From Sulfuriferula plumbiphila (lineage in GTDB: Bacteria > Pseudomonadota > Gammaproteobacteria > Burkholderiales > Sulfuriferulaceae), in assembly GCF_009938015.1 (NCBI RefSeq), contig NZ_AP021884.1:558001-622000 (forward strand): a stretch of 64,000 nt of DNA. The letters are read 5' to 3'. Below the pieces are notes generated by a model. The model worked only from the letters and a program-made list of their open reading frames with translations. It did not search any database and was not told where the DNA came from. The position numbers were made by a program, and so were the translations under genes. The number at the start of each line of letters is the position of its first letter. Within the stretch, counting starts at the first letter, position 1. Below, in pieces: positions 1 to 64,000 of the stretch.

Positions 1-299
1 CCGTGGATGGCGATGCCGCGCACCACCACCATGTCCTGGCGGGTGTCTTCGAAGCCTTCGCCCAGCGCCCCGGCGGGGTCGATGGCGTAGCCGCCAAGCA
101 GGCGTTTTTGCCACAGTTCGCGCACGCGCTGCGCGGTTTTGCCGGTGTGGGTGCTGTCCGGGTTGACCCCGCAGGCCAATAGCAAATCGGTGACGGCCCG
201 CTCGAAGGCGGCCGGGTCGAATTCGCCCTGGCGCGGAATGCCGATGCTGCCTGGGATGGGGTGCCCTGCAGGATCGTGATCGCAGCCATGATCGCTCAT
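1..299 (-). CDS. folE: GTP cyclohydrolase I, N-terminal part (cut by window edge)
   Basis: Only the first 99 codons are present and the frame is open to base 1. The translation contains a stretch reading GYAIDPAGALGEGFEDTRQ and then DMVVVRGIAIHG, which matches the region just before the zinc/active-site CPHHL segment of GTP cyclohydrolase I. The enzyme makes dihydroneopterin triphosphate, the first step of folate/pterin synthesis, in the cytoplasm. The start at 299 is preceded by AAGGGA about six bases upstream. The catalytic Cys and His residues lie outside the window. Family assignment rests on the partial N-terminus only. Confidence 0.8.
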   Translation of the reverse strand, partial: MSDHGCDHDPAGHPIPGSIGIPRQGEFDPAAFERAVTDLLLACGVNPDSTHTGKTAQRVRELWQKRLLGGYAIDPAGALGEGFEDTRQDMVVVRGIAIH

Positions 300-323
300 G
301 ATAAGTCCCTTAAAAAATATTTA

Positions 324-427
324 GCCACAGAGATCACAGAGATGAAACCAATCCGGCCGGTTTTTTTCACCCGCAGGATTTGGCAATGCTTTGATTTTAC
401 TCTTCGCACTCTGTGTTTTCCGTGGCC
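324..427. repeat. Dispersed CCACGGAG-type inverted repeat, copy A
   Basis: The left arm begins GCCACAGAGATCACAGAG and the right arm ends CTCTGTGTTTTCCGTGGC, so the two can pair as an imperfect hairpin with a loop of about 65 bases. It sits between the folE start and the end of the first RND pump gene. The same CCAC(G/A)GAG...CAC(G/A)GAG arm recurs at 22018, 25211 and 37724, which marks a dispersed intergenic repeat family. Confidence 0.6.
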
Positions 428-455
428 GAATAGTGTCTTCAGGATGTTGACCTGT

Positions 456-3400
456 TCAAGGGCGCTTAACGCGAAACCAGGCTGCGTAAAGCGCCGGCAG
501 AAACAGCAGGGTCAACACCGTGGCGATGAACAGGCCTCCCATGATGGCGGTTGCCATGGGCCCGAAAAACACGTCGTCCGACAACGGAATCATCGCCAGG
601 ATGGCCGCCATGGCGGTGAGCATGATCGGGCGAAAACGGCGTACCGCAGCTTCAATAATGGCGTCCCACGGCGTCTGGCCTGCGCGGATGTTGCGTTCAA
701 TCTGGTCGATCAGGATAACCGAATTGCGCATGATCATGCCGGTGAGTGCGAGCGTGCCCAGCATGGCGACAAAGCCGAACGGACGATTGGACAGCAGCAG
801 CGCCAGCGCCACGCCGATCAGCCCGAGCGGTGCTGTCAGCACTACCATTATCACACGCTGGAAGCTCTGCAATTGCAGCATCAGCAGGGTCAGAACCGCC
901 ACCAGAAAAATCGGTAACCCGGCATTGATGGAGGCATTGGCTTTGGCGCTTTCTTCTGTTGCCCCGCCCGTTTCAAGTCGATATCCGAGCGGCAGCGTGG
1001 CGCGAATTTTATCCATCAGTGGTTCAAGCTGGGCGGACACTGTCGGCGCCTGGATATGGCTGTAAATATCGCCCATTACCGTGATGGTGGGTACGCGGTT
1101 GCGCTTCCAGATCAGACTGTCCTCCAGTCCATAGCGCAGCGTGGCAATCTGCGATAGCGGCACCGTGCGCCCGCTGGCCGTGGGCACGTTGAGGCTGGCG
1201 AGCAAGCCGATGTGTTCGCGCTCCAGCGGAGCGCCGCGCAATACCACTTCGATGAGCTGGTCGCGCTCGCGGTAGGTCGTGATATCGGCACCCTGGATGG
1301 CGGTTTGCAAAACCTGCGACAACCCCTGCTGGGTTACTCCCAGCGCCTGTGCGCGGGCCGGGTCCACGTCAAGGAAGATCGCCTTGGAGCGCTCCCCCCA
1401 GTCCATCTGCACGTTGCGCAGATTGGGATTGGCGCGCATGCTGGCGGCCATGCGCCCGGCGATGCTGCGCAAGGTATCGAAATTATCGCCGGAGATGCGG
1501 AACTGCACCGGGAAGCCTACCGGCGGGCCGTTTTCCAGACGCAGCACGCGCCCGCGCAGGGCTGCGAATTCGGCGCTGTCGAGCAAGGCGATGAGCTGGC
1601 TGCGCAAGCGCTCGCGGGCTTCGATGTTTTTGGTGGTGATCACAAACTGGGCAAAGTTAGCTGCCGGGAGCTGCTGGTCCAGCGGCAGATAGAAGCGTGG
1701 CGAGCCGCTGCCGACATAAGCCACATAATTATCCACTCCGGTGTTGTGCTGGTTGAGCCAGCGCTCCAGCCTGACTGCCTGGCGCTGGGTGGCGGCCAGA
1801 GAGCTGCCTTCCGGCAGTTTCAGATCGACCAGCAGCTCCAGCCGGGTGGCGTCAGGGAAGAACTGCTTCTGCACAAACTGGAAGCTGAACACGGCGCCGA
1901 TGAAAACCAGCAGCGTGATCAGGATCACGGTCTTGCGCCGGGTTACGCACCACGTCACCACGCCGCGAAAGTGTTTGTAGAACATCTCGCCCAACGCATG
2001 CTGGCGTGCGCTGACAGCCTGCATCCTGCGCCGCAAGCCGGCAAAATGGCCGGGCTTTGCTTCACCCCGGTGCGGGTTGGGCAAGAGCAGTTTGTAGCCC
2101 AGATAGGGGATCACCACTATCGCAGCCAGCCACGACAGCAGCAATGCAATGGTCACCACCTCGAACAGCGAACGCGTATATTCGCCCACGGTGGATTGCG
2201 CCGTGGCGATCGGCAAAAAACCGGCCGCGGTAACCAGCGTGCCGGTGAGCATGGGAAACGCCGTGGTGGCGTAAGTGGCGCTGGCGGCCTGGATGCGGTC
2301 GAAGCCCTGCTCCATTTTCACCGACATCATCTCCACCGCGATGATGGCGTCGTCCACCAGCAGGCCAAGCGCCAGGATGAGTGCGCCGAGCGATATTTTG
2401 TGCAGGCCGACGTCGAATATGTTCATGAAGAAAAAGGTCGCTGCCAGCACCAGCGGGATGGACAATGCCACCACGGTGCCGGCGCGCAGTCCGAGGCTGA
2501 AAAAACTCACCGCCAGCACGATAATGACGGCCTCCGCCACGGAGCGCTGGAACACGCTGATCGCAGCGCGCACTGCACGCGGCTGGTCGTTCACCCGGTG
2601 CAGCACCAGTCCCGCCGGGAGCTGCATCTCGATGCGGCCGATGTCGGCATCGAGATGCTCGCCCAGCGCGATGATGTCGCCGCCCGCCTGCATGGATACG
2701 CCGATGCCGATTGCCGGGGTGCCTTCAAAGCGCATTTCGGGCTGTGCCGGATCGGCATAGCCGCGCTTGACCTCGGCGATGTCTTTCAGCAGCACGGTAC
2801 GCTTGTCCACGCGGATGGGCAGGTCGCGGATTTGTTCGACGGTCCGGAAACGCCCGCCCGGGCGCAGATAGATGCGGTCGGTTGCGGTCTCGAAGCTGCC
2901 CGCTGCGCTCATCGCGTTCCAGGCCTGCAGCGCAGTGACGATCTCGTTGGCGCTAAACCCCAGATTGGCGAGTTTCTGGTTGGATAGCTCGACGTAAATT
3001 TTTTCGTCCTGCACGCCGATCACGTCCACCTTGGCCACCCCCGGCACACGCAGCAGCTCCTTGCGCAGCTTGTCAGCCGTATCGCGCAGCTGTGCCAGGC
3101 TGAAACCATCCCCGGTCAGCGCAAACACATTGCCGTAGGTTTCGCCAAATTCATCATTAAAAAAAGGGCCGACCACGCCTTGCGGCAGCGTGCGTTGGAT
3201 GTCGCCGACCCGCTTGCGCACCTGGTAGAACATGTCCGGGATAGCGCGCGCGGGGGTCGCATCCTTGCCGGTGACAAAAAGCTGCGTCACGCCGGGGCGG
3301 GAAAAACTTCTTACCGTGTCGATGTGGGGTGATTCCAGCAGCGCCTTTTCGATGGGATTGGCTACCAGTTGTTCCATTTCCTTGGCGGTGGCGCCCGGCC

Positions 3401-3560
3401 AGTAGGCCTGCACCAGCATCACCTTGAAGGTGAACGGCGGGTCTTCCGATTGCCCCAGCTTGCCGTAGGCGAGTACACCCAGAATAGTGAACAGCGCCAT
3501 CAGGTAAAGGACGAAATTGCGGTGCGCCAGTGCCCATTCCGACAGGTTGAATCGGTTCAC
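456..3560 (-). CDS. RND multidrug efflux permease (HAE1/AcrB-like)
   Basis: Inner-membrane proton/drug antiporter of a tripartite efflux system, 1034 residues, the normal length for the family. The N-terminal membrane segment is followed by a large periplasmic domain and the TM4 motif LLVDDAI, with the proton-relay aspartate pair at about residues 403-404. The second half repeats the fold. It starts at GTG 3560, whose GTGA overlaps the stop of the adaptor gene, so the two are translationally coupled. No outer-membrane TolC gene lies in this operon, so a TolC encoded elsewhere is presumably used. Substrate cannot be read from sequence. The upstream TetR gene suggests induction by a small toxic molecule. 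Confidence 0.9.
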   Translation of the reverse strand: MNRFNLSEWALAHRNFVLYLMALFTILGVLAYGKLGQSEDPPFTFKVMLVQAYWPGATAKEMEQLVANPIEKALLESPHIDTVRSFSRPGVTQLFVTGKDATPARAIPDMFYQVRKRVGDIQRTLPQGVVGPFFNDEFGETYGNVFALTGDGFSLAQLRDTADKLRKELLRVPGVAKVDVIGVQDEKIYVELSNQKLANLGFSANEIVTALQAWNAMSAAGSFETATDRIYLRPGGRFRTVEQIRDLPIRVDKRTVLLKDIAEVKRGYADPAQPEMRFEGTPAIGIGVSMQAGGDIIALGEHLDADIGRIEMQLPAGLVLHRVNDQPRAVRAAISVFQRSVAEAVIIVLAVSFFSLGLRAGTVVALSIPLVLAATFFFMNIFDVGLHKISLGALILALGLLVDDAIIAVEMMSVKMEQGFDRIQAASATYATTAFPMLTGTLVTAAGFLPIATAQSTVGEYTRSLFEVVTIALLLSWLAAIVVIPYLGYKLLLPNPHRGEAKPGHFAGLRRRMQAVSARQHALGEMFYKHFRGVVTWCVTRRKTVILITLLVFIGAVFSFQFVQKQFFPDATRLELLVDLKLPEGSSLAATQRQAVRLERWLNQHNTGVDNYVAYVGSGSPRFYLPLDQQLPAANFAQFVITTKNIEARERLRSQLIALLDSAEFAALRGRVLRLENGPPVGFPVQFRISGDNFDTLRSIAGRMAASMRANPNLRNVQMDWGERSKAIFLDVDPARAQALGVTQQGLSQVLQTAIQGADITTYRERDQLIEVVLRGAPLEREHIGLLASLNVPTASGRTVPLSQIATLRYGLEDSLIWKRNRVPTITVMGDIYSHIQAPTVSAQLEPLMDKIRATLPLGYRLETGGATEESAKANASINAGLPIFLVAVLTLLMLQLQSFQRVIMVVLTAPLGLIGVALALLLSNRPFGFVAMLGTLALTGMIMRNSVILIDQIERNIRAGQTPWDAIIEAAVRRFRPIMLTAMAAILAMIPLSDDVFFGPMATAIMGGLFIATVLTLLFLPALYAAWFRVKRP

Positions 3561-4654
3561 AGGCGGCTCCCGGCGCCGACTGGGGAGACGCCGTCATAGG
3601 GTACAGGCTGGATTTTTTGCCCGGCCAGCAGCATGTGTGCACCTGCGGCAATCACCTGGCTGCCTGTGGGTAGCGCGCCGCGCACCAGGATGGCGTTGCT
3701 GCGGTATTGCACTACTTCAACGGGAACCGCGCTGAGCCGATGCCGGGCGTTGACCACCCATACCGCAGGCTGTTGCCGGTGCTGGAACAACGCGCCAGGG
3801 GGCAGGGCGATGCTGGACGCACTGTTGGCCGTACCGGCAAACAGGGTGCTGGCACTCATGCCCAGCTTGACTGCGTCATCGGCGTCCTTGAGGGTGACTT
3901 TCACCAGATAGGTGCGGTTCTCATCGGCTGCGGGGGCGACTTCGCGGATTACGCCGGTATAGGTTTTACCAGGTGCCGACCACAGTTGCACAGGCGCTGG
4001 TGCGCCCACTTTGAGCTGGCGTGCCTGCGCCTCACCCACGCGCACCCGGACTTCCCGGTCGCCCGCGTAAGCTACGCGCAGCACCGGCTGGCCGGCGCTC
4101 ACTACTTGTCCCGCCTCGAAATTGACGGCGGTCACCACCCCTGCCGCATCGGCGGTCAGCGCGGTGTAGCGCGACTGGTTGGTGCTGATATTGAGCTGGG
4201 CACGCATGGCGGCGAGCTTGGCGCGTGCCGTTTTGTCGGCATTGATGCGCGTATCCAGCGCAGCCTGGCTGAGAAATTTCTGCTCCACCAGCTTTTGCGC
4301 ACGCGCCAGCTCGCTGGCGGCATTGGCGACTTCCGATTCTGCCCCGGCCAGCTGCGCGCGTGCCGCGGTGGTGGCAAAGCGCGCGTCCTGCGGGTCGAGC
4401 CGGCCGAGAATCTGGCCCGGTTTGACGGTGCTGCCCAGGTCTACCAGCCGCGCCGTGACCTTGCCGCCGACGCGGAAACCGAGATCTGCTTCGCGGCGCG
4501 CGTGTACCGCGCCGGAATATACCCCGGCCTGGCCGTTGCCGGTTGCGGTCACGGTATATACCAGCGCTGGTTGCAATGGTTCGGGCGGCTGGGTGTGTCT
4601 GCTGCATGCCGACAGGGCGAGCAGTAACAATGGGGTAATGAAAATGGCGCGCAT
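3557..4654 (-). CDS. RND efflux periplasmic adaptor lipoprotein (MFP/HlyD family)
   Basis: Adaptor linking the inner-membrane pump to an outer-membrane channel, 365 residues from the start chosen here. Residues 1-17 form a lipoprotein signal ending LLALSAC, so Cys17 should be lipidated and hold the protein in the inner membrane facing the periplasm. Lipoyl-like half-motifs (DLGFRVGGKV, VKPGQILGRLD) flank an alpha-helical hairpin, followed by beta-barrel segments. The frame stays open to 4684, but a start there would overlap the upstream gene and displace the signal peptide, so ATG 4654 is preferred. Its stop overlaps the pump start. Confidence 0.88.
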   Translation of the reverse strand: MRAIFITPLLLLALSACSRHTQPPEPLQPALVYTVTATGNGQAGVYSGAVHARREADLGFRVGGKVTARLVDLGSTVKPGQILGRLDPQDARFATTAARAQLAGAESEVANAASELARAQKLVEQKFLSQAALDTRINADKTARAKLAAMRAQLNISTNQSRYTALTADAAGVVTAVNFEAGQVVSAGQPVLRVAYAGDREVRVRVGEAQARQLKVGAPAPVQLWSAPGKTYTGVIREVAPAADENRTYLVKVTLKDADDAVKLGMSASTLFAGTANSASSIALPPGALFQHRQQPAVWVVNARHRLSAVPVEVVQYRSNAILVRGALPTGSQVIAAGAHMLLAGQKIQPVPYDGVSPVGAGSRL

Positions 4655-4664
4655 GGCGGTGTCG

Positions 4665-5132
4665 TTAAATCCAGCGCCGCACACGGGCGCAATAGTCGTT
4701 ATAGGACGCGCCGAATTTGGCGCGCAGGTGGGCTTCTTCGTGGGCGATCACGCCATAGCGCACGATGACCCATACCAGCGGTGCGAATACCAGCGGCCAC
4801 AGGCTGCCGATAAGCAGCATCACGCCCAGATAGATCACCACGTCGGCGAGATAAATCGGATTGCGCGAGAATGCAAAAGGCCCGCTGGTAACCAGTTCGG
4901 ATGCACCTTTGTAGGGGTTCACCGTGGTGTGATGGCACCAGATAGTGAACGCCGCCCACAGCATCAGTGCGCCGCCCAGTCCCACGCCGGCCCAGCCCAG
5001 CGTGTGCAGCAGCGGGCTGACGCCAAAGCCCAGCGGGTAGTGATGCTCCAGCCACCAGGACGCGATCAGCCCGACGGCATAAACCAGTGGCGGCGGTGCC
5101 AGGGTACGCGGGCGCCGGATCGGATCAGTCAT
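4665..5132 (-). CDS. Isoprenylcysteine carboxyl methyltransferase-like membrane protein
   Basis: A 155-residue protein with about four membrane segments and the ICMT/PEMT-family signature near its C-terminus: a GPFAFSRNPIYLA motif followed by EEAHLRAKFGASYNDYCARVRRW. This region binds S-adenosylmethionine in characterised relatives. Bacterial members have no agreed substrate. It lies between the TetR gene (4-base gap) and the adaptor gene (10-base gap), so it is probably co-transcribed with the pump. Methylation of a lipid or small hydrophobic compound before export is possible but is inference only. Confidence 0.75.
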   Translation of the reverse strand: MTDPIRRPRTLAPPPLVYAVGLIASWWLEHHYPLGFGVSPLLHTLGWAGVGLGGALMLWAAFTIWCHHTTVNPYKGASELVTSGPFAFSRNPIYLADVVIYLGVMLLIGSLWPLVFAPLVWVIVRYGVIAHEEAHLRAKFGASYNDYCARVRRWI

Positions 5133-5136
5133 GGTG

Positions 5137-5748
5137 TCAGACCTTCAACAGGTTGATATACATAATGAGCTGGCTGCCGCACTGGCGCAGCGTGGCGGCG
5201 GACTGGTGGTTTTTGGCCAGGCTCATGCAGCCTTCCATGCCCGCGATGATAAACAGTGCGGCGGCATCGCAATCCACATCGGCGCGGATTTCACCGTTAT
5301 CCTGTGCGCGTTGCAGTGCATTGACGAATGCGGTCTGCCACACCCCGAGCCAGTGTGCCAGCCGCGCCTGGAAGGCGGGTTCAACGCCGCTCATTTCCTG
5401 CATCAGGTTATTGAACGGACAACCCAGCGCAATCGCGGCATCACAGGCGGAACTCCCGATCTCGTTGAGTATCCGTAGCAGCGCGGCCACCGGTGCCTTG
5501 GCGTTGGCAAGCGGGGTGACGAAGTTGTGCAGGATGTACGCACCAATGACTTCATCCAGCACCGCCAGTCCCAGCGCCCGTTTGTCGGTAAAGTGGTGAT
5601 ACAGGGCGCCCTTGGTGAGCCCCGCCGCTGCCAGAATGTTGGCCAGGCTGGCTGCCTGGTAGCCATTGCGGTGGATTTCAGTGAATGCCGCTTCCAGCAG
5701 GCGTGCACGCGTTACATCGGGTTGGCGAATGAGGGTGGCGGGTTCCAT
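5137..5748 (-). CDS. TetR/AcrR family transcriptional repressor
   Basis: A 203-residue regulator. Residues of about 10-60 form the TetR helix-turn-helix, ending GLTKGALYHHFTDKRALG. The C-terminal half is helical and ligand-binding by family. It is the first gene of the efflux operon and should repress itself and the pump. A GTG at 5775 is an alternative start, but it would place coding sequence through a strong promoter (TTGACA, 16 bases, TATGAT) whose start point falls close to ATG 5748. No ribosome-binding site precedes ATG 5748, which fits a leaderless message. Confidence 0.85.
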   Translation of the reverse strand: MEPATLIRQPDVTRARLLEAAFTEIHRNGYQAASLANILAAAGLTKGALYHHFTDKRALGLAVLDEVIGAYILHNFVTPLANAKAPVAALLRILNEIGSSACDAAIALGCPFNNLMQEMSGVEPAFQARLAHWLGVWQTAFVNALQRAQDNGEIRADVDCDAAALFIIAGMEGCMSLAKNHQSAATLRQCGSQLIMYINLLKV

Positions 5749-5754
5749 GGATGC

Positions 5755-5782
5755 ATCATACCGACCGGTATGCACCTGTCAA
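5755..5782 (-). promoter_or_regulatory. Sigma-70 promoter with embedded TetR-type operator
   Basis: On the minus strand TTGACA (5782-5777) and TATGAT (5760-5755) are separated by 16 bases. A palindrome with perfect arms CATACCG and CGGTATG (5757-5772) fills the spacer and touches the -10 box. It resembles ACCGACCGGT-centred operators of TetR repressors such as NemR. The operator lies at the 3' end of the yjdF-like gene, immediately upstream of the TetR gene. Binding there would block RNA polymerase, giving autoregulation of the efflux operon. Confidence 0.7.
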
Positions 5783-6388
5783 GGCGCGCAGCTGGCGGTC
5801 ATGCAGGCGCGCGAGCCCCAGCTGCCCGAGGATGCTGCCCAGCAGCGCCAGGGCCATGTCTTTTTGCGTGTCCCATACATCGCCCTGGGTGGCGAGAAAG
5901 GCCACGGCATCGCTGCCGCTGGCTTCGGCCACGCCCCATTCAATCAGCTCATAGGTCGCGCTGATGGCCAGGCACACGCACACCACCAGAAAAAACAGCA
6001 TCTTGCCGGGTTGCAACGGCGTGCGCCGCGCCAGGATTTCCCGTGTCAGCAGCGCCGGCACCAGGCCCTGCGCAAAATGCCCGACGCGGTCATAGTGATT
6101 GCGCGCGAGATCAAAGGTGTCGCGCAGCCAGTTGAACGCTGGCATCTCAGCGTAGGTGTAATGTCCGCCCACCATCAGGATGGCGCTGTGCAACGCAATC
6201 AACAGGTACACCAGCGGCGTGAGCGGGAAAGCCTTGCGCGTGGCAATCAGCAGCGGCAGCGCGATCAGCACTGGGGCTACTTCCAGCAGCCAGGTGAAAT
6301 AATCGTGCGGATGAATACCCGACCATGTCAGCACGCCCAGCGTGGCGAACAGCAGTGCGGCTTGCAGCGGCGTCACGGCGGGGTTCAT
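5756..6388 (-). CDS. DUF2238 / YjdF-like inner-membrane protein
   Basis: A 210-residue integral membrane protein with about six hydrophobic segments. A central polar motif YTYAEMP...NHYDRVGHFAQG and the later YELIEWGVA are typical of the DUF2238/YjdF family. Its function is not established. Its ATG at 6388 overlaps the hemW stop by four bases, so it is co-translated with hemW. Its last codons carry the operator and -10 box of the next operon. Confidence 0.75.
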   Translation of the reverse strand: MNPAVTPLQAALLFATLGVLTWSGIHPHDYFTWLLEVAPVLIALPLLIATRKAFPLTPLVYLLIALHSAILMVGGHYTYAEMPAFNWLRDTFDLARNHYDRVGHFAQGLVPALLTREILARRTPLQPGKMLFFLVVCVCLAISATYELIEWGVAEASGSDAVAFLATQGDVWDTQKDMALALLGSILGQLGLARLHDRQLRALTGAYRSV

Positions 6389-7551
6389 GGCAGGAACAGG
6401 CCCAGCAGGTCGTTGAGAAAACGCCGCCCGGTCTGCGTCGGCGCGATGCGCAAATGGTCACGAACGATCAGGCCGCGTCGCTCCCCCTCATCCAGCGCGG
6501 TTTGCGCGGCGGTAATCGGCAGCCCGGTACGCTCGGTGAACAGCGCCGTGTCAAAGCCGCCGGTGAGGCGCAGCGCATTCATCATGAATTCAAACGCCAG
6601 ATCGGCGCGGGCGACGCCATGCTCGCTCTGTACCGGCGTGCCGGCCAGCGCGTGCTCCATATACTCGCGCGGATGCTTGTGGCGCATCTGGCGGAGGATG
6701 CGGTCGTGGAACGACAGTTTGCCGTGTGCCCCCGCGCCGATGCCGAGATAGTCGCCAAACTGCCAGTAATTCAGGTTGTGCCGGCACTGGCGACGCGGCC
6801 GGGCGAAGGCAGAGGTCTCGTAATGCTGATAGCCCGCAGCGGCCAGGGTGGCTTCCACCATCATCTGCATGTCGGCAGACAAGTCATCGTCCGGCAACGG
6901 CGGCGGTGCGGCGTGAAACGGCGTGTTCGGCTCCAGCGTGAGGTGGTAGCATGACAGGTGCGGCGGCGCGTAGTTCAGCGCCGTATCCACATCGCGCTGC
7001 GCCTGCTGCAGGGTTTGCCCCGGCAGTGCGTACATCAAATCGAGATTGAAATTATCGAACGTGGATGCGGCAATCTCCGCCGCGCGATGCGCTTCCTGGG
7101 CGTCATGAATACGCCCCAGTGCGCGCAAGTGGCCGGGGTCGAAACTCTGGATACCCAGTGATAGCCGGTTCACTCCCGCCGCCTTGAAGCCCGCGAATTT
7201 CTCCGCCTCCACCGTGCCGGGGTTGGCTTCCAGCGTGATTTCCGCAAAGTGATCGAGTTTGGTCAGCGTGCGCACCATGCTGAGGATGGCGTCGATCCCC
7301 GCCGCAGAAAACAGGCTGGGCGTGCCGCCGCCGAAGAAGATGGAATGGATGCCGCGTCCCCAGATCAGCGGCAGCGCCGATTCCAGATCGCGCGTGAGCG
7401 CCTCGATATAACGCGCCTCCGGCAACGCATCGCGCGCCGTATGCGAATTGAAGTCGCAATACGGACATTTTTTTACGCACCACGGAATGTGGATATACAG
7501 CGCCAGCGGTGGCAGCGCGATGAGGCGGGATTCAAGCGGCAGAGTAATCAT
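6385..7551 (-). CDS. hemW: HemW-like radical SAM protein (heme chaperone)
   Basis: A 388-residue radical SAM enzyme family member. The N-terminus has IPWCVKKCPYCDFNSH, giving the CxxxCxxC ligands for the [4Fe-4S] cluster, then FFGGGTPSLF and LGIQSFD. The C-terminal HemN/HemW extension is present. These proteins were long annotated as oxygen-independent coproporphyrinogen oxidase, but HemW of this length acts as a heme-binding chaperone. The frame extends upstream to 7620 with further possible starts. ATG 7551 is chosen because family homology begins there. No ribosome-binding site is obvious. Confidence 0.85.
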   Translation of the reverse strand: MITLPLESRLIALPPLALYIHIPWCVKKCPYCDFNSHTARDALPEARYIEALTRDLESALPLIWGRGIHSIFFGGGTPSLFSAAGIDAILSMVRTLTKLDHFAEITLEANPGTVEAEKFAGFKAAGVNRLSLGIQSFDPGHLRALGRIHDAQEAHRAAEIAASTFDNFNLDLMYALPGQTLQQAQRDVDTALNYAPPHLSCYHLTLEPNTPFHAAPPPLPDDDLSADMQMMVEATLAAAGYQHYETSAFARPRRQCRHNLNYWQFGDYLGIGAGAHGKLSFHDRILRQMRHKHPREYMEHALAGTPVQSEHGVARADLAFEFMMNALRLTGGFDTALFTERTGLPITAAQTALDEGERRGLIVRDHLRIAPTQTGRRFLNDLLGLFLP

Positions 7552-7779
7552 GCGCGGGATTGTACCGCCGCTGGGGGAGAAGGCCATGATTGTTGAAAGA
7601 TGGGCATTGCCGACGCTCACGCCATCAACTCATGGGGCATGAAATCAACCCGGAACAAAACTGCTGTCTGTGCGGTGTCGCGCATAGGGGACAGAGGGTA
7701 TACTGCCCTTGCGCTAAGCGCTACATTCAACCCCATGGTCAGGATCAAACTATCCTGGTTGCCTATCTGGAGGTCGCTG

Positions 7780-8514
7780 ATGACCACGCCTCATCACCCA
7801 CGACAAAACCATCTGCTCGCTGCGTTGCCGGATGCCGAATTCGAGCGCTTGCTGCCCCACCTGGGGCTGGTTCCAATGCCGCTCGCCGAAGTGCTGTATG
7901 AGTCCGGCGCGCAGTTGCAATACGTCTACTTCCCTACCAGCGCGATCGTGTCCCTGCAATACGTCATGGAGAATGGCTCATCGGCCGAAATTGCCGGAGT
8001 GGGTAACGAGGGCGTCGTTGGCATTTCGCTATTCATGGGGGGCGACACCACGCCCAGCCGGGCGATTGTGCACACTGCCGGCTATGGCTATCGGCTCAAG
8101 GCGAAGTTGCTGCTGGAGGAATTCAATCGTATCGGGGGGCGCCGCGCCGGGGTATTGCAGCACCTGTTGCTGCGCTACACCCAGGCGCTGATGACACAAA
8201 CGTCGCAGACCGCAGTGTGTAACCGGCACCATTCGGTGGACCAGCAGCTTTGTCGCTGGCTATTGTTGACCCTCGATCGCTTGCCTTCAAATGAGTTGAC
8301 CATCACCCAGGAATTGATTGCCAGCATGCTCGGCGTGCGGCGCGAAGGTGTTACCGAGGCGGCCGGCAAGCTGCAGCGGGATGGCTTGATTCGCTATAGC
8401 CGTGGCCATATCGAGGTGCTTGATCGGGCAGGCCTGGAGAGCCGGGTTTGCGAGTGTTACAGCGTGGTCAAAATAGAAATCAAGCGTCTGCTCACTGACG
8501 TGGCTGCGGTATAG
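7780..8514 (+). CDS. Crp/Fnr family transcriptional regulator
   Basis: A 244-residue protein with an N-terminal cyclic-nucleotide-binding-like beta-roll (residues ~15-125, including YFPTSAIVSLQYVMENG) and a C-terminal winged helix (about 180-230, LTITQELIASMLGVRREGV then KLQRDGLIRYSRGHIEVLD). It lacks the N-terminal cysteines of FNR, so it is not an oxygen sensor of that type. ATG 7780 is preceded by GGAGGT with five-base spacing, which is why the longer open frame from 7600 is not used. It is divergent from hemW and points toward the HD-GYP gene, so a shared signalling role is possible. Confidence 0.82.
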   Translation: MTTPHHPRQNHLLAALPDAEFERLLPHLGLVPMPLAEVLYESGAQLQYVYFPTSAIVSLQYVMENGSSAEIAGVGNEGVVGISLFMGGDTTPSRAIVHTAGYGYRLKAKLLLEEFNRIGGRRAGVLQHLLLRYTQALMTQTSQTAVCNRHHSVDQQLCRWLLLTLDRLPSNELTITQELIASMLGVRREGVTEAAGKLQRDGLIRYSRGHIEVLDRAGLESRVCECYSVVKIEIKRLLTDVAAV

Positions 8515-8605
8515 CCTGTTCAGGTCATTGGTTGGGAGCGGCGCCAGACTGCGTATTTAAACCTGGGCGCTTTCAAGTCGGACGGAACTTGGCCGATAAC
8601 CGTTT

Positions 8606-9829
8606 ATGCTGAAAAAAATCAATATCCAGGATGTGCGCCTGGGGATGTGTATTCACGAAATCTGCGGTAGCTGGATGGATCATCCGTTCTGGAAGAGATC
8701 GTTTACGCTCTCCGATGAAACGGATTTCAATACGCTCGTACATTGTGGCGTGGAAGAGGTGTGGATCGACACCAGCAAGGGACTGGATGTTGAAGCGCCG
8801 GCAGGAGCACGCTGCGCCGCAGCAGAAAACCCACGCGCAGAAAACACATTTCATCTGGCGGCTGAATGCGCAAAAGAACAAGCGCCAGCGCGTGCGAGTT
8901 TGCAAGATGAACTGGTGCGCGCCAGAAAAATACACGCCAAAGCCGCGCGGGTGGTGGCCTCCATGTTCGGCGAAGCGCGCATGGGAAATGCCATCAAGGT
9001 GGAGCAGGTGGCTACGCTGGTAGGGGAGATCAACCAGTCGATTGCACGTAATTCAGATGCGTTGATCAGCCTCGCGCGCCTGAAAAATGCCGACAATTAC
9101 ACCTATTTGCATTCGGTCGCGGTGTGCGCCTTGATGATTGCCCTGGGCCGCCAGCTTGGCCTGGAAGGCGCAGTTCTGAATGAAGCCGGGATGGCCGGCC
9201 TGTTGCATGACGTGGGCAAGATGTTCATTCCTGGCGACGTATTGAACAAGCCGGGACGCCTCACGGACGAGGAGTTCGTTGTCGTCAAGGCGCACCCGCA
9301 AAAGGGCTGGGAACTGCTCAAGAACTGTCCCGGTGTGAACGATATGGCGCTGGACGTGTGTTTGCATCATCACGAGAACGTGGCCGGCACAGGCTATCCC
9401 GATCGGCTTTCCGGTGAGGCGCTGACCCTGTATGCGCGTATGGGTGCAGTGTGCGATGTGTATGACGCCATCACTTCGAATCGCTGCTACAAGACGGGGT
9501 GGGAACCGGGAGAAGCCATCCGCAAAATGACCGGATGGAAAGATGGCCGCTTTGACGAGGCTGTTTTCCGCGCGTTCGTCAAAACAGTAGGCATCTATCC
9601 CGCAGGCACCCTGGTGAAGCTTAAATCCGGGCGTCTGGGTGTGGTGATGGAGCAGACCGAAAAGAACTTGCTCATGCCTGTGGTCAAGGTGTTTTTCTCC
9701 ACCCGTTCGAATTCACATATCAGGCCGGAACTGGTCGATTTGTCGAAAGCGCCGGACGCCATCACCAATCTGGAAGACTCGCAGCAGTGGGGATTCGATC
9801 TGAATGCGTTTACCGATTTAAACATGTGA
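8606..9829 (+). CDS. HD-GYP domain protein, probable cyclic-di-GMP phosphodiesterase
   Basis: A 407-residue cytoplasmic protein. Residues 1-110 match the DUF3391 module often found before HD-GYP domains. The catalytic domain (about 165-330) has the metal-binding HSVAV, LLHDVGK, HHHENVAGTGYP and DVYDAITS segments. The canonical HHExxDGxGYP appears here as HHENVAGTGYP, so the usual Asp-Gly pair is Ala-Gly. The metal His residues are present, so activity is plausible. It lies tail to tail with rdgB, 11 bases apart. Confidence 0.85.
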   Translation: MLKKINIQDVRLGMCIHEICGSWMDHPFWKRSFTLSDETDFNTLVHCGVEEVWIDTSKGLDVEAPAGARCAAAENPRAENTFHLAAECAKEQAPARASLQDELVRARKIHAKAARVVASMFGEARMGNAIKVEQVATLVGEINQSIARNSDALISLARLKNADNYTYLHSVAVCALMIALGRQLGLEGAVLNEAGMAGLLHDVGKMFIPGDVLNKPGRLTDEEFVVVKAHPQKGWELLKNCPGVNDMALDVCLHHHENVAGTGYPDRLSGEALTLYARMGAVCDVYDAITSNRCYKTGWEPGEAIRKMTGWKDGRFDEAVFRAFVKTVGIYPAGTLVKLKSGRLGVVMEQTEKNLLMPVVKVFFSTRSNSHIRPELVDLSKAPDAITNLEDSQQWGFDLNAFTDLNM

Positions 9830-9840
9830 GCGCTGGCTGA

Positions 9841-10440
9841 TCATGTATGTCCCTGGCCAGGGCGCAGTTTGTCCACCAGCTGGAGCAGCGCCTTCCCGCG
9901 GTGGCTGATCGCATTTTTTTCATCCGGTGCCAGTTCGGCACCGGTCTTGCCCAATTCAGGCACTAAAAAATAGGGATCATAGCCGAAACCGCCATCGCCG
10001 CGCGGGGTGTCGATGATTTCACCGTGCCAGCTGCCTTCGGCAATCAGGGGCTGCGGATCGTCGGCGTGGCGCAGGTAGACGATGACGCAGTAATAGTGAG
10101 CGCGCCGGTTGCTTTGTCCGGCAAGCGCGGCAACCAGTTTTTCATTATTGCGCCGGTCGGATTTGGGCTCGCCGGCGTAGCGGGCGGAATACACGCCGGG
10201 CGCGCCGCCGAGGGCATCCACGCAGATGCCGGAGTCGTCAGCCAGCGCCGGCAGGCCGGTGAGGTACGCGGCGTGGCGTGCCTTGGCGATACAGTTCTCG
10301 ACAAAGGTGACAAAGGGCTCTTCAGCCTCGGGCACGTTACAGGCGGATTGCGGCACGGCCTCGAATCCCAGCGGGGCGAGAATGCGGCTGATTTCGCGCA
10401 GTTTGCCGGGGTTGTTGCTGGCGATGACGAGTTTTTGCAT
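9841..10440 (-). CDS. rdgB: XTP/dITP diphosphatase (RdgB/HAM1)
   Basis: A 199-residue house-cleaning enzyme that hydrolyses XTP and dITP to the monophosphates, keeping deaminated purines out of DNA. The N-terminal SNNPGK motif, ALADDSGI, GAPGVYSARYAG and the C-terminal SHRGKAL are all present at the normal spacing. The start at 10440 (MQKLV...) matches the usual family N-terminus. An in-frame ATG nine bases upstream is possible. It follows rph in the same direction. Confidence 0.93.
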   Translation of the reverse strand: MQKLVIASNNPGKLREISRILAPLGFEAVPQSACNVPEAEEPFVTFVENCIAKARHAAYLTGLPALADDSGICVDALGGAPGVYSARYAGEPKSDRRNNEKLVAALAGQSNRRAHYYCVIVYLRHADDPQPLIAEGSWHGEIIDTPRGDGGFGYDPYFLVPELGKTGAELAPDEKNAISHRGKALLQLVDKLRPGQGHT

Positions 10441-10495
10441 GTTATCCATTCAGAACAGATACGCTGCCATTCCGGCGCGCGGATGGCGGGTGACG

Positions 10496-11221
10496 CTACA
10501 TTCCCAGCGCCTGCTTTTGCAACGCGACCAGCTGACGGATGCCGCTGTCGGCCAGATCCAGCAGCGCGTTTAATTCAGCGCGCGAATAGGCTGCACCCTC
10601 GGCGGTACCCTGTACTTCAATCAGCCCGCCGCGCCCGGTCATCACCACGTTCATGTCGGTGTCGCAGCCGGAGTCTTCCAGGTAATCGAGGTCGAGCACG
10701 GGTACGCCCTGATAAATGCCAACCGAAATGGCCGCCACAAAATCGCGGATCGGCGATTCGGTGAGCAGGCTGCGCGCCAGCAGGGTGCCAATGGCGTCGT
10801 GCACGGCAACGAAGGCGCCGGTGATGGAGGCGGTACGCGTGCCGCCGTCAGCCTGGATGACGTCACAATCTATGTGCAGGGTGCGTTCGCCGAGTTTGTC
10901 CAGATCTACCGCGGCGCGCAGGCTGCGCCCGATCAGGCGCTGGATTTCCTGGGTGCGGCCGGACTGTTTGCCGCGCGCGGCTTCGCGGTCCATGCGGCTG
11001 CCGGTGGAACGCGGCAGCATGCCGTATTCGGCGGTGAGCCAGCCCTGGTTTTTGCCTTTGAGAAAGGCAGGGACTTTTTCAACTACGCTGGCGGTGCAGA
11101 TCACCTTGGTGTCGCCGCATTCGACCAGCACTGCGCCTTCGGCGTGTTTGGTGTAGTTGCGGGTGAACCGGATGTCACGTAACTGGTCAGGCTGACGCTG
11201 GCTGGGACGGGGGGTGCTCAT
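10496..11221 (-). CDS. rph: Ribonuclease PH
   Basis: A 241-residue phosphorolytic exoribonuclease that trims tRNA 3' ends. It begins [25 protein letters not shown] and contains the [20 protein letters not shown] and [16 protein letters not shown] stretches of the RNase PH core. It is full length. It lies six bases downstream of the PP2C gene and just upstream of rdgB, an order common in proteobacteria. Confidence 0.95.
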
Positions 11222-11227
11222 GAGTGC

Positions 11228-12130
11228 TTACTTTCCTGAGTATTTTTTGATGGCATTCTGGATTTCGGCGATGGCGCGCTCGACTTCGTCTTCGGCCAGA
11301 TCCGGCGGCGCTGCGGGGAACTCGTCCATTCTGGTGGTGAAGGTATTAACCGGCATGGACAAGGTGGACACCGACTGGCTGCCGGGTTCGCCCAGCGCAC
11401 CCCAGGTCATGGCAATCGCTGACAGGTTGTCACCGGCATGGCCAGCGCGCAGCTCCGCGTGATCCATCAAAAATTCGACCGCACGTGCCAGCGGGAAAGC
11501 GCGCAGCGTGGCGGCAATCTGTTCTTCGGTGAGCGCACCCCACAGGCCATCGGTGCAGAGCAGGATGGTGTCGTGCTCGGATAGCGGTATGGGACGCGAG
11601 ACTTCCACCTCGGGAGGCATGTGGCCGCCCAGGCAGTTGTAGATTTTGTTGCGGTCGGGATGGGTTTTCATCTCTTCCTGGGTGATGAAACCGTCATCGC
11701 ATAACTGTTGCACGGTGGAGTGATCGCGGGTGCGCGTCACCAGGCCGCTGTCGCCGTACAGGTAGAGCCGCGAATCGCCCGCATGCGCCCACCACGCGGT
11801 ATCATCCTGCAACACGCAGGCCACGCAAGTGGTATGCGGTATTTCGGCCAGATTATGCGTGCGCGAGTGGTCGTTGATGGCCTGGTGCGCGCGCTCCAGT
11901 GCGCCATGCAGGAATGCAGCGGGCTCATTGAGCTTGGGCCGGGCATTGCGCTGGAAGGTTTCTGCCAGGGTCTGAACGGTAATCTGTGCGGCCAGCTCGC
12001 CGTGCGAATGGCCGCCCATACCGTCGGCGACCACCATCAGCAGGGCATCGCGGCTGTAGGAATAGGCAACTCGATCCTGATTATAGTTACGGCCACCCTG
12101 ACGGCTTGCCTGATAGATGGAAAAGTGCAT
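11228..12130 (-). CDS. PP2C-family protein serine/threonine phosphatase
   Basis: A 300-residue PPM/PP2C phosphatase. Metal-binding motifs are visible in order: GGRNYNQDR near residue 15, VADGMGGHSHGE near 35, WWAHAGDSRLYLY near 115, and LLCTDGLWGALTE near 190 with a final GHAGDNLSAI. It is cytosolic. It lies 27 bases downstream of a protein kinase gene, so the two probably form a reversible phosphorylation pair, as in the Stp1/PppA families. Confidence 0.9.
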   Translation of the reverse strand: MHFSIYQASRQGGRNYNQDRVAYSYSRDALLMVVADGMGGHSHGELAAQITVQTLAETFQRNARPKLNEPAAFLHGALERAHQAINDHSRTHNLAEIPHTTCVACVLQDDTAWWAHAGDSRLYLYGDSGLVTRTRDHSTVQQLCDDGFITQEEMKTHPDRNKIYNCLGGHMPPEVEVSRPIPLSEHDTILLCTDGLWGALTEEQIAATLRAFPLARAVEFLMDHAELRAGHAGDNLSAIAMTWGALGEPGSQSVSTLSMPVNTFTTRMDEFPAAPPDLAEDEVERAIAEIQNAIKKYSGK

Positions 12131-12157
12131 TTTGGTATCTTGTCCCTTACACCTGAA

Positions 12158-13099
12158 TCAGAAAATTTCGCGGTTGAATGTCTTGCGCAGGCTGGCCATT
12201 ATTTTGCGCTTTTTGCTGAGCGGCGGGGGGGGTTCCATCAGCGCTTTTTGCAGGGTGAAAACGCTCTGCGGACGTGCCATGTAGTCCAGCCGCAGGCAGC
12301 CATCTATAATTTCCAGCAGACGCTCAGAGTATTCGCCTGTCCAGGTCGAGCGCGCTGAGGCAAGTCTGTCGCTGACCAGGCGTGCGTCGGCTGCCTGGGG
12401 GGCAAATCCGGCCAGGCACGCATACAGGCTGGCGCCCACGCTGTAGATGTCAGTCCACGGCCCCAGCATGGTCTGGTCGGTGTACTGTTCCGGTGCTGCA
12501 AAGCCTGGCGTATACATCGGTGCAAGGAGGGGCTGGTCGAGGGTGAGGGTCTGACGCGCGGCGCCGAAATCAATCAGCACCGGCGAGCCATCCATGCGTA
12601 TGTAAATATTGGAGGGCTTGATGTCGAGGTGCAGCAGCTTTTGTGTATGCACCTCGCGCAGGCCGTTGAGCAGTTCAGCAAACACGCGCCGAATGAAGCC
12701 TTCGCGCACTTCGCCGCGGTGCGCGCGGATGTGATCCTGCAGGGTCTTGCCGCGCTCGTAGCGCATTACCATGTACACGGTGTCGTTGGCGCGGAAAAAA
12801 TTCTGCACCCGTACTACGTTAGGGTGGAGAATGCGCGCCAGCGAGCGGCCTTCCTCAAAGAAGCATTTCATGCCGTAGCGGAAGGCGTTGGCGTTTTCCT
12901 GGGTGATGGGTTCGACCAGATCGTTTTCACCGCGTTTGACCAGACTGCCGGGCAGGTATTCCTTGATTGCCACGGGCTGGTCGGCGCTGTCGTAGGCCAG
13001 GTAAACCAGACTGAAACCGCCGCCGCCGATTTTGCGCACGATGCGGTAGTCCATGAGCAGATAGCCATTGGGCAGAGCGTAGTTGGGTTGAGCAGCCAT
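12158..13099 (-). CDS. Serine/threonine protein kinase (Hanks type)
   Basis: A 313-residue cytosolic kinase. It has the glycine loop IGGGGFSLVYLAYD, the VAIKEYL lysine (about residue 46), the catalytic loop LHLDIKPSNIYI (HLD in place of HRD), the Mg-binding LIDFGAAR and an APE-like AAPEQY. No transmembrane or PASTA sensor region follows, so the stimulus is unknown. It pairs with the PP2C gene downstream. The 123 bases between it and the divergent yicC must hold both promoters. Confidence 0.9.
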   Translation of the reverse strand: MAAQPNYALPNGYLLMDYRIVRKIGGGGFSLVYLAYDSADQPVAIKEYLPGSLVKRGENDLVEPITQENANAFRYGMKCFFEEGRSLARILHPNVVRVQNFFRANDTVYMVMRYERGKTLQDHIRAHRGEVREGFIRRVFAELLNGLREVHTQKLLHLDIKPSNIYIRMDGSPVLIDFGAARQTLTLDQPLLAPMYTPGFAAPEQYTDQTMLGPWTDIYSVGASLYACLAGFAPQAADARLVSDRLASARSTWTGEYSERLLEIIDGCLRLDYMARPQSVFTLQKALMEPPPPLSKKRKIMASLRKTFNREIF

Positions 13100-13222
13100 G
13101 AATCAGCGATGTACCATGCGGGTTTGTCGTGTTGGTTTTAATGGCGCATCCCGCCGACGTTTTGAATCGAATTGTGTGCGATTAACGGCAACAAAGTAAA
13201 GAAAGTTTAGTGGGTACCCTAA

Positions 13223-14086
13223 ATGATATCTAGCATGACCGGTTACGCGGCGGCGTCTGTGCACCACGCCGGACTGCATCTGAGCCTGGATCTGCGCTCG
13301 GTAAACTCGCGCTATCTGGAAATCCATTTCCGCTGCGGCGATGAATTCCGGACCATCGAGCCGCATCTGCGCGAACGTATCGCCCAGCACGTCCAGCGCG
13401 GCAAGCTGGAATGCCGTGTGCTGCTGGACAGCAGCGCTGGCGCAGAGCGCGAATTGCAGCTCAATCTGGCCTTGCTGGAACGCCTGAGCGGATTGGGTGA
13501 GGTGGTGACCCGGCACCTGCCTGGCGCGCTGCAAATGAGTGTGGCCGAGGTGCTGCGCTGGCCGGGTATGCTGGATGACCCGCTGGCCAACCAGGATCTG
13601 ACCCGGCCCTGCCTGCAGCTACTCGACACGGTGCTGGATGAATTTGTTGCCAGCCGGCAGCGCGAAGGTGCCAGGCTGCGTGCGCACCTGCTGGAGCGTG
13701 CAGCGCAGATGGAGGCGCACATCGGCCGCGTTGCACCGCGCCTGCCGGAACTGGTGCGCGTTTATCAGGACAAGCTGGCGCAGCGCTTTACCGAAGTGCT
13801 GGGCAGCGCAGATGATGAACGTATCCGTCAGGAAATCGCGCTGTTCGCGCAGAAAATAGATGTGGACGAGGAGCTGTCGCGCCTCGGTGTGCACATTCGA
13901 GAGGTGCGGCGTATTCTCGACACGGACGGTGCGGCCGGCAAACGCCTGGATTTCCTCATGCAGGAGCTGAACCGCGAGGCCAATACCCTGGGTTCCAAGT
14001 CGGTGAGCGTGGAGACCACCCAGGTGGCAATGGAACTCAAGGTGCTGATCGAGCAGATGCGCGAGCAGGTACAAAATCTGGAATAA
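13223..14086 (+). CDS. yicC: YicC family protein (endoribonuclease-type)
   Basis: A 287-residue protein starting MISSMTGYAAASV, close to the usual MIRSMTGYA of the family, with the C-terminal DUF1732 signature ELSRLGVHIREVRRIL...RLDFLMQELNREANTLGSKS. Family members are cytoplasmic and have been implicated in RNA cleavage and stationary-phase survival. It lies nine bases before gmk, the neighbour it has in many proteobacteria. Confidence 0.92.
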   Translation: MISSMTGYAAASVHHAGLHLSLDLRSVNSRYLEIHFRCGDEFRTIEPHLRERIAQHVQRGKLECRVLLDSSAGAERELQLNLALLERLSGLGEVVTRHLPGALQMSVAEVLRWPGMLDDPLANQDLTRPCLQLLDTVLDEFVASRQREGARLRAHLLERAAQMEAHIGRVAPRLPELVRVYQDKLAQRFTEVLGSADDERIRQEIALFAQKIDVDEELSRLGVHIREVRRILDTDGAAGKRLDFLMQELNREANTLGSKSVSVETTQVAMELKVLIEQMREQVQNLE

Positions 14087-14710
<624 letters not shown>

Positions 14711-14720
14711 GGATTTCACC

Positions 14721-14927
14721 ATGGCGCGTATTACCGTTGACGATTGCATCAACAACATTACCAACCGTTTTGAATTGACCCTGGTCGCCACCATTCGCGC
14801 GCGCCAGATTGCCAATGGCCATGCCCCGCTCGTTGAAGCCGGTCGCGACAAGCCTACCGTGGTGGCATTGAAGGAAATCGCTGCCGGCAAAGTAGGCAGG
14901 GAAATCCTCAATCGCGGGCGCGCCTGA
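14721..14927 (+). CDS. rpoZ: RNA polymerase omega subunit
   Basis: A 68-residue protein beginning [21 protein letters not shown] and continuing ARARQI-type helix and [16 protein letters not shown], the conserved omega fold. It stabilises the beta-prime subunit and contributes to (p)ppGpp binding in RNA polymerase. GAGG lies about ten bases before ATG 14721, partly in the gmk stop region. It is shorter than the E. coli protein (91 residues) but normal for the class. Confidence 0.95.
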
Positions 14928-14940
14928 TCACTATCAGTCC

Positions 14941-17073
14941 ATGCCCGAACTCGAGGAAATCGGCGCAGAGCTGGCCTACCTCAAACCTGACGATATCCGC
15001 CAGGTCACTGCCGCGTTCGAGTACAGCCGCGCCGCGCACAGCGGCCAGTTCCGCAAGAGTGGCGAGGCGTATATCCACCATCCGGTCGCGGTAACGGGGA
15101 TACTGGCGCAGTGGCATCTTGACCCGCAAGCCTTGATGGCTGCGTTGCTGCACGATGTGGTGGAAGACACCCCCACCACCAAGGACGAAATCAGCGCGCG
15201 CTTCGGTAAATCCGTGGCGGAACTGGTGGATGGGGTGTCCAAGCTGGATAAAATGGAGTTCCAGACCGAGGAGCACGCGCAGGCGGAAAACTTCCGCAAA
15301 ATGCTGCTGGCCATGGCGCGGGATGTACGTGTCATCCTCATCAAGCTGGCTGACCGCCTGCACAACATGCGCACGCTGGGATCGATGGCTGTTGAAAAGC
15401 GGCGCCGCATCGCCCAGGAAACGCTCGATATCTACGCCCCGATTGCCAACCGGCTCGGGCTCAACAGTATCTACCAGGAACTGGAAGATCTGTGCTTTCA
15501 AAACCTCCATCCCAACCGTTACCGCGTACTGGCCAAGGCGGTCAAGGCCGCGCGCGGCAACCGCAAGGAAGTGGTGGAAAAAGTGCGCGAGGCGATCCAG
15601 GGCAAGCTCGCCAGCGCCAATATCCATGCCTTGGTCAGCGGGCGCGAGAAGCATCTGTATAGCATTTACAAGAAAATGCAGGAAAAATCCCTGGCGTTTT
15701 CCGAGGTGTTCGACATCTACGGCTTCCGCGTGCTGGTGGACGACATTCCCGCCTGCTATCTGGCGCTGGGCTGTATGCATGGGCTGTACAAGCCCATTCC
15801 CGGCAAATTCAAGGACTATATTGCGATCCCCAAGGCCAACGGCTACCAGTCGCTGCACACCACGCTGTTCGGCCCGTTCGGCACGCCTATCGAGATCCAG
15901 ATTCGTACCCAGGACATGCACAAGCTGGCGGAGGCGGGTGTGGCCTCGCACTGGCTCTACAAGAGCAGTGACACCAGCATCAACGACGCGCAGCAAAAAA
16001 CCCACCAGTGGCTGCAGTCGCTGCTGGAAATCCAGGAAGGCGGCGGCGACTCGGCGGAATTTCTGGAGCACATCAAGGTGGACCTGTTCCCGGATGAGGT
16101 GTACGTATTCACGCCCAAGGGCAAGATACTCTCGCTGCCGCGCGGCGCCACAGCGGTGGATTTTGCCTACGCCGTGCACACCGATGTCGGTAATCATTGC
16201 GCGGCGGTCAAGGTGAATGGCGAACTGATGCCGATGCGTATCCAGTTGCGCAACGGCGACCAGGTGGAGGTGTTGACTTCACCCAATGCCTGGCCCAACC
16301 CGGCGTGGGTCAATTTTGTTGTATCCGGCAAAGCGCGTGCCCATATCCGCCACTATCTGCGCACCATGCACGCCGAAGAATCCGCCCAGCTCGGCGAGCG
16401 TCTGCTTGATCAGGCGCTGCGCGCGCTGGGCGCCGACCCGGGTAAAATCCAGGCCAGCTGCTGGGAGCGCCTGCACAAGGAAACCGGCAAGGAGCGCGTG
16501 GAAGTCCTCACCGATATCGGTCTGGGCAAGCGCCTCAACGTGGTGGTGGCACGCCAGTTGCTGGCGCAGGAAACCGGCCAGCCGGTGCAGCGTCCCCATG
16601 GGGCCATCGCCATCCGCGGCTCCGAAGGGGTAGCGGTACAGCTGGCCAAATGTTGCCATCCGATACCGGGCGACCCCATTATCGGTTTCATCAAATCCGA
16701 CCAGGGCCTGGTTATTCATACCCACGATTGTCCCTCCATCAAGCACTATCGCGACGATCCGGACAAATGGCTGGACGTGGAGTGGGAGCCGGGGCTGACT
16801 AAAATGTTCGACGTCAACATCAAGCTCATCGTGCTCAACCAGCGTGGGGTGCTTGCCAAATTGGCGGCAGTTATTGCCGAGGAAGGCTCCAATATCGACA
16901 ATGTGGCGATGGAGGAAGAAGACGGCAGCCAGTACACCACCATCTATTTCACTTTGCAGGTAGAACAGCGCATGCACCTGGCTCGCATCATGCGCAGCTT
17001 GCGGGTTCTGCCCGAGGTGGTGCGCATCATGCGTGTGAAAAACCGCAAGGATGGGCGCGTGCAGACGCAGTAG
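14941..17073 (+). CDS. spoT: Bifunctional (p)ppGpp synthetase/hydrolase (SpoT/Rel)
   Basis: A 710-residue stringent-response enzyme. The N-terminal hydrolase domain is intact (HSGQFRKSGEAYIHHP, LLHDVVEDT, KLADRLHNMRTL). The synthetase domain follows (about 225-360, with YSIYKKM, DIYGFRVLV, GLYKPIPGKFKDYIAIPKANGYQSLH). Then come TGS (about 385-445, DEVYVFTPKGKI), the helical/ZFD region with CCHPIPGDPI, and a C-terminal ACT domain. The intact HD motif means it should be able to degrade as well as make (p)ppGpp. It follows rpoZ by 13 bases. Confidence 0.96.
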   Translation: MPELEEIGAELAYLKPDDIRQVTAAFEYSRAAHSGQFRKSGEAYIHHPVAVTGILAQWHLDPQALMAALLHDVVEDTPTTKDEISARFGKSVAELVDGVSKLDKMEFQTEEHAQAENFRKMLLAMARDVRVILIKLADRLHNMRTLGSMAVEKRRRIAQETLDIYAPIANRLGLNSIYQELEDLCFQNLHPNRYRVLAKAVKAARGNRKEVVEKVREAIQGKLASANIHALVSGREKHLYSIYKKMQEKSLAFSEVFDIYGFRVLVDDIPACYLALGCMHGLYKPIPGKFKDYIAIPKANGYQSLHTTLFGPFGTPIEIQIRTQDMHKLAEAGVASHWLYKSSDTSINDAQQKTHQWLQSLLEIQEGGGDSAEFLEHIKVDLFPDEVYVFTPKGKILSLPRGATAVDFAYAVHTDVGNHCAAVKVNGELMPMRIQLRNGDQVEVLTSPNAWPNPAWVNFVVSGKARAHIRHYLRTMHAEESAQLGERLLDQALRALGADPGKIQASCWERLHKETGKERVEVLTDIGLGKRLNVVVARQLLAQETGQPVQRPHGAIAIRGSEGVAVQLAKCCHPIPGDPIIGFIKSDQGLVIHTHDCPSIKHYRDDPDKWLDVEWEPGLTKMFDVNIKLIVLNQRGVLAKLAAVIAEEGSNIDNVAMEEEDGSQYTTIYFTLQVEQRMHLARIMRSLRVLPEVVRIMRVKNRKDGRVQTQ

Positions 17074-17120
17074 TTGTGCGGGCGGCCAGCCACTGAAATT
17101 CAAATCGAACAGGAACGCTC

Positions 17121-17501
17121 ATGAGCAAACACATCATCCGCACCGACGCCGCACCCGTCGCGATTGGCACTTATTCGCAGGCAGTGAAAGCGGGCAATAC
17201 CGTTTACTTGTCCGGCCAGATCGGCCTCGACCCGGCCACCATGCAGATGGCCGCGGGCACGGAGGCGCAGATTCACCGCGTATTTCAGAACCTCAAGGCA
17301 GTGGCTGAAGCCGCAGGCGGCAGCCTGGCCGATGTGGTCAAGCTCAATGTGTTTCTGACTGACCTGAGCCACTTTGCCAGGGTGAACCAGATCATGGCTG
17401 AATATTTCAGCGAGCCCTACCCGGCGCGTGCCGCGGTGGGCGTGGCGGCACTGCCGCGCGGCGCCGAGATCGAGGCCGACGGGGTAATGGTGCTGGGTTA
17501 A
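17121..17501 (+). CDS. ridA: RidA family enamine/imine deaminase
   Basis: A 126-residue RidA/YjgF/UK114 protein. It has the [30 protein letters not shown] start and the [23 protein letters not shown]-terminal signature, including the Arg that binds the substrate carboxylate. It hydrolyses reactive enamines made by PLP enzymes. ATG 17121 has GGAACG upstream. It lies 47 bases after spoT and five bases before recG. Confidence 0.93.
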
Positions 17502-17506
17502 GCGGA

Positions 17507-19546
17507 TTGGCTGCACCGTCCAAGCCCGCCGGGGCGGGCAATGCGCTGCCTCCGGTGTTCACCAAACTGGGACTGCATACCCCGGCGGACTTGATCCTGC
17601 ATCTGCCGTTGCGCTATGAGGATGAAACCCGTATCTCCGCCATTGCCGATGCCCTGCCAGGCCGCGCCACCCAGGTACAGGGCGTGGTTACCCATTGTGA
17701 GGCCAAATACAAGCCGCGCCGCGCGCTGATTGCGCGCATTCGCGACGACAGCGGCGGCGAGATCAGCCTGCGTTTCATCAATTTTTACGGCAGCCAGGCC
17801 AAACAGTTTGCCGAGGGCAACCTGATCCGCGCATTGGGCGAGGTACGCGGCGGCTTCTGGGGGCTGGAGATGGTGCATCCGCGCTACCGCGTGGTGAGTG
17901 CCGAAGCGCCGTTGCCGGACAGCCTCACGCCGATTTACCCCGCCGCCGCAGGCGTGGCGCAAACGCTGCTACGCAGACACATCGGTGCCGCACTGACGCA
18001 GGCGGATTTGACCGACACGCTGCCGGACAGCCTGCGCAGCCGCTTTAATCTGCCCGACTTTGCCAGCAGTGTGCGTACCCTGCACAACCCCCCTCCCGAC
18101 ATCCCGCCAGCTCAACTCGAATACCGCACCCATCCGGCGTGGCGGCGTATCAAGTTCGACGAGCTGCTGGCGCAGCAATTGTCGCTGCGTCTGGCGCGCA
18201 ACGCCCGGCGCGCACAGGGCGCACCCATGCTGGCGGGTGAGGTGGCGCTGGTGACACAACTGCAGAATTCCCTGCCGTTCCGGCTCACCGCCGCTCAGCA
18301 GCGCGTGTGGCATGAAATTCGTACCGACCTTGCCGCGTGCCACCCCATGCAGCGCCTGCTGCAGGGCGATGTGGGCAGCGGCAAGACGGTGGTTGCCGCG
18401 CTCGCCGCTGCGCAGGCCATCGGGCATGGCTATCAGGCCGCGTTCATGGCGCCGACCGAAATTCTCGCCGAGCAGCATTATCACAAGCTCACGCAATGGT
18501 TCGCGCCACTGGGCATTGAGGTGGCATGGCTGGCTGGGAGCCTGTCCAAAAAAGACAAACAGGCCGCGGTGGCGCGGCTGGTGTCTGGGGAAGCACGGCT
18601 TGCAGCGGGTACTCACGCGCTGTTTCAGGAGCAGGTTGAATTTGCCAATCTGGGGCTTGCCATCATTGACGAGCAGCACCGCTTTGGCGTCGCCCAGCGC
18701 CTGGCGCTGCGCCGGAAGGGCAACCAGCCGCATCAATTAATGATGAGCGCCACCCCGATCCCGCGCACGCTCTCCATGAGCTATTACGCTGATCTCGATG
18801 TGTCGGTGATTGACGAACTGCCACCGGGGCGCAGCCCGGTTGTGACCAAGCTTCTGGCCGACAGTCGCCGTGAGCAGGTGGTCGAGCTGGTGCGCGAACG
18901 CTGCCGCGCAGGGGGGCAAGTCTACTGGGTGTGTCCGCTGATTGAAGAATCGGAGAAACTGCAGTTGCAGACCGCGCTGGATACCCACGCAGTGCTCGCG
19001 TCTGCGCTGCCCGAGCTCGATATCGGCCTGGTCCACGGGCGCATGAACGGCCGCGACAAGGCGGTGGTAATGGCCGGTTTCAAATGTGGTGATCTGCAAT
19101 TACTGGTGGCGACCACGGTGATCGAGGTGGGCGTGGATGTGCCGCGCGCCTCGCTGATGGTGATCGAACACGCCGAGCGCATGGGCTTGGCACAGCTGCA
19201 TCAGTTACGCGGCCGGGTCGGGCGCGGCAGTACGCAAAGCGCGTGCATCCTGCTCTACCAGCAGCCGTTGTCAGACGCCGCCCGTGCCCGGCTCAAGGTG
19301 ATTTTCGAGAACAGCGACGGCTTCGTCATCGCACGCGAGGATTTGCGCCTGCGCGGCCCGGGCGAATTCCTCGGCGCACGCCAGTCGGGTGCACCCATGC
19401 TGCGCTTTGCCGATATCGAGGCGGATGCCGATATACTCGAACAGGCGCGCGCCGCCGCCGAATGGCTGCTCATTCATGATGGACTGGCGGCACGGAACCA
19501 TGTCTTGCGCTGGCTGGGCGGACGCCAGGATTATATTAAAACCTGA
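17507..19546 (+). CDS. recG: ATP-dependent DNA helicase RecG
   Basis: A 679-residue branch-migrating helicase for stalled forks and Holliday junctions. The N-terminal wedge/OB domain is followed by motif I QGDVGSGKTVVA, motif Ia APTEILAEQH, DEQH box IIDEQHRFGV, motif III MSATPIPRTL, and motif VI HQLRGRVGRG, then FLGARQSG near the C-terminus. The start is a TTG at 17507, directly after ridA. No better in-frame ATG lies nearby, and the N-terminus is slightly shorter than some homologues. Confidence 0.94.
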   Translation: MAAPSKPAGAGNALPPVFTKLGLHTPADLILHLPLRYEDETRISAIADALPGRATQVQGVVTHCEAKYKPRRALIARIRDDSGGEISLRFINFYGSQAKQFAEGNLIRALGEVRGGFWGLEMVHPRYRVVSAEAPLPDSLTPIYPAAAGVAQTLLRRHIGAALTQADLTDTLPDSLRSRFNLPDFASSVRTLHNPPPDIPPAQLEYRTHPAWRRIKFDELLAQQLSLRLARNARRAQGAPMLAGEVALVTQLQNSLPFRLTAAQQRVWHEIRTDLAACHPMQRLLQGDVGSGKTVVAALAAAQAIGHGYQAAFMAPTEILAEQHYHKLTQWFAPLGIEVAWLAGSLSKKDKQAAVARLVSGEARLAAGTHALFQEQVEFANLGLAIIDEQHRFGVAQRLALRRKGNQPHQLMMSATPIPRTLSMSYYADLDVSVIDELPPGRSPVVTKLLADSRREQVVELVRERCRAGGQVYWVCPLIEESEKLQLQTALDTHAVLASALPELDIGLVHGRMNGRDKAVVMAGFKCGDLQLLVATTVIEVGVDVPRASLMVIEHAERMGLAQLHQLRGRVGRGSTQSACILLYQQPLSDAARARLKVIFENSDGFVIAREDLRLRGPGEFLGARQSGAPMLRFADIEADADILEQARAAAEWLLIHDGLAARNHVLRWLGGRQDYIKT

Positions 19547-19644
19547 TTGAATGGTTGTAATGTACCAGACAGCTTTTTCGGCAGATGTCGTTAACGCTAC
19601 GTACGGCGCAATCATAAGCTCCGCCAATAAACAGGAGATTGCAG

Positions 19645-20460
19645 ATGAACATGCGACTATGGCAGGGGTTGATATTACTCGGCATGCTGATTGCACGGCC
19701 AGGCATGGCTGCGGAAACGCTGTTTCTCGGGATACAGGACTACAACCGCAGTCCCATCGTAGTGGCGGAGGAGTTCCATGGGCTGACCAGTTACCTCAGT
19801 CGGGTGCTGAAGCGTCCGGTCAAAGTCGAAACGGTGCGCGACTACAGCAAGTATCTGGCAGAAGCCAAACAAAAACAATTCGCCTTCATGTTTGCGCCAC
19901 CCTCCATGATCATGCAGGCCAACAAACTGGCCGGCTATGAGCCAATAGCTAAAATTCCGGGACAGATATCTGCCGGTTTCATGGCGCTGGCGTCCAGCGG
20001 CATTGCTTTTCCGGAGGACATGAAAGGCAAGCGCATCGGTTTTACCGACGAGGACTCCATGGTCACCCAGCTGGCGCTGGCGGAGTTGCGCAGCAAGCAT
20101 ATTGATCCGGCCAAATACTTCAAGAGCGTGGCCTATTACCATGACGTGGACGGCATTGTGACCGCATTCAAGTACCGGCTGATCGACGTCGGCGTAGCCA
20201 ATACCGGGGTGTTGAGCCTATGGAACAACAACGGCATGGATCTCAACCTTATCATGCAGAGCAAGGGCGTGCCCCACCTCACCTTTGCCACGCGCGGAGA
20301 CCTGCCGAGCGAAATCAAACAGGCAGTTGCCCAGGCGCTGGTACGCGCAGACAAGGATAAGGAAGCACAAAGTTACTTCAGGAATACCGGCTACTCCAGT
20401 TTCGAGCCGGCCAGCCTGGCTGATTATAAAGATATGGTTCTGTTGTTGAACATCCACTGA
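19645..20460 (+). CDS. PhnD-like periplasmic phosphate/phosphonate-type binding protein
   Basis: A 271-residue exported protein with a signal peptide (residues 1-22, ending ARPGMAAE). Its PhnD-family region includes SPIVVAEEFHGLTSYLSRVLKRPVK and the FAFMFAPPSMIMQ, DMKGKRIGF and DVGVANTGV segments. AGGAG lies seven bases before ATG 19645, so the TTG six bases upstream is not used. No ABC permease or ATPase gene is adjacent, so it is an orphan. It could serve a distant transporter or a sensor. Ligand is unknown. Confidence 0.8.
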   Translation: MNMRLWQGLILLGMLIARPGMAAETLFLGIQDYNRSPIVVAEEFHGLTSYLSRVLKRPVKVETVRDYSKYLAEAKQKQFAFMFAPPSMIMQANKLAGYEPIAKIPGQISAGFMALASSGIAFPEDMKGKRIGFTDEDSMVTQLALAELRSKHIDPAKYFKSVAYYHDVDGIVTAFKYRLIDVGVANTGVLSLWNNNGMDLNLIMQSKGVPHLTFATRGDLPSEIKQAVAQALVRADKDKEAQSYFRNTGYSSFEPASLADYKDMVLLLNIH

Positions 20461-20593
20461 GCTTATCCGGAAAGTTGCAGTTGTGCGTGTCAGGTAATGG
20501 TTCCGTGCTGCCCGTGGTTAACCGCTTTTTCCAGGTTCAATTGGGTGTATGCCGCATGGCATAATGGCGGGGTTTGCTTAACCATCGCCTACC

Positions 20594-21136
20594 ATGTCCG
20601 GCCTGTGCAATTCATCTTCCTGGCGCACCCAGCTGATTGGCGTTCACGGCGCCGCGCGCGGCTGGCTTACCGATCAGGGTTCGCTCACGCGCCGCATTAT
20701 CGAGCATTGCCCACAGTTCAGTGTGCGTCATCTGCGCCAGTATTCGGGCCGGGCGGATCTGGACGAGGCGGCGATGTGCGGGCTGAGTGCGGCACCGATG
20801 GCGTTGCTGCGCGAAGTATTTCTGTATTGTCACGACACCCCGGTGGTGTTCGCCCACAGCGTGTTGCCGCACAGCAGCTTGCGCGGCGCCTGGACAAAAC
20901 TCGGCAAGCTGGGTAACCGCCCCCTGGGCGCAGCACTGTTCGCCAATCCGTGCGTGCGCCGCGCGCCTCTCGCATTCAAACGTCTCGGCGCACGCCATCC
21001 GTTGTACCAGCGTGCCTGCGCACAGCTTGACCAGCGCCCGCCGTATCTGTGGGCGCGGCGCTCGCTGTTTGGCCTGCAGGGCCGTCGCATTCTGGTCACC
21101 GAGGTTTTTTTACCCACGCTTATGGAGTTGTCATGA
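20594..21136 (+). CDS. ubiC: Chorismate--pyruvate lyase
   Basis: A 180-residue UbiC-family protein that splits chorismate into pyruvate and 4-hydroxybenzoate, the first committed step of ubiquinone synthesis. It contains [12 protein letters not shown] near the N-terminus, then AREVFL-type [10 protein letters not shown] spacing and the FAHSVLP segment. The C-terminus has [11 protein letters not shown] and WARRSLF. Its stop overlaps the ubiA start (ATGA), and this coupling with ubiA supports the call. Confidence 0.9.
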
Positions 21137-21996
21137 CACTGGCGCAACGCTTGAGCCTGTACGAAAAACTGATGCGCCTGGATAAGCCGATCGGCATTCT
21201 GCTGCTGCTGTGGCCCACCCTGTGGGGGCTGTGGTTCGCATCGGCGGGACGCCCGGAATTGATGGTGCTGTGGATTTTTGTGCTGGGCACGGTGCTGATG
21301 CGCTCTGCCGGCTGTGTCATCAATGACTATGCCGACCGCGATTTCGACGCCCACGTGGCGCGTACCAAAGATCGCCCGCTGGCGGCAGGCAGGGTGAGCG
21401 GCAAGGAGGCGCTGCTGCTTGCTGCTACCCTGTCCGTGCTGGCTTTTTTGCTGATCCTGCCACTCAACCGGCTGGTGATGATGTTGTCCGTGCCGGCGCT
21501 GTTCCTGGCAGCCAGCTATCCCTTCACCAAGCGCTTTTTTGCCATTCCGCAAGCGTATCTGGGCATCGCTTTTGGCTTTGGTATCCCCATGGCCTATGCC
21601 GCCCAGCTCGACAGCGTGCCGCTGGAAGCCTGGCTGCTGCTGGGGGCGAATATCTTCTGGGCGATTGCCTACGACACTGAGTACGCCATGGTGGATCGTG
21701 ACGACGACATGAAAATCGGCATCAAGACTTCAGCGCTGACGTTTGGCCGTTTCGATGTGGCGGCAGTGATGCTGTGTTATGCCGCGACTTTGGTATTGCT
21801 TGCGTACGTGGGCTGGCGCCAGGGCAGGGGGCTATGGTTCGGCGCCGGGCTGGGCGTGGCGGCGGCAATCGCTGTTTACCATTACACGCTGATCCGGGGC
21901 CGCGACCGCACGCGCTGCTTCAAGGCTTTTCTGCACAATAACTGGCTGGGCGCGGCGGTGTTCGCCGGAATTGCGCTGGACTACTGGCTGCGTTAA
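21133..21996 (+). CDS. ubiA: 4-hydroxybenzoate polyprenyltransferase
   Basis: A 287-residue integral membrane prenyltransferase with about nine helices. The two Mg-prenyl-pyrophosphate motifs are present: [12 protein letters not shown] (about residue 62) and [13 protein letters not shown] (about 182). It attaches the polyprenyl tail to 4-hydroxybenzoate. ATG 21133 overlaps the ubiC stop. The gene is followed by an inverted repeat and then the convergent SPOR-like gene. Confidence 0.95.
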
Positions 21997-22017
21997 TCCA
22001 ACCCGGAAAAGGCGATG

Positions 22018-22140
22018 GGCCACGGAGAGCACGGAGGGAAGCAATGAAACAATGAAGGCAAAAGGCGAAAATTAAGGCCCAGGGAAGTGTCTTGAATTCT
22101 GCCTTTTGCTTTCTCGTTTTCCTCAGTGTTCTCCGTGGCC
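22018..22140. repeat. Dispersed CCACGGAG-type inverted repeat, copy B
   Basis: The outer arms GGCCACGGAGAGCACGGAGG and CCTCAGTGTTCTCCGTGGCC pair with few mismatches. Inside, GCAAAAGGC and GCCTTTTGC also pair. The element fills the space between the converging ubiA and SPOR-like genes, so it may work as a bidirectional terminator. It lacks a T-tract. Confidence 0.7.
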
Positions 22141-22157
22141 AATAGCCTTTTCCAGCC

Positions 22158-22862
22158 TCAATCAGTTTTTTGCGTGCAATCCACGCGCTTGAGTTGCGTG
22201 TCCGCAAAAGCCTGCCGGAGTTGCGCCATTGTTGCCTGCTCGGCAGCGTCCAGGTCGCGCAACGCAAATACGCTGGCGGTTTTGCCGCGCGCCTCGATGC
22301 GCGCAGTCTGCACGCCCTTCTTGCGCAGTTCGGCCACGCGCGCCTCGGCAATCGACTGTTTGGCATACAGCCCGAGCGAAATGGCATTTTGCCACTTGCC
22401 AGCCGGGCGTACCACGGCAAGGTCACGCACCCCCAGGTTTGCCAGTTGCGCAGCCTTGTTATCGGCGTCCGCCTTGGATGCCAGCGGTGGGTAATACACC
22501 CAGTAGGGGCCGCCTGGCGTGCCTTGATCCTGGCGTGTCAGGCGCTCGCCCAGTTTGAGCTGATCCAGCGCGGCGACGGCGTTGTCCAGTTGCGCCGGCG
22601 CTACCGGTCCCCACGTCATGCAGATTTTGTCGTTGGTGTTGGGCTTTGAGACTGATGCCAGTGCGGGCTGCGACGCGGGTATGGGTGCGCGCACGGGCGG
22701 CGTCCCGGGGGATGGAGTGGCACGCGGCTCCCCAACCAGCGCGATACGCTGCGGGTACAACGCAGGATGCACGTTGCGCGCAGCAGTCATGCTGTCACCC
22801 CATTGCAGCATGGCGAATACGGCCAAATTGGCAAGCAGCAATAATAAAAACAGCAGTCTCAC
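22158..22862 (-). CDS. SPOR-like repeat protein with N-terminal membrane anchor
   Basis: A 234-residue protein. It starts at GTG 22862, whose GTGA overlaps the coaX stop, with GAGGAG five bases upstream. Residues 3-18 form one hydrophobic helix (LLFLLLLLANLAVFAMLQ). A Pro-rich spacer follows, and the C-terminal part resembles a sporulation-related (SPOR) domain: WVYYPPLASKADADNKAAQL and SLGLYAKQSIAEARVAELRKKGV. SPOR domains bind peptidoglycan stripped of peptides, often at the septum. The longer open frame in this reading phase runs through coaX and is not credible as coding. Confidence 0.7.
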   Translation of the reverse strand: MRLLFLLLLLANLAVFAMLQWGDSMTAARNVHPALYPQRIALVGEPRATPSPGTPPVRAPIPASQPALASVSKPNTNDKICMTWGPVAPAQLDNAVAALDQLKLGERLTRQDQGTPGGPYWVYYPPLASKADADNKAAQLANLGVRDLAVVRPAGKWQNAISLGLYAKQSIAEARVAELRKKGVQTARIEARGKTASVFALRDLDAAEQATMAQLRQAFADTQLKRVDCTQKTD

Positions 22863-23587
22863 AAATACTCCTCGTGCGCAATGGTGCGCAACCCCTCCAG
22901 TACCAGATTTTCCACCAGCCGCAGCGGTTGCGGAAGATGCGTGGCAAGACGCGCGCCATCGCCCCCGCTGACCATCAACTCCGGCATACTCCCGGCATGG
23001 TGTGCCAGTTGCGCGTGGAGCAGGGCCACCGCACCGGTAATCGCCAGGATGCGCCCGCTCTCCAGCGCATCCGCCGTATTGTCCGGCCACGCGCTGAACC
23101 TGCCCGAGTCGTTTGCCAGCCCCGCAGTGCCTTGCTGCAGCATGCTGCCCATCATGCGGTAGCCGGGCAGGATGATGCCGCCCAGGAAATCGCCTTGGTG
23201 CAGCGCATCCACGGTGATCGCCGTGCCGGCGTTGACCACCAGCGCAGTACCGGCGCCGAGGTGGTGCGCACCAATCAGCGCAGCCCAGCGGTCTGCGCCC
23301 AGCTGTGCGGGTGCGGCGTAAGCATTGCGTACCCCGCACTGGCTGGCGCGGGCAGTCACTTGTTGCACACTGATCGCGTAGCGCGCCAGGCCGGGTTCGA
23401 GCGCGGCTTGCAGTTGCGCTCCGGCGACATTGCTGAGCACAATTCGCTGCGGCGCGGGGAGCTTGTCCAGCGCGCGCTCAAATTCGGCTATTTCACGGTG
23501 CGCGCACTGACCGTGGACCAGCCATGTCAGCCCGTCGTGCAGCCCCCATTTAATGCGGGTGTTACCCGCGTCGATCGCCAGTATCAT
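22859..23587 (-). CDS. coaX: Type III pantothenate kinase
   Basis: A 242-residue ASKHA-fold kinase that phosphorylates pantothenate, the first step of CoA synthesis. Motifs are ILAIDAGNTRIKWGL at the N-terminus, GADRWAALIGAHHLG in the middle and LVVNAGTAITVDALHQGDFLGGII after it. Its start overlaps the birA stop (ATGA), the standard birA-coaX pairing of betaproteobacteria. No coaA is in the window. Confidence 0.95.
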   Translation of the reverse strand: MILAIDAGNTRIKWGLHDGLTWLVHGQCAHREIAEFERALDKLPAPQRIVLSNVAGAQLQAALEPGLARYAISVQQVTARASQCGVRNAYAAPAQLGADRWAALIGAHHLGAGTALVVNAGTAITVDALHQGDFLGGIILPGYRMMGSMLQQGTAGLANDSGRFSAWPDNTADALESGRILAITGAVALLHAQLAHHAGSMPELMVSGGDGARLATHLPQPLRLVENLVLEGLRTIAHEEYL

Positions 23588-24594
23588 GAAATGCGGCGGG
23601 TCAGATGGACTTCACCGCCATTGAGCGCCAGCTGCTTTCCGTCTGCGCTTTGCAGCAGCAGCGCACCGTCTGCGGACAAGCCAATGGCAGTGCCGATCTG
23701 GTCGCTGCCATTGGCGAGCAGCACGCGCACCGGCTTGCCCTGGTAAGCGTGTGCGGCAAGCCATTCCGCGCGCAGCTGGGCGAGCCCGGATTGCTCGAAA
23801 TCCTGCATCACGTCATCCAGGTGAATCAGCAGCGCAGCCAGCAAGGTGTTGCGCTCGACGCGTGTGCCGCACACTTCGTTCAGGTCGGTCACTGCCTGGT
23901 CGATTTCAGCGCGCACCGGCGCTGGCAGCTGCAAATTGATTCCGATGCCGATCACCGCAAGTGACGGTCCCATCACATCGCCCTGCACTTCAATCAGAAT
24001 TCCCCCCAGCTTGCGGTAGTGCCAGAGCAGGTCGTTCGGCCATTTGAGTTGTACCGCATCCGCGCCGGATTGGCGCAATGCGCGCAGCAGCGCCACCCCC
24101 ACTGCCAGGCTCAAGCCTGAAAGCGCCGCGATACCTGTATCAAAACGCCACAGCACCGAGCAGGCGAGACTGCCGCCCAGCACGCTTTGCCAGACGCGTC
24201 CGCGCCGGCCGCGCCCGGCAAGCTGAATCTCTGCCACCAGACAGCTGCGGTGCGGTGCGCCGTCTGCCGCTGCCCGCATCAGCTCGGTATTGGTCGAGTC
24301 GAGGTGCTCGGCCACGCGGATGTGAAAACGCCCGGCGTGTGTGCCCAGCGCATCCTCAATCATGCTGGCGTCGAGCCAGTCGGGCGCAGCGGGCAGACGA
24401 TAGCCGCGGCCCCGCACCTTGTACAGCACCGCGCCGTGATCCTGTGCCACCTGCAGTGCATTCCACACGCTGGCGCGCGACACGCCAAAGCGCTGCGCAA
24501 GCGTTTCCCCGGAATGGAATTCACCGTCGGACAGGACACGCAGCAGAGGGAGCAATAATGGATTCAAAGCACACAACCGGGACTGGATTTGCAC
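23584..24594 (-). CDS. birA: Biotin--[acetyl-CoA-carboxylase] ligase / biotin repressor
   Basis: A 336-residue bifunctional BirA. The N-terminal winged helix (about 12-70: LRVLSDGEFHSGETLAQRFGVS, SRASVWNAL) suggests repression of biotin genes. The catalytic domain has LDSTNTELMR, a CLVAEIQLAGRGRRGRVW loop for biotinyl-AMP, and LKWPNDLLW. The C-terminal SH3-like domain follows. The start codon is GTG at 24594. The ORF extends no further with an obvious ribosome-binding site. Confidence 0.93.
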   Translation of the reverse strand: MQIQSRLCALNPLLLPLLRVLSDGEFHSGETLAQRFGVSRASVWNALQVAQDHGAVLYKVRGRGYRLPAAPDWLDASMIEDALGTHAGRFHIRVAEHLDSTNTELMRAAADGAPHRSCLVAEIQLAGRGRRGRVWQSVLGGSLACSVLWRFDTGIAALSGLSLAVGVALLRALRQSGADAVQLKWPNDLLWHYRKLGGILIEVQGDVMGPSLAVIGIGINLQLPAPVRAEIDQAVTDLNEVCGTRVERNTLLAALLIHLDDVMQDFEQSGLAQLRAEWLAAHAYQGKPVRVLLANGSDQIGTAIGLSADGALLLQSADGKQLALNGGEVHLTRRIS

Positions 24595-24611
24595 GAGTTT
24601 AGCATGCCGGA

Positions 24612-25157
24612 TTAGTCCTCCAGCAGCCCGCTGGGCAGGCCGTCTATGCTCATGCGGTTTTTCTCGCGCCAGTAGTCGAGGAGCCCGGCAGCGCCTTTCT
24701 TTTCCGCCCAGCGTGCCAGGGTGTCACGCTCGCCCGCGTAAACATATTGCGGTACCGCGTAGCCGCACGAAGTCTGCACCGAATCCACGTTCAGCTCGAT
24801 GATCTGACGCTGCGCCGGCAGCGCAGGGAAATGTGCACGCAAGGACGCCCAATCGGCATCGCGCGGTTTCACTGCGCGGCCTTGCCCATACAGCCGCAGG
24901 ATCAGCGGGTCGGCGTCGAAGCTGCAAAACATCAGCGTCATGCGCCCGTTTTCCAGCAGGTGTGCGGCGCTCTCGTTGCCGCTGCCGGTGAGGTCAAGGT
25001 ACACCACCCGGTCAGGGCTGAGCACGCGCAGGCTGTCCATGCCTTTGGGTGAAAGGTTGATGCGCCCGGCCGCCGGTGCCGTGGCAGTAAAAAAAATTTT
25101 CTGGCGACGAATAAAAAGCTGCTGTTGTTCGGTAAGTGCGGGATAGAATTTAGCCAT
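24612..25157 (-). CDS. Pyridoxamine 5'-phosphate oxidase-related FMN-binding protein
   Basis: A 181-residue split-barrel flavoprotein-like sequence. The residues LFIRRQKIFFTATAPAAGRINLSPKG followed by RVVYLDLTGSGNESAAHLLENGRMTLMFC match the PNPOx-like family whose members bind FMN or F420. It is shorter than true PdxH and lacks its C-terminal segment, so it is unlikely to be the vitamin B6 enzyme. It is transcribed in the same direction as birA and 17 bases upstream of it. Confidence 0.8.
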   Translation of the reverse strand: MAKFYPALTEQQQLFIRRQKIFFTATAPAAGRINLSPKGMDSLRVLSPDRVVYLDLTGSGNESAAHLLENGRMTLMFCSFDADPLILRLYGQGRAVKPRDADWASLRAHFPALPAQRQIIELNVDSVQTSCGYAVPQYVYAGERDTLARWAEKKGAAGLLDYWREKNRMSIDGLPSGLLED

Positions 25158-25464
25158 GATTTTTTTCCTGTTCTTGCCAGCGGGAGTTCAAAAACTTTGA
25201 AAACGCGACTAACCACGGAGCGCACGGGGATCACGCGGAAAGCAAAGGGTTTTCTCCTTATCGTACTGGACAATGTTTCCGACCTGGCGGCGAGTATGGC
25301 GGGGCGCAGTTGCCGTGGCTCGCAGCGGATTTGCATGCGCTTCCTGTCCGTCATTTTCCCGTCACCTGTGCGGTGGTGCCATGCCGGGATGCGTTAAACT
25401 GAACAACATGGATAATGAGATAAAGGGATCACATTGTTAAGCTGCATCTCCCGGCATAAAAAAC
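25158..25464. other. Intergenic region with single-arm repeat remnant
   Basis: About 300 bases between divergent genes. The stretch 25211-25250 holds one arm of the dispersed repeat (AACCACGGAGCGCACGGGG, then ATCACGCGGA) without a matching right arm. The remainder has no convincing gene, tRNA or terminator. Promoters for both flanking genes should lie here. Confidence 0.5.
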
Positions 25465-25860
25465 ATGGGCTACAAACGTAAAGCCCGCATACTGTTTCTC
25501 GGTGGTCTGCATCCGGTGCCCCCCAATCTCGCCGCGCACTATGCCAATCGTCTGGGAGCCGGATGGATGGAGGCGCGCGCCGCGGTGCTGCCCGGCGTGG
25601 CGGGCGATGTGCCGGTTCTCAGCGACAGCGCTGTGGCGTGGGCGGATTTACTGGTCACCCTGGATGCCGTAGCCAACGCTGCGCGTCCGCCGCTGCGCCC
25701 CGGCCTGCAGCATCGCCATTACCCGTTCGAGCCGCTACCCGATGTGGCCGACAAGCCTGCCTGGACCGCGCTGGCAGTTTGCATTCGCGAGCGTGTGGAG
25801 GGCATGACCGGCGGAATGCGACTGATGCAGCGGGCCAGTCTGGACGATGACGGTTTATAA
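25465..25860 (+). CDS. Degenerate low-molecular-weight phosphatase / ArsC-like protein
   Basis: A 131-residue protein. The order of segments resembles the LMW protein tyrosine phosphatase/arsenate reductase fold: an initial strand RILFLGG, a helix NLAAHYANRLG, then a DLLVTLDAVANAARP stretch and HRHYPFEPLPDV, which is like the PFPDP region of ArsC. The catalytic P-loop (CxxxxxR) is missing, however. Its position reads GGLHPVPP, and the only Cys is near residue 104. It is therefore probably not a phosphatase or reductase. The family link is my reading of weak similarity. Confidence 0.55.
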   Translation: MGYKRKARILFLGGLHPVPPNLAAHYANRLGAGWMEARAAVLPGVAGDVPVLSDSAVAWADLLVTLDAVANAARPPLRPGLQHRHYPFEPLPDVADKPAWTALAVCIRERVEGMTGGMRLMQRASLDDDGL

Positions 25861-25908
25861 TCGAGGGCACCTCAAATCAACACCGAATAACAACCTATGG
25901 AGATCACC

Positions 25909-26424
25909 ATGGCCGAAGCTGCCATTATCCGCGACAACACCGAACATGCCCAGCTGACCCAGTTTCTGACTCAGCAGTACTTGTGCGAATCGCTCACCGT
26001 GGCTGAGGTGAATACCTTGCTCAATTACCTGACCGTGTTGCGCTTCAGCAGCGACGCGGTGATCTCGGACGTCGGCGACGTCGGCGACGAACTGTATTTC
26101 GTGGTCAAAGGCGAGGTCGCACTGGTGATTCCGGATGGCACCAACGAATATGAAGTGGTGCGCTCGAGCGCAGGTGAAATGCTGGGCATGATGTCGTTTT
26201 TCGACAAGCGCGCACGTTCGGTGCGACTGGTCGCCAAGGCTGCGGATACGCAGGTGCTGAAGCTGCCGCGCGCCATGTACAAACGCATGAAAGTCGAACA
26301 TCCCTATATCGCCATAAATATTGTCGAGCAGGCGGTGCTGAGCATGGACCACCTGTTCCGTGCGGTGAGCAGCGATCACGCGCAGTTCTCGCATTACCTG
26401 TACGGGCCGGGCGTCAAAACCTGA
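25909..26424 (+). CDS. Cyclic nucleotide-binding domain protein
   Basis: A 171-residue single-domain protein. Residues about 35-140 form a cNMP-binding beta-roll (DVGDELYFVVKGEVALVI, SAGEMLGMMSFFDKRARSVRLVA). There is no helix-turn-helix, so it is not itself a DNA-binding regulator. It may bind a nucleotide and signal to a partner. ATG 25909 follows GGAG by six bases; an in-frame ATG at 25897 overlaps that site and is less likely. Confidence 0.8.
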   Translation: MAEAAIIRDNTEHAQLTQFLTQQYLCESLTVAEVNTLLNYLTVLRFSSDAVISDVGDVGDELYFVVKGEVALVIPDGTNEYEVVRSSAGEMLGMMSFFDKRARSVRLVAKAADTQVLKLPRAMYKRMKVEHPYIAINIVEQAVLSMDHLFRAVSSDHAQFSHYLYGPGVKT

Positions 26425-26555
26425 CCGGGTTAAGTGCCGGCAGGATCAGTCCTGTAGAGGCGTTTAACTGAAGTGACTGGATTAAATCCGGCAGGCTTGA
26501 GTTGACATTGCTCCTGGTCTGAAACGGAAACGTGAAGGCTTGCGCTGCCAGCGCT

Positions 26556-26879
26556 TTATTTCACCACAACCGTGCCGGTCATGTATTTGTGAAACCCGCA
26601 ATGATACTTATACGTGCCGGCTACGCTGAAGGTGTGGCTGAAACTGTCACCCTGTTTCAGCGTGTCAGAAGCAACCCCCCCCGCATCGCCGACAACACTG
26701 TGATTCACCTTGTCCTGATTGGTCCAGGTCACTTGGCTGCCGACCGGCACCTCAATGGACGCAGGTGCGAAAGCAAACGTGAAAATTGTCACGCTGCTGT
26801 CTGCATAGGCATGTAACGTCACTGCCGACAACGATACTAACGCCGCCAGTAGTAGAGAATTTTTCAAGCTTTCGAGCAT
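26556..26879 (-). CDS. Cupredoxin (plastocyanin/amicyanin-like), exported
   Basis: A 107-residue protein. Residues 1-26 are a signal peptide (ESLKNSLLLAALVSLSA...AYADS), so the mature form is periplasmic. The type-1 copper ligands are visible as NHSVVGD (His) and YHCGFHKYMTG (Cys, His, Met). It should carry one electron or store copper. AAGGAG lies seven bases before ATG 26879; the frame continues upstream to 26903, but that start lacks a site. It is the last gene of the sigma-factor cluster and follows the hemoglobin gene. Confidence 0.88.
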   Translation of the reverse strand: MLESLKNSLLLAALVSLSAVTLHAYADSSVTIFTFAFAPASIEVPVGSQVTWTNQDKVNHSVVGDAGGVASDTLKQGDSFSHTFSVAGTYKYHCGFHKYMTGTVVVK

Positions 26880-26942
26880 TCCGGTACTCCTTGTAGCCAG
26901 CATAATCCGTCCGGACGCGCAGTCGCGCGTCCGGCGGGAATT

Positions 26943-27371
26943 TTACTTATGGTCAACGTCTTTTTTCATGGGCGCCAGAATCGCCAGCAGCTTGTTGCCC
27001 GCACCAATGGGCACATTGTTGTCGGCAAAGGACATTTGCAGGTCTTCCACCAGTGCGTTGAACTGTGCGGAATTGATGTTCATGCCCTTGTGCGCTTCAG
27101 CCATGCTTTCGCCCGTATAAGTACACGGACCGCCTGTCTTTGCACATACCTGCTCTACCAGCATCATTTTCAAGTGCGGGATGTTGGCATTGGCAAAGAT
27201 TGGGTTGATCCGCTTGTCCGCCAGTACGTGAGTCAACAAGTCGTCAATGATTTTGGTAACGCCCGGCTTGCCGCCCAGCTGGTCATACAGGATGGGACTG
27301 TCTGCTGCCACGGCCAGATTGATGGACAGCGCCGCAAGCAGTCCGGTGAGAAGAATACGAGTTGGTTTCAT
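26943..27371 (-). CDS. Exported group I truncated hemoglobin
   Basis: A 142-residue protein with a clear signal peptide (residues 1-22, ending LAVAADS), so it should be periplasmic, which is uncommon for this family. The 2-on-2 globin region begins LYDQLGGKPGVTKIIDDLL. The proximal heme His is in AEAHKGMNI. Two Cys (VCAKTGGPC) could form a disulfide outside the cytoplasm. Roles known for the family are NO dioxygenation and O2 or peroxide handling. It lies between the DUF3034 and cupredoxin genes. Confidence 0.85.
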   Translation of the reverse strand: MKPTRILLTGLLAALSINLAVAADSPILYDQLGGKPGVTKIIDDLLTHVLADKRINPIFANANIPHLKMMLVEQVCAKTGGPCTYTGESMAEAHKGMNINSAQFNALVEDLQMSFADNNVPIGAGNKLLAILAPMKKDVDHK

Positions 27372-27386
27372 GAAATTGCTCCTGGA

Positions 27387-28346
27387 TTAGAAACTGAATT
27401 GACCGGACACATACACACCGCGCTTACTGGTCGAATTGGCGTCAGGTCGAGTGGTATCGGGTAACGCTCCCAAATCGGCATACGCTGCCACCAACGCAAA
27501 GCGTTTGTTGGGAATGTAAGCGATATAAGCATCTTTGTAGGCATCCTGTTTGGTGTGCACGCCAAGCGGTGCGCCTAATCCGTTATCCGGATTCTGACGG
27601 TATTCTGCGCCCACCAGCCAGGTATTGGCCGGGTCGAGGAATACGCCCACCGAACCTTCAAATCTGGCTTTATAGCTGTCGTTGCCGGGGCCACCAAAAC
27701 CCAGCAATCCCATCTGGTTGGCTTTGGTCATGCGCACCGTACCGTTCAACAGCACATTGCGGCCTGCCAGGCCACCCAGAAATACTTTGGTGGCCGCCAG
27801 ATAGAAGTCGGTGCCCGAGTCGTGACGTGCTCCCAGCACCTTTGGAATAAAGCTGTAATCGAGGTTGCGCTTGTACTGTATGCCAAATGCAACCTGCGGC
27901 AGCAGGCTGTCCTGAGCGTAAATCGCATCGCCGAATAATTTTACTTTCGCACCAAAAACATCCTGGCGGATAGCCGGCGATATATTGAGCCCAAGTCCTG
28001 ACAATACGGTATTGTCCAGGCTCAGTCTTTGCCGTGCGTATGACAATTCCACGCGATCATACAGGCCGATCGCCGCACCGGTGCTGACCAGGTCATAATT
28101 GGGAACTCTGACATTCGTCAGGAATGCGCTGCCACCAATTTCATCTTCGGTTCCGTAGCCGGAAATGAGCGCCCAGGGCACTATCCCGCCGCCCGCAGAA
28201 CCTTCAATCTGGGTAGCGCCTCCGGTAGCCAGCAGGCGCCCGCCGGCATGTGCGGCTGATGCGCCTGATACACACAATCCCAATGCCAAGCCACACGACA
28301 GCAGGGCGCTGTTCAGTTTTTTCCTTCTCAACGCGACTCCAGACAT
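27387..28346 (-). CDS. DUF3034 family outer-membrane beta-barrel-like protein
   Basis: A 319-residue protein with a signal peptide (cleavage near ASAAHAGG). The rest is rich in alternating polar/hydrophobic strands with aromatic girdle residues, and it ends with Phe (YVSGQFSF), the usual signal for insertion into the outer membrane. The pattern fits DUF3034, a family of unknown role found mostly in betaproteobacteria. GAGGAGG precedes ATG 28346. It follows the ferritin-like gene. Confidence 0.75.
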   Translation of the reverse strand: MSGVALRRKKLNSALLSCGLALGLCVSGASAAHAGGRLLATGGATQIEGSAGGGIVPWALISGYGTEDEIGGSAFLTNVRVPNYDLVSTGAAIGLYDRVELSYARQRLSLDNTVLSGLGLNISPAIRQDVFGAKVKLFGDAIYAQDSLLPQVAFGIQYKRNLDYSFIPKVLGARHDSGTDFYLAATKVFLGGLAGRNVLLNGTVRMTKANQMGLLGFGGPGNDSYKARFEGSVGVFLDPANTWLVGAEYRQNPDNGLGAPLGVHTKQDAYKDAYIAYIPNKRFALVAAYADLGALPDTTRPDANSTSKRGVYVSGQFSF

Positions 28347-28414
28347 ACAGCCTCCTCGTAAATTTCAATATTCATAAAATGTTTCTTGCGGATGTTTCCC
28401 GGTACAGTGGGTGT

Positions 28415-28469
28415 CCTGCCGCATTGATTCATGGCTCAGGAAAACGCCTGTAAATTGGGTTGCGGCAGG
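28415..28469. repeat. Perfect 9-bp inverted repeat with 37-base loop
   Basis: CCTGCCGCA (28415-28423) and TGCGGCAGG (28461-28469) are exact complements. They lie in the 166-base gap between the ferritin-like and DUF3034 genes. No T-run follows on either strand. It may be an mRNA structure separating expression of the two genes. Confidence 0.4.
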
Positions 28470-28512
28470 GCCTCGACAATGGGCTGAAAACACAACCGGG
28501 AAACAATGCCAG

Positions 28513-29109
28513 TTAGCCAATAAATGCCGCAGGGACAGGGTCTTCACCCAAGGCATTGAGCAAGACCGACCAATGCATGGTTTCATCGCCGAGTATGCTT
28601 GCCGCCGCCTTGGCTAGTTCACGGTTATGAAATACCGGTACTGCGCCTAGATACGCGAGTGCCGCGCCATGTTCCAAGCCCGCAGCGAAACGAAGTACGT
28701 CGGCCTGGTTCTTGAGCTTCTCTACCGGAAAGCCGTAGCCGTTCGCTGCGAGCGCTTCGACTGGCGTGCCGCCCAGTTTCTTGACGGTGGCACTCAATAC
28801 GTCAGCATGGGCGCGATGGTGCCCCTGAAATTTCACCGCCACTGCAAGCACGGGTTTTTGCAGTAAATTGCTTTCTGCGCCCACCTGATAAGCTGCAATG
28901 GCCTGATATTCAAGAGCCAGCGCAGTATTGAGGACGGCGACGTCGTCATGGTCGCTCTTGGAGATGCCGGCTTTCATGGCCGCAGCGGCGGCTGGATTGG
29001 TGTGCGCAAGACTGACAGCCGCCAGTGCGCCCAGGGACAATACACTCGCCTGGCGCATGAATCCCCGGCGTGCGGGGTCGTTAAGAATGTTGCTCAGATC
29101 GTTTTGCAT
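28513..29109 (-). CDS. Tat-type ferritin-like domain protein
   Basis: A 198-residue protein. The N-terminus has ARRGFMRQASVLSLGALAAVSLAHT, a twin-arginine-like signal, so it is probably exported folded. The body is a four-helix ferritin-like domain with candidate diiron residues in ALALEYQAIAAY, HHRAHADVL, AAGLEHGAALAY and GDETMHWSVLLN. AAGGAG lies about eight bases before ATG 29109; the in-frame GTG two codons upstream is too close to that site. It is 63 bases downstream of the anti-sigma gene, a common arrangement. Confidence 0.8.
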   Translation of the reverse strand: MQNDLSNILNDPARRGFMRQASVLSLGALAAVSLAHTNPAAAAAMKAGISKSDHDDVAVLNTALALEYQAIAAYQVGAESNLLQKPVLAVAVKFQGHHRAHADVLSATVKKLGGTPVEALAANGYGFPVEKLKNQADVLRFAAGLEHGAALAYLGAVPVFHNRELAKAAASILGDETMHWSVLLNALGEDPVPAAFIG

Positions 29110-29178
29110 TTCCACTCTCCTTTTAGGTGATTGGGTAAGCTACCCACTACCATTTACGAGAGCCAATGCAAATTGGAT

Positions 29179-29853
29179 TCAGGAAACGACTAAAGGCCCC
29201 TGATATAACACTGGACCAGTAGGTTGGCCAGTAGGAGAACCGCCGGCAGGTTCCAGGCTGATCGCTACCGCTTGTGCGTGCGCGAACTGGCCGCGTACCT
29301 GCGTCGGCAGCACTGCGGTTTTGCTGCCGGCAAGTGGCACGAGGCCCAGAGACACGGGTTTGCCACCCTCGGGGAGCAGCCACAGTTGCAGGGATTGATT
29401 CGCGGCCAGCATGCGTGGCGCCAAGGCCTTGATGGTGAGTTGGGAAGCGCGCGCGCTCACTATCCATGCCGGTTTGGCATGTGTATCTGTAATGAGCGCC
29501 ACATAAGCAATCTCCGGAGTGCGCATAGGCGCAACAGCGATATACAGTGCGAGCCCAGCCGCAGCGGCGGTGGAAACCAGGCCAAGATTGCGCCAGAAGA
29601 CGAGACTCCAGCGTGATACTGCTTGAACCCCGATGCGCGCCTGGATGCGGCGCCACACGCGCGGTGGGGGAGCAACCGGCGGCAGCGCGTGCGCCAGCGG
29701 CATCAGCCGCGTCTGCCACGCCGCTACCTCATCGCGTAGACTTGCGTCGCGCAGCAGCAAACGCTCGAAGCGCGCCCGTGCACGGCCCTGAAGTGTGCCC
29801 AGCACATATTCGCCTGCCAACCTTTGCTGTAGTTCGGGATCGTTATACTTCAT
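29179..29853 (-). CDS. Anti-sigma factor, RskA/anti-sigma-K type
   Basis: A 224-residue protein. The N-terminal part (YVLGTLQGRARARFERLLLRD...VAAWQTRLMPL) is the cytoplasmic sigma-binding region. One membrane helix follows at about residues 90-110 (LGLVSTAAAAGLALYIAVAP). The C-terminal periplasmic domain has SLQLWLLPEGGKPVSLGL, typical of RskA. Its start overlaps the end of the sigma gene by 11 bases, so production is coupled. Stress probably triggers proteolysis and releases the sigma factor. Confidence 0.88.
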   Translation of the reverse strand: MKYNDPELQQRLAGEYVLGTLQGRARARFERLLLRDASLRDEVAAWQTRLMPLAHALPPVAPPPRVWRRIQARIGVQAVSRWSLVFWRNLGLVSTAAAAGLALYIAVAPMRTPEIAYVALITDTHAKPAWIVSARASQLTIKALAPRMLAANQSLQLWLLPEGGKPVSLGLVPLAGSKTAVLPTQVRGQFAHAQAVAISLEPAGGSPTGQPTGPVLYQGPLVVS

Positions 29854-30409
29854 GCGAATCTTCCAAACACTTTTTAATTGCGCCCATTCCGCGTCTGATC
29901 CACGTTTTTACGGTACCTATTGGCTGCTGCATATGTTGCGCCAGCTCTGAATGCGTCAAGCCATGCCAGAAAGCGAGTGCAATCGTTTGTCTTAGCCTGG
30001 CTTCGATCCGTCCCATGCAGTCATTCAACGCTGTTGCATCGCGTGACTGCTCAAGCCGTTCGAACAGGCTTGCGGATTCGTCCTTCCAGGTTTCCTCGGC
30101 ATCCTCGTCCGCAGCGTCCTCGCGCTGTGGACGCCGCAGCCAGTCCAGGGCACGATTGCGCACAATATGCGTCATCCAGGTCAACGGTGCCGCTTTCCCG
30201 CTCACATAGCCCGGGGCATGATGCCAGATATTGACGAACGCCTCCTGCAAAACCTCTTCTGCCCAGTCCTGTCTTCTGACTATACGTAATGCAACGGCAA
30301 ACAGTTTTGCGGACGTGACGCGATATAGACGCTCGAATGCCTGCTGATCCCTGAGGGCGCAGCGGGAAAGCAGGTTGATCAGGGGATCTTCAGCAGAAGG
30401 CGGCAGCAT
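29843..30409 (-). CDS. ECF RNA polymerase sigma factor (SigK-like)
   Basis: A 188-residue sigma-70 family protein lacking regions 1 and 3. Region 2 is DQQAFERLYRVTSAKLFAVALRIV...AEEVLQEAFVNIW, with the -10 recognition WMTHIVRNRALDWLRR. Region 4 is ALAFWHGLTHSELAQHMQQPIGTVKTWIRRG. The start is uncertain: the frame is open to a TTG at 30475, and neither start has a clear ribosome-binding site. The directly coupled RskA-type gene identifies the pair. Its likely regulon includes the four exported proteins downstream. Confidence 0.9.
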   Translation of the reverse strand: MLPPSAEDPLINLLSRCALRDQQAFERLYRVTSAKLFAVALRIVRRQDWAEEVLQEAFVNIWHHAPGYVSGKAAPLTWMTHIVRNRALDWLRRPQREDAADEDAEETWKDESASLFERLEQSRDATALNDCMGRIEARLRQTIALAFWHGLTHSELAQHMQQPIGTVKTWIRRGMGAIKKCLEDSHEV

Positions 30410-30606
30410 GTGATTGGGGTCGGTGATGTTGGTGGCGATCGTAAACAGCGTGCATGGCAAAAATTTGATGTTCAAGAGCTTGCTGCCGCCAGCATATTGC
30501 TGCTGCTACGATCGCCGACATGGGTACGAAGCCGCTGACATCGGATATCGCTCCAATGGGAGGATTCACGCCATGAAGGTGTTTCTTGATGATGAAGGAG
30601 ATTTTG

Positions 30607-30921
30607 ATGATTGTATTCCCGTGGTTCATCGGACGATGCTTTCAGGCGGCGATGCGCTTACTGCGTGTGCGATGCAGTGTGGTCACCGGATGGACACTGC
30701 GGGACACACGGCTCTGCCTTGGTGCCATGCAAAAGGCCCTGCGCACGGCGGTTTTTGGCTTGCGGCACGGGCGCAACCATACAAGCAGGCCATGGCGACT
30801 GAACATTCACTGGCCGGGGATTTTCACATACTTCTTATTAATCCGCCACAATCGACCGGCTTGCTCACGTAGGTCTTTGCATTTTCGTCTCCCTGCCCAA
30901 GTCCTGGGCCAGGGCTGCTAA
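30607..30921 (+). CDS. Small hypothetical protein, uncertain
   Basis: A possible 104-residue basic protein with a hydrophobic N-terminus ([19 protein letters not shown]). AAGGAG lies six bases before ATG 30607, which is the main argument for it. Amino-acid composition (many Arg, Cys, His, Trp) is unlike the neighbours, and I recognise no family. It lies divergent from the ECF sigma gene and runs into the end of trmL. If it is not real, 30476-30917 is an empty intergenic stretch. Confidence 0.25.
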
Positions 30922-31382
30922 ATACCACCGCCAAACCCGTTCTGCCGCCATGCTTCAAACACCGTCACCGCTACCGAGTTCGACAAATTCAGGCTGCGGC
31001 TCCCCGCCATCATCGGCAGGCGGATGCGCCGCTCGCTGGTGAATTCATCCAGCACGTCACCCGGCAGCCCGCGCGTTTCCGGGCCGAATACAAACACGTC
31101 GCCCGGCGCGAATTGGCAGCAACCGATACTGGCCGAAGCTTTGGTAGTGAGCGCAAACATGCGCTGTCCGTTCAGCCCGGCGCGGCACGCCGCCCAGTCT
31201 TCATGCACCATCACCCTGGCGTACTCGTGGTAATCCAGCCCGGCGCGGCGTAGTTGTTTGTCTTCCAGCACAAAGCCCAGCGGTTTGACCAGATGCAGGG
31301 TGCAGCCAGTATTGGCCGCGAGGCGAATGACATTGCCGGTGTTGGGCGGGATTTCCGGCTGATAGAGAACGATGTTGAACAT
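30918..31382 (-). CDS. trmL: tRNA (cytidine/uridine-34 2'-O)-methyltransferase TrmL
   Basis: A 154-residue SPOUT methyltransferase. It has the motif-1 region [20 protein letters not shown], motif 2 [12 protein letters not shown] and motif 3 [16 protein letters not shown] that form the trefoil-knot SAM site. It methylates the wobble base of tRNA-Leu isoacceptors. It is the usual minimal length for the family. It is divergent from gshA, with only about 60 bases between the starts. Confidence 0.93.
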
Positions 31383-31443
31383 GGGCGGAAAGACCGGGTT
31401 TACGGGATATAATCAATGCATAACGATTACACGAGGTTTGCGC

Positions 31444-32724
31444 ATGGTACCGCATTTAACGACTGCCCTCACCGGGCCGCTGCTGGACATGGAGCGGCTG
31501 ATTTTGGGCGCTACCCCGCAGATTGAACGCTGGTTTCGCAACCAGTGGCAGGAGCACGCCGCACCGTTTTACACCTCGGTGGATTTGCGTAACAGCGGCT
31601 TCAAGCTTGCACCCGTAGATACCAACCTGTTCCCCGGCGGGTTTAATAATCTCAATCCCGATTTCATCCCGCTGGCGGTGCAGGCGGCGATGAGCGCGGT
31701 GGAAAAAATCTGCCCGGATGCGCAGCGCCTGTTGCTGATCCCGGAAAACCACACGCGCAATCTGTTCTATCTGCAAAACGTGGCGCAGCTGGCCAGTATC
31801 CTGCAGCAAACCGGCATGGAAGTGCGCCTGGGCAGCCTGATACCCGAGCTCACCGGGCCGCTCAAGGTGGATTTGCCAGACGGCGCATCGCTGCTGCTCG
31901 AACCCGTTGTGCGTCATGGCAACCGCATCGGTGTGGCGGGGTTCAACCCGTGTGCGATCCTGCTCAACAACGATCTCTCCGGCGGCATCCCCGCGCTGCT
32001 GCAAAACATTGAGCAATCGCTGCTGCCGCCCCTGCACGCTGGCTGGCATGTGCGCCGCAAGTCACGCCATTTTGCTGCCTACAATCAGGTGGCGACGGAG
32101 TTCGCCGCGCTGATCGGGCTCGATCCATGGTTCATCAATCCGTATTTTTCCACCTGCGGACGCGTCAATTTTCAAGAGCGCCAGGGCGAGGAATGCCTTG
32201 AGAAGAACGCTGCCATCGTGCTCGAAAAAATCCGCAAGAAATACGCTGAATACAGGATTGACGCCGAGCCTTTTGTGATTGCCAAGGCGGATGCCGGTAC
32301 CTACGGCATGGGCATCATGACGGTGAAAGACCCGTCCGAAGTGCGCGAGCTGAATCGCAAGCAGCGCAACAAAATGGCGGTGGGCAAGGAAGGCCAGCAA
32401 ATTTCCGAGGTCATTATCCAGGAGGGGGTGCACACCTTCGAGAGTATCAACGACGCGGTGGCAGAACCGGTGGTGTACATGGTGGACCATTTCGTGGTGG
32501 GCGGGTTTTATCGCGTGCATACCGGGCGCGGACCGGATGAGAACCTGAACGCACCGGGGATGCACTTCGTGCCGCTGGCATTCGCAACCCCGTGTTGCAC
32601 ACCCAACCGGTCAGCCAATCCCGATTCCACCCCCAACCGCTTCTATACTTACGGCGTGGTGGCACGGCTGGCGATGCTGGCGGCATCCATCGAGCTGGAA
32701 CAAACCGACCCGGACAATCAATGA
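31444..32724 (+). CDS. gshA: Glutamate--cysteine ligase (proteobacterial gshA_ferroox type)
   Basis: A 426-residue enzyme for the first step of glutathione synthesis. The sequence (SVDLRNSGFKLAPVDTNLFPGGFNNL, IAKADAGTYGMGIMTVKDP, EPVVYMVDHFVVGGFYRVH) is the type found in Acidithiobacillus and many betaproteobacteria. It is unrelated in length to the E. coli GshA of 518 residues. The start ATG 31444 follows GAGG by about eight bases. The frame upstream to 31372 overlaps the trmL start and is ignored. Its stop overlaps gshB (ATGA). Confidence 0.9.
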   Translation: MVPHLTTALTGPLLDMERLILGATPQIERWFRNQWQEHAAPFYTSVDLRNSGFKLAPVDTNLFPGGFNNLNPDFIPLAVQAAMSAVEKICPDAQRLLLIPENHTRNLFYLQNVAQLASILQQTGMEVRLGSLIPELTGPLKVDLPDGASLLLEPVVRHGNRIGVAGFNPCAILLNNDLSGGIPALLQNIEQSLLPPLHAGWHVRRKSRHFAAYNQVATEFAALIGLDPWFINPYFSTCGRVNFQERQGEECLEKNAAIVLEKIRKKYAEYRIDAEPFVIAKADAGTYGMGIMTVKDPSEVRELNRKQRNKMAVGKEGQQISEVIIQEGVHTFESINDAVAEPVVYMVDHFVVGGFYRVHTGRGPDENLNAPGMHFVPLAFATPCCTPNRSANPDSTPNRFYTYGVVARLAMLAASIELEQTDPDNQ

Positions 32725-33662
32725 ATCTTGCCTTCATCCTCGACCCGCCAGCCACGCTCAAGGCCTATAAGGACAGTTCGGTTGCCATGCTGCGCGAAGC
32801 GGGGGCACGCGGGCATGCGCTGTTTGCACTGCGCCAGGCGGACATTATCCTGCGTGACAATCAAGTCATCGGCTATGCCAAGCCACTGCGCGTTGCTGCC
32901 GACAACGCCAACTGGTTTGAGCTGGGACACGCCGAGGCGACGCCATTGAACCGCTTCGACGCGGTGGTGATGCGCAAAGACCCGCCGTTCGATACCGAAT
33001 ACCTGTACACCACGCATCTGCTGGAGCTGGCGCAAGGCCACGGTGCACGGGTATTCAACCGCCCCGATGCCTTGCGCGATTTCAATGAAAAACTCGCCAT
33101 CGCGCGCTTCCCGCAATTTACCGTGCCCACCCTGGTGACGCGGTGCGCCTTCCACATCCACGCATTCCTCGCCGAGCACGGCGATGTGATTCTCAAGCCG
33201 CTGGACGGCATGGGCGGGGCGGGTATTTTCCGGGTGCGTCGCGGTGACGCCAATCTCAATGTCATCGTGGAAACATTGACCCGGCTGGAAACCCGTACGG
33301 TTATGGCGCAACGTTATATCCCGGAAATTACCCGGGGCGACAAGCGTATCCTGCTGATTGATGGCGAGGTGGTGCCGTTTGCCCTGGCGCGTATTCCCGC
33401 CGAGGGTGAGACGCGCGGCAACCTGGCTGCGGGCGGACGCGGTGTCGCGCAGCCCTTGTCCGCACGCGACCGTGAAATTGCGCATACCATTGCGCCGGTG
33501 TTGCGCGATCTGGGCCTGTTTTTGGTCGGGCTGGACGTGATCGGCGACCATCTCACCGAAATCAACGTCACCAGCCCCACCGGATTTCAGGAAATCGCCC
33601 AGCAGACCGGTTTTAACGTGGCAGGGATATTCATCGATGCGCTGGAGCGGCGATGCGCCTGA
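32721..33662 (+). CDS. gshB: Glutathione synthetase
   Basis: A 313-residue ATP-grasp ligase joining gamma-glutamylcysteine and glycine. It contains FILDPPATLKAYKDSSVAML, MRKDPPFDTEYLYTTH, the ATP-binding VILKPLDGMGGAGIFRV and the C-terminal NVTSPTGFQEI. It overlaps gshA at its start and apbE at its end. A complete local glutathione pathway suits the glutaredoxin and thioredoxin genes further on in the window. Confidence 0.96.
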   Translation: MNLAFILDPPATLKAYKDSSVAMLREAGARGHALFALRQADIILRDNQVIGYAKPLRVAADNANWFELGHAEATPLNRFDAVVMRKDPPFDTEYLYTTHLLELAQGHGARVFNRPDALRDFNEKLAIARFPQFTVPTLVTRCAFHIHAFLAEHGDVILKPLDGMGGAGIFRVRRGDANLNVIVETLTRLETRTVMAQRYIPEITRGDKRILLIDGEVVPFALARIPAEGETRGNLAAGGRGVAQPLSARDREIAHTIAPVLRDLGLFLVGLDVIGDHLTEINVTSPTGFQEIAQQTGFNVAGIFIDALERRCA

Positions 33663-34666
33663 TGAGCGTTGTTGCGCTATTGCTGCTGATGCTGACGGGT
33701 TGCGCCAAGCATCCTCTCTACACTCAGGAGAGCTATGTCTTCGGCACGCGTGTGGAGGTGAGCATCTACGGCGAACCGGAAGCCAGGGCACGTCGTGTCA
33801 CGGCGCAAATATTGCGTGATTTCGACCAGATGCATCACAGCCTGCATGCCTGGGAGCCGGGCACGCTGGAGCGTATGAACGGCATTTTCGCGCTGAGTCC
33901 GAGCAAGGCAGCGATTGCACCCGGCATGATCCCGATTATTCGTGACGCCACCCGCTATTCGGAACAATCGCAAGGCCTGTTCAATCCGGCCATAGGCAAC
34001 CTGATCCGGCTGTGGGGGTTCCAGTCCGATACTTTCAAGGCGAAATTGCCCGACCCGGCAAAAATCGCCGAACTGGTGCGCGCCAACCCGCAAATGCATG
34101 ACATTGTCATCGACGGCATTCTATTCCATAGCACCAACCCTGCCGTGCGTCTCGATCTGGGCGGCTACGCCAAGGGCTATGCGCTGGACGTGGCAGCCAG
34201 CTACCTGCGCAGCCAGGGGGTAAAAAACGCACTGATCAATATTGGCGGCAATATCCTGGCGCTGGGGCAGCACGGCGACCGTCCCTGGCGCGTGGGTATC
34301 CAGAATCCGCGCGCTCCTGGCCCCATTGCCACGCTGGAATTGCGCGACGGCGAAGCCATCGGCACCTCGGGTGATTATCAGCGCTACTTCGAAGTGGGCG
34401 GCAAGCGCTATTGCCACATCATCGATCCGCGCACCGGCTGGCCCGCGCAGGGGGTGCAGGCGGTCACGGTGCTGGTTCCGCCGTCAGCTCATGCCGGCAC
34501 CTTGTCCGATGTCGCCAGCAAGCCCATTTTCATTGCGGGCAGCGCAGGCTGGCGCGCAGCAGCGCAGCGCATGGGGGTCGCCAATGTGATGTTTATAGAC
34601 GGGCAGGGGCATGTTGAACTCACCGACAGCATGAAACAGCGCCTGCGTTTCGAACCACGCTCCTGA
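33653..34666 (+). CDS. apbE: FAD:protein FMN transferase (ApbE), lipoprotein
   Basis: A 337-residue exported enzyme that flavinylates Thr residues of periplasmic-side redox proteins. It has the lipobox LLMLTGCAKH (Cys17). The ApbE core includes FGTRVEVSIYG, RLDLGGYAKGYALD, INIGGNILALG and CHIIDPRTGWP. It begins inside the gshB stop region, so it is translationally linked with glutathione genes although its role is unrelated. No NqrC/RnfG substrate is in the window. Confidence 0.93.
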   Translation: MRLMSVVALLLLMLTGCAKHPLYTQESYVFGTRVEVSIYGEPEARARRVTAQILRDFDQMHHSLHAWEPGTLERMNGIFALSPSKAAIAPGMIPIIRDATRYSEQSQGLFNPAIGNLIRLWGFQSDTFKAKLPDPAKIAELVRANPQMHDIVIDGILFHSTNPAVRLDLGGYAKGYALDVAASYLRSQGVKNALINIGGNILALGQHGDRPWRVGIQNPRAPGPIATLELRDGEAIGTSGDYQRYFEVGGKRYCHIIDPRTGWPAQGVQAVTVLVPPSAHAGTLSDVASKPIFIAGSAGWRAAAQRMGVANVMFIDGQGHVELTDSMKQRLRFEPRS

Positions 34667-34708
34667 CTGCGGTAGAATGATAGTCCCGCTTAATCTGATT
34701 CGATAACC

Positions 34709-35122
34709 ATGATTGGCATACTCATCGTCGCCCACGGCAGTCTGGGCGAAAGTCTGATTCAATGCGCCACGCACGTAATGGGCGAGCGCCCGCCTTTGCT
34801 CACTCCGTTGAACGTGATTGATTGCCCGGACATCATGACGATGACGGCAAAAGCCCAGCAGCTGATTGAAGAGCTTGACCAGGGCGACGGCGTGTTGATG
34901 CTGTCCGACATCTATGGCGCCACACCGTGCAATACTGCCTGTCGCCTGCTTTATCCGGGGCGCGTGGAAGGTATTGCCGGGGTCAACCTGCCCATGCTGA
35001 TCCGCGCGCTCACCTATCGTCATGAGCCGCTCGACAAACTGGTAATCAAGGCACTCTCCGGTGGCCACGAAGGCATTCTGCATATTTCACCGGAGCTGTG
35101 TGATGCTGCAACAGGACGTTGA
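34709..35122 (+). CDS. PTS EIIA component, mannose family
   Basis: A 137-residue phosphocarrier. It starts IGILIVAHGSLGESLIQCA, in which the His of VAHGSLG is the phosphorylation site. The middle motif MLSDIYGATPCNTAC is also typical of EIIA-Man. No EIIB, EIIC or EIID gene is adjacent, so with HPr and EI it forms an incomplete, probably regulatory, PTS. Its coding end overlaps the HPr start by 20 bases. Confidence 0.92.
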   Translation: MIGILIVAHGSLGESLIQCATHVMGERPPLLTPLNVIDCPDIMTMTAKAQQLIEELDQGDGVLMLSDIYGATPCNTACRLLYPGRVEGIAGVNLPMLIRALTYRHEPLDKLVIKALSGGHEGILHISPELCDAATGR

Positions 35123-35372
35123 AATCATCAACAAGCTCGGGCTGCATGCGCGCGCATCGGCCAAGCTCACGCAGACCGCCGGGCAGTTCCAGAGCGCAAT
35201 CTGGCTCACTCGCAACAACCGCCGGGTCAACGCCAAAAGCATCATGGGCGTGATGATGCTGGCAGCGGCCAAAGGCAGCACTCTCAGTATCGAAACCGAG
35301 GGTGCGGATGAGGCTGCGGCCATGGACGCCCTGCTGGCGCTGATCAACGACAAGTTTGGAGAAGGCGAGTGA
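35103..35372 (+). CDS. ptsH: Phosphocarrier protein HPr
   Basis: An 89-residue HPr. The active-site His is in INKLGLHARASAKL (His16), and the region around the regulatory Ser site reads NAKSIMGVMMLA. ATG 35103 lies within the EIIA gene. The stop overlaps the ptsI start (GTGA). It passes phosphate from EI to EIIA. The Ser motif means control by an HPr kinase is conceivable, but no hprK is in the window. Confidence 0.94.
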   Translation: MLQQDVEIINKLGLHARASAKLTQTAGQFQSAIWLTRNNRRVNAKSIMGVMMLAAAKGSTLSIETEGADEAAAMDALLALINDKFGEGE

Positions 35373-37093
35373 GCGCCACCCTGCACGGCATCGGCGTTTC
35401 CAGCGGCATTGCCATCGGTCCTGCGCGGCTGGCCTCGCATACACGCATCGAAGTTGCCCACTATGTGCTGCAAAAAGCACATATTGCCGAGGAGCTGGAG
35501 CGCTTCGACGAAGCGGTGCAAACCGTGCGCGCCGAGATGAGCGCACTGCGCAGCCAGATCCCTGCCAACGCCCCGGCGGAGTTGCCCGCGTTCCTTGATA
35601 TGCATCTGATGATTCTGAATGATTCGATGCTGTCGCAAGCGCCGAAGCAGCTCATCGAAACCCAGCAATGCAACGCAGAGTGGGCGCTCACCCAGCAGAT
35701 GGAACAGCTGGTGGCGCAGTTCGACGAAATTGACGACGCCTATCTGCGCGAGCGCAAGACCGACGTGGTACAGGTGGTGGAGCGCGTCATCAAGGTGCTG
35801 CTGGGGCATCCCGGCCATCTGCCACTGGCCGAAGATGCGCGCCATGACGGCATCCTGGTGGCGCATGATCTGTCGCCTGCCGACATGATCGGTTTCAAGC
35901 GCCAGCAGTTTGCCGCGTTCATTACTGATATGGGCGGCACCACTTCACATACCGCCATTCTCGCGCGCAGCCTGAACATCCCCTCGGTGATGGCGCTGCA
36001 CAACGCACGCAGCCTGATTCGTGAAAATGAAACCATCATCGTGGACGGCGATCACGGTGTGGTGATTCTCGACCCGGATGAAACGGTGCTGGAAGAGTAT
36101 CGCCTGCGCCAGAACGAGTGGAAGATTGAACACCAGAAGCTCAAGCGCCTGAAGGGCAACCGCGCCGCCACGCTCGATGGCGTGGTGGTGGAACTGCACG
36201 GTAATATCGAACTGCCGCAAGACGTAGCGGCGGTGCAGGAATCGGGTGCAACGGGCATTGGTCTGTTCCGCAGCGAATTCCTGTTCATGAACCGCGCCGA
36301 TCTGCCCGGCGAGGACGAGCAGTTTGAAGCTTATCGCGAAGTGGCGGAGGCGATGAACGGAATGCCGGTGACCATCCGCACCCTCGATCTGGGTGCTGAC
36401 AAACCACTGGCCGGACTCACTGCCCACACCCTCAATCCGGCACTCGGTCTGCGCGCGATTCGCCTGTGTCTGGCTGAACCGAAATTGTTCCGCACCCAGT
36501 TGCGCGCGATTCTGCGGGCCTCGCACTTTGGTCAGGTACGCATCCTTATCCCCATGCTGTCCAGCCTGCCGGAGCTGCGCCAGACCCAGTACGCTATCGA
36601 GGCGGCCAAGGCCAGTCTGGTTGCCGATGGCATCGCGTTTGATCCGGCTGTCAAGGTGGGGGGCATGATCGAAATCCCTGCCGCTGCACTGGCCGCACAG
36701 AGCTTTGCCGAGCGTATGGATTTTCTGTCCATCGGCACCAACGATCTGATCCAGTACACACTGGCGATTGATCGTGCCGACGACAGCGTGTCGCACCTGT
36801 ACGACCCGCTGCACCCGGCGGTGCTACAGCTGATCGCGATGACCATTCGCGCCGGCGAGAAAGCGGGCAAGCCGGTATCGGTGTGCGGCGAAATGGCGGG
36901 TGACCCACTGCTCACACGCCTGTTGTTGGGTCTGGGGCTGCGCAGCTACTCCATGCACCCGGCCAGCCTGCTCTCGGTCAAACAGCGCGTGCTCAAAAGC
37001 AATAGCGTGGAAGCCGCCGCCCAGGCTGGCAAAATCATGCGCGGCCATGAGCCGGACAAGCTGCAAACGCTGCTCGCCCGATTGAACGCCTGA
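35369..37093 (+). CDS. ptsI: Phosphoenolpyruvate--protein phosphotransferase (EI)
   Basis: A 574-residue EI of the PTS. The phospho-His domain has DMGGTTSHTAILARSLNIPSV. The PEP-binding barrel includes GATGIGLFRSEFLFM, TIRTLDLGADKPL, ALGLRAIRLCL and the dimer region FLSIGTNDLIQYTLAIDR with SVCGEMAGDP. It starts at GTG 35369 overlapping ptsH. It completes an EI-HPr-EIIA chain without membrane components. Confidence 0.96.
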   Translation: MSATLHGIGVSSGIAIGPARLASHTRIEVAHYVLQKAHIAEELERFDEAVQTVRAEMSALRSQIPANAPAELPAFLDMHLMILNDSMLSQAPKQLIETQQCNAEWALTQQMEQLVAQFDEIDDAYLRERKTDVVQVVERVIKVLLGHPGHLPLAEDARHDGILVAHDLSPADMIGFKRQQFAAFITDMGGTTSHTAILARSLNIPSVMALHNARSLIRENETIIVDGDHGVVILDPDETVLEEYRLRQNEWKIEHQKLKRLKGNRAATLDGVVVELHGNIELPQDVAAVQESGATGIGLFRSEFLFMNRADLPGEDEQFEAYREVAEAMNGMPVTIRTLDLGADKPLAGLTAHTLNPALGLRAIRLCLAEPKLFRTQLRAILRASHFGQVRILIPMLSSLPELRQTQYAIEAAKASLVADGIAFDPAVKVGGMIEIPAAALAAQSFAERMDFLSIGTNDLIQYTLAIDRADDSVSHLYDPLHPAVLQLIAMTIRAGEKAGKPVSVCGEMAGDPLLTRLLLGLGLRSYSMHPASLLSVKQRVLKSNSVEAAAQAGKIMRGHEPDKLQTLLARLNA

Positions 37094-37707
37094 TGCACCC
37101 GCAATACTGGCAGCAAGCCACGAGCGAATTGGCCGCCGGCGATGCGGTGTTGAAATCGCTGATTGCGCGTTACCCGGAAGTCAGCATGCGCAGTCGGGGT
37201 GACGCGTTTTCTACACTGGCGCGCTCCATCGCCGGGCAGCAGATTTCGGTGAAAGCCTCCGAAGCTGTATGGCAGCGCCTTTTGGCATGTGCTGTGCTTA
37301 CCCCGGAAGCTATCGCAAACACTGCGCCGGAAGTTTTGCGTACTTGCGGTTTCTCGCTGCGCAAGGTTGAATACCTGCGCGATCTTGCGGCCAAATTTGT
37401 CGACGGCTCATTGCATCCCGGCTTGTGGCAGGATATGGACGACGAGGCGGTGATTGTCGAATTGTGCCGGGTGCGCGGCATTGGCCGCTGGACTGCGGAA
37501 ATGTTTCTGATGTTCTATCTGTTACGTCCGGATGTGCTGCCGCTGGATGATATCGGCCTGCAAAAAGCCATGGCCGCACAGTATCAGAACGGCGCACCGA
37601 TCAGCAAAATCAAAATGCGCAGCCTGGCCGAAACCTGGCGCCCGTGGCGTTCGGTGGCGACCTGGTACCTGTGGCGCAGCCTGGATCCGCAGGTCGTGGC
37701 GTACTAA
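37093..37707 (+). CDS. DNA-3-methyladenine glycosylase II (AlkA-like, HhH-GPD)
   Basis: A 204-residue base-excision enzyme. It contains ARSIAGQQISVKASEAVWQRL, the helix-hairpin-helix VRGIGRWTAEMFLMFYL, and the catalytic Asp in LPLDDIGLQKAM. It lacks the N-terminal domain of E. coli AlkA, so it is the short type common in betaproteobacteria. ATG 37093 overlaps the ptsI stop (TGATG). Flanked downstream by the long inverted repeat at 37724. Confidence 0.88.
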   Translation: MHPQYWQQATSELAAGDAVLKSLIARYPEVSMRSRGDAFSTLARSIAGQQISVKASEAVWQRLLACAVLTPEAIANTAPEVLRTCGFSLRKVEYLRDLAAKFVDGSLHPGLWQDMDDEAVIVELCRVRGIGRWTAEMFLMFYLLRPDVLPLDDIGLQKAMAAQYQNGAPISKIKMRSLAETWRPWRSVATWYLWRSLDPQVVAY

Positions 37708-37723
37708 TGCCTTTAAAAATGGC

Positions 37724-37821
37724 TTAACCACGGAGAACACGGGGTTCACGGAGGAAACCTTAAATACGATAAATTCATATATTCGCTTTTCCTCCGTGAA
37801 CCCCGTGTTCTCCGTGGTTAA
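37724..37821. repeat. Dispersed CCACGGAG-type inverted repeat, copy D (near perfect)
   Basis: The left arm begins TTAACCACGGAGAACACGGG and the right arm ends CCCGTGTTCTCCGTGGTTAA. They pair perfectly over about 34 bases with an A+T-rich loop of about 30. It fills the gap between the convergent AlkA-like and trxC genes. It is the best preserved of the four copies in this window and could act as a bidirectional terminator. Confidence 0.75.
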
Positions 37822-37838
37822 CTTGTTTTTTTCCGAAT

Positions 37839-38261
37839 TTACAGATTTTGCGCCAGCCAGCGTTTGAGTCCGCTGGCATCCAGTGCGCCCGACATGCGCG
37901 CTGCCTCGGTGCCGTTTTTGAACAAAATCAGGGTGGGGATACTGCGGATATGATAGCGCGCAGCCAGCGCCTGCTCGGCCTCAGTCTCGACCTTGGCAAA
38001 GCGCACCTGGCTGGCCAGTTCCGCGCCGGCCTGTTTAAAGGCAGGCGCCATCATTTTGCAGGGGCCGCACCAGCTCGCCCAGAAATCCACCAGCACTGGC
38101 AAATCGTTGCGCGTGATGAAGCGGTCGAAGTTGCTGGCGCCAAGATCAAGTGGTAAACCGGCGTGCAGCAGTGCGCCGCACTTGCCGCATTTGGGTGTTT
38201 GATTGACGCGTTCGGCGGGGATACGGTTAACCGCCTGACAGGACGGGCAGACCAGATTCAT
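37839..38261 (-). CDS. trxC: Thioredoxin 2 (zinc-binding TrxC)
   Basis: A 140-residue thioredoxin with an N-terminal zinc ribbon (CPSC about residue 5 and CGKC near 26) followed by a thioredoxin domain with the active site WCGPCK. These proteins reduce disulfides in oxidative stress. GAGG lies about eight bases before ATG 38261; the longer frame starts at a GTG within this site. It is the last gene of the RND-rhodanese-glutaredoxin operon. Confidence 0.93.
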   Translation of the reverse strand: MNLVCPSCQAVNRIPAERVNQTPKCGKCGALLHAGLPLDLGASNFDRFITRNDLPVLVDFWASWCGPCKMMAPAFKQAGAELASQVRFAKVETEAEQALAARYHIRSIPTLILFKNGTEAARMSGALDASGLKRWLAQNL

Positions 38262-38327
38262 ATTAAGCACCTCGGTTAAAATATATCCGGTAGGTGCGGC
38301 ATTTCAGGCGTTTTTCAAGCCGGGCGA

Positions 38328-38582
38328 TCAGCTTTTCAGCAGAGCGTCCAGTTTACCGGCACGGTCCAATGCGGAGAGATCGTCGAAGCCACCCACGTGG
38401 GTGTTACCCACATAGATTTGCGGCACGGTGCGGCGTCCGGTGCGCGTCATCATCTCCGCGCGGCGGGTGTGATCGAGGTCGACGCGGATTTTTTCCACGC
38501 TGGCCCCTTTGCCCTGCAGCAGGCGTTCAGCCATGACGCAGTAGGGGCATACTGCGGTGCAATACATGATGACTGTGGGCAT
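38328..38582 (-). CDS. grxC: Glutaredoxin 3
   Basis: An 84-residue monothiol/dithiol glutaredoxin with the dithiol active site CPYC (CTAVCPYCVMAERLL), cis-Pro TVPQIYVG and the GGFDDL glutathione-binding segment. It lies one base downstream of the rhodanese gene and precedes trxC. It probably reduces glutathione-mixed disulfides or persulfides generated in this pathway. Confidence 0.93.
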   Translation of the reverse strand: MPTVIMYCTAVCPYCVMAERLLQGKGASVEKIRVDLDHTRRAEMMTRTGRRTVPQIYVGNTHVGGFDDLSALDRAGKLDALLKS

Positions 38583-38583
38583 G

Positions 38584-38994
38584 CTATTTCACCGTCGGCA
38601 GACCGGCCTGTTCCCAAGCCTTGATGCCACCTTTGAGGTTGTAAACCTGGCTAAAGCCGTTTTTGCGCAGGACCCCGCAGGCCATGGCCGAACGCGTACC
38701 GCTTTGGCAATTCACCAGGATGGTCTTGTCTTTGTGCTTTTCCAGAGGCTTGAGGCCGGCAGCCAGCTGCCCAAGCGGGATGTGGCGCGCATTGGCAATG
38801 TGTCCGGCGGCGAACTCGTTGGCTTCGCGCACGTCCAGAACCAGCGCATCCTGATGATTGATGAGCTGCACCGCCTGGGTGGTGTCAGCGCTGAGTGCAC
38901 CGCTCAGTTTGCCGCGTATTATGGGCAGGATCAGCATGATGCCGGAAAACGCAGCCAGCAGAACCAGCCAGATGTTTTGTTGAAGAAATTCCAA
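38584..38994 (-). CDS. Membrane-anchored rhodanese domain protein
   Basis: A 136-residue protein with one N-terminal hydrophobic helix (IWLVLLAAFSGIMLILPII, residues 7-25) and a single rhodanese domain. The active-site loop is LVNCQSGTRSAM (Cys at about residue 97), and the LDVREANEFAAGHIANARHI segment precedes it. It should carry persulfide sulfur. In E. coli YgaP the rhodanese and a DUF2892-type membrane part are fused; here the two are separate adjacent genes. Confidence 0.88.
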   Translation of the reverse strand: MEFLQQNIWLVLLAAFSGIMLILPIIRGKLSGALSADTTQAVQLINHQDALVLDVREANEFAAGHIANARHIPLGQLAAGLKPLEKHKDKTILVNCQSGTRSAMACGVLRKNGFSQVYNLKGGIKAWEQAGLPTVK

Positions 38995-39009
38995 AATGGG
39001 CTCCCGGGA

Positions 39010-39228
39010 TTAAAGACCGCAACCTGTTTTGACGCCCGCTTTTTTGAGCATGACATCCATCGGGCAAAAACGGGTAATGCCGCTCTGGAACAGGTTGAAG
39101 CCAACAAAGGCGGTCAGCCACAGCCAGCTGATATGGCTCATGTCCACGCTGCCGGCCAGATGCGCCAGCAGCAGGGAGGTCATGATGAACAGGCCGGCGA
39201 TAATACGAACTGCGCGTTCTACAGTCAT
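39010..39228 (-). CDS. DUF2892 / YgaP-type transmembrane protein
   Basis: A 72-residue protein with two membrane helices (about 8-24 and 33-50) and a C-terminal FCPMDVMLKKAG motif. This matches the C-terminal membrane half of YgaP (DUF2892). Its Cys and the downstream rhodanese gene suggest a shared sulfur-handling unit. It lies between the RND pump gene and the rhodanese gene, 15-20 bases from each. Confidence 0.85.
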   Translation of the reverse strand: MTVERAVRIIAGLFIMTSLLLAHLAGSVDMSHISWLWLTAFVGFNLFQSGITRFCPMDVMLKKAGVKTGCGL

Positions 39229-39247
39229 GGTGTTTCCTTCAGGTTGG

Positions 39248-42200
39248 TTAAATGGTTCTGCTTTGACGCGCCAGCAGGCGACGCTCCCACAGGTAATATA
39301 TCAGCGGAATCACGATCAGTGTCAGCGCTGTAGAAGCAAAGGTACCGAAAATCAGCGACACCGCCAAGCCTCCAAATACCGGGTCGGTCACCATGATGGC
39401 CGAACCCAGGATGATGGCGAGCGCAGTCAGCATGATGGGACGAAAGCGTACCGCGCCGGCCTCGATCACTGCTTCCTCGAGGCCGTAGCCGCGCGCCCGG
39501 TAATCGATGATGAAGTCGATCAGCAGCAGCGAGTTGCGCACCACCACGCCGGCCAGGGCGATGACGCCGATCATCGAGGTGGCGGTGAATGCCTGCTGGG
39601 TGATCCAGTGGCCGGGGAACACGCCCACCAGCGTGAGCGGAATCGCACCCATCACGATCAGCGGCATCATGAACGACTTGTAGTAACCCACCAGCATCAG
39701 GTAGATGAATACCAGCGCCACGATGAAGGCGGAACCCAGATCGCGGAACACGTCCAGGGTGAGGCGCATTTCGCCGCCCCACAGCAGGTGGTAGCTCATC
39801 ACGTCATCGGGTTGGGCCTGGGTGAAGCCAAGGTTGCCGGTCTTGAACGTCACCCCGGCGGGCAGCAGTTTGCCGTCGAGCATTTTGTCCAGCGCCAGCA
39901 CGGCGTATACCGGGCTGGACTTGAGCAGTTCGCCACCGACCATGACCACGGGATGCTGATCGCGGTCGTAGATCGGCTTGTCCTGGGTGGCGCGTTCCAC
40001 GGTGGCGATGGCAGACAGCGGCACTTGCTGGCCGGACAGGTTGGTGACGCGGATGGACAGGATCTGGGCCGGCGTCTGGCGTTCGCTTTGCGGCAGGCGC
40101 ACGGTAATGTTTACCGGTTCGCGCGCATCATCCACGTGCACGGTGCCGATGGAGAAACCGGATACATAGTCGTGCAACAGCCTGCCTACCTGACCTACAG
40201 CCACGCCCGATAGTGCGGCTTTTTCGCGGTCCACTTTCACATGGAACGCATCCACGGTGGCGGTCACCGAATCGTCCACGTTGACGATGCCGTAGATCTT
40301 GCTGAAATCTCGATCCACGTCTGCCGCCGCGGCGCGCAGCTTGTTGTAGTCCGGGCCATACAGTTCGGCCAGAATCTGCGACTGTACCGGCGGGCCGGGC
40401 GGGGTTTCGTACAGTTTCAGCCTGGCCTGCGGGAAGGCCTTGCGTACCGGTGCCAGCGCCGCGTTGAAGTCGTTCACGATTGCGTGCGACGGCACGGAGC
40501 GATCATGTTTGCTGGTGAGGTTGACGCGCAACTGGGCGATGTTGTCGCCGCGTTTCAGCATGTCGCCGCGCACCAGGGCGGCAAAATCCACCGGGGCGGT
40601 CATGCCGAGGAAGGTCTGGTAGTCGGTCACGTATTTTGTGTTTGCCAGAACGTCGCCTACCGCACGCGCCACCCGATCAGTTTCGGCCAGGGTGGTGCCG
40701 GCCGGTGTATCCACCTGCACCAGGAAGGTGTTGGTGTTGTCGTTGGGCAGCATTTTCAGCTCCACGCCCAGAGCGGACAACGGGCCGTTCATGCCGGAAG
40801 GCCGGATAAACTGCCAGGCGGGCTGGATCATTGCCGCCAGCAGCAGGCCCAGTATCACCAGGAACAGCAGGTTGCGGCGGCCAGCGTGTCTGATAAACGG
40901 TGTAATCACCGCCACGTAGGCGCGGTGCAGCCGGTCTTTCGGGTCGGCGTCGTTTTCCCCCAGTGCGGGCTTCTGCGCGAGCGACTTGGCGGCCTTGCCG
41001 GCGAGCCAGCGGTTGGCAGCCCAGGGCACCACCATGTAGGCGATCACCAGCGAAGCAATCATTGCTATCGGCACGTTGAACGGGATGGGACGCATGAAGG
41101 GCCCCATCATGCCGGTGACGAAAGCCATCGGGATAAACGCCAGGATGACCGCGATGGTGGCGATGTTGGTGGGGTTGCCGATCTCGTTGGTGGCGGTTAC
41201 CAGGGCTTCCTTGAAGTTCTTGCCGCCGCCGTGGTGCATGTGCCGGTGGATGTTTTCCACTACCACAATCGCCGCGTCCACCAGCAGCCCCAGGGACAGA
41301 ATCAGCGCGAACAGGGTAATGCGGTTAATGGTCTGGCCGGCGATGAGGCCGACGGTCAGCACCACAAACAGGATCAGCGGTACGGTGAGGGTAACGATGG
41401 CGGCTTCGCGCCAGCCCAGAAACAGCACCAGAATCACCACCACCGAGCCGATGGCGATGCCCAGATGTTCCATCAGGGTATTCACCGCGTCGTTGGCCTT
41501 GGCGCCGTCGTCGCGGGTGACGGCGACTTCAATGCCCTGGGGAATGGCCTGGCGTTTCAGGCTGTCCAGCTTCTGGAGTACCGCGTCAGCGACGACTACC
41601 GCATTGGTGCCGGCCTTCTTGGCGATGGCGATGGTGACCGCCGGTGCCTCGCCGCGATAGGCTGGATCATGAGCGGCAGGGCCATAGGCGAAACGGGTCT
41701 GTTCATCGGTTTCCGCCGCGCCGTCCTGGAGGGTGGCAACGTCTTTCAGGAATACCGGTTTGCCATTGGGTGCGCCGACGATGATCTGGCCCACTTCGCG
41801 TGCGTTGCCAATAAAGCCGGACAGACGCAACGGCTGGTTGCGATTGGCGTCGACCAGGGTGCCGATCGGCACGGAGACGTTGGCGCCTTGCAGCATCTTG
41901 TCCACCTGGTCGAGGCTCACACCGGCTGCCGCCAGTTTGGCGGGGGAGATCCACACGTTGATTGCACGCTGCGCGCCGCCCACCAGCTGGGTGAAGGACA
42001 CGCCCGGCACATTGCGCAGCTGTTCAAGCACGCGGGCGGACACCTGACGCAGCTGATAGTCATCCATCTGGGTGGAACTCAGCGTCAGTGTCATGATCGG
42101 CACGTCGTCCACGTTGATCGGCTTGACCAGTGGCTGCATGGCGCCCGGCGGGATGCTGTCGAGGTTCTGCATCAACTGGTTGTAGAGCTTGACCAGGCTT

Positions 42201-42541
42201 TTTTCCTGGTCTTCGCCGACGTCGAACTGAACGGTGACGACGCCGAAGTCGGGGGCGGCATAGCCGAAGGTATGTTTCACCCCGGACTGGGCGTTCATGA
42301 TCGCTTCCAGCGGTTTTACCACCAGGTTCTGGATTTCGGTGGCCGATGCCCCCGGCTTGGCGACAATAATGTTGGCGGCCGGCACCACGATCTGCGGGTT
42401 GTATTCCCGCGCCGTGACGAATAGCGCCATCACACCGGCCAGCGTTACCGCCAGCATCAGCATGGCGGTGATTTTTGATTCCAGGAAAGTGCGGGCGATC
42501 CTGCCCGCGATATTCAGGGGTGCCGGGTGCGGATCAGACAT
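39248..42541 (-). CDS. RND efflux permease, sulfur-stress operon
   Basis: A 1097-residue inner-membrane RND transporter. The TM4 proton-relay motif reads LLVDAAIVVVEN (Asp near residue 422). There is only one Asp here, whereas the HAE1 drug pumps have Asp-Asp. This single Asp is reminiscent of CzcA-type metal pumps, although overall the protein resembles neither fully. Start ATG 42541 overlaps the adaptor stop. With the adaptor and TolC genes upstream it forms a full tripartite pump. Substrate unknown. Confidence 0.88.
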   Translation of the reverse strand: MSDPHPAPLNIAGRIARTFLESKITAMLMLAVTLAGVMALFVTAREYNPQIVVPAANIIVAKPGASATEIQNLVVKPLEAIMNAQSGVKHTFGYAAPDFGVVTVQFDVGEDQEKSLVKLYNQLMQNLDSIPPGAMQPLVKPINVDDVPIMTLTLSSTQMDDYQLRQVSARVLEQLRNVPGVSFTQLVGGAQRAINVWISPAKLAAAGVSLDQVDKMLQGANVSVPIGTLVDANRNQPLRLSGFIGNAREVGQIIVGAPNGKPVFLKDVATLQDGAAETDEQTRFAYGPAAHDPAYRGEAPAVTIAIAKKAGTNAVVVADAVLQKLDSLKRQAIPQGIEVAVTRDDGAKANDAVNTLMEHLGIAIGSVVVILVLFLGWREAAIVTLTVPLILFVVLTVGLIAGQTINRITLFALILSLGLLVDAAIVVVENIHRHMHHGGGKNFKEALVTATNEIGNPTNIATIAVILAFIPMAFVTGMMGPFMRPIPFNVPIAMIASLVIAYMVVPWAANRWLAGKAAKSLAQKPALGENDADPKDRLHRAYVAVITPFIRHAGRRNLLFLVILGLLLAAMIQPAWQFIRPSGMNGPLSALGVELKMLPNDNTNTFLVQVDTPAGTTLAETDRVARAVGDVLANTKYVTDYQTFLGMTAPVDFAALVRGDMLKRGDNIAQLRVNLTSKHDRSVPSHAIVNDFNAALAPVRKAFPQARLKLYETPPGPPVQSQILAELYGPDYNKLRAAAADVDRDFSKIYGIVNVDDSVTATVDAFHVKVDREKAALSGVAVGQVGRLLHDYVSGFSIGTVHVDDAREPVNITVRLPQSERQTPAQILSIRVTNLSGQQVPLSAIATVERATQDKPIYDRDQHPVVMVGGELLKSSPVYAVLALDKMLDGKLLPAGVTFKTGNLGFTQAQPDDVMSYHLLWGGEMRLTLDVFRDLGSAFIVALVFIYLMLVGYYKSFMMPLIVMGAIPLTLVGVFPGHWITQQAFTATSMIGVIALAGVVVRNSLLLIDFIIDYRARGYGLEEAVIEAGAVRFRPIMLTALAIILGSAIMVTDPVFGGLAVSLIFGTFASTALTLIVIPLIYYLWERRLLARQSRTI

Positions 42542-43634
42542 TGCCGCCCCCTGCGCTGACTATTTTGTCGCCGGATTGCAGATTGGCGGTGGCCGAGGTC
42601 ACGACGCGCTCGCCGGGGGTCAGGCCGGCCTGGATTTCCACCTGGCCAGCGCTGGTATCACCGACGCGCACCATACGGTAATGGGCGATGCCCTGGGCGT
42701 CCACCACGAACACGCCGGTGATGCCGGCACGGTCGAGCACAGCCGGCTGCGGGACGCGCACGCCCTCACGCTGGCCGGTGGGGAAGGCGACCAGTACATA
42801 CATGCCGCTCTTGAACCGGGTACCCTGAGGCAAATCAATTTTGACCAGGTAGGTGCGCGTGACCGGATCGGCGGCGGGCACCAGGCGCGCGATCGTGCCG
42901 GTGATGGCGGTGCCGGTACCATTTACTTGCAGGCTGACGCTGTCTCCCAGCTTCAAGTGGGCGAACACATCGGACGACACGCTTGTCTGTACCTGCAGGC
43001 GGGCCGGGTTTTCCAGCATCAGTACGGGCCTGCCCGGTGTGGCGAGGTCGCCCACGTTGGCCAGTTTCTGCGTAATGATGCCGGCGAACGGCGCGGTCAG
43101 CGTAGCGTAGCGCATTTGCGCGGCGGCAGTACCGAGACCGGCGCGGGCAGCCGCTGCCTGCTGCCGGGCCACCTGGTATTGCAGGCGCACCTTGTCCCAT
43201 TGCTGCTTGGGAATGGCCTCTTCCTTGTATAAGGCGCCAAAGCGCTGGTAATCATTTTTGGCGTCGGCGAGCGCCGCTTCCGCCTGTGCCAGCCCGGCTT
43301 TGGCCTGGCTAACCTGACCCTGGATATCGGTCGGATCGACCGTGAACAGGCGCTGGCCGGCGACGACGCTTTGCCCTTCCTGCACATTCATTTCACGGAT
43401 AAAACCCATCAGGCGCGAAGCGATCTGGGCCTGCTGTTCGGCAATGACGCTGCCGGGAGCAGTGGCGATGATGGGCAGCACGGTTTTCTGCACCACGGCC
43501 ATATCGGCTGTGACTGTGGCTGCCTGAGTTGTGGTTTGCTGTTGTTGGTCCTTTTCGCTGCATCCGGCTAGTGCAAGCGCCAGCCCCAGCGCAACAGCAG
43601 CGGATTTAATGGCTTTCATGGCTCGATGATTCAC
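42534..43634 (-). CDS. RND efflux periplasmic adaptor (MFP family)
   Basis: A 366-residue adaptor. The N-terminus has a lipoprotein-like signal ending LALALAGCSEKD. Lipoyl halves (SVVAGQRLFTVDP, ANVGDLATPGRPVL) flank a coiled hairpin (QVSQAKAGLAQAEAALADAK). GTG 43634 follows AGGGAG by six bases; the frame also has a TTG at 43640 and an ATG at 43619. It sits between TolC (17-base gap) and the pump. Confidence 0.87.
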   Translation of the reverse strand: MNHRAMKAIKSAAVALGLALALAGCSEKDQQQQTTTQAATVTADMAVVQKTVLPIIATAPGSVIAEQQAQIASRLMGFIREMNVQEGQSVVAGQRLFTVDPTDIQGQVSQAKAGLAQAEAALADAKNDYQRFGALYKEEAIPKQQWDKVRLQYQVARQQAAAARAGLGTAAAQMRYATLTAPFAGIITQKLANVGDLATPGRPVLMLENPARLQVQTSVSSDVFAHLKLGDSVSLQVNGTGTAITGTIARLVPAADPVTRTYLVKIDLPQGTRFKSGMYVLVAFPTGQREGVRVPQPAVLDRAGITGVFVVDAQGIAHYRMVRVGDTSAGQVEIQAGLTPGERVVTSATANLQSGDKIVSAGGGNV

Positions 43635-43651
43635 GATCAACTCCCTGGTCT

Positions 43652-45055
43652 TTATAACTGGTCTGGTTCGAGCTTGCCGATCGCCAGCTTGAGGCTGGCG
43701 CGCTGCACGGCGAGGTCATACTGGGCTGCCACCACATCGGCATGCGCCTTGTCCTGCTGGGCCTGGGCAGCGAGCAGTTCGGCGATGGTGGCCACGCCGC
43801 TGGCATAGCGCTTGTTGACTAGATTGGCTGCCGCATCGGCACTGGTCACGGCGAGCTGGCGCGCAGCCAGGCGAAATTCGGCTTCTTCGGCCTTGCGGCG
43901 CGAATCATCCACCTGCAAGGCAACCCCGTTTTCTGCCTGCACCAGGCGCGCCTGCTGCTCGGCATGCTTGGCTGAGGCGCGATCTACCGCGCCGCGCGTG
44001 ACGTTGCCGTCGAACATGGTCCAGCTTAGCGAGCCGCCCAGTGTGTAAGAGCTGGCAGAAAAGCCGATCTTGCTGTCATTCCAGTCCTGCCGCGCCATCA
44101 GCCCGACCTGCGGGTACAGGCCGGCTTTGGCTGCTTTGACACCCGCCTGCGAGGCGCCCAATTGGTCGCGCATGGCCTTCAGCTTCGGGTTGTCAGCCAG
44201 CGCCAGTGCGCGCAAAGCAGCGGCGCTTCCGGGGATGGCGGCCGGCATGACCGGTGCGCCGACGTCGAGCGGTTCGGACAAGGGCAGTCCTAGCAGAAGA
44301 TGCAGTTGATCCAGTGCGGCGGCTTCGGCGTTCCTGGCTTGCAACAGCTGGATGCGCACGTCTTCCAGTCGCACCTGCGCAGACAACAGGTCGCTCTTCA
44401 CCACCACGCCGCCTTTGACCAGGCTGTCGATGGTTTTGACCTGGGCGGCAGCGGCAGCCTCAGCCTGTTTCGCCACGCTGACGAAGGCGCGCGCGGAATG
44501 AACGCCCTGATAGGCTTGCAATACGTTGAAAATGACCTGCTGGCGTGCCGCCACATCGCCATGCTGGGCGGCCCTGATGTAGGCCTGCGCCTGTTCGATG
44601 TTGCCCTCAATCAGGCCGCCGGTATAAAGCGGCAGCTGGGCTTCCAGACGCGTGTTGAAATTGTTGACGCTGCCCGGGTGGTTGAGGTTGTCTGGCGCAA
44701 CGCCCAGCGCGGCCGGCCCGGTGAACTGGCTGGCACCAAAATCATTGAATGTGGCGTTGCGCTGCGATAGCTTGATGCCAAACGCGTTGAGTGCGTCGTT
44801 GGTACGCGTGGCATTGACCGAGGCGGTGAGCCGGGGCAGCCGGCTGCCTTGCGCCTGGCGCAGGCCGGCCAGGGCCTGATCAAGCTGGGCACGGCTGACG
44901 GATAAGTCCGGGTTCTGACGCAGCGCGGTTGCCACACACTGGTCAAAGTCAAGTGTTTGTGCCGTCGCAGCGGGAAGGTGCGCCAGCCAAAATGCAGCGG
45001 ATAGCAGCAGGGCACTGAGCCGCCTGACGTTATAGCGTGGTTGACGCAGATGCAT
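43652..45055 (-). CDS. TolC-family outer-membrane efflux channel
   Basis: A 467-residue outer-membrane factor with a signal peptide (LLSAAFWLAHLPAATAQ). It has two OEP repeats of about 200 residues each with long helical stretches. The first includes LDFDQCVATALRQNPDLSVSRAQLDQALAGLRQAQG; a second Q/A-rich repeat lies near the C-terminus. It is the first gene of the efflux operon. Its upstream gap of 277 bases holds an operator-like palindrome and the arsR terminator. Confidence 0.9.
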   Translation of the reverse strand: MHLRQPRYNVRRLSALLLSAAFWLAHLPAATAQTLDFDQCVATALRQNPDLSVSRAQLDQALAGLRQAQGSRLPRLTASVNATRTNDALNAFGIKLSQRNATFNDFGASQFTGPAALGVAPDNLNHPGSVNNFNTRLEAQLPLYTGGLIEGNIEQAQAYIRAAQHGDVAARQQVIFNVLQAYQGVHSARAFVSVAKQAEAAAAAQVKTIDSLVKGGVVVKSDLLSAQVRLEDVRIQLLQARNAEAAALDQLHLLLGLPLSEPLDVGAPVMPAAIPGSAAALRALALADNPKLKAMRDQLGASQAGVKAAKAGLYPQVGLMARQDWNDSKIGFSASSYTLGGSLSWTMFDGNVTRGAVDRASAKHAEQQARLVQAENGVALQVDDSRRKAEEAEFRLAARQLAVTSADAAANLVNKRYASGVATIAELLAAQAQQDKAHADVVAAQYDLAVQRASLKLAIGKLEPDQL

Positions 45056-45157
45056 TTTTACTTGCCCCCTGGCTCGTGGCCTGATCGGGCTGGCACGGAA
45101 TCGCGTGCATTACCCCCGCACAGGCTGTAGTTCTGAACAACACGACATGCTTATATA

Positions 45158-45179
45158 TTAGAGAATAATTATATTCTAA
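45158..45179. promoter_or_regulatory. AT-rich operator-like palindrome overlapping a -10 box
   Basis: A 22-base dyad in which 18 positions match their complement. The outer arms are TTAGA and TCTAA, and the centre is ATAATTAT. On the minus strand its centre contains TATAAT, the -10 box position for the tolC operon. Such A+T-rich dyads are typical of BigR/SqrR-type ArsR sites. Binding by the ArsR encoded next door is inference. Confidence 0.5.
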
Positions 45180-45288
45180 CTATTATAGTCGAAGCAAACG
45201 ATATTCTGGATTATAAGCGTGTTAGAGCGCTTGTCTGACCGGATGCTGGCTGAAGTGAATGATTGGGAAGGCAGGAATGGCGATCAGA

Positions 45289-45323
45289 ACGCGCAGCCAT
45301 GGACCTTGTCCATGGCTGCGCGT
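45289..45323 (-). terminator. Strong hairpin after arsR
   Basis: Arms ACGCGCAGCCATGGAC and GTCCATGGCTGCGCGT (16 bp, perfect) with a three-base CTT loop begin ten bases after the arsR stop. No T-run follows. It should slow or end arsR transcription, so the tolC operon probably needs its own promoter. Confidence 0.6.
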
Positions 45324-45332
45324 GAGGAAGGT

Positions 45333-45683
45333 TTATTTTGAGAAACCGCAAAAAACATCGCGCATCATGCTGATCAGGCGCAAGGTGCGGGTATCGCCGA
45401 CGCGGTAGAATACGCGGTTGGCGTCCTTGCGCGTGCGCAGCACACCCTTGTCGCGCAGAATGGCCAGGTGCTGGGAGATGTTGCTCTGTGAGGTGCCGAC
45501 ACTGTCCACAATGTCCTGCACACTGACTTCGCGATCACCGAGTACGCACAATATCTTGAGGCGCAACGGATGCGACATTGCCTTCATGGCGCGCGAGGCT
45601 TGCTCAATGTGCTCGTCTTTGTCGATCAGGTCCACGTGTTCAAGGTTCAGGATGGTTGCAGTGCTTGCGTTAACAGTACTCAT
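45333..45683 (-). CDS. ArsR-family regulator, BigR/SqrR-like persulfide-sensor type
   Basis: A 116-residue winged-helix repressor. The HTH is VSVQDIVDSVGTSQSNISQHLAILRD. Two cysteines, Cys46 in LKILCVLGD and Cys112 in RDVFCGF, are 66 residues apart. The same spacing occurs in SqrR (41/107) and BigR (42/108), which form a polysulfide bridge on sensing reactive sulfur. The metal-binding ELCVCDL motif of arsenic-type ArsR is absent. The neighbouring rhodanese and DUF2892 genes resemble the E. coli ygaV-ygaP pair. Confidence 0.85.
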   Translation of the reverse strand: MSTVNASTATILNLEHVDLIDKDEHIEQASRAMKAMSHPLRLKILCVLGDREVSVQDIVDSVGTSQSNISQHLAILRDKGVLRTRKDANRVFYRVGDTRTLRLISMMRDVFCGFSK

Positions 45684-45828
45684 TGGTAAAGTACCCTTTA
45701 AAAATCAACTGATTTAAAGAATATTATAATGCAATCAGTATTAAAATATACTAAAATTGAATTATTAAAAAAATAGATTCAGTATAGAAAAGGTTGCGCC
45801 TGTTTGCGCACCGAAAGCAAATATAAAC

Positions 45829-47370
45829 ATGAAGGTAAAATCCGTTCTGCTGATTATCCTCGACGGCTTTGGCTGCCGTCGCTGCCGCACCGACAATGCC
45901 ATCGCGCAAGCCCGCAAACCCAATTGGGACAGACTCTGGCAAACCAGCCCGCACACCCTCATCCAGGCCTCAGAATCCGCTGTAGGGTTGCCTTCCGGGC
46001 AGATGGGCAACTCCGAAGTGGGGCACCTCAACATCGGTGCAGGGCGTGTGGTGTACCAGGAATTCACGCGTATCGATCTGTCCATCAGCAGCGGTTCGTT
46101 TTATACCAACCCGGCGTTGCTGGCGGCGATAGCCACCGCAAAAAACAACGGCAAGGCGCTGCATATCCTGGGGCTGCTCTCCGATGGCGGTGTGCACAGT
46201 CACGAGCTGCACATCCACGCCATGCTGGAAATGGCCGCGCGCGAAGGCCTGGAAAAAATATACCTGCATGTGTTTCTGGATGGTCGCGACACGCCCCCCA
46301 AAAGTGCAGAAGTCAATCTGCAGCGTTTGCAGGCAAAAATCGAACAGTTGCAAGTCGGGCGTGTGGCCTCGATGATCGGGCGCTATTTCGCCATGGATCG
46401 CGACCGTCGCTGGCAGCGAGTCAAAGCTGCCTATGATCTGATTACTCAAGGGCGTGCCGAATACACCGCGCCTGATGCATTGACCGGCCTGGCGCAAGCC
46501 TACGCGCGCGGCGAAAGCGACGAATTCATCAAGGCCACGGCGCTTGTGGCACCGGGCGAGAAGCCTGTGCGTATCGAAAATGGTGATGCGGTGGTGTTCA
46601 TGAATTTCCGGTCAGATCGTGCACGGCAGATTTCGCGCACCTTTATCGAACCGGATTTCAGTGAATTCGAACGCGAGTACCAACCCCGGCTTGGCGCATT
46701 TTGTACGCTCACCGGTTACAGTGACGAATTCAATGTATCGGTGGCATTCCCGCCGGAGCGCATTCGCAACGGCTTTGGCGAGTATGTCTCAAAAACAGGC
46801 CTGAAACAGCTGCGCATTGCCGAGACTGAAAAATATCCGCACGTCACGTTCTTTTTCAATGGTGGCGAGGAAACGGTTTACGAGGGCGAGGAGCGCATCC
46901 TGATCGCTTCGCCGGATGTTGCCACCTACGACATGAAGCCGGAGATGAGCGCTTATGAGCTCACCGACAAGCTGGTGAGTGCAATTGAAACCCGCAAGTT
47001 CGACGCCATCATCTGCAACTATGCCAATGCGGACATGGTCGGCCACACCGGCAATCTGCCTGCCGCCGTGCGCGCCATCGAAGTGCTGGACGAATGCATC
47101 GGGCGCGTCATCCCGGCGATGCTGGAAACCGGTGGCGAGGTCATCATCACCGCCGACCACGGCAACGCCGAGATGATGCTGGACGAGCAAACCACCCAGG
47201 CACACACCGCACATACCACCAACCTGGTGCCGTTACTTTATGTCGGCAAGCGCCGTGTGCATCTGGCGGAAAACGGTGCGCTGGAAGATGTGAGCCCCAC
47301 ACTGCTCAAATTGATGGGGCTGCCTCAGCCGTCCGAAATGTCCGGAAGATCGCTGATCGAGTTCGAGTGA
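45829..47370 (+). CDS. gpmI: 2,3-bisphosphoglycerate-independent phosphoglycerate mutase
   Basis: A 513-residue alkaline-phosphatase-superfamily enzyme that interconverts 3- and 2-phosphoglycerate using Mn. The N-terminal LLIILDGFG has the metal-binding Asp. The catalytic Ser is in [21 protein letters not shown]. The C-terminal metal site is [13 protein letters not shown]. It is full length. Its stop overlaps the envC start (GTGA), a common pairing. Confidence 0.96.
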
Positions 47371-48629
47371 AACACGCGCCCAGACTGTTCGTATTGCTGG
47401 TATTGCTGAGTGGGGCGGGTAATGCGGTCGCAGTGTCCCAGGAAGATCTGGTCAGGCTGCGTCAGCATATCGAAGCGCTGCGCCGCGACAACGAAAATGC
47501 GCAGGCCAACCGCAGCCAGGCGGCGGATGCCCTGCAGCAATCGGAGCGCGCCATCAGCGATGCCAACCGGCGCGTTTATCAGCTCGATCGCGAGCAGGGA
47601 GCGGTGAAGCAAAGCCTGGCGCAACTGCGTGCGGATAGCGACGCTGCCAGACTGTCCGTCACCCGTCAGCAGCAACAACTGGCGCAGCTTCTCAACCAGC
47701 AGTATATGCGCGGTCGGGACGACACCGCCAAACTGCTGATGAATGGCCAGGATCCCAACCAGCTGGCACGCAACCTGCACTACTATGCCTGCCTTGCGCA
47801 AGCGCGCTCGGCCCTGATTGCGAGCTTGCATGCAGGGCTGGCGCGCCTCGATAAGCTTGCCCAGGCACAACAGGAAAAACAGGCGCAGCTCGACAGTATT
47901 CGCCAGCAGCGGCTTGCCCAGCGTCAGCAACTCGAAGTGCAGCGTCAGGAAAAACGCCGTGTAATAGACAAGTTGGGCGCGCAGATACAAAGCCAGCGCA
48001 AGGAAATTGCCACGCTGGAGCGCAACGAAAAACACCTTACCCAACTCGTAGAAGCGCTCGCCAAAGCGGCGGCTAAACGCGCTGCCGCCAGAAAAGCCGC
48101 GCAAGAGAGAGCCGCTGCAGCGCGCAGGAAGCATCATCAGGCTGCGCCTGAACGCGGCCAGGAAGTCACCCCGGAATCCCCTCGGCCCAGGCCGGCAACA
48201 CCTGTGCCGGAATTGGCTATAACCGGAACTTCGTTTGGACGCCTTAAAGGGCGGCTCGAGTTACCGGTTCATGGGGAACTTGTTCACCGTTTCGGTACTC
48301 CACGGGAACGGGGCGGCTCGTTGTGGAAAGGTTTGTTCTTCAAGGCGCGCGCCGGCCAGCCAGTACATGTTGTTGCTGCTGGCCGGGTGGTGTTTGCAGA
48401 CTGGCTGCGCGGGTTTGGCAATCTGATCATTGTTGACCACGGCAGTGGCTACATGAGTCTGTACAGTAATAATGAAACATTGTATAAGCAGGTGGGTGAT
48501 GCCGTCAGGGCGGGCGAAACCATTGCTGCCGTGGGCAATAGTGGAGGCGACCCGGATGCGGGGTTATATTTTGAATTGCGCTATCAGAGTCGGGCATTTG
48601 ACCCGATGAGCTGGATGGCAGGTAAATGA
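47367..48629 (+). CDS. envC: Murein hydrolase activator EnvC (M23 domain)
   Basis: A 420-residue protein with a signal peptide ([17 protein letters not shown]), a long coiled-coil region (about 25-240) and a C-terminal LytM/M23 domain (about 300-415). The degenerate M23 motifs include [19 protein letters not shown] and YFELRYQ; the canonical HxH zinc pair is not complete, as expected for amidase activators that are not hydrolases. It should activate AmiA/B-type amidases at the septum. It starts at GTG 47367. Confidence 0.88.
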
Positions 48630-48640
48630 GGGAACAGGCA

Positions 48641-50053
48641 ATGCGCAGCAAACTGCAAAAAATCGGTCTGGTCGGTGCGGGGGTCATGCTGGGTGCGGCA
48701 CTCACCCTCAATTATTCTGCCGTGGCAGATCGCGAAGCCACGCAAGCGCTACCGCTGGACGAACTGCGCACTTTTGCCGAAGTATACGGCAAGATCAAAA
48801 GCGATTATGTCGAGCCGGTGGATGACAAAACCCTCATCGATTCCGCCATCAATGGCATGCTGTCCGGGCTGGATCCGCACTCGGCGTATATGAACGCCGA
48901 CGAATTCAAGGATTTGCAAGTCGGTACCCAGGGCGAATTCGGTGGCCTGGGCATAGAAGTGGGTATGGAAGACGGCTTTGTCAAAGTCGTTTCGCCGATT
49001 GATGACACTCCGGCCTTCAAGGCCGGTCTGAAACCGGGCGATCTGATCATCAAGCTGGACGATACACCAGTCAAGGGCATGACGATCAATGATGCGGTCA
49101 AGCGCATGCGCGGCAAACCCAACACGCCGATTGTGTTGACCATACTGCGTAAAGGCGTATCCAAGCCGTTTGCCGTCACTCTGATACGTGCTGTCATCAA
49201 GGTCAAAAGCGTGAAATACAAGCTGGCCGAGAATGGCTACGGCTATATCCGTATTACCCAGTTTCAGGAACGTACCGGGGAAGACCTGGCCCATGCCCTG
49301 GAAGTCCTGCAGAAGGATAACGGGGGCGCGCCACTGAAAGGTCTTGTGCTGGATTTGCGCAATGATCCGGGTGGCCTGCTCAACAGCGCAGTCGGTGTGG
49401 CAGCTGCTTTCGTCAAACCCAATTCGCTGGTGGTTTACACTGATGGCCGTACTGCGGATGCCAAGATGAAACTCAACGCCAGTCCTGAATATTACCTGCG
49501 AGGCAACCAGGCAGATTACCTCAAGGGCTTGCCTGCCTGGACCAAAACTGTGCCCATCGTGGTACTGGTCAATGGCGGTTCAGCGTCGGCATCGGAGATC
49601 GTGTCAGGTGCGTTGCAGGACGACAAACGCGCCATCATCATGGGTACGCAAAGTTTCGGCAAAGGCTCGGTACAGACGGTCCTGCCATTGGGTAACGGTA
49701 CGGGCATCAAGCTCACCACTGCGCGCTACTACACGCCAGCCGGACGCTCGATCCAGAACAAGGGCATCACCCCGGATATCGTGGTGGAAGAGGGCACGGT
49801 CACCGGAGCCCAACGCGACCCCAATCTGAATATCCGTGAGGCCGATCTGGACCGGCATCTTGACAATCCCCAAACAGGCACGCACAAGCCCGCAACTACA
49901 CCAGCAATCATCATCGTGCCGGAAAAACCCGCCAAGCCAGTTAAGCCGGAAAAATTAGAACCAGGCGAAGTCATCTCCAAAAATGATTTCCAGTTCAACC
50001 AGGCCTTAAGCCTGCTTAAGGGCTTGAGCATTATCCGTGCACGGGAAAAATAA
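48641..50053 (+). CDS. Carboxyl-terminal processing protease (S41, CtpA/Prc-like)
   Basis: A 470-residue periplasmic serine protease. The N-terminal anchor or signal MRSKLQKIGLVGAGVMLGAA is followed by a PDZ domain (about 90-170: GLGIEVGMEDGFVKVVSPID). The S41 catalytic region has NGGSASASEIVSGALQDDKRA with Ser and FGKGSVQ with Lys. AGGGA precedes ATG 48641, and ATG 48626 is a possible alternative overlapping the envC stop. It follows envC, the standard order in betaproteobacteria. Confidence 0.93.
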   Translation: MRSKLQKIGLVGAGVMLGAALTLNYSAVADREATQALPLDELRTFAEVYGKIKSDYVEPVDDKTLIDSAINGMLSGLDPHSAYMNADEFKDLQVGTQGEFGGLGIEVGMEDGFVKVVSPIDDTPAFKAGLKPGDLIIKLDDTPVKGMTINDAVKRMRGKPNTPIVLTILRKGVSKPFAVTLIRAVIKVKSVKYKLAENGYGYIRITQFQERTGEDLAHALEVLQKDNGGAPLKGLVLDLRNDPGGLLNSAVGVAAAFVKPNSLVVYTDGRTADAKMKLNASPEYYLRGNQADYLKGLPAWTKTVPIVVLVNGGSASASEIVSGALQDDKRAIIMGTQSFGKGSVQTVLPLGNGTGIKLTTARYYTPAGRSIQNKGITPDIVVEEGTVTGAQRDPNLNIREADLDRHLDNPQTGTHKPATTPAIIIVPEKPAKPVKPEKLEPGEVISKNDFQFNQALSLLKGLSIIRAREK

Positions 50054-50112
50054 GCGCCCGGAAAAACGGCTGACTTGCTAGGGCTGCCCGGTTGCGCGTA
50101 TTCTGATCACGC

Positions 50113-50541
50113 GTGCCGGAAAGTCGGCGTTTTCAAGTGCTTGTGATGAAACCCAGCGATCAGGAAAAAACCCGCGAAATCGTGTTCAGCGCGATGCCTG
50201 TGCGCCAGGCCGAGGCTGCGCTGGCTTTGCTGGATGGCATGCGGGGCATGCATGTGGAGCCGGGCCGCCACCCCAATAGTATCGTGGTGCATTACGACGT
50301 GTGTGACTACACCCTGGAAAAACTGGAGTCTGCCTTGCTGGCACAAGGATTTCACCTCGATAATGCCCTGTTGCAGAAACTGCGCCGCGCGCTGGTATAT
50401 TTTTGCGAGCGTAACCAGCGCGACAATCTCAGCGTGCCGCCGTCCCAACAAAAATCCGCCAAACCTTTCGTGGAGGCCTTTCAGCATCATCCCCACGGCG
50501 ACCAGGACGACACTCCGGAAGAGTGGCGTACTTACAAGTAA
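50113..50541 (+). CDS. Conserved-looking small protein, ferredoxin-like fold
   Basis: A 142-residue protein that I do not recognise by name. Its middle part (about 20-85) has a beta-alpha-beta-beta-alpha-beta rhythm: EIVFSAM, RQAEAALALLDGM, SIVVHYDV, TLEKLESALLAQG and FHLDN. This is like heavy-metal-associated or ACT-type folds but has no CxxC. The C-terminus is acidic and His-rich. It lies between ctpA and the MoeB-like gene. GTG 50113 has no ribosome-binding site, and ATG 50146 is a plausible alternative start. Confidence 0.6.
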   Translation: MPESRRFQVLVMKPSDQEKTREIVFSAMPVRQAEAALALLDGMRGMHVEPGRHPNSIVVHYDVCDYTLEKLESALLAQGFHLDNALLQKLRRALVYFCERNQRDNLSVPPSQQKSAKPFVEAFQHHPHGDQDDTPEEWRTYK

Positions 50542-50561
50542 CGCAGCCGCCGCACCCTGAC

Positions 50562-51314
50562 ATGAACGACGACCAGCTGCTGCGTTATAGCCGCCACATC
50601 CTGCTGCGCGAAATAGACGTGCCTGGCCAACAGCGCATCACCAATGCGCGCGTGCTGGTGATTGGCGCCGGCGGACTGGGCTCGCCGGTGTTGTTGTACC
50701 TGGCTGCGAGCGGGGTTGGGCAGATTACCGTGTGCGATGACGACAACGTGGACATCAGCAACCTGCAGCGCCAGATTGCCCATTGCAGCGATGCAATCGG
50801 TCGTAACAAGGCCGAATCTGCCGCCGCTGCCATGCGCGCGATCAACCCCGGCATAGATGTGCAGGTGTTGACACAGCGCCTGGCAGGCGCGGCATTGGCA
50901 GCCCAGGTCGCCGCTGCCGACGTGGTGATAGACGCCAGCGATAACTTTGCTACACGCCATGCCGTGAATCGCGCCTGTGTGGAACACCGCAAGCCTTTGG
51001 TCTCTGGCGCTGCGATAGGATTCGACGGCCAGGTCACGGTATTCGATCTGCGCTACGCAGGCAGCCCTTGCTATCATTGTCTGTATCCCGATACCGGCAG
51101 CAGTGACGAAATACGCTGTGCAGAAAATGGCGTGTTCTCACCGCTGGTAGGGATGATCGGTACAGTGCAGGCTGCCGAAGCGCTCAAATTAATGTGTGGC
51201 GCGGGTGAATCGCTCAATGGCAGGCTGCTGTTGCTTGACGCCCTCAACATGCAGTGGCGCAGTGTCCGTTTGCAGAAAGATCCGGGTTGCGGGGTATGCG
51301 GGATCCTGCGTTAG
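50562..51314 (+). CDS. MoeB/ThiF-family adenylyltransferase
   Basis: A 250-residue E1-like enzyme that adenylates the C-terminus of a small sulfur-carrier protein (MoaD or ThiS). It starts LLRYSRHILLREIDVPGQQRI. The nucleotide-binding loop is VLVIGAGGLGSPVLLYLAASG, and DDDNVDISNLQRQIAH follows. CysXXCys pairs (CYHC and CGVC) bind zinc. Neither moaD nor thiS is near. Its stop overlaps the convergent slmA stop by a few bases. Confidence 0.9.
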   Translation: MNDDQLLRYSRHILLREIDVPGQQRITNARVLVIGAGGLGSPVLLYLAASGVGQITVCDDDNVDISNLQRQIAHCSDAIGRNKAESAAAAMRAINPGIDVQVLTQRLAGAALAAQVAAADVVIDASDNFATRHAVNRACVEHRKPLVSGAAIGFDGQVTVFDLRYAGSPCYHCLYPDTGSSDEIRCAENGVFSPLVGMIGTVQAAEALKLMCGAGESLNGRLLLLDALNMQWRSVRLQKDPGCGVCGILR

Positions 51315-51901
51315 ACTTTCGCCTTCAGGTCGGCACTTAATAATGCCCATTGCGTCGTAAATGCCTCTGCGGGGAGGCGCCTGAATCCGCTTTTGGCGAA
51401 TTGGTGCCAGCGCCCAATGACATAGCATAGCAGCAGATTGCCCGCTGCCGTCGTATCCAGCTCGGCACGGGTATCGCCATTCCCTGCAGCGATACGCAGG
51501 CACTGGCGCAAGGTGGCTTCCAGGCGGTCATGCAATTGATTGATGCGCGCCTGCAGGCGATCGTTTTCGTTGACCAGTGCATCGCCAATCAATACCCGCG
51601 TCATGCCCGGATTTTTTTGTGCGAAACCAAGCAGCAGCGAAAGAATTGCCTCGGCCTGGCTGAGCCCGCTTTGCTGGCTGCCGGTGATTTTATTGATTAA
51701 CCCAAACACCGACTGTTCGATGAATTCAATCAGCCCCTCGAACATCTGCGCCTTGCTGGCAAAGTGGCGGTACAGCGCGGCTTCGGATACATCGAGCCGG
51801 GCTGCCAGCGCGGCAGTGGTGATTTTTTCACCACCGGGCGTTTCCAGCATGCCAGCTAAAGTTTGCAGAATCTGAAATTTGCGCTCTCCGGGTGCTGCCA
51901 C
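51311..51901 (-). CDS. slmA: Nucleoid occlusion factor SlmA (TetR fold)
   Basis: A 196-residue TetR-fold protein. The N-terminal KFQILQTLAGMLETPGGEKITTAALAARLDVSEAALYRHF and the central LIEFIEQSVFGLINKI, LLLGFAQKNPGMTRVLIGDAL and LQARINQLHDRLEATLRQ match SlmA, which blocks FtsZ assembly over DNA. GTG 51901 follows AGGGG by about six bases. The stop overlaps the convergent MoeB-like gene. Confidence 0.9.
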   Translation of the reverse strand: MAAPGERKFQILQTLAGMLETPGGEKITTAALAARLDVSEAALYRHFASKAQMFEGLIEFIEQSVFGLINKITGSQQSGLSQAEAILSLLLGFAQKNPGMTRVLIGDALVNENDRLQARINQLHDRLEATLRQCLRIAAGNGDTRAELDTTAAGNLLLCYVIGRWHQFAKSGFRRLPAEAFTTQWALLSADLKAKV

Positions 51902-52088
51902 GCCGTTCCCCTTTTATAGTGAGCATCTATGAAAATCCAAACCTCGTTGCGACCAGGCGTTGCCCAGAAACTTGAGTGCTTGCATGGAAATTATTACGGG
52001 ACGCACAAAAAATCATTCGTGTCCCGTCGCGCTCATGGTTTTGAATTTTTAGCGATGCTAAGCGTTTGATTACTGTTTAACTGAATAA

Positions 52089-52138
52089 TGGCGGGTCTGC
52101 ACGGACTTGAACCGTGTAGCAAGGGATTATGAGTCCCT
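52089..52138 (-). tRNA. 3' half of a tRNA gene with CAT anticodon (probable attachment-site remnant)
   Basis: Read on the minus strand: an anticodon stem-loop AGGGA-CTCATAA-TCCCT, a short variable region, a T arm CACGG-TTCAAGT-CCGTG and the acceptor strand CAGACCC followed by GCCA. The CAT anticodon and the acceptor sequence fit tRNA-Ile2 (lysidine-modified) better than tRNA-Met. No 5' half (D arm and GGGTCTG) is found upstream of it. The fragment starts near the anticodon stem, the segment many integrases use as attB, so it may be a duplicated att site. Confidence 0.65.
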
Positions 52139-52300
52139 GGCATAGGGTAACATTGGATAACAATTATTTATTATTAATAGGTTAGATAAAAACATGTTTG
52201 CTTTATGGCTTTGTTGTACGACTACGCCGCTGAGCCTGCGTTGAACTATTGCGCCGCACGTTTTTGTTGCCCCAATTGATGCCTTAATCAAGGTCAACCG

Positions 52301-52329
52301 GGCGCTAATTCTAACTGAGAATTGGCGCC
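52301..52329. repeat. 12-bp hairpin near the tRNA fragment
   Basis: GGCGCTAATTCT and AGAATTGGCGCC pair over 12 positions (one G-T wobble) around an AACTG loop. It is not followed by a T-run on either strand. It lies about 160 bases from the tRNA fragment. Confidence 0.45.
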
Positions 52330-52462
52330 AATGGTCATCAATACTACAACCTATATTCCGATATTCTGGAACCGGCTTGTCAAGGATGTGTGCCTGAAAT
52401 CAAAAGGAATCCAGCGCTATTGATCAATCAGTCACTACCCGTCACCCTCCGCTTTTTCCGCA

Positions 52463-52648
52463 ATGCCTCATACACCCGGCTGGTCCCTGCAAAATACTCT
52501 TTTATCAGCACGCACCTTGGCCGACTCCAGCGCATCCGAGCCATGGCCTGACATTACTCCAGATAACGTTTTTATCATGAGTAAAAGCGGTAACGTTATT
52601 GACATGGATCTGTGGGCCGTCTGCTTGACAGATCCCGCAAAAAAATAG
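52463..52648 (+). CDS. Short unrecognised open frame, possible remnant
   Basis: A 61-codon frame (MPHTPGWSLQ...TLADSSASEPWPDITPDNVF...). The composition is protein-like and the frame is in the gene-poor junction, but I recognise no family. It has no clear ribosome-binding site. It may be the broken end of a gene left by an integration event, or chance. Confidence 0.2.
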   Translation: MPHTPGWSLQNTLLSARTLADSSASEPWPDITPDNVFIMSKSGNVIDMDLWAVCLTDPAKK

Positions 52649-52855
52649 CGCAGTTAGTGCCCTGGTTCCAGCTGTCTTCAAACCTACCGTTTGGTGGACG
52701 AATGGCTAAAAAACCACCGGAGAAAGTGAACGATTCGAGGCCTCGCAATTATTGGTTGATAATTTCTAAATCAGTAGATTCCAATACGCTGATATACTGG
52801 ATCCGATTTGAATCAAGCTGTCCGATGTGTCGTCTGCTGGTTGAGGAGTTACAAC

Positions 52856-54274
52856 ATGGATCTTCTGCACAACCCGGAGTTTCTGTCCCGCGCGCAATTC
52901 GGTTTCATTGCCCTGTTTCATATCCTCTGGCCGCCATTGACCATCGGCCTTGCCCTGATTCTGTTTGGTCTTGAGGCCGCCTGGGTCAAAACCGGGAAAG
53001 TCGTTTATTACCACCAGGCACGCTTCTGGACCAAAATTTTCCTCATCAACTTCGGTGTCGGCGTGATCAGCGGCTTGCCGATGGAGTTTTCCTTCGGTAC
53101 CAACTGGGGGCCATTCTCCATCGCCAGCGGCGACTTTTTCGGCAATATTCTGGGTTTTGAAACCGCCATGGCGTTCATGCTGGAGGCCGGTTTCCTTGGC
53201 ATCATGTTGTTCGGCTGGAAGCGTGTAAGTGCCGGCATGCACCTGTTTGCCACCGGCATGGTGGCGTTCGGCAGCACGCTGTCGGCGTTCTGGATCATGG
53301 TCGCCAATTCGTGGATGCAGACTCCCAGCGGGGTCGAAATGCAGAATGGCAAGCTTGCCATCACCAGCTACTTCGACGCGATATTCAATCCGGATCTGGC
53401 GCACGGCTTCGGGCACATGTTCATGGCCTGTCTTGAAATCTCCCTGGTGGTGACCGCTGGCGTGAGTGCCTACTACCTGCTGAACAACCGCCACAGGGAT
53501 TTCTTTTTACCCGCATTCAAATGGTCAGTGCTGTCACTGGTACTGGTGGCACCCCTGCAAATCCTGATTGGCGACTCGGCCGGTGCCGCGCTGGCGCAGA
53601 CGCAACCGGCCAAACTGGCGGCAATCGAATCGCTGTGGCACACCAACAAGCCGGGCGAGGGCGCGCCCTGGGCAATCCTCGCTGCACCCAACCCGGCGGC
53701 GCAAAAGAACGACTGGGAAATCACCGTTCCGGACGTCACCAGCCTGATTGTCACCCATTCGCTGAACGGCACAGTGCAGGGGTTGACCGACTTCAAACCC
53801 GCCGACCAGCCGCCGGTGCTGATCCCGTTTTACGGTTTTCGCGTGATGGTCGCGGCAGGGGGGTTCATCGCCTTCATGGCGTTGACGACGCTGTGGCTGC
53901 TGTGGCGTCGACGCGAGCGTATGCAGCCCGCCAGCGTGGGGCAGAATAAATGGCTGTTGCGTGGCTGGATGCTGGCCATCCCGGCGGCGTATATCGCCAT
54001 CGAAGCGGGCTGGCTGGTACGCGAGGTGGGGCGGCAGCCGTGGATCGTGTACGGCATGATGCGCACCGCACAAGGCGTCAGCAAAATTTCCGTGGCGGTA
54101 TTGCAGTGGTCATTGCTGTCTTTCGTGGTGTTTTATAGCGCCATCGGCATCGCGGCGCTGGTCTTCATGCGCGGCGTCCTGCGTAAAGGGCCGGTGTTTG
54201 AAGATCCGCCGCATCAACCTGCCCGGCACGCCGATATTGTGACCCAGCCCGTTGTTGTTGGAGGAGGTCATTGA
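52856..54274 (+). CDS. cydA: Cytochrome bd quinol oxidase subunit I (CIO type)
   Basis: A 472-residue inner-membrane oxidase subunit carrying hemes b558, b595 and d. The N-terminal His of FHILWPPLTIG, His and Met in GHMFMACLE and RQPWIVYGMMRTAQGVS supply heme ligands. GLPMEFSFGTNWGPFS is the conserved quinol/proton region. The Q-loop (about residues 230-300, PAKLAAIESLWHTNKPGEG) is short, as in cyanide-insensitive oxidases. GAGGAG lies seven bases before ATG 52856. Confidence 0.95.
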   Translation: MDLLHNPEFLSRAQFGFIALFHILWPPLTIGLALILFGLEAAWVKTGKVVYYHQARFWTKIFLINFGVGVISGLPMEFSFGTNWGPFSIASGDFFGNILGFETAMAFMLEAGFLGIMLFGWKRVSAGMHLFATGMVAFGSTLSAFWIMVANSWMQTPSGVEMQNGKLAITSYFDAIFNPDLAHGFGHMFMACLEISLVVTAGVSAYYLLNNRHRDFFLPAFKWSVLSLVLVAPLQILIGDSAGAALAQTQPAKLAAIESLWHTNKPGEGAPWAILAAPNPAAQKNDWEITVPDVTSLIVTHSLNGTVQGLTDFKPADQPPVLIPFYGFRVMVAAGGFIAFMALTTLWLLWRRRERMQPASVGQNKWLLRGWMLAIPAAYIAIEAGWLVREVGRQPWIVYGMMRTAQGVSKISVAVLQWSLLSFVVFYSAIGIAALVFMRGVLRKGPVFEDPPHQPARHADIVTQPVVVGGGH

Positions 54275-55302
54275 TGGATGTTATCGCGCTAGATTCTACG
54301 CACCACCTGCTGGCGACCATCTGGTTCCTCATCATCGGGCTGTTCATGGTGATTTATGTGGTGCTCGATGGCTTCGATCTCGGCGTCGGTGTGCTCTCGT
54401 TGTTTGTCGGCGACGAGCCGCGTCGCGCGGCCATGATGTCCAGTTTGGGCAGCATCTGGGACGCCAACGAAACCTGGCTGGTGGTCATCGGCGGCACGCT
54501 GTTCGGCGCATTTCCACTGGTGTACGGCACCGTGTTGCACGGGCTGTACATTCCGGTCATCGTCATGCTGCTTGGCTTCATGCTGCGCGGCGTGTCGTTT
54601 GAATTCCACGAATTGTCTACCAACAAACCCATCTGGAGTTTCACATTCGGGCTGGGCAGTCTGATTGCCGCCCTGGCGCAGGGTTTTACTCTGGGCGGGC
54701 TGTTGAATGGCGTGCAAGTGGTCAACGGTGTCTATGCGGGCGGTACGATGGACTGGCTGTCGCCATTCAGCGTATTTGTCGCCATCGGTGTCGTGGCCGG
54801 TTACGCCATGCTGGGCTCGACCTACCTGATCATGAAATCGCGCGGCATGATGCAGGACGCCTGCTTTGCCCGCGGCCAGTGGCTGGCACTGACCATGATG
54901 GTGGCTGCTGCCGTGGTCACGGTGTGGACACCGCTGCAATTCCCGGCCATTTTTGCGCGCTGGCTCAGCGTTCCCAACGTGTATTACTTTGCGCTGCTGC
55001 CGCTGGCCGCGCTTTTCAGTCTGGTCATGCTGCTGCGCGCGCTCAAAAACCGTTCCGAGGTGGCGCCGTTTGTATGGACCACACTGATCTTCCTGTTTTC
55101 CTTTGCCGGGCTGGCGGCGACCTGGTTTCCCTACATCATTCCCGGCTACATCACCATCGATCAGGCGGCAGCATCGAACAACACGCTGGTGTTCATGCTG
55201 GTCGGCATCGGTATGCTGATCCCGGTGATGATTACTTACAATATTTACCAGTACGTGGTGTTCCGCGGCAAGGTCGATCCGGATAACACGCATACGTATT
55301 AA
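54274..55302 (+). CDS. cydB: Cytochrome bd quinol oxidase subunit II
   Basis: A 342-residue membrane protein with about eight helices. It starts at ATG 54274, overlapping the cydA stop (TGATG), and contains VIYVVLDGFDLGVGVL, WDANETWLVVIGGTLFGAFP and LYIPVIVMLLGFMLRGVSFEF of the CydB/CioB family. No small CydX-like frame follows. It ends 198 bases from the converging nuoN-like gene. Confidence 0.95.
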   Translation: MDVIALDSTHHLLATIWFLIIGLFMVIYVVLDGFDLGVGVLSLFVGDEPRRAAMMSSLGSIWDANETWLVVIGGTLFGAFPLVYGTVLHGLYIPVIVMLLGFMLRGVSFEFHELSTNKPIWSFTFGLGSLIAALAQGFTLGGLLNGVQVVNGVYAGGTMDWLSPFSVFVAIGVVAGYAMLGSTYLIMKSRGMMQDACFARGQWLALTMMVAAAVVTVWTPLQFPAIFARWLSVPNVYYFALLPLAALFSLVMLLRALKNRSEVAPFVWTTLIFLFSFAGLAATWFPYIIPGYITIDQAAASNNTLVFMLVGIGMLIPVMITYNIYQYVVFRGKVDPDNTHTY

Positions 55303-55500
55303 GGGTGGTCTCGGAAAGCGGAAAATAAAGCACGCTAAGGTTCTGCGGCACGCGCACGGCTTTTTCGCGGTGACCAGCGCGCCGCCCGGCGCCCCATTTC
55401 AGCAAAGCGACAGACTGCTCACAATGTGTCATTGGCCGCTCACAAACCCCAGGTGCCACTAACAACCTCATCACCATTCAAAATCAAGCTTATGAATGGG

Positions 55501-56889
55501 TTAATCGATGGCTCCGAGTAGCAGCTGTGCCGCCAAGCCAAGGCCAAGAGAAACGATCAAGGCAATGAGCCAGACCGTTCTGATCAGGAGCATGTGTCCG
55601 TGCAGCTGCACGACGGTCTCGCCACCCTCATCGCGCGGACGGAACATGGGCACGATAATCCGCAGGTACACCGCCAGCGACAGAACGCTGTTGAGGATAG
55701 CCACGAAGGCGAGCCAGGTGAAATGTGCGTCAATGGCGGCACCAAACAGCAGGAATTTTCCAGAAAATCCTGCAAGCGGCGGGATGCCGACGAGTGACAT
55801 GAGAAATATCGTCATCGCGATGCCGGTGACCGGCCTGGTACGCCCCATGCCCGTAAATGCATCAAGCGTACGGCCCGTGCACTGGATGATGGCGAACGCC
55901 CCAAGGTTCATGGCTGCGTAGGCGGCAGCGAACACGACAAGGGACGCAAGCGCAAGGGAGCTTGCCCCTGCCGCGGCGATGCCAAGCAGGAAATAGCCCG
56001 CCTGGGCAATCGATGAATAGGCCAGGAGTCTCACGACGTTTTCCTGCACCAGGGCAGCGAGATAACCCCAGGACATGGTCAGCACGGCCACGGATGCGAC
56101 TACAAACGGCCAGCCGGTGGTCGTGGGCAGGTCGCGGGCAACCTGGGCCAGGGCAAAAATTGCACCGATCTTCGGCACCACAGAGAGATACGCGGCGACC
56201 GATATAGGGGCACCTTCGTAGGCATCGGGGGCCCAGAAATGGAATGGTGCCAGTGACGCCTTATAACCCAGGCCGGTAATCACGGCGGCCAGGCCGATCG
56301 TTGCGGCGAGCGGTGTCTTGTCGAGATGCACCAGATCAGTGAACAGCGTGGATCCGGTTCCGCCGAACCAGTAGGAGAGGCCGAAAATCATCACGCCACC
56401 CGTCACCGAAGCGAATACGAAAAACTTCATGGCGGCCTCGGTCGCGGCGTCGTTTCGAGGGTGCGCGACCAGTGCGAAAGCTCCGAGCGAGGACAACAGC
56501 ACACCCAGCACCAAAAACATGGTGTCGCCACTCCCGGCCAGTACCAGCGCGCCAAACGTGACGAAGCAGAGCAGGCTGTAGACGGTACCTTCCCGATCGC
56601 TGCCGGCGAGTTCGGCGCGCGCCAACAACAGCGACAGCACGGTGGCTGGCAGTAGAATCAGCTTGGCCCAAATACTCAGCGTATCGATGCGGAAGGTGCC
56701 TCCGAATACCTCGGTATCCACACCCAGCAACGGAAGGGTCAAGCCCGTAGCGAGCAATAGCCCGCCAGCGGCAAAAGCCAGCGCAGCGCGCGACAGGCGC
56801 AACATCTCGAACACCAAGGCACCGGCACCGGCGATCAGCACCACCATCTCGGGGATCAGGTACGGCAGGTCGTGCGCCATCTGAGTCAT
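55501..56889 (-). CDS. NuoN-like proton-pumping subunit
   Basis: A 462-residue antiporter-like membrane subunit with about 14 helices. It has YKASLAPFHFWAPDAYEGAP, in which the Lys-His-Trp is conserved, and ENVVRLLAYSSIAQAGYFLLG. The start ATG 56889 follows the nuoM stop by 16 bases. A longer frame runs to 56964 but has no family homology in its extension. It is the last gene of the complex-I-like cluster. Confidence 0.9.
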   Translation of the reverse strand: MTQMAHDLPYLIPEMVVLIAGAGALVFEMLRLSRAALAFAAGGLLLATGLTLPLLGVDTEVFGGTFRIDTLSIWAKLILLPATVLSLLLARAELAGSDREGTVYSLLCFVTFGALVLAGSGDTMFLVLGVLLSSLGAFALVAHPRNDAATEAAMKFFVFASVTGGVMIFGLSYWFGGTGSTLFTDLVHLDKTPLAATIGLAAVITGLGYKASLAPFHFWAPDAYEGAPISVAAYLSVVPKIGAIFALAQVARDLPTTTGWPFVVASVAVLTMSWGYLAALVQENVVRLLAYSSIAQAGYFLLGIAAAGASSLALASLVVFAAAYAAMNLGAFAIIQCTGRTLDAFTGMGRTRPVTGIAMTIFLMSLVGIPPLAGFSGKFLLFGAAIDAHFTWLAFVAILNSVLSLAVYLRIIVPMFRPRDEGGETVVQLHGHMLLIRTVWLIALIVSLGLGLAAQLLLGAID

Positions 56890-56905
56890 GCCAGTCGTGT
56901 ACCCA

Positions 56906-58375
56906 TCAAAAATGCAGGGCCGCAGTGGTCTGGTGAATCGTGCCCAGTAGCCATGATGGTGCAATGCCTATGCTGATGATCAGCACCAGGAGCGGCGCCA
57001 GCGTCAGAACTTCACGCGCGTTCAGATCAGGCATGCCCGCCCACTGTTCGCGGGGTGCGCCGAAAAATACTTTGCCGATGGCGCGCAGGTACAGGCCAGC
57101 CGTAATCACAATGCCGAGAATCACAATGAGCGCCACCGGTTCCTCGCGCAGTGTGGCGAGGAAGATCTGGAACTCGGCCGGAAAATGGGCAAGCCCCGGC
57201 AGGCCGAGTGAGGCGAATGCTGCCAGTACAAATGACCAGCCGAGCAGCGGTACAAACTTCAGCAGGCCGCCGAAACTGTCCATCTCGCGCGTGTGCGCAC
57301 GATCATTCAGCATGCCGATCAGGAAGAACAGCGCGCCTGTGACCAGACCATGGCTGACCATCTGCAGAACCGAACCATCCAGCGCCATAGCGCGTATAGC
57401 AGGCTGGGTGGTCAGCGCAGCGATAGCGACGCCGACAATGACATAGCCCATGTGGTTGACTGAAGTATAGGCGACCATGCGCTTCAGATCGCTCTGTGCC
57501 AGCGCTGCAAAGGCGCCATATAGTGCACTGAATACGCCGAAAACAAGGACCACAACGCCGGCTTGGCGAAAGGCATCGGGTGTCATCTGCAGGGCGAAGC
57601 GCACCAGGCCGTAGGCGCCGAACTTGAGCATGACGCCGGCGAGGATGACGCTGCCGGCGGTCGGCGCCTGGACGTGGGCAGCCGGCAGCCAGGTATGCAG
57701 GGGGAAGACCGGCGTCTTCACCGCGAAGGTAAACAGCATCGCGACCAGCGTCAGCATGGCCGCCGTGCCGGTCAACGGTGGACTGGCGATCCAGGCGCGC
57801 ATGTCAAAGGTATGCGGATCACTGCCCAGGTAAAGGCCGAGAATGGCGAGCAGCAGCGGCAGGCTGCCCAGCAGGGTATAGAGGAAGAACATCAGCGCCG
57901 CACGCTGTCTGTCCTCATGACCCCAGCCGGCGATCATGAAGTACATGGAAACCAGCGACACTTCGAAAAAGACGTAGAACAGCAGTGCGTCGAGTGCCGT
58001 GAAGGTGCCGATCGAGGCCGTCTCCAGCAGCAGCATCAGGATCACGTAGGCGTGGGGGCGCTCCCTCACGTTGGCCGAAAAGATGAAGGTCAGAAAGAAC
58101 AGGAACGCGGTCAGCAACACCAGGGACAGGCTGATGCCATCCACCCCCACCCGATAGCTGGCGCCGATGGTCGGTATCCAGTCGAACTGCTCCACCTGCG
58201 AGAACCCCCCTGAATCCACACCCCGCGACCACATCCACAGCGCGCCGGCCAGCACCAGTGCGCTGGTGAGGATGCCTATGCCGTGCACAACAGAGGCCGG
58301 TGTCCGGCGCAGGGCCATGACAGACAGCGCCCCCAGCAGAGGCAGAAACAGGGTCGTCGACACAATGGGAAACAC
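56906..58375 (-). CDS. NuoM-like proton-pumping subunit
   Basis: A 489-residue membrane subunit. Conserved charged proton-path residues are visible: Glu in FFEVSLVSMYFMIAGWG, Lys in FAVKTPVFPLHTWLPAAH, Lys in MLKFGAYGLVRF and Glu in FPAEFQIFLAT. Length and motifs suggest a functional antiporter-like module. It is preceded by nuoL with a 32-base gap. Confidence 0.93.
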   Translation of the reverse strand: MFPIVSTTLFLPLLGALSVMALRRTPASVVHGIGILTSALVLAGALWMWSRGVDSGGFSQVEQFDWIPTIGASYRVGVDGISLSLVLLTAFLFFLTFIFSANVRERPHAYVILMLLLETASIGTFTALDALLFYVFFEVSLVSMYFMIAGWGHEDRQRAALMFFLYTLLGSLPLLLAILGLYLGSDPHTFDMRAWIASPPLTGTAAMLTLVAMLFTFAVKTPVFPLHTWLPAAHVQAPTAGSVILAGVMLKFGAYGLVRFALQMTPDAFRQAGVVVLVFGVFSALYGAFAALAQSDLKRMVAYTSVNHMGYVIVGVAIAALTTQPAIRAMALDGSVLQMVSHGLVTGALFFLIGMLNDRAHTREMDSFGGLLKFVPLLGWSFVLAAFASLGLPGLAHFPAEFQIFLATLREEPVALIVILGIVITAGLYLRAIGKVFFGAPREQWAGMPDLNAREVLTLAPLLVLIISIGIAPSWLLGTIHQTTAALHF

Positions 58376-58407
58376 GCCGGATTCTCCTCTTCAAATATTC
58401 TGAATGA

Positions 58408-60228
58408 TCATGTTAAAGCCAGCAGGCTGGCCATCAGGGCCGCCAGGATAAGGGCCGCACCCACCACGCTCATGGCCAGCTCGCGGTGGATCAGACCGCT
58501 TTGCAGCGTGCGCACCTGGGCGCCCAACGCCAAACTGCCGCGCACCAGGGCGAAAATCAGTCCATCGACCCCGCGTTCGTCGCTCTTGCGTACCACCCGG
58601 CCAATGGCGAGGCCGAGCCGACCCATTGCGAGGATCGCCCTATAGAGCCTGCTTTCGAGTTGCTCGCAGGCCTGTGCCAGGGCCAGGGCAGGGCGCACGA
58701 CCCAGGCATCCATGCCGCCTGCGATGGCAAAGCCTTGCTGTGCCCAGGTCAGGAGAGGCCCCAGCAGGCGCTGGCCACCGGCAAACCAGCCCAGCACCAG
58801 GCCGGTTAGCGCCGCCCCCAGTCCTGCAATCTGCGCCACGGTGCTTTCAGGCAGGTGGCTGACCAGCACCCCCTCGATAGACGGAAAGGCGCGTCCCAGG
58901 ATGACGGCCAGGCTGGCCAGACCGGCGAGTCCCGCGCCCATCCAGGCCAGCCCAGCCACCGGCCGCTTCTGGCGCTCGCCGCGCCACAGGATGCGCAGCG
59001 CCCGAGCCATGTAGGCCCCCGTCAGCAGCGTCCCAGCCAGGGCGAGTGAACCGAGCAGGGCGGCATGTTCCGAAGACAGGGCTGCAGCAATGACAGCATC
59101 CTTGGAAAAGAAACCACTCAAAGGCGGGATGCCGGCCAGCGCCAACGCTGCCAGCGCAAAGCCGGCGAAGATGCGCGGCCGGTCATGCCCGGCACCATGC
59201 AGGTCCGTCAGTCGTGTGGACTCGCGGCTGTGCTGAAACACGCCTGCGCCGAGAAACAGCGAACTCTTGATGGCCGCATGCGCGATCAGGTGCAGCAGCG
59301 CCGCCAGGGGTACACCGGCGCCCACCGCTACCAGCATGAGGCCATATTGGCTGGAGGTCGAAGCCGCCAACAGGCGCTTGAGGTCCTTCTCGCCCAAGGC
59401 GATGAGGCCCGTGACGACCGTGGTCACACCGCCGACCAGGCCAACGGCGAGCAGGGCATCGGACGGCAGCAGCGGCGAGGTACGGATCAGCAGGATGGCC
59501 CCGGCCGCCACCAGCGTGGCCGAGTGCAGCAGGGCCGAGACCGGTGTGGGACCGGCCATCGCACCCAGCAGCCAGTCGTGCAGCGGTGTCTGTGCCGACT
59601 TGCCCATGGCGGCGACCAGCAGCAGGAGCCCTGCGGCGAAGGCGGCAGCGCCGCCCGTGTGCAGGGCGGCGGCAATTTCGCTGCTGCCGGTCGCGGCGAT
59701 CAGGATGAAAACCGCCGTGTAGAGACCCAGGTCGGCCGTTCGCGTATAGAGAAAGGCGCGGGTGGCGGCCGCCCATACGCCGGGGCGCTGGTACCAGAAG
59801 CCGATCAGCAGATAACTGCTCAGCCCGATGAGTTCCCAGGCCGCCAGCAACAACACCCAATCGCCGGCCAGCACCAACGTCTGCATGGCGGCAATGAAAA
59901 ACGACAGGGTGGCAAAGAAACGGGGCTTGTCCGGATCCTCTTTCATATAGCCGACGGCATAGACCAGTACGAAGGCGCCCACGACGGCGACCATTACGGA
60001 CAGGAGCGCATTCAGGGGTTCGGAAATCAGGCGCAAGGGCATGTCCGGCAGGCCGGGCAGGATCAGCGTGTGGTGCACGCCGTCGAAGGCATCGGCCAGC
60101 AGCCACAGGCTCGCAACCAAACCAATTCCCGCACCCGCCAGGGCGAATGCAGCGGGTGCGCGACGCACCAACGGGATCAGAGCTGCCGCCGCGAGCGGCG
60201 CGAGCACGACAAGGGCAAGGAAGCTCAT
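58408..60228 (-). CDS. NuoL-like proton-pumping subunit
   Basis: A 606-residue membrane subunit with the lateral-helix C-terminus. It shows Glu in WELIGLSSYLLIGFWY, Lys in GKSAQTPLHDWLLGAMAGPTPVSALLHSATLVAAG and Lys in LSGFFSKDAVIAAAL. These match the proton-translocating residues of NuoL/MrpA. It starts inside the nuoK stop (60225-60228), so translation is coupled. Confidence 0.93.
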   Translation of the reverse strand: MSFLALVVLAPLAAAALIPLVRRAPAAFALAGAGIGLVASLWLLADAFDGVHHTLILPGLPDMPLRLISEPLNALLSVMVAVVGAFVLVYAVGYMKEDPDKPRFFATLSFFIAAMQTLVLAGDWVLLLAAWELIGLSSYLLIGFWYQRPGVWAAATRAFLYTRTADLGLYTAVFILIAATGSSEIAAALHTGGAAAFAAGLLLLVAAMGKSAQTPLHDWLLGAMAGPTPVSALLHSATLVAAGAILLIRTSPLLPSDALLAVGLVGGVTTVVTGLIALGEKDLKRLLAASTSSQYGLMLVAVGAGVPLAALLHLIAHAAIKSSLFLGAGVFQHSRESTRLTDLHGAGHDRPRIFAGFALAALALAGIPPLSGFFSKDAVIAAALSSEHAALLGSLALAGTLLTGAYMARALRILWRGERQKRPVAGLAWMGAGLAGLASLAVILGRAFPSIEGVLVSHLPESTVAQIAGLGAALTGLVLGWFAGGQRLLGPLLTWAQQGFAIAGGMDAWVVRPALALAQACEQLESRLYRAILAMGRLGLAIGRVVRKSDERGVDGLIFALVRGSLALGAQVRTLQSGLIHRELAMSVVGAALILAALMASLLALT

Positions 60229-60536
60229 CCTTTCAGCTCCTGAGCTTCTTCCATTTCCACAGACCCCTTAGTGCGAAAACGCGCGATCGCCACCCCGAAA
60301 CCGACTGCCATTTCCAGTGCCATCACCGTCATGACAATGAGCACGAACATTTGGCCAGCATAGCTATCCGGGTGCAAAAAGCGCCAGAAGGCGACCAGGT
60401 TAACCAGGGCGCCGGCCAAAATCAGCTCCACGCCCATCATGATCATGACCAGATTGGTCTGCGACAAGGCACCATAGATCCCCACACCAAACAGCGCGGC
60501 GCCGATGAACAGGGCCAGCAGCAGGTCCAGACTCAT
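60225..60536 (-). CDS. NuoK-like subunit
   Basis: A 103-residue, three-helix membrane subunit. The two key glutamates are conserved: GVELILAG (near residue 37) and VMALEMAVGFGV (near residue 74). Its start overlaps the nuoJ stop and its stop overlaps the nuoL start. Confidence 0.92.
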   Translation of the reverse strand: MSLDLLLALFIGAALFGVGIYGALSQTNLVMIMMGVELILAGALVNLVAFWRFLHPDSYAGQMFVLIVMTVMALEMAVGFGVAIARFRTKGSVEMEEAQELKG

Positions 60537-61060
60537 GACGTTTTCTTCCGTTGCAGGGCCGGCATCGCCACCGCAGTGGCAGCGATCATCGCGGTCAGGA
60601 TGGTGACACCGGCGGTCTCGAAGATGAGCATCGATCGGCCGAGCAGTTCCATACCCAGCGCGCGCGTCTGTTCCGCCGCCGCCGGGGCTGCAACGCCATC
60701 CGCGCCCCAGTGCGTGAACAGGGCGATGCCGGCCGTGACCAGCGCACCCGCCACGCCGGCCAGGATGGACAGTTGCTTCTGGTGAGTCATTTCCATTTCA
60801 CCGAGTCCGCCCGGATCCATCATGAACATCACCATGAAGATGGCCATGATGCTCATCTCCGTGGCCATCATCATGATCTGCAGGACGCCGAGAAACTCCG
60901 CCTGCATGGCCAGGAACATGGCGCCGAGGGCGGTCTGCGAGAACAGCAGCGCCAGGGCCGAGCGCATCATCGAAGAGGTGCGAAAGACGGATACGCCGAA
61001 CGCGACGGAGGCGATACCGAAAAAAGCAATGAACAGCGTCTGCAGAGTGATCATGGCCAT
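60533..61060 (-). CDS. NuoJ-like subunit
   Basis: A 175-residue membrane subunit with about five helices. It has the ALALLFSQTALGAMFLAMQAEFLGVLQIMMMATEM region typical of NuoJ. Its start lies 10 bases inside the nuoH stop region and its stop overlaps nuoK. The transmembrane segment that forms the pi-bulge in canonical NuoJ (residues ~55-80) appears present but its glycines are partly changed. Confidence 0.85.
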   Translation of the reverse strand: MAMITLQTLFIAFFGIASVAFGVSVFRTSSMMRSALALLFSQTALGAMFLAMQAEFLGVLQIMMMATEMSIMAIFMVMFMMDPGGLGEMEMTHQKQLSILAGVAGALVTAGIALFTHWGADGVAAPAAAEQTRALGMELLGRSMLIFETAGVTILTAMIAATAVAMPALQRKKTS

Positions 61061-61947
61061 ATCAGTACCAAAACGCCGACGATAAAGAGGTTGAGCAGAG
61101 CCAGCGGGATGCCCAGTTTCCAGCTCCAGGCCAGCAGATGCGCCTCACGAATGCGCGGCAGATAATGCCCGGTCAGCAGCATGGCGGCGCTGACGGCGAG
61201 GATCTTGATGGCGCTCCACACCCAGGGCGGCAGTGCCGGGCCCAGCCAGCCGCCCAGGTAGAATACCGTCGTGGCCGCCGCCAGCGACACGACCAGCACC
61301 ATCCTGGCCAGCCGGAACACGGCCAGGCGCGCGCCGGTGTATTCGGCCTCCACGCCGCCCGCCAGCTCCCCGCCCGCGGTGGGCAGGTCGAAAGGTGGCA
61401 GAAAGGACACGGCCAGGGCGGCGATGAAGAACAGCACGAAACCCAGCGGCTGATAGACGATGTTCCATACCGCGCCCTGCGAGTCGACGATATCCGTGGT
61501 GAGCAGTGACTCGGCGCGCATGGCGACCGCCGTGATGGGCATGACGATGAGCATGGAGTAGGCGATCACCTGTCCCAGGAACCGCCAGCCGCCCACCAGT
61601 GCGTAGGCACCGTCCACCCCCCACCCTGCCATCAACAGCGCTACCAGCACATAGGCCAGCGCCGCGTTGACGAACAGGGCGCCGGTAGCCAGATCGGTAA
61701 TGACCAGCTGCGGGCTCAGTGGCAGCACGGCGGCGGCCAGCAGCGCGGCGACGAGCAGCAGGACCGGTGCGGTTTCGAAGAAGAGCCTGTCCGGTGTCCG
61801 GGGTACGATGGATTCCCGGCCCAGCAGTGCCATGGCTGCCCATGCCGGGGCTGCCAGCCGGAAACGACCACTCGCAAGCCAGGCCTCCAGGACCGCGACC
61901 AGGTATGCACCCGCCAATAGAAACGACACGACTATCAGGGTGTTCAT
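61051..61947 (-). CDS. Divergent NuoH-like membrane subunit
   Basis: A 298-residue membrane subunit. The C-terminal half has the NuoH signature PPFDLPTAGGELAGGVEAEYTG. The usual N-terminal RLGPNRVGP segment is replaced by GRFRLAAPAWAAMALL, and the AE-x-NR-x-PFDLPE loop is altered to AVSFLPPFDLPT. These segments form the quinone channel and its Glu/Arg cluster in complex I. The start overlaps the fusion-gene stop (ATGA). Confidence 0.85.
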   Translation of the reverse strand: MNTLIVVSFLLAGAYLVAVLEAWLASGRFRLAAPAWAAMALLGRESIVPRTPDRLFFETAPVLLLVAALLAAAVLPLSPQLVITDLATGALFVNAALAYVLVALLMAGWGVDGAYALVGGWRFLGQVIAYSMLIVMPITAVAMRAESLLTTDIVDSQGAVWNIVYQPLGFVLFFIAALAVSFLPPFDLPTAGGELAGGVEAEYTGARLAVFRLARMVLVVSLAAATTVFYLGGWLGPALPPWVWSAIKILAVSAAMLLTGHYLPRIREAHLLAWSWKLGIPLALLNLFIVGVLVLIWP

Positions 61948-63551
61948 GCCACGACCTCCCAGGGCGACAGATCCAGGGAACAGACTGTCGTCAGCGCATC
62001 GCCCAGCTCCTGTTGGGCCAGCAGGTCCGGCAGCAGGCTCATGTGAAACGTGGAGGGGGTATCCAGGCGCGCCTGAATCACCCGGCCGCTGTCCAGGATC
62101 AGGTTCAGACGCGCTTCGCCGCGTGGTGTTTCCACCGTGGCCTGCCCTTCACCCGAAGCTGCCCCGCTATCGACAGACGCTGGTTCCTTCAATACGCCCG
62201 CCGACTGGATGAGCGCGAGACTTTGCCGCATTTCCTCCAGCCGGATGCGCAGACGGTCGAGGGCATCCCCGCCTTTCCGGCGCATCACCCGGAATGACAG
62301 CGCGTTATAGGTTTCATCGGTAGTGCGTGCATCGGACCACATGCCCGCAGCCCGCGCCACCGGTCCCCGCAGGCCAGGGGCCGACGCAACGGGGCCGATT
62401 CCGGAAAGCCGGGAGCGCAGCAGTGGGGTGCGTGCCAGCCGGCCCGCCAGTGCATGCACGGCCGGGCGCAGGCGCATGATCCCGGGCAGATCGGCCCGCA
62501 GGCATTCCAGCTGCATCCGGGCCGCGTGCCGTTCGAGCCACGCAAAACCGGTCTGGCGGCCCAGTTGCGCCAGCCAGCCCAGATGGCTGGCGATGCGCTC
62601 GCGCTCCAGCGCCACGACGCGTCCGCGCAGTATTTCCTGGTCGGGCGTGCGTCCGGTTGCGGCCTCCAGCGCGCGGCAGGCGAGCAGGCGGTAGGCCACT
62701 GGCGTGAGGGGATCCATCGCGCCAAGGTGGTCAACGAAGCGGGTTGCCTCCATCCCGGTTGCCGGCAGCGACCCTGCCCCACCGACCAGCGACTGTGCAT
62801 GCGCCTTCGCGACGGCGTCCCCGTCGAGCGTCAGGGTCAGCAGCAGGCCACCAGGCAGGCCGGGGAACAAGGGGCCGAACGGCACCTCGATCCAGTCCAT
62901 CGGCAGGCCATCCGGACTGCGTGGCAGATCCTTCGTGACTTCGACCATGGACATGAACCCCATCTCGCTGTGATCCCTATCCGCATGATCCATGCCCACA
63001 TGATCATGGCCAGAATCGCCGGCCGGTACGCTTTCACGGGGGACCAGGGCCATGCCACACTTGGGACAGGAACCCGGCATGTCCTGCACAACCTCCGGGT
63101 GCATGGGGCAGGTGTACTCGATGCGGGCTTCCAGCATCGGCGCATTGAAATCGGCGGGATCGGCCTGGAAGGCACCCTGAGCCAGCAGCTTTCGTAGCTG
63201 GGCCACACCATTGAGAAGATGCTGCTGAGTCGGCGCTGCGGTCAAGTCGGCTTTGGGCAGAGACGCGAGTTCACCGCAGCCCAGCGCAAAGATCGCGCGC
63301 GGACGCATCATCTGTGCGTACAGAACGGCCGCGGCGGCTCCCAGTTCAGGGGGGACGGGGCCGACCAGCAGCAATATATTGGCATGACGCGGTGTGACGA
63401 CGATCCGCAGACCGGCTGCACCGGGATCCAGGCCTCTGGCGTGTGCCACTTCCAACCCCGGCACAACGAGTGCGCGCAAATCCCGCGCCATGCCCGTGGC
63501 CACCAGGCGGTGCAGCCATGTTGGTTTACCCCGCCGGGCGCCGGAAATCAT
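61944..63551 (-). CDS. NuoB-like / heavy-metal-binding domain / NuoD-like fusion protein
   Basis: A 535-residue predicted cytoplasmic-face protein with three parts. Residues ~10-130 resemble the NuoB/hydrogenase small subunit (VVTPRHANILLLVGPVPPEL, FALGCGELASLPKADL); the tandem Cys and later Cys of the N2 [4Fe-4S] site are absent, only Cys92 remains. Residues 146-170 form a heavy-metal-binding domain (EYTCPMHPEVVQ...GSCPKCGMALV), followed by a His/Asp-rich linker (GHDHVGMDHADRDHSEM, 181-197). Residues ~218-535 resemble NuoD (ERERIASHLGWLAQLGRQTG, TDETYNALSFRV, CSLDLSPWEVVA). The NuoD GPxHPxxHG motif reads GPLFPGLPGG, so the quinone-site His are lost. ATG 63551 is chosen because the longer frame overlaps nuoA in another phase. 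Confidence 0.8.
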   Translation of the reverse strand: MISGARRGKPTWLHRLVATGMARDLRALVVPGLEVAHARGLDPGAAGLRIVVTPRHANILLLVGPVPPELGAAAAVLYAQMMRPRAIFALGCGELASLPKADLTAAPTQQHLLNGVAQLRKLLAQGAFQADPADFNAPMLEARIEYTCPMHPEVVQDMPGSCPKCGMALVPRESVPAGDSGHDHVGMDHADRDHSEMGFMSMVEVTKDLPRSPDGLPMDWIEVPFGPLFPGLPGGLLLTLTLDGDAVAKAHAQSLVGGAGSLPATGMEATRFVDHLGAMDPLTPVAYRLLACRALEAATGRTPDQEILRGRVVALERERIASHLGWLAQLGRQTGFAWLERHAARMQLECLRADLPGIMRLRPAVHALAGRLARTPLLRSRLSGIGPVASAPGLRGPVARAAGMWSDARTTDETYNALSFRVMRRKGGDALDRLRIRLEEMRQSLALIQSAGVLKEPASVDSGAASGEGQATVETPRGEARLNLILDSGRVIQARLDTPSTFHMSLLPDLLAQQELGDALTTVCSLDLSPWEVVA

Positions 63552-63552
63552 C

Positions 63553-63915
63553 TTATTGCCTGCGCAGTGCACCCTGACTCCAGCCGTACAGCAGGCCGAG
63601 AAAGAGGATGGCCAGGAAAACGCCCATATCCAGCAGGGCGACCAGTCCTTCCTGCCTGTATACCACCGCCCACGGGTACATGTAGGCCATTTCCATGTCG
63701 AAGGCCAGGAACAGCAGTGTATAGCCATAATAACGTGCGTGGTAGCGCACCCAGACAGGATTTCTCGAAAGTTTGCCTGCCGTGGCAGGTACGTTCTTGC
63801 CCGGTTCCTGTTGCGTGCGGCCAATAGCGCGGGTCAGGGCAAAGAGGCACAGAACCAGTCCGATCACACCGCTGGTTAGGCCCAGCAGCAAGCCGTACTG
63901 TTGCAATGTACCCAT
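63553..63915 (-). CDS. NuoA-like subunit
   Basis: A 120-residue membrane subunit with three helices. The conserved acidic pair is present (LAFDMEMAYMYPWAVVYRQEG, Asp and Glu about residues 65-67). GAGGGG precedes ATG 63915. The frame is open upstream to the window end, so a longer protein cannot be excluded. It is the first complete gene of the cluster. The fusion gene starts one base after its stop. Confidence 0.9.
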   Translation of the reverse strand: MGTLQQYGLLLGLTSGVIGLVLCLFALTRAIGRTQQEPGKNVPATAGKLSRNPVWVRYHARYYGYTLLFLAFDMEMAYMYPWAVVYRQEGLVALLDMGVFLAILFLGLLYGWSQGALRRQ

Positions 63916-64000
63916 TTCACCCCTCGTTAAATTATCGAAGTTGCTGGTCAGCCCGATGGCTGGATCGTATTGAACGCAGCCCGGTTTGTCCACCGGTTTG

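Follow-up and report, generated by a model that had tools for sequence, protein, structure and literature searches.

A mobile complex I-like gene family without redox ligands and with metal-binding repeats, a candidate soft-metal handling system

What can a complex I-like gene cluster do when the residues for its electron chemistry are gone? This question is raised by eight genes on the minus strand of the window (the 64,000-nucleotide stretch of the Sulfuriferula plumbiphila genome analyzed here), which occupy positions 55501-63915 and encode, in this order, NuoA, a NuoB-NuoD fusion, NuoH, NuoJ, NuoK, NuoL, NuoM, and NuoN (Table 1). Between neighboring genes we found overlaps or gaps of about 33 bases at most, and the start of the fusion overlaps the nuoA stop or abuts it within two bases. 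A profile search matched the genes to Oxidored_q4, Complex1_49kDa, NADHdh, Oxidored_q3, Oxidored_q2, and, three times, Proton_antipo_M; the best database matches were mostly complex I subunits. Coordinates and Pfam matches thus agree with a first-pass annotation, which had described eight tightly spaced complex I-like genes. It had also noted that NuoC, NuoE, NuoF, NuoG, and NuoI are missing, and none of them was detected among the eight genes or in the 14 kb upstream. The genes upstream of the cluster (locus L008), named from their sequence, are tRNA-Met, rpoD, dnaG, a YqeY-like gene, and tsaD. That the missing subunits lie just beyond the window is ruled out, as no nuo gene was seen in these 14 kb. 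The same annotation had proposed looking for a separate canonical nuo operon, and the genome carries one at about 1352.6-1367.1 kb.

Table 1. Features of the complex I-like cluster, with positions counted in the window.
Feature	Position	Strand	Evidence
nuoA-like, 120 aa	63553..63915	-	PF00507, 82.7 bits, scored on longer ORF
Fusion of NuoB-like part, HMBD, His/Met-rich linker, and NuoD-like part, 535 aa	61944..63551	-	Translation, alignment, AlphaFold model
NuoB-like part of fusion, N2 cysteines gone	63117..63551	-	Weak NuoB matches and alignment
Heavy-metal-binding domain (HMBD, PF19335), single copy in window	63039..63116	-	50.3 bits, cut-off 23.6
NuoD-like part of fusion, starts FMSM; quinone His and Tyr replaced	61947..62957	-	
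nuoH-like	61051..61947	-	PF00146, 189.9 bits
nuoJ-like, Met-rich	60533..61060	-	PF00499, 70.3 bits
NuoJ helix 3, residues 63-81 (MMMATEMSIMAIFMVMFMM), Met stripe	60818..60874	-	Alignment; low-confidence helix prediction
nuoK-like	60225..60536	-	PF00420, 65.5 bits
nuoL-like, proton-path residues retained	58408..60228	-	PF00361, 196.6 bits
nuoM-like, proton-path residues retained	56906..58375	-	TIGR01972, 491.1 bits
nuoN-like	55501..56889	-	PF00361, 166.6 bits; start set by homologue length, ORF extends to 56964

A search for the same eight-gene set, likewise proposed in the first-pass annotation, returned 136 relatives in one scan, plus plasmid copies, and the cluster is a large, mobile family that occurs in Proteobacteria and Actinomycetota. 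Among the 80 of these relatives studied in detail, 61 contain all eight genes, and the order is identical in every one of the 61 (locus counts for gene order, HMBD, and copper flanks include duplicates and near relatives). Eighteen of the 19 incomplete loci run into a contig end; the exception, L119 in the complete genome of Marinobacter salarius, looks broken. For plasmids, the matched gene is annotated as HMBD protein in 12 of 20 listed records, and neighbors were read for five of these 12; a look for viral contigs gave 0 of 72 candidates. A canonical NuoD was also present in 14 of the 14 cluster-bearing class genomes. Decay of a canonical nuo operon was rejected as an origin of the cluster, given the complete set of genes in most loci and the contig ends that interrupt 18 of the others.

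We then compared the redox ligands with those of canonical enzymes. The first-pass annotation had suggested mapping them against NuoB, NuoD, HyfI, HyfG, and Ech subunits; the mapping was run with 21 canonical NuoB and NuoD sequences and revealed a loss throughout the family. In E. coli NuoB numbering, the N2 cysteines are present in all 21 canonical proteins, whereas positions C64, C129, and C158 hold Cys in none of 66 distinct family sequences and C63 in 21 of the 66 (residue counts rest on distinct sequences; some genome records duplicate other loci as identical rows). In the window's fusion, A, L, G, and A take the place of the four Cys, which extends the earlier observation of a missing Cys pair. 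A displaced full ligand set was excluded: a lone Cys lies one residue ahead of the C129 position in the window's copy, and such a Cys occurs in 1/66 sequences. In the NuoD-like part, the quinone-site His already noted as missing turned out to be one of several replaced residues, with His220 changed to Phe (77/78), His224 to Pro (76/78), and the quinone Tyr273 to Pro (75/78), all three invariant in the 21 canonical sequences. We take His220 and His224 to be H224 and H228 in the usual numbering. The two CxxC pairs that bind Ni-Fe in group 4 [NiFe] hydrogenase large subunits were absent as well (CxxC in 0/95 NuoD-like parts, duplicates and near relatives included), the window's copy containing three isolated Cys.

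The NuoB-like part is recognized weakly (NCBIfam E 0.0056; mbhJ in the PDB, E 9e-4). The AlphaFold model of the fusion has a mean pLDDT of 85.2 and a pTM of 0.81, with an intact NuoD fold. The VIA table was filled by NuoD chains and is therefore uninformative on the NuoB and HMBD parts. Model confidence is very low in the linker that follows the HMBD, which is presumably flexible. Because the N2 and quinone sites are lost family-wide, their absence is a trait of the family and not the decay of a single copy; this supports the earlier proposal that the complex is not an NADH- or formate:quinone oxidoreductase.

At aa 146-171, after its NuoB part and ahead of its NuoD part, the window's fusion contains an HMBD that matches the copper P-type ATPases 3rfu and 8ovl in a PDB comparison. 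The motif is found in 90 of 95 fusion ORFs in 1 to 10 copies each, a count that includes duplicates and near relatives and excludes L072, L082, and L098, in which the fusion is split across two ORFs. Of the five ORFs without it, four are either truncated by the end of a contig or split. HMBD and His-rich repeats are expandable among the relatives; one fusion copy, L148, has no HMBD, yet its locus retains the methionines of NuoJ and NuoK described below. The domain had escaped the first-pass annotation, as had the methionine pattern and the large mobile family.

This methionine pattern is confined to two membrane subunits. NuoJ contains 10.3% Met (9.0-12.2) in 74 distinct family sequences compared to 4.4% (1.8-7.4) in 22 canonical ones, and NuoK 8.8% in 68 family sequences compared to 3.9% in 22; the window's NuoJ reaches 10.8% of aligned columns. 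NuoL, NuoM, and NuoN have less Met than their canonical counterparts, strong enrichment thus being limited to NuoJ and NuoK. An organism-wide richness in Met was rejected as an explanation, since the canonical NuoJ and NuoK of the same genome contain 4.2% and 4.0%. At a threshold of at least 95%, 14 family-specific Met were counted in NuoJ, where Y59 is replaced by Met in 74/74 sequences, and six in NuoK (seven with the start Met). Some of them lie beside membrane acids. Helix 3 of NuoJ carries the family-specific acid E68, and D82 directly follows residues 63-81; in NuoK, M31-M34 precede E37, and M72 and M76 flank E75. Three family-specific Met (M74, M76, and M79 in FDMEMAYM) flank the TM2 acids of NuoA, which correspond to D79 and E81 in E. 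coli and are retained in 69/69 sequences. The NuoJ model, in which a helix is predicted at 57-81, is of low confidence (pLDDT 62), and we therefore infer the Met spacing. The NuoJ and NuoK methionines may also serve otherwise, for example in helix packing.

Alignment with canonical subunits showed that the proton-path residues of NuoL, NuoM, and NuoK are conserved across the family, including both membrane Glu of NuoK. NuoN retains its Lys and has lost the TM5 Glu (E133) and H305. In NuoH the equivalents of E157, E216, and D295 are lost, and D213, E220, E228, and K274 are mostly retained. Compared to respiratory complex I (NDH-1), the cluster differs in two directions: subunits C, E, F, G, and I and the N2 and quinone ligands are lost, together with the NuoN TM5 Glu, while an HMBD array is fused between B and D and NuoJ and NuoK are Met-rich. 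A small subunit set with a NuoB/NuoD-like pair and antiporter-like subunits is also known from group 4 [NiFe] hydrogenases and Ehr/Mbx/MBS complexes, and Ehr complexes keep N2. In the parts of the source drawn on here, Ehr complexes are described as having lost the Ni/Fe ligands too and as suspected redox enzymes (PMC6349859). The present family has additionally lost the N2 ligands and gained metal-binding repeats.

Additional information came from the genomic neighborhood. Of 52 loci with at least 8 kb of flank, 25 have a gene for a CopA-type oxidase, CopB, or a Cu-ATPase in that flank, compared to 1 of 20 control windows drawn from only two genomes (Fisher p 7e-4). In four Actinomycetota loci, Cu-ATPase, CsoR, and CopZ genes precede nuoA on the same strand, and multicopper oxidases and cytochromes are among the neighbors. 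Of the 14 class genomes with the cluster, 12 encode CopB; among the others it is 105 of 355 (Fisher p 3e-5). None of seven copper gene types occurs in the flanks of 26 of the 52 loci with good flank, and these 26 include five of the six loci placed closest to the window in the tree. In the window's genome, the cluster is separated by about 250 kb or more from the copB genes. No CueR-type site was detected upstream of nuoA, a dyad at three mismatches, and none better, occurring in 4/73 sequences.

The earlier suggestion that the complex may be an ion or proton translocator with another driving force can be narrowed: the HMBD array, the copper genes near roughly half of the loci, and the Met-rich NuoJ/NuoK core point to soft-metal transport. 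Our leading, still tentative reading of these sequence features is that the cluster encodes an electron-free complex I derivative that handles a soft metal, most likely Cu(I) and perhaps Ag(I), with a probability of roughly 0.38. A more specific form, which we regard as possible and rather doubtful, is that the energy-coupling machinery has become a copper pump driven by the proton motive force, with the HMBD as collecting arm and the NuoJ/NuoK path reversed by proton flow. Cytosolic Cu(I) would be captured by the HMBD and the His/Met linker on the cytoplasmic face, handed to a methionine-acid path through NuoA, NuoJ, and NuoK, and released into the periplasm, while proton entry via NuoL and NuoM, and perhaps NuoN, would drive the helix movements of NuoJ and NuoK. 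In complex I, such helix movements carry the coupling in the opposite direction. A parallel is CusA, for which the passages considered here describe a membrane methionine relay beside proton-relay acids, with a single helix that holds the proton relay as well as some of the Met relay (PMC8092243); the proposed NuoJ/NuoK mechanism would resemble this arrangement. The family shares the Met next to acids with CusA and the HMBD with copper P-type ATPases, and copper genes are nearby in about half of the loci. No homology of the membrane parts is known, the resemblance being one of proposed mechanism only. Against the copper reading we count the loci without copper genes in their flanks, the remote copB genes of the window's genome, the missing CueR-type site, the other possible roles of Met, the low confidence of the NuoJ model, the lost TM5 Glu of NuoN, the HMBD-free copy L148, and the marine or halophilic hosts.

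The hosts lead to the strongest competing reading, an ionic-stress system that works as a cation/proton antiporter or pump (H+ against Na+ or K+, as in Mrp), in which metal would be a signal at most and metal binding by the HMBD may open or close the membrane arm. We consider it somewhat unlikely. It fits the conserved proton paths of NuoL, NuoM, and NuoK, the relationship of NuoL and NuoM to Mrp subunits, and the variable number of HMBDs, as a buffer or sensor might vary. Mrp antiporters resemble the cluster in having NuoL/M/N- and K-like subunits and no redox chemistry; they differ in that the cluster has complex I-type A, BD, H, and J subunits and none of its eight genes encodes Mrp E, F, or G. 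Many named hosts are marine or halophilic.

A similar ecology has been published for a partial nuo operon. The accounts, as drawn on here in part, describe nuoA, a hypothetical protein, and nuoHJKLMN in Kocuria flava S43 and Streptomyces SM17 and SM18 (PMC6676996), and 'NDH-1 partial 2' of Salinispora as a horizontally acquired partial nuo operon with its nearest relatives in Proteobacteria (PMC3314556). Penn and Jensen in 2012 (PMC3314556) and a comparison of Streptomyces strains (PMC6676996) both linked the partial nuoA-X-HJKLMN operon, by correlation, to marine isolates whose growth improves in seawater medium. In marine actinomycetes it was interpreted as an osmoadaptation system that pumps protons or sodium (PMC3314556, PMC6676996, PMC6002675). 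As in the window, one unassigned gene stands between nuoA and nuoH, J, K, L, M, and N, and the Actinomycetota loci of the family (Rubrobacter and others) have the published order. The partial nuo operon thus probably belongs to the same family, likened by gene order from its description. The published reading falls under the antiporter rival and would explain the family's distribution without copper. In the portions of these accounts considered, the fusion, the lost ligands, the NuoJ/NuoK methionines, and a copper role are not mentioned, and the words 'copper' and 'metal' do not occur in the main text of PMC3314556. We found no open-access (PMC) paper that joins NADH-quinone oxidoreductase, copper resistance, and heavy metal-binding domain-containing protein.

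An antiporter does not account for about twenty near-invariant Met in NuoJ and NuoK while NuoL, NuoM, and NuoN are below canonical Met content, nor for their retention in the HMBD-free copy. It also leaves the copper neighbors unexplained, and hosts such as Rhodanobacter and Rubrobacter taiwanensis 'Yellowstone' are probably not marine. A metal-redox enzyme, in which copper or another metal in the HMBD or BD part replaces N2 and, for example, electrons from Cu(I) to quinone drive pumping, would suit an architecture made for redox-driven pumping, the NuoD fold left intact in the model, and the multicopper oxidases and cytochromes nearby. We regard it as improbable, as the quinone His and Tyr and the NuoH acids are replaced, the linker after the HMBD is presumably flexible in the model, and the cluster encodes neither the other Fe-S subunits nor an electron wire to a partner. 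Equally improbable is a membrane-anchored copper sponge formed by the BD protein on a scaffold of the remaining complex, which the expandable HMBD and His-rich repeats would suit, since the constant gene set and order and the kept proton-path residues argue for a working machine and seven membrane subunits are superfluous for storage.

How the chemistry of the hydrophilic arm is coupled to distant proton movement in complex I is disputed. A relative without electron chemistry that has kept the membrane arm would show which parts are sufficient for long-range coupling and would allow the arm to be driven by proton flow alone. So far, the genes of the family have been annotated as complex I subunits and 'heavy metal-binding domain-containing protein'. 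If the soft-metal reading holds and copper is moved, the family would represent a new kind of metal pump, to our knowledge the first member of the superfamily in which ion movement is coupled to the transport of a metal and not to electron transfer. If the partial nuo operons of marine actinomycetes belong here, their published interpretation as respiratory proton pumps would need revision, because the core lacks the residues for respiration.

The 3.45-Mb genome that holds the window at 558-622 kb is a single contig, and the features discussed here are collected in the table below. Whether it also encodes an ordinary complex I, a question raised by the first-pass annotation, is answered by a canonical nuo operon near 1.35-1.37 Mb. 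The genome also has a further complex I-like cluster, by its looks of the hydrogenase-4/formate hydrogenlyase type, as well as an additional 49-kDa match at 2147 kb. None of 17 same-genus genomes contained a full-length match to the NuoB-NuoD fusion, and the cluster therefore looks like an insertion beside the tRNA gene. With regard to the adjacent cydAB genes, excerpts of a study on Kocuria list cyd genes together with a partial nuo operon among marine-adaptation genes, located in a separate region (PMC6002675).

Positions of the complex I-like cluster, its neighbours and related loci (window coordinates for the first and third rows, locus coordinates for the L-numbered regions)
Feature	Position	Strand	Remark
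nuoA, NuoB-NuoD fusion, nuoH, J, K, L, M, N	63915 down to 55501	minus	Pfam matches
tRNA-Met, then rpoD, dnaG, YqeY-like gene, tsaD			upstream of the cluster
cydAB (cytochrome bd-type oxidase)	52808-55302	plus	downstream of the cluster, convergent
Further complex I-like cluster, same genome	L011 8371-15540		513-aa fused 30/49 kDa subunit, 20 kDa subunit, large antiporter subunit
Fusion with ten HMBD copies	L137 8171-11032
Tandem HMBD array (genome G327)	L056 10624-12783
Second operon copy, Thiogranum bin	L148 9305-11029
Operon of Marinobacter salarius R9SW1	L119 10960-13714
APC-type amino acid permease	L086 4694-6046

A scan of one genome per species (84,980 species by the tool's figure), queried with 17 aligned NuoD-like parts, revealed 136 relatives. 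Among the best 80, which were kept, the eight-gene set described in the first-pass annotation recurs complete in 61 loci, invariably on a single strand in the order A-BD-H-J-K-L-M-N. Eighteen of the 19 incomplete loci reach a contig end. The remaining one, from Marinobacter salarius R9SW1 (complete genome), looks broken: its nuoH is divided between two ORFs, its nuoL is short, and nuoM and nuoN were not found in this locus, which is still close to copA/copB. Hosts include Rhodanobacter, Alcanivorax, Halomonas, Marinobacter, Brevundimonas, Sulfitobacter, Paracoccus, Neopusillimonas and Rubrobacter. Plasmid matches that bear the annotation heavy metal-binding domain protein occur in Roseovarius, Sulfitobacter, Paracoccus, Nitratireductor, Thioclava and Rubrobacter, and all five plasmid regions inspected carry the eight-gene set. 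The cluster is uncommon: of 369 genomes sampled from the class, 14 carry it when fusion matches with E below 1e-60 are counted, and of 398 from the phylum, 5 do.

In a tree built by a quick method from the H, K, L and M sequences, with proteobacterial canonical sequences as the only outgroup, all 77 family rows were split from the ten canonical rows by a branch with support 100. The copy in the window clusters with two Rhodanobacter bins (support 94; next larger set 97). The copy of the betaproteobacterium Neopusillimonas sits among those of Marinobacter and Halomonas, and near-identical copies are shared between different alphaproteobacterial families, which, together with the plasmids, speaks for horizontal transfer. 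In six alphaproteobacterial loci (L095, L096, L100, L106, L051 and L052), a divergent DUF6629 gene lies about 220-260 bp upstream of nuoA; its product is a possible partner. An APC-type amino acid permease is among the commonest neighbours (L086 and 18 other loci).

The key positions scored (E. coli numbering for NuoB and NuoA) follow the complex I literature; at the redox and NuoH positions, the canonical residues are invariant among 21-22 comparison sequences. The N2 cysteine pair and the NuoD quinone-site histidine, previously noted as missing in the window's fusion, are lost throughout the family. C64, C129 and C158 are never Cys in 66 distinct sequences, and C63 is Cys in 21 of them. His220 of NuoD is replaced by Phe in 77, His224 by Pro in 76 and Tyr273 by Pro in 75 of 78 distinct sequences. 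NuoH lacks E157, E216 and D295, and retains D213, E220, E228 and K274 in 68 to 73 of 77 sequences. An electron path of the known kind is absent. Proton paths are kept: E144, D178, K229, H254, K342 and K399 of NuoL, E144, K234, K265 and E407 of NuoM, E36 and E72 of NuoK, and D79 and E81 of NuoA are retained in all or nearly all distinct family sequences. NuoN retains its lysines, and its E133 and H305 are gone in 68 of 68.

Between its NuoB and NuoD parts, the fusion carries one to ten copies of the heavy-metal-binding domain (HMBD). In L056 they form a tandem array of near-identical units whose linkers are rich in His and Met, a sequence pattern which suggests recent expansion. The fast-evolving second operon copy of the Thiogranum bin has no HMBD, and its NuoJ and NuoK retain their methionines despite this absence, making it a natural test of the purpose of the domain.

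Methionine makes up 10.3% of aligned NuoJ positions in the family (9.0-12.2; 74 distinct sequences) compared to 4.4% in canonical sequences (1.8-7.4; n = 22), and 8.8% (n = 68) compared to 3.9% (n = 22) in NuoK; rank-test p-values for these shares overstate the significance because the sequences are related. The share is lower than canonical in NuoL (2.7 v 4.3), NuoM (3.7 v 4.9) and NuoN (3.3 v 5.7), not different in NuoH and slightly higher in NuoA (3.8 v 3.3). At 95% conservation, 14 family-specific methionines were found in NuoJ and seven, including the start, in NuoK. Since A (3), H (4), L (1), M (6) and N (4) also have some, single family-specific methionines are not limited to NuoJ and NuoK, but methionine density is. 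On a 100-degree wheel of NuoJ helix 3 (MMMATEMSIMAIFMVMFMM), M65, M69, M72, M76 and M80 share one face adjoined by E68, while M63, M64 and M81 lie off it; a low-confidence model (62) predicts residues 57-81 as one helix. Tyr59 of NuoJ is Met in all 74 distinct sequences, methionines flank each of the two retained NuoK glutamates, and the two retained NuoA acids lie within DMEMAYM. According to excerpts on CusA, this transporter uses one Glu and three Met to bind Cu(I), and its TM4 bears a proton-relay acid plus three Met of the relay (PMC8092243), a likeness in proposed mechanism, not in descent.

Among the 52 loci whose flanks span 8 kb or more, 25 have a CopA-type oxidase, CopB or Cu-ATPase there, compared to 1 of 20 control windows, 20 kb in length, drawn from two genomes that carry the cluster (Fisher p 7e-4); when any of seven types of copper gene is accepted, the numbers are 26 and 3 (p 0.008). 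In four Actinomycetota loci (L053, L101, L145 and L146), Cu-ATPase, CsoR and CopZ genes precede nuoA on the same strand at distances of about 0.1 to 3 kb, and CopA and CopB genes stand beside several Marinobacter, Alcanivorax and Onishia loci. CopB is encoded in 12 of 14 cluster-bearing genomes of the class and 105 of 355 others (p 3e-5, kinship ignored). Weighing against a copper link, half of the 52 loci have none of these copper genes within reach, among them five of the six closest tree neighbours of the window's copy; in the window's genome the cluster occupies 613-622 kb, and copB genes stand at 176, 361 and 1455 kb. As mercury, arsenic and membrane-stress genes also lie near some loci, a general metal or stress island fits the neighbourhood as well.

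The main strength of the copper reading is that three separate lines of evidence agree on one metal class: the fused metal domain, the family-specific methionine pattern of NuoJ and NuoK, and the copper genes beside about half of the loci. Its main weakness is that methionine enrichment and gene context are indirect. We tentatively favor, at a probability of roughly 0.38, proton-driven Cu(I) export by a complex I derivative: the HMBD array would collect Cu(I), NuoJ and NuoK would form its path, and proton entry would supply the driving force for export. A cation/proton antiporter or ion pump is somewhat less probable. A metal-redox enzyme is improbable, and so, to the same degree, is a storage scaffold; something other than these four readings takes the remaining probability.

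The gene set itself has been described. Excerpts of Penn and Jensen (PMC3314556) report that Salinispora has a second "partial NDH-1 operon", comprising seven genes for membrane subunits. Its nearest clades are Proteobacteria, mostly marine; the authors inferred horizontal acquisition and interpreted it as a sodium or proton pump. The same interpretation was adopted for Kocuria flava (PMC6002675) and Streptomyces (PMC6676996; PMC8622039). In PMC6676996, nuoA is followed by a hypothetical protein and then by nuoH, J, K, L, M and N, which matches the order found here, and the hypothetical protein, likened by gene order, is probably the NuoB-NuoD-HMBD fusion. In RefSeq-style annotation, the genes of the family appear as subunits of NADH-quinone oxidoreductase and as a "heavy metal-binding domain-containing protein". 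The sections consulted of these four papers neither mention the fusion, the ligand loss or the methionines nor propose a copper function for nuo genes, and the words "copper" and "metal" are absent from the main text of a 2025 complex I survey (PMC12361115). Thus, the gene set is known and its nature apparently is not. Anecdotally, two carriers from copper-rich sites, Streptomyces SM254 (PMC6676996) and the "copper miner" Kocuria marina SO9-6 (PMC6002675), agree with the copper reading. If Cu(I) pumping is true, the family, a variant within the complex I superfamily, would represent a new kind.
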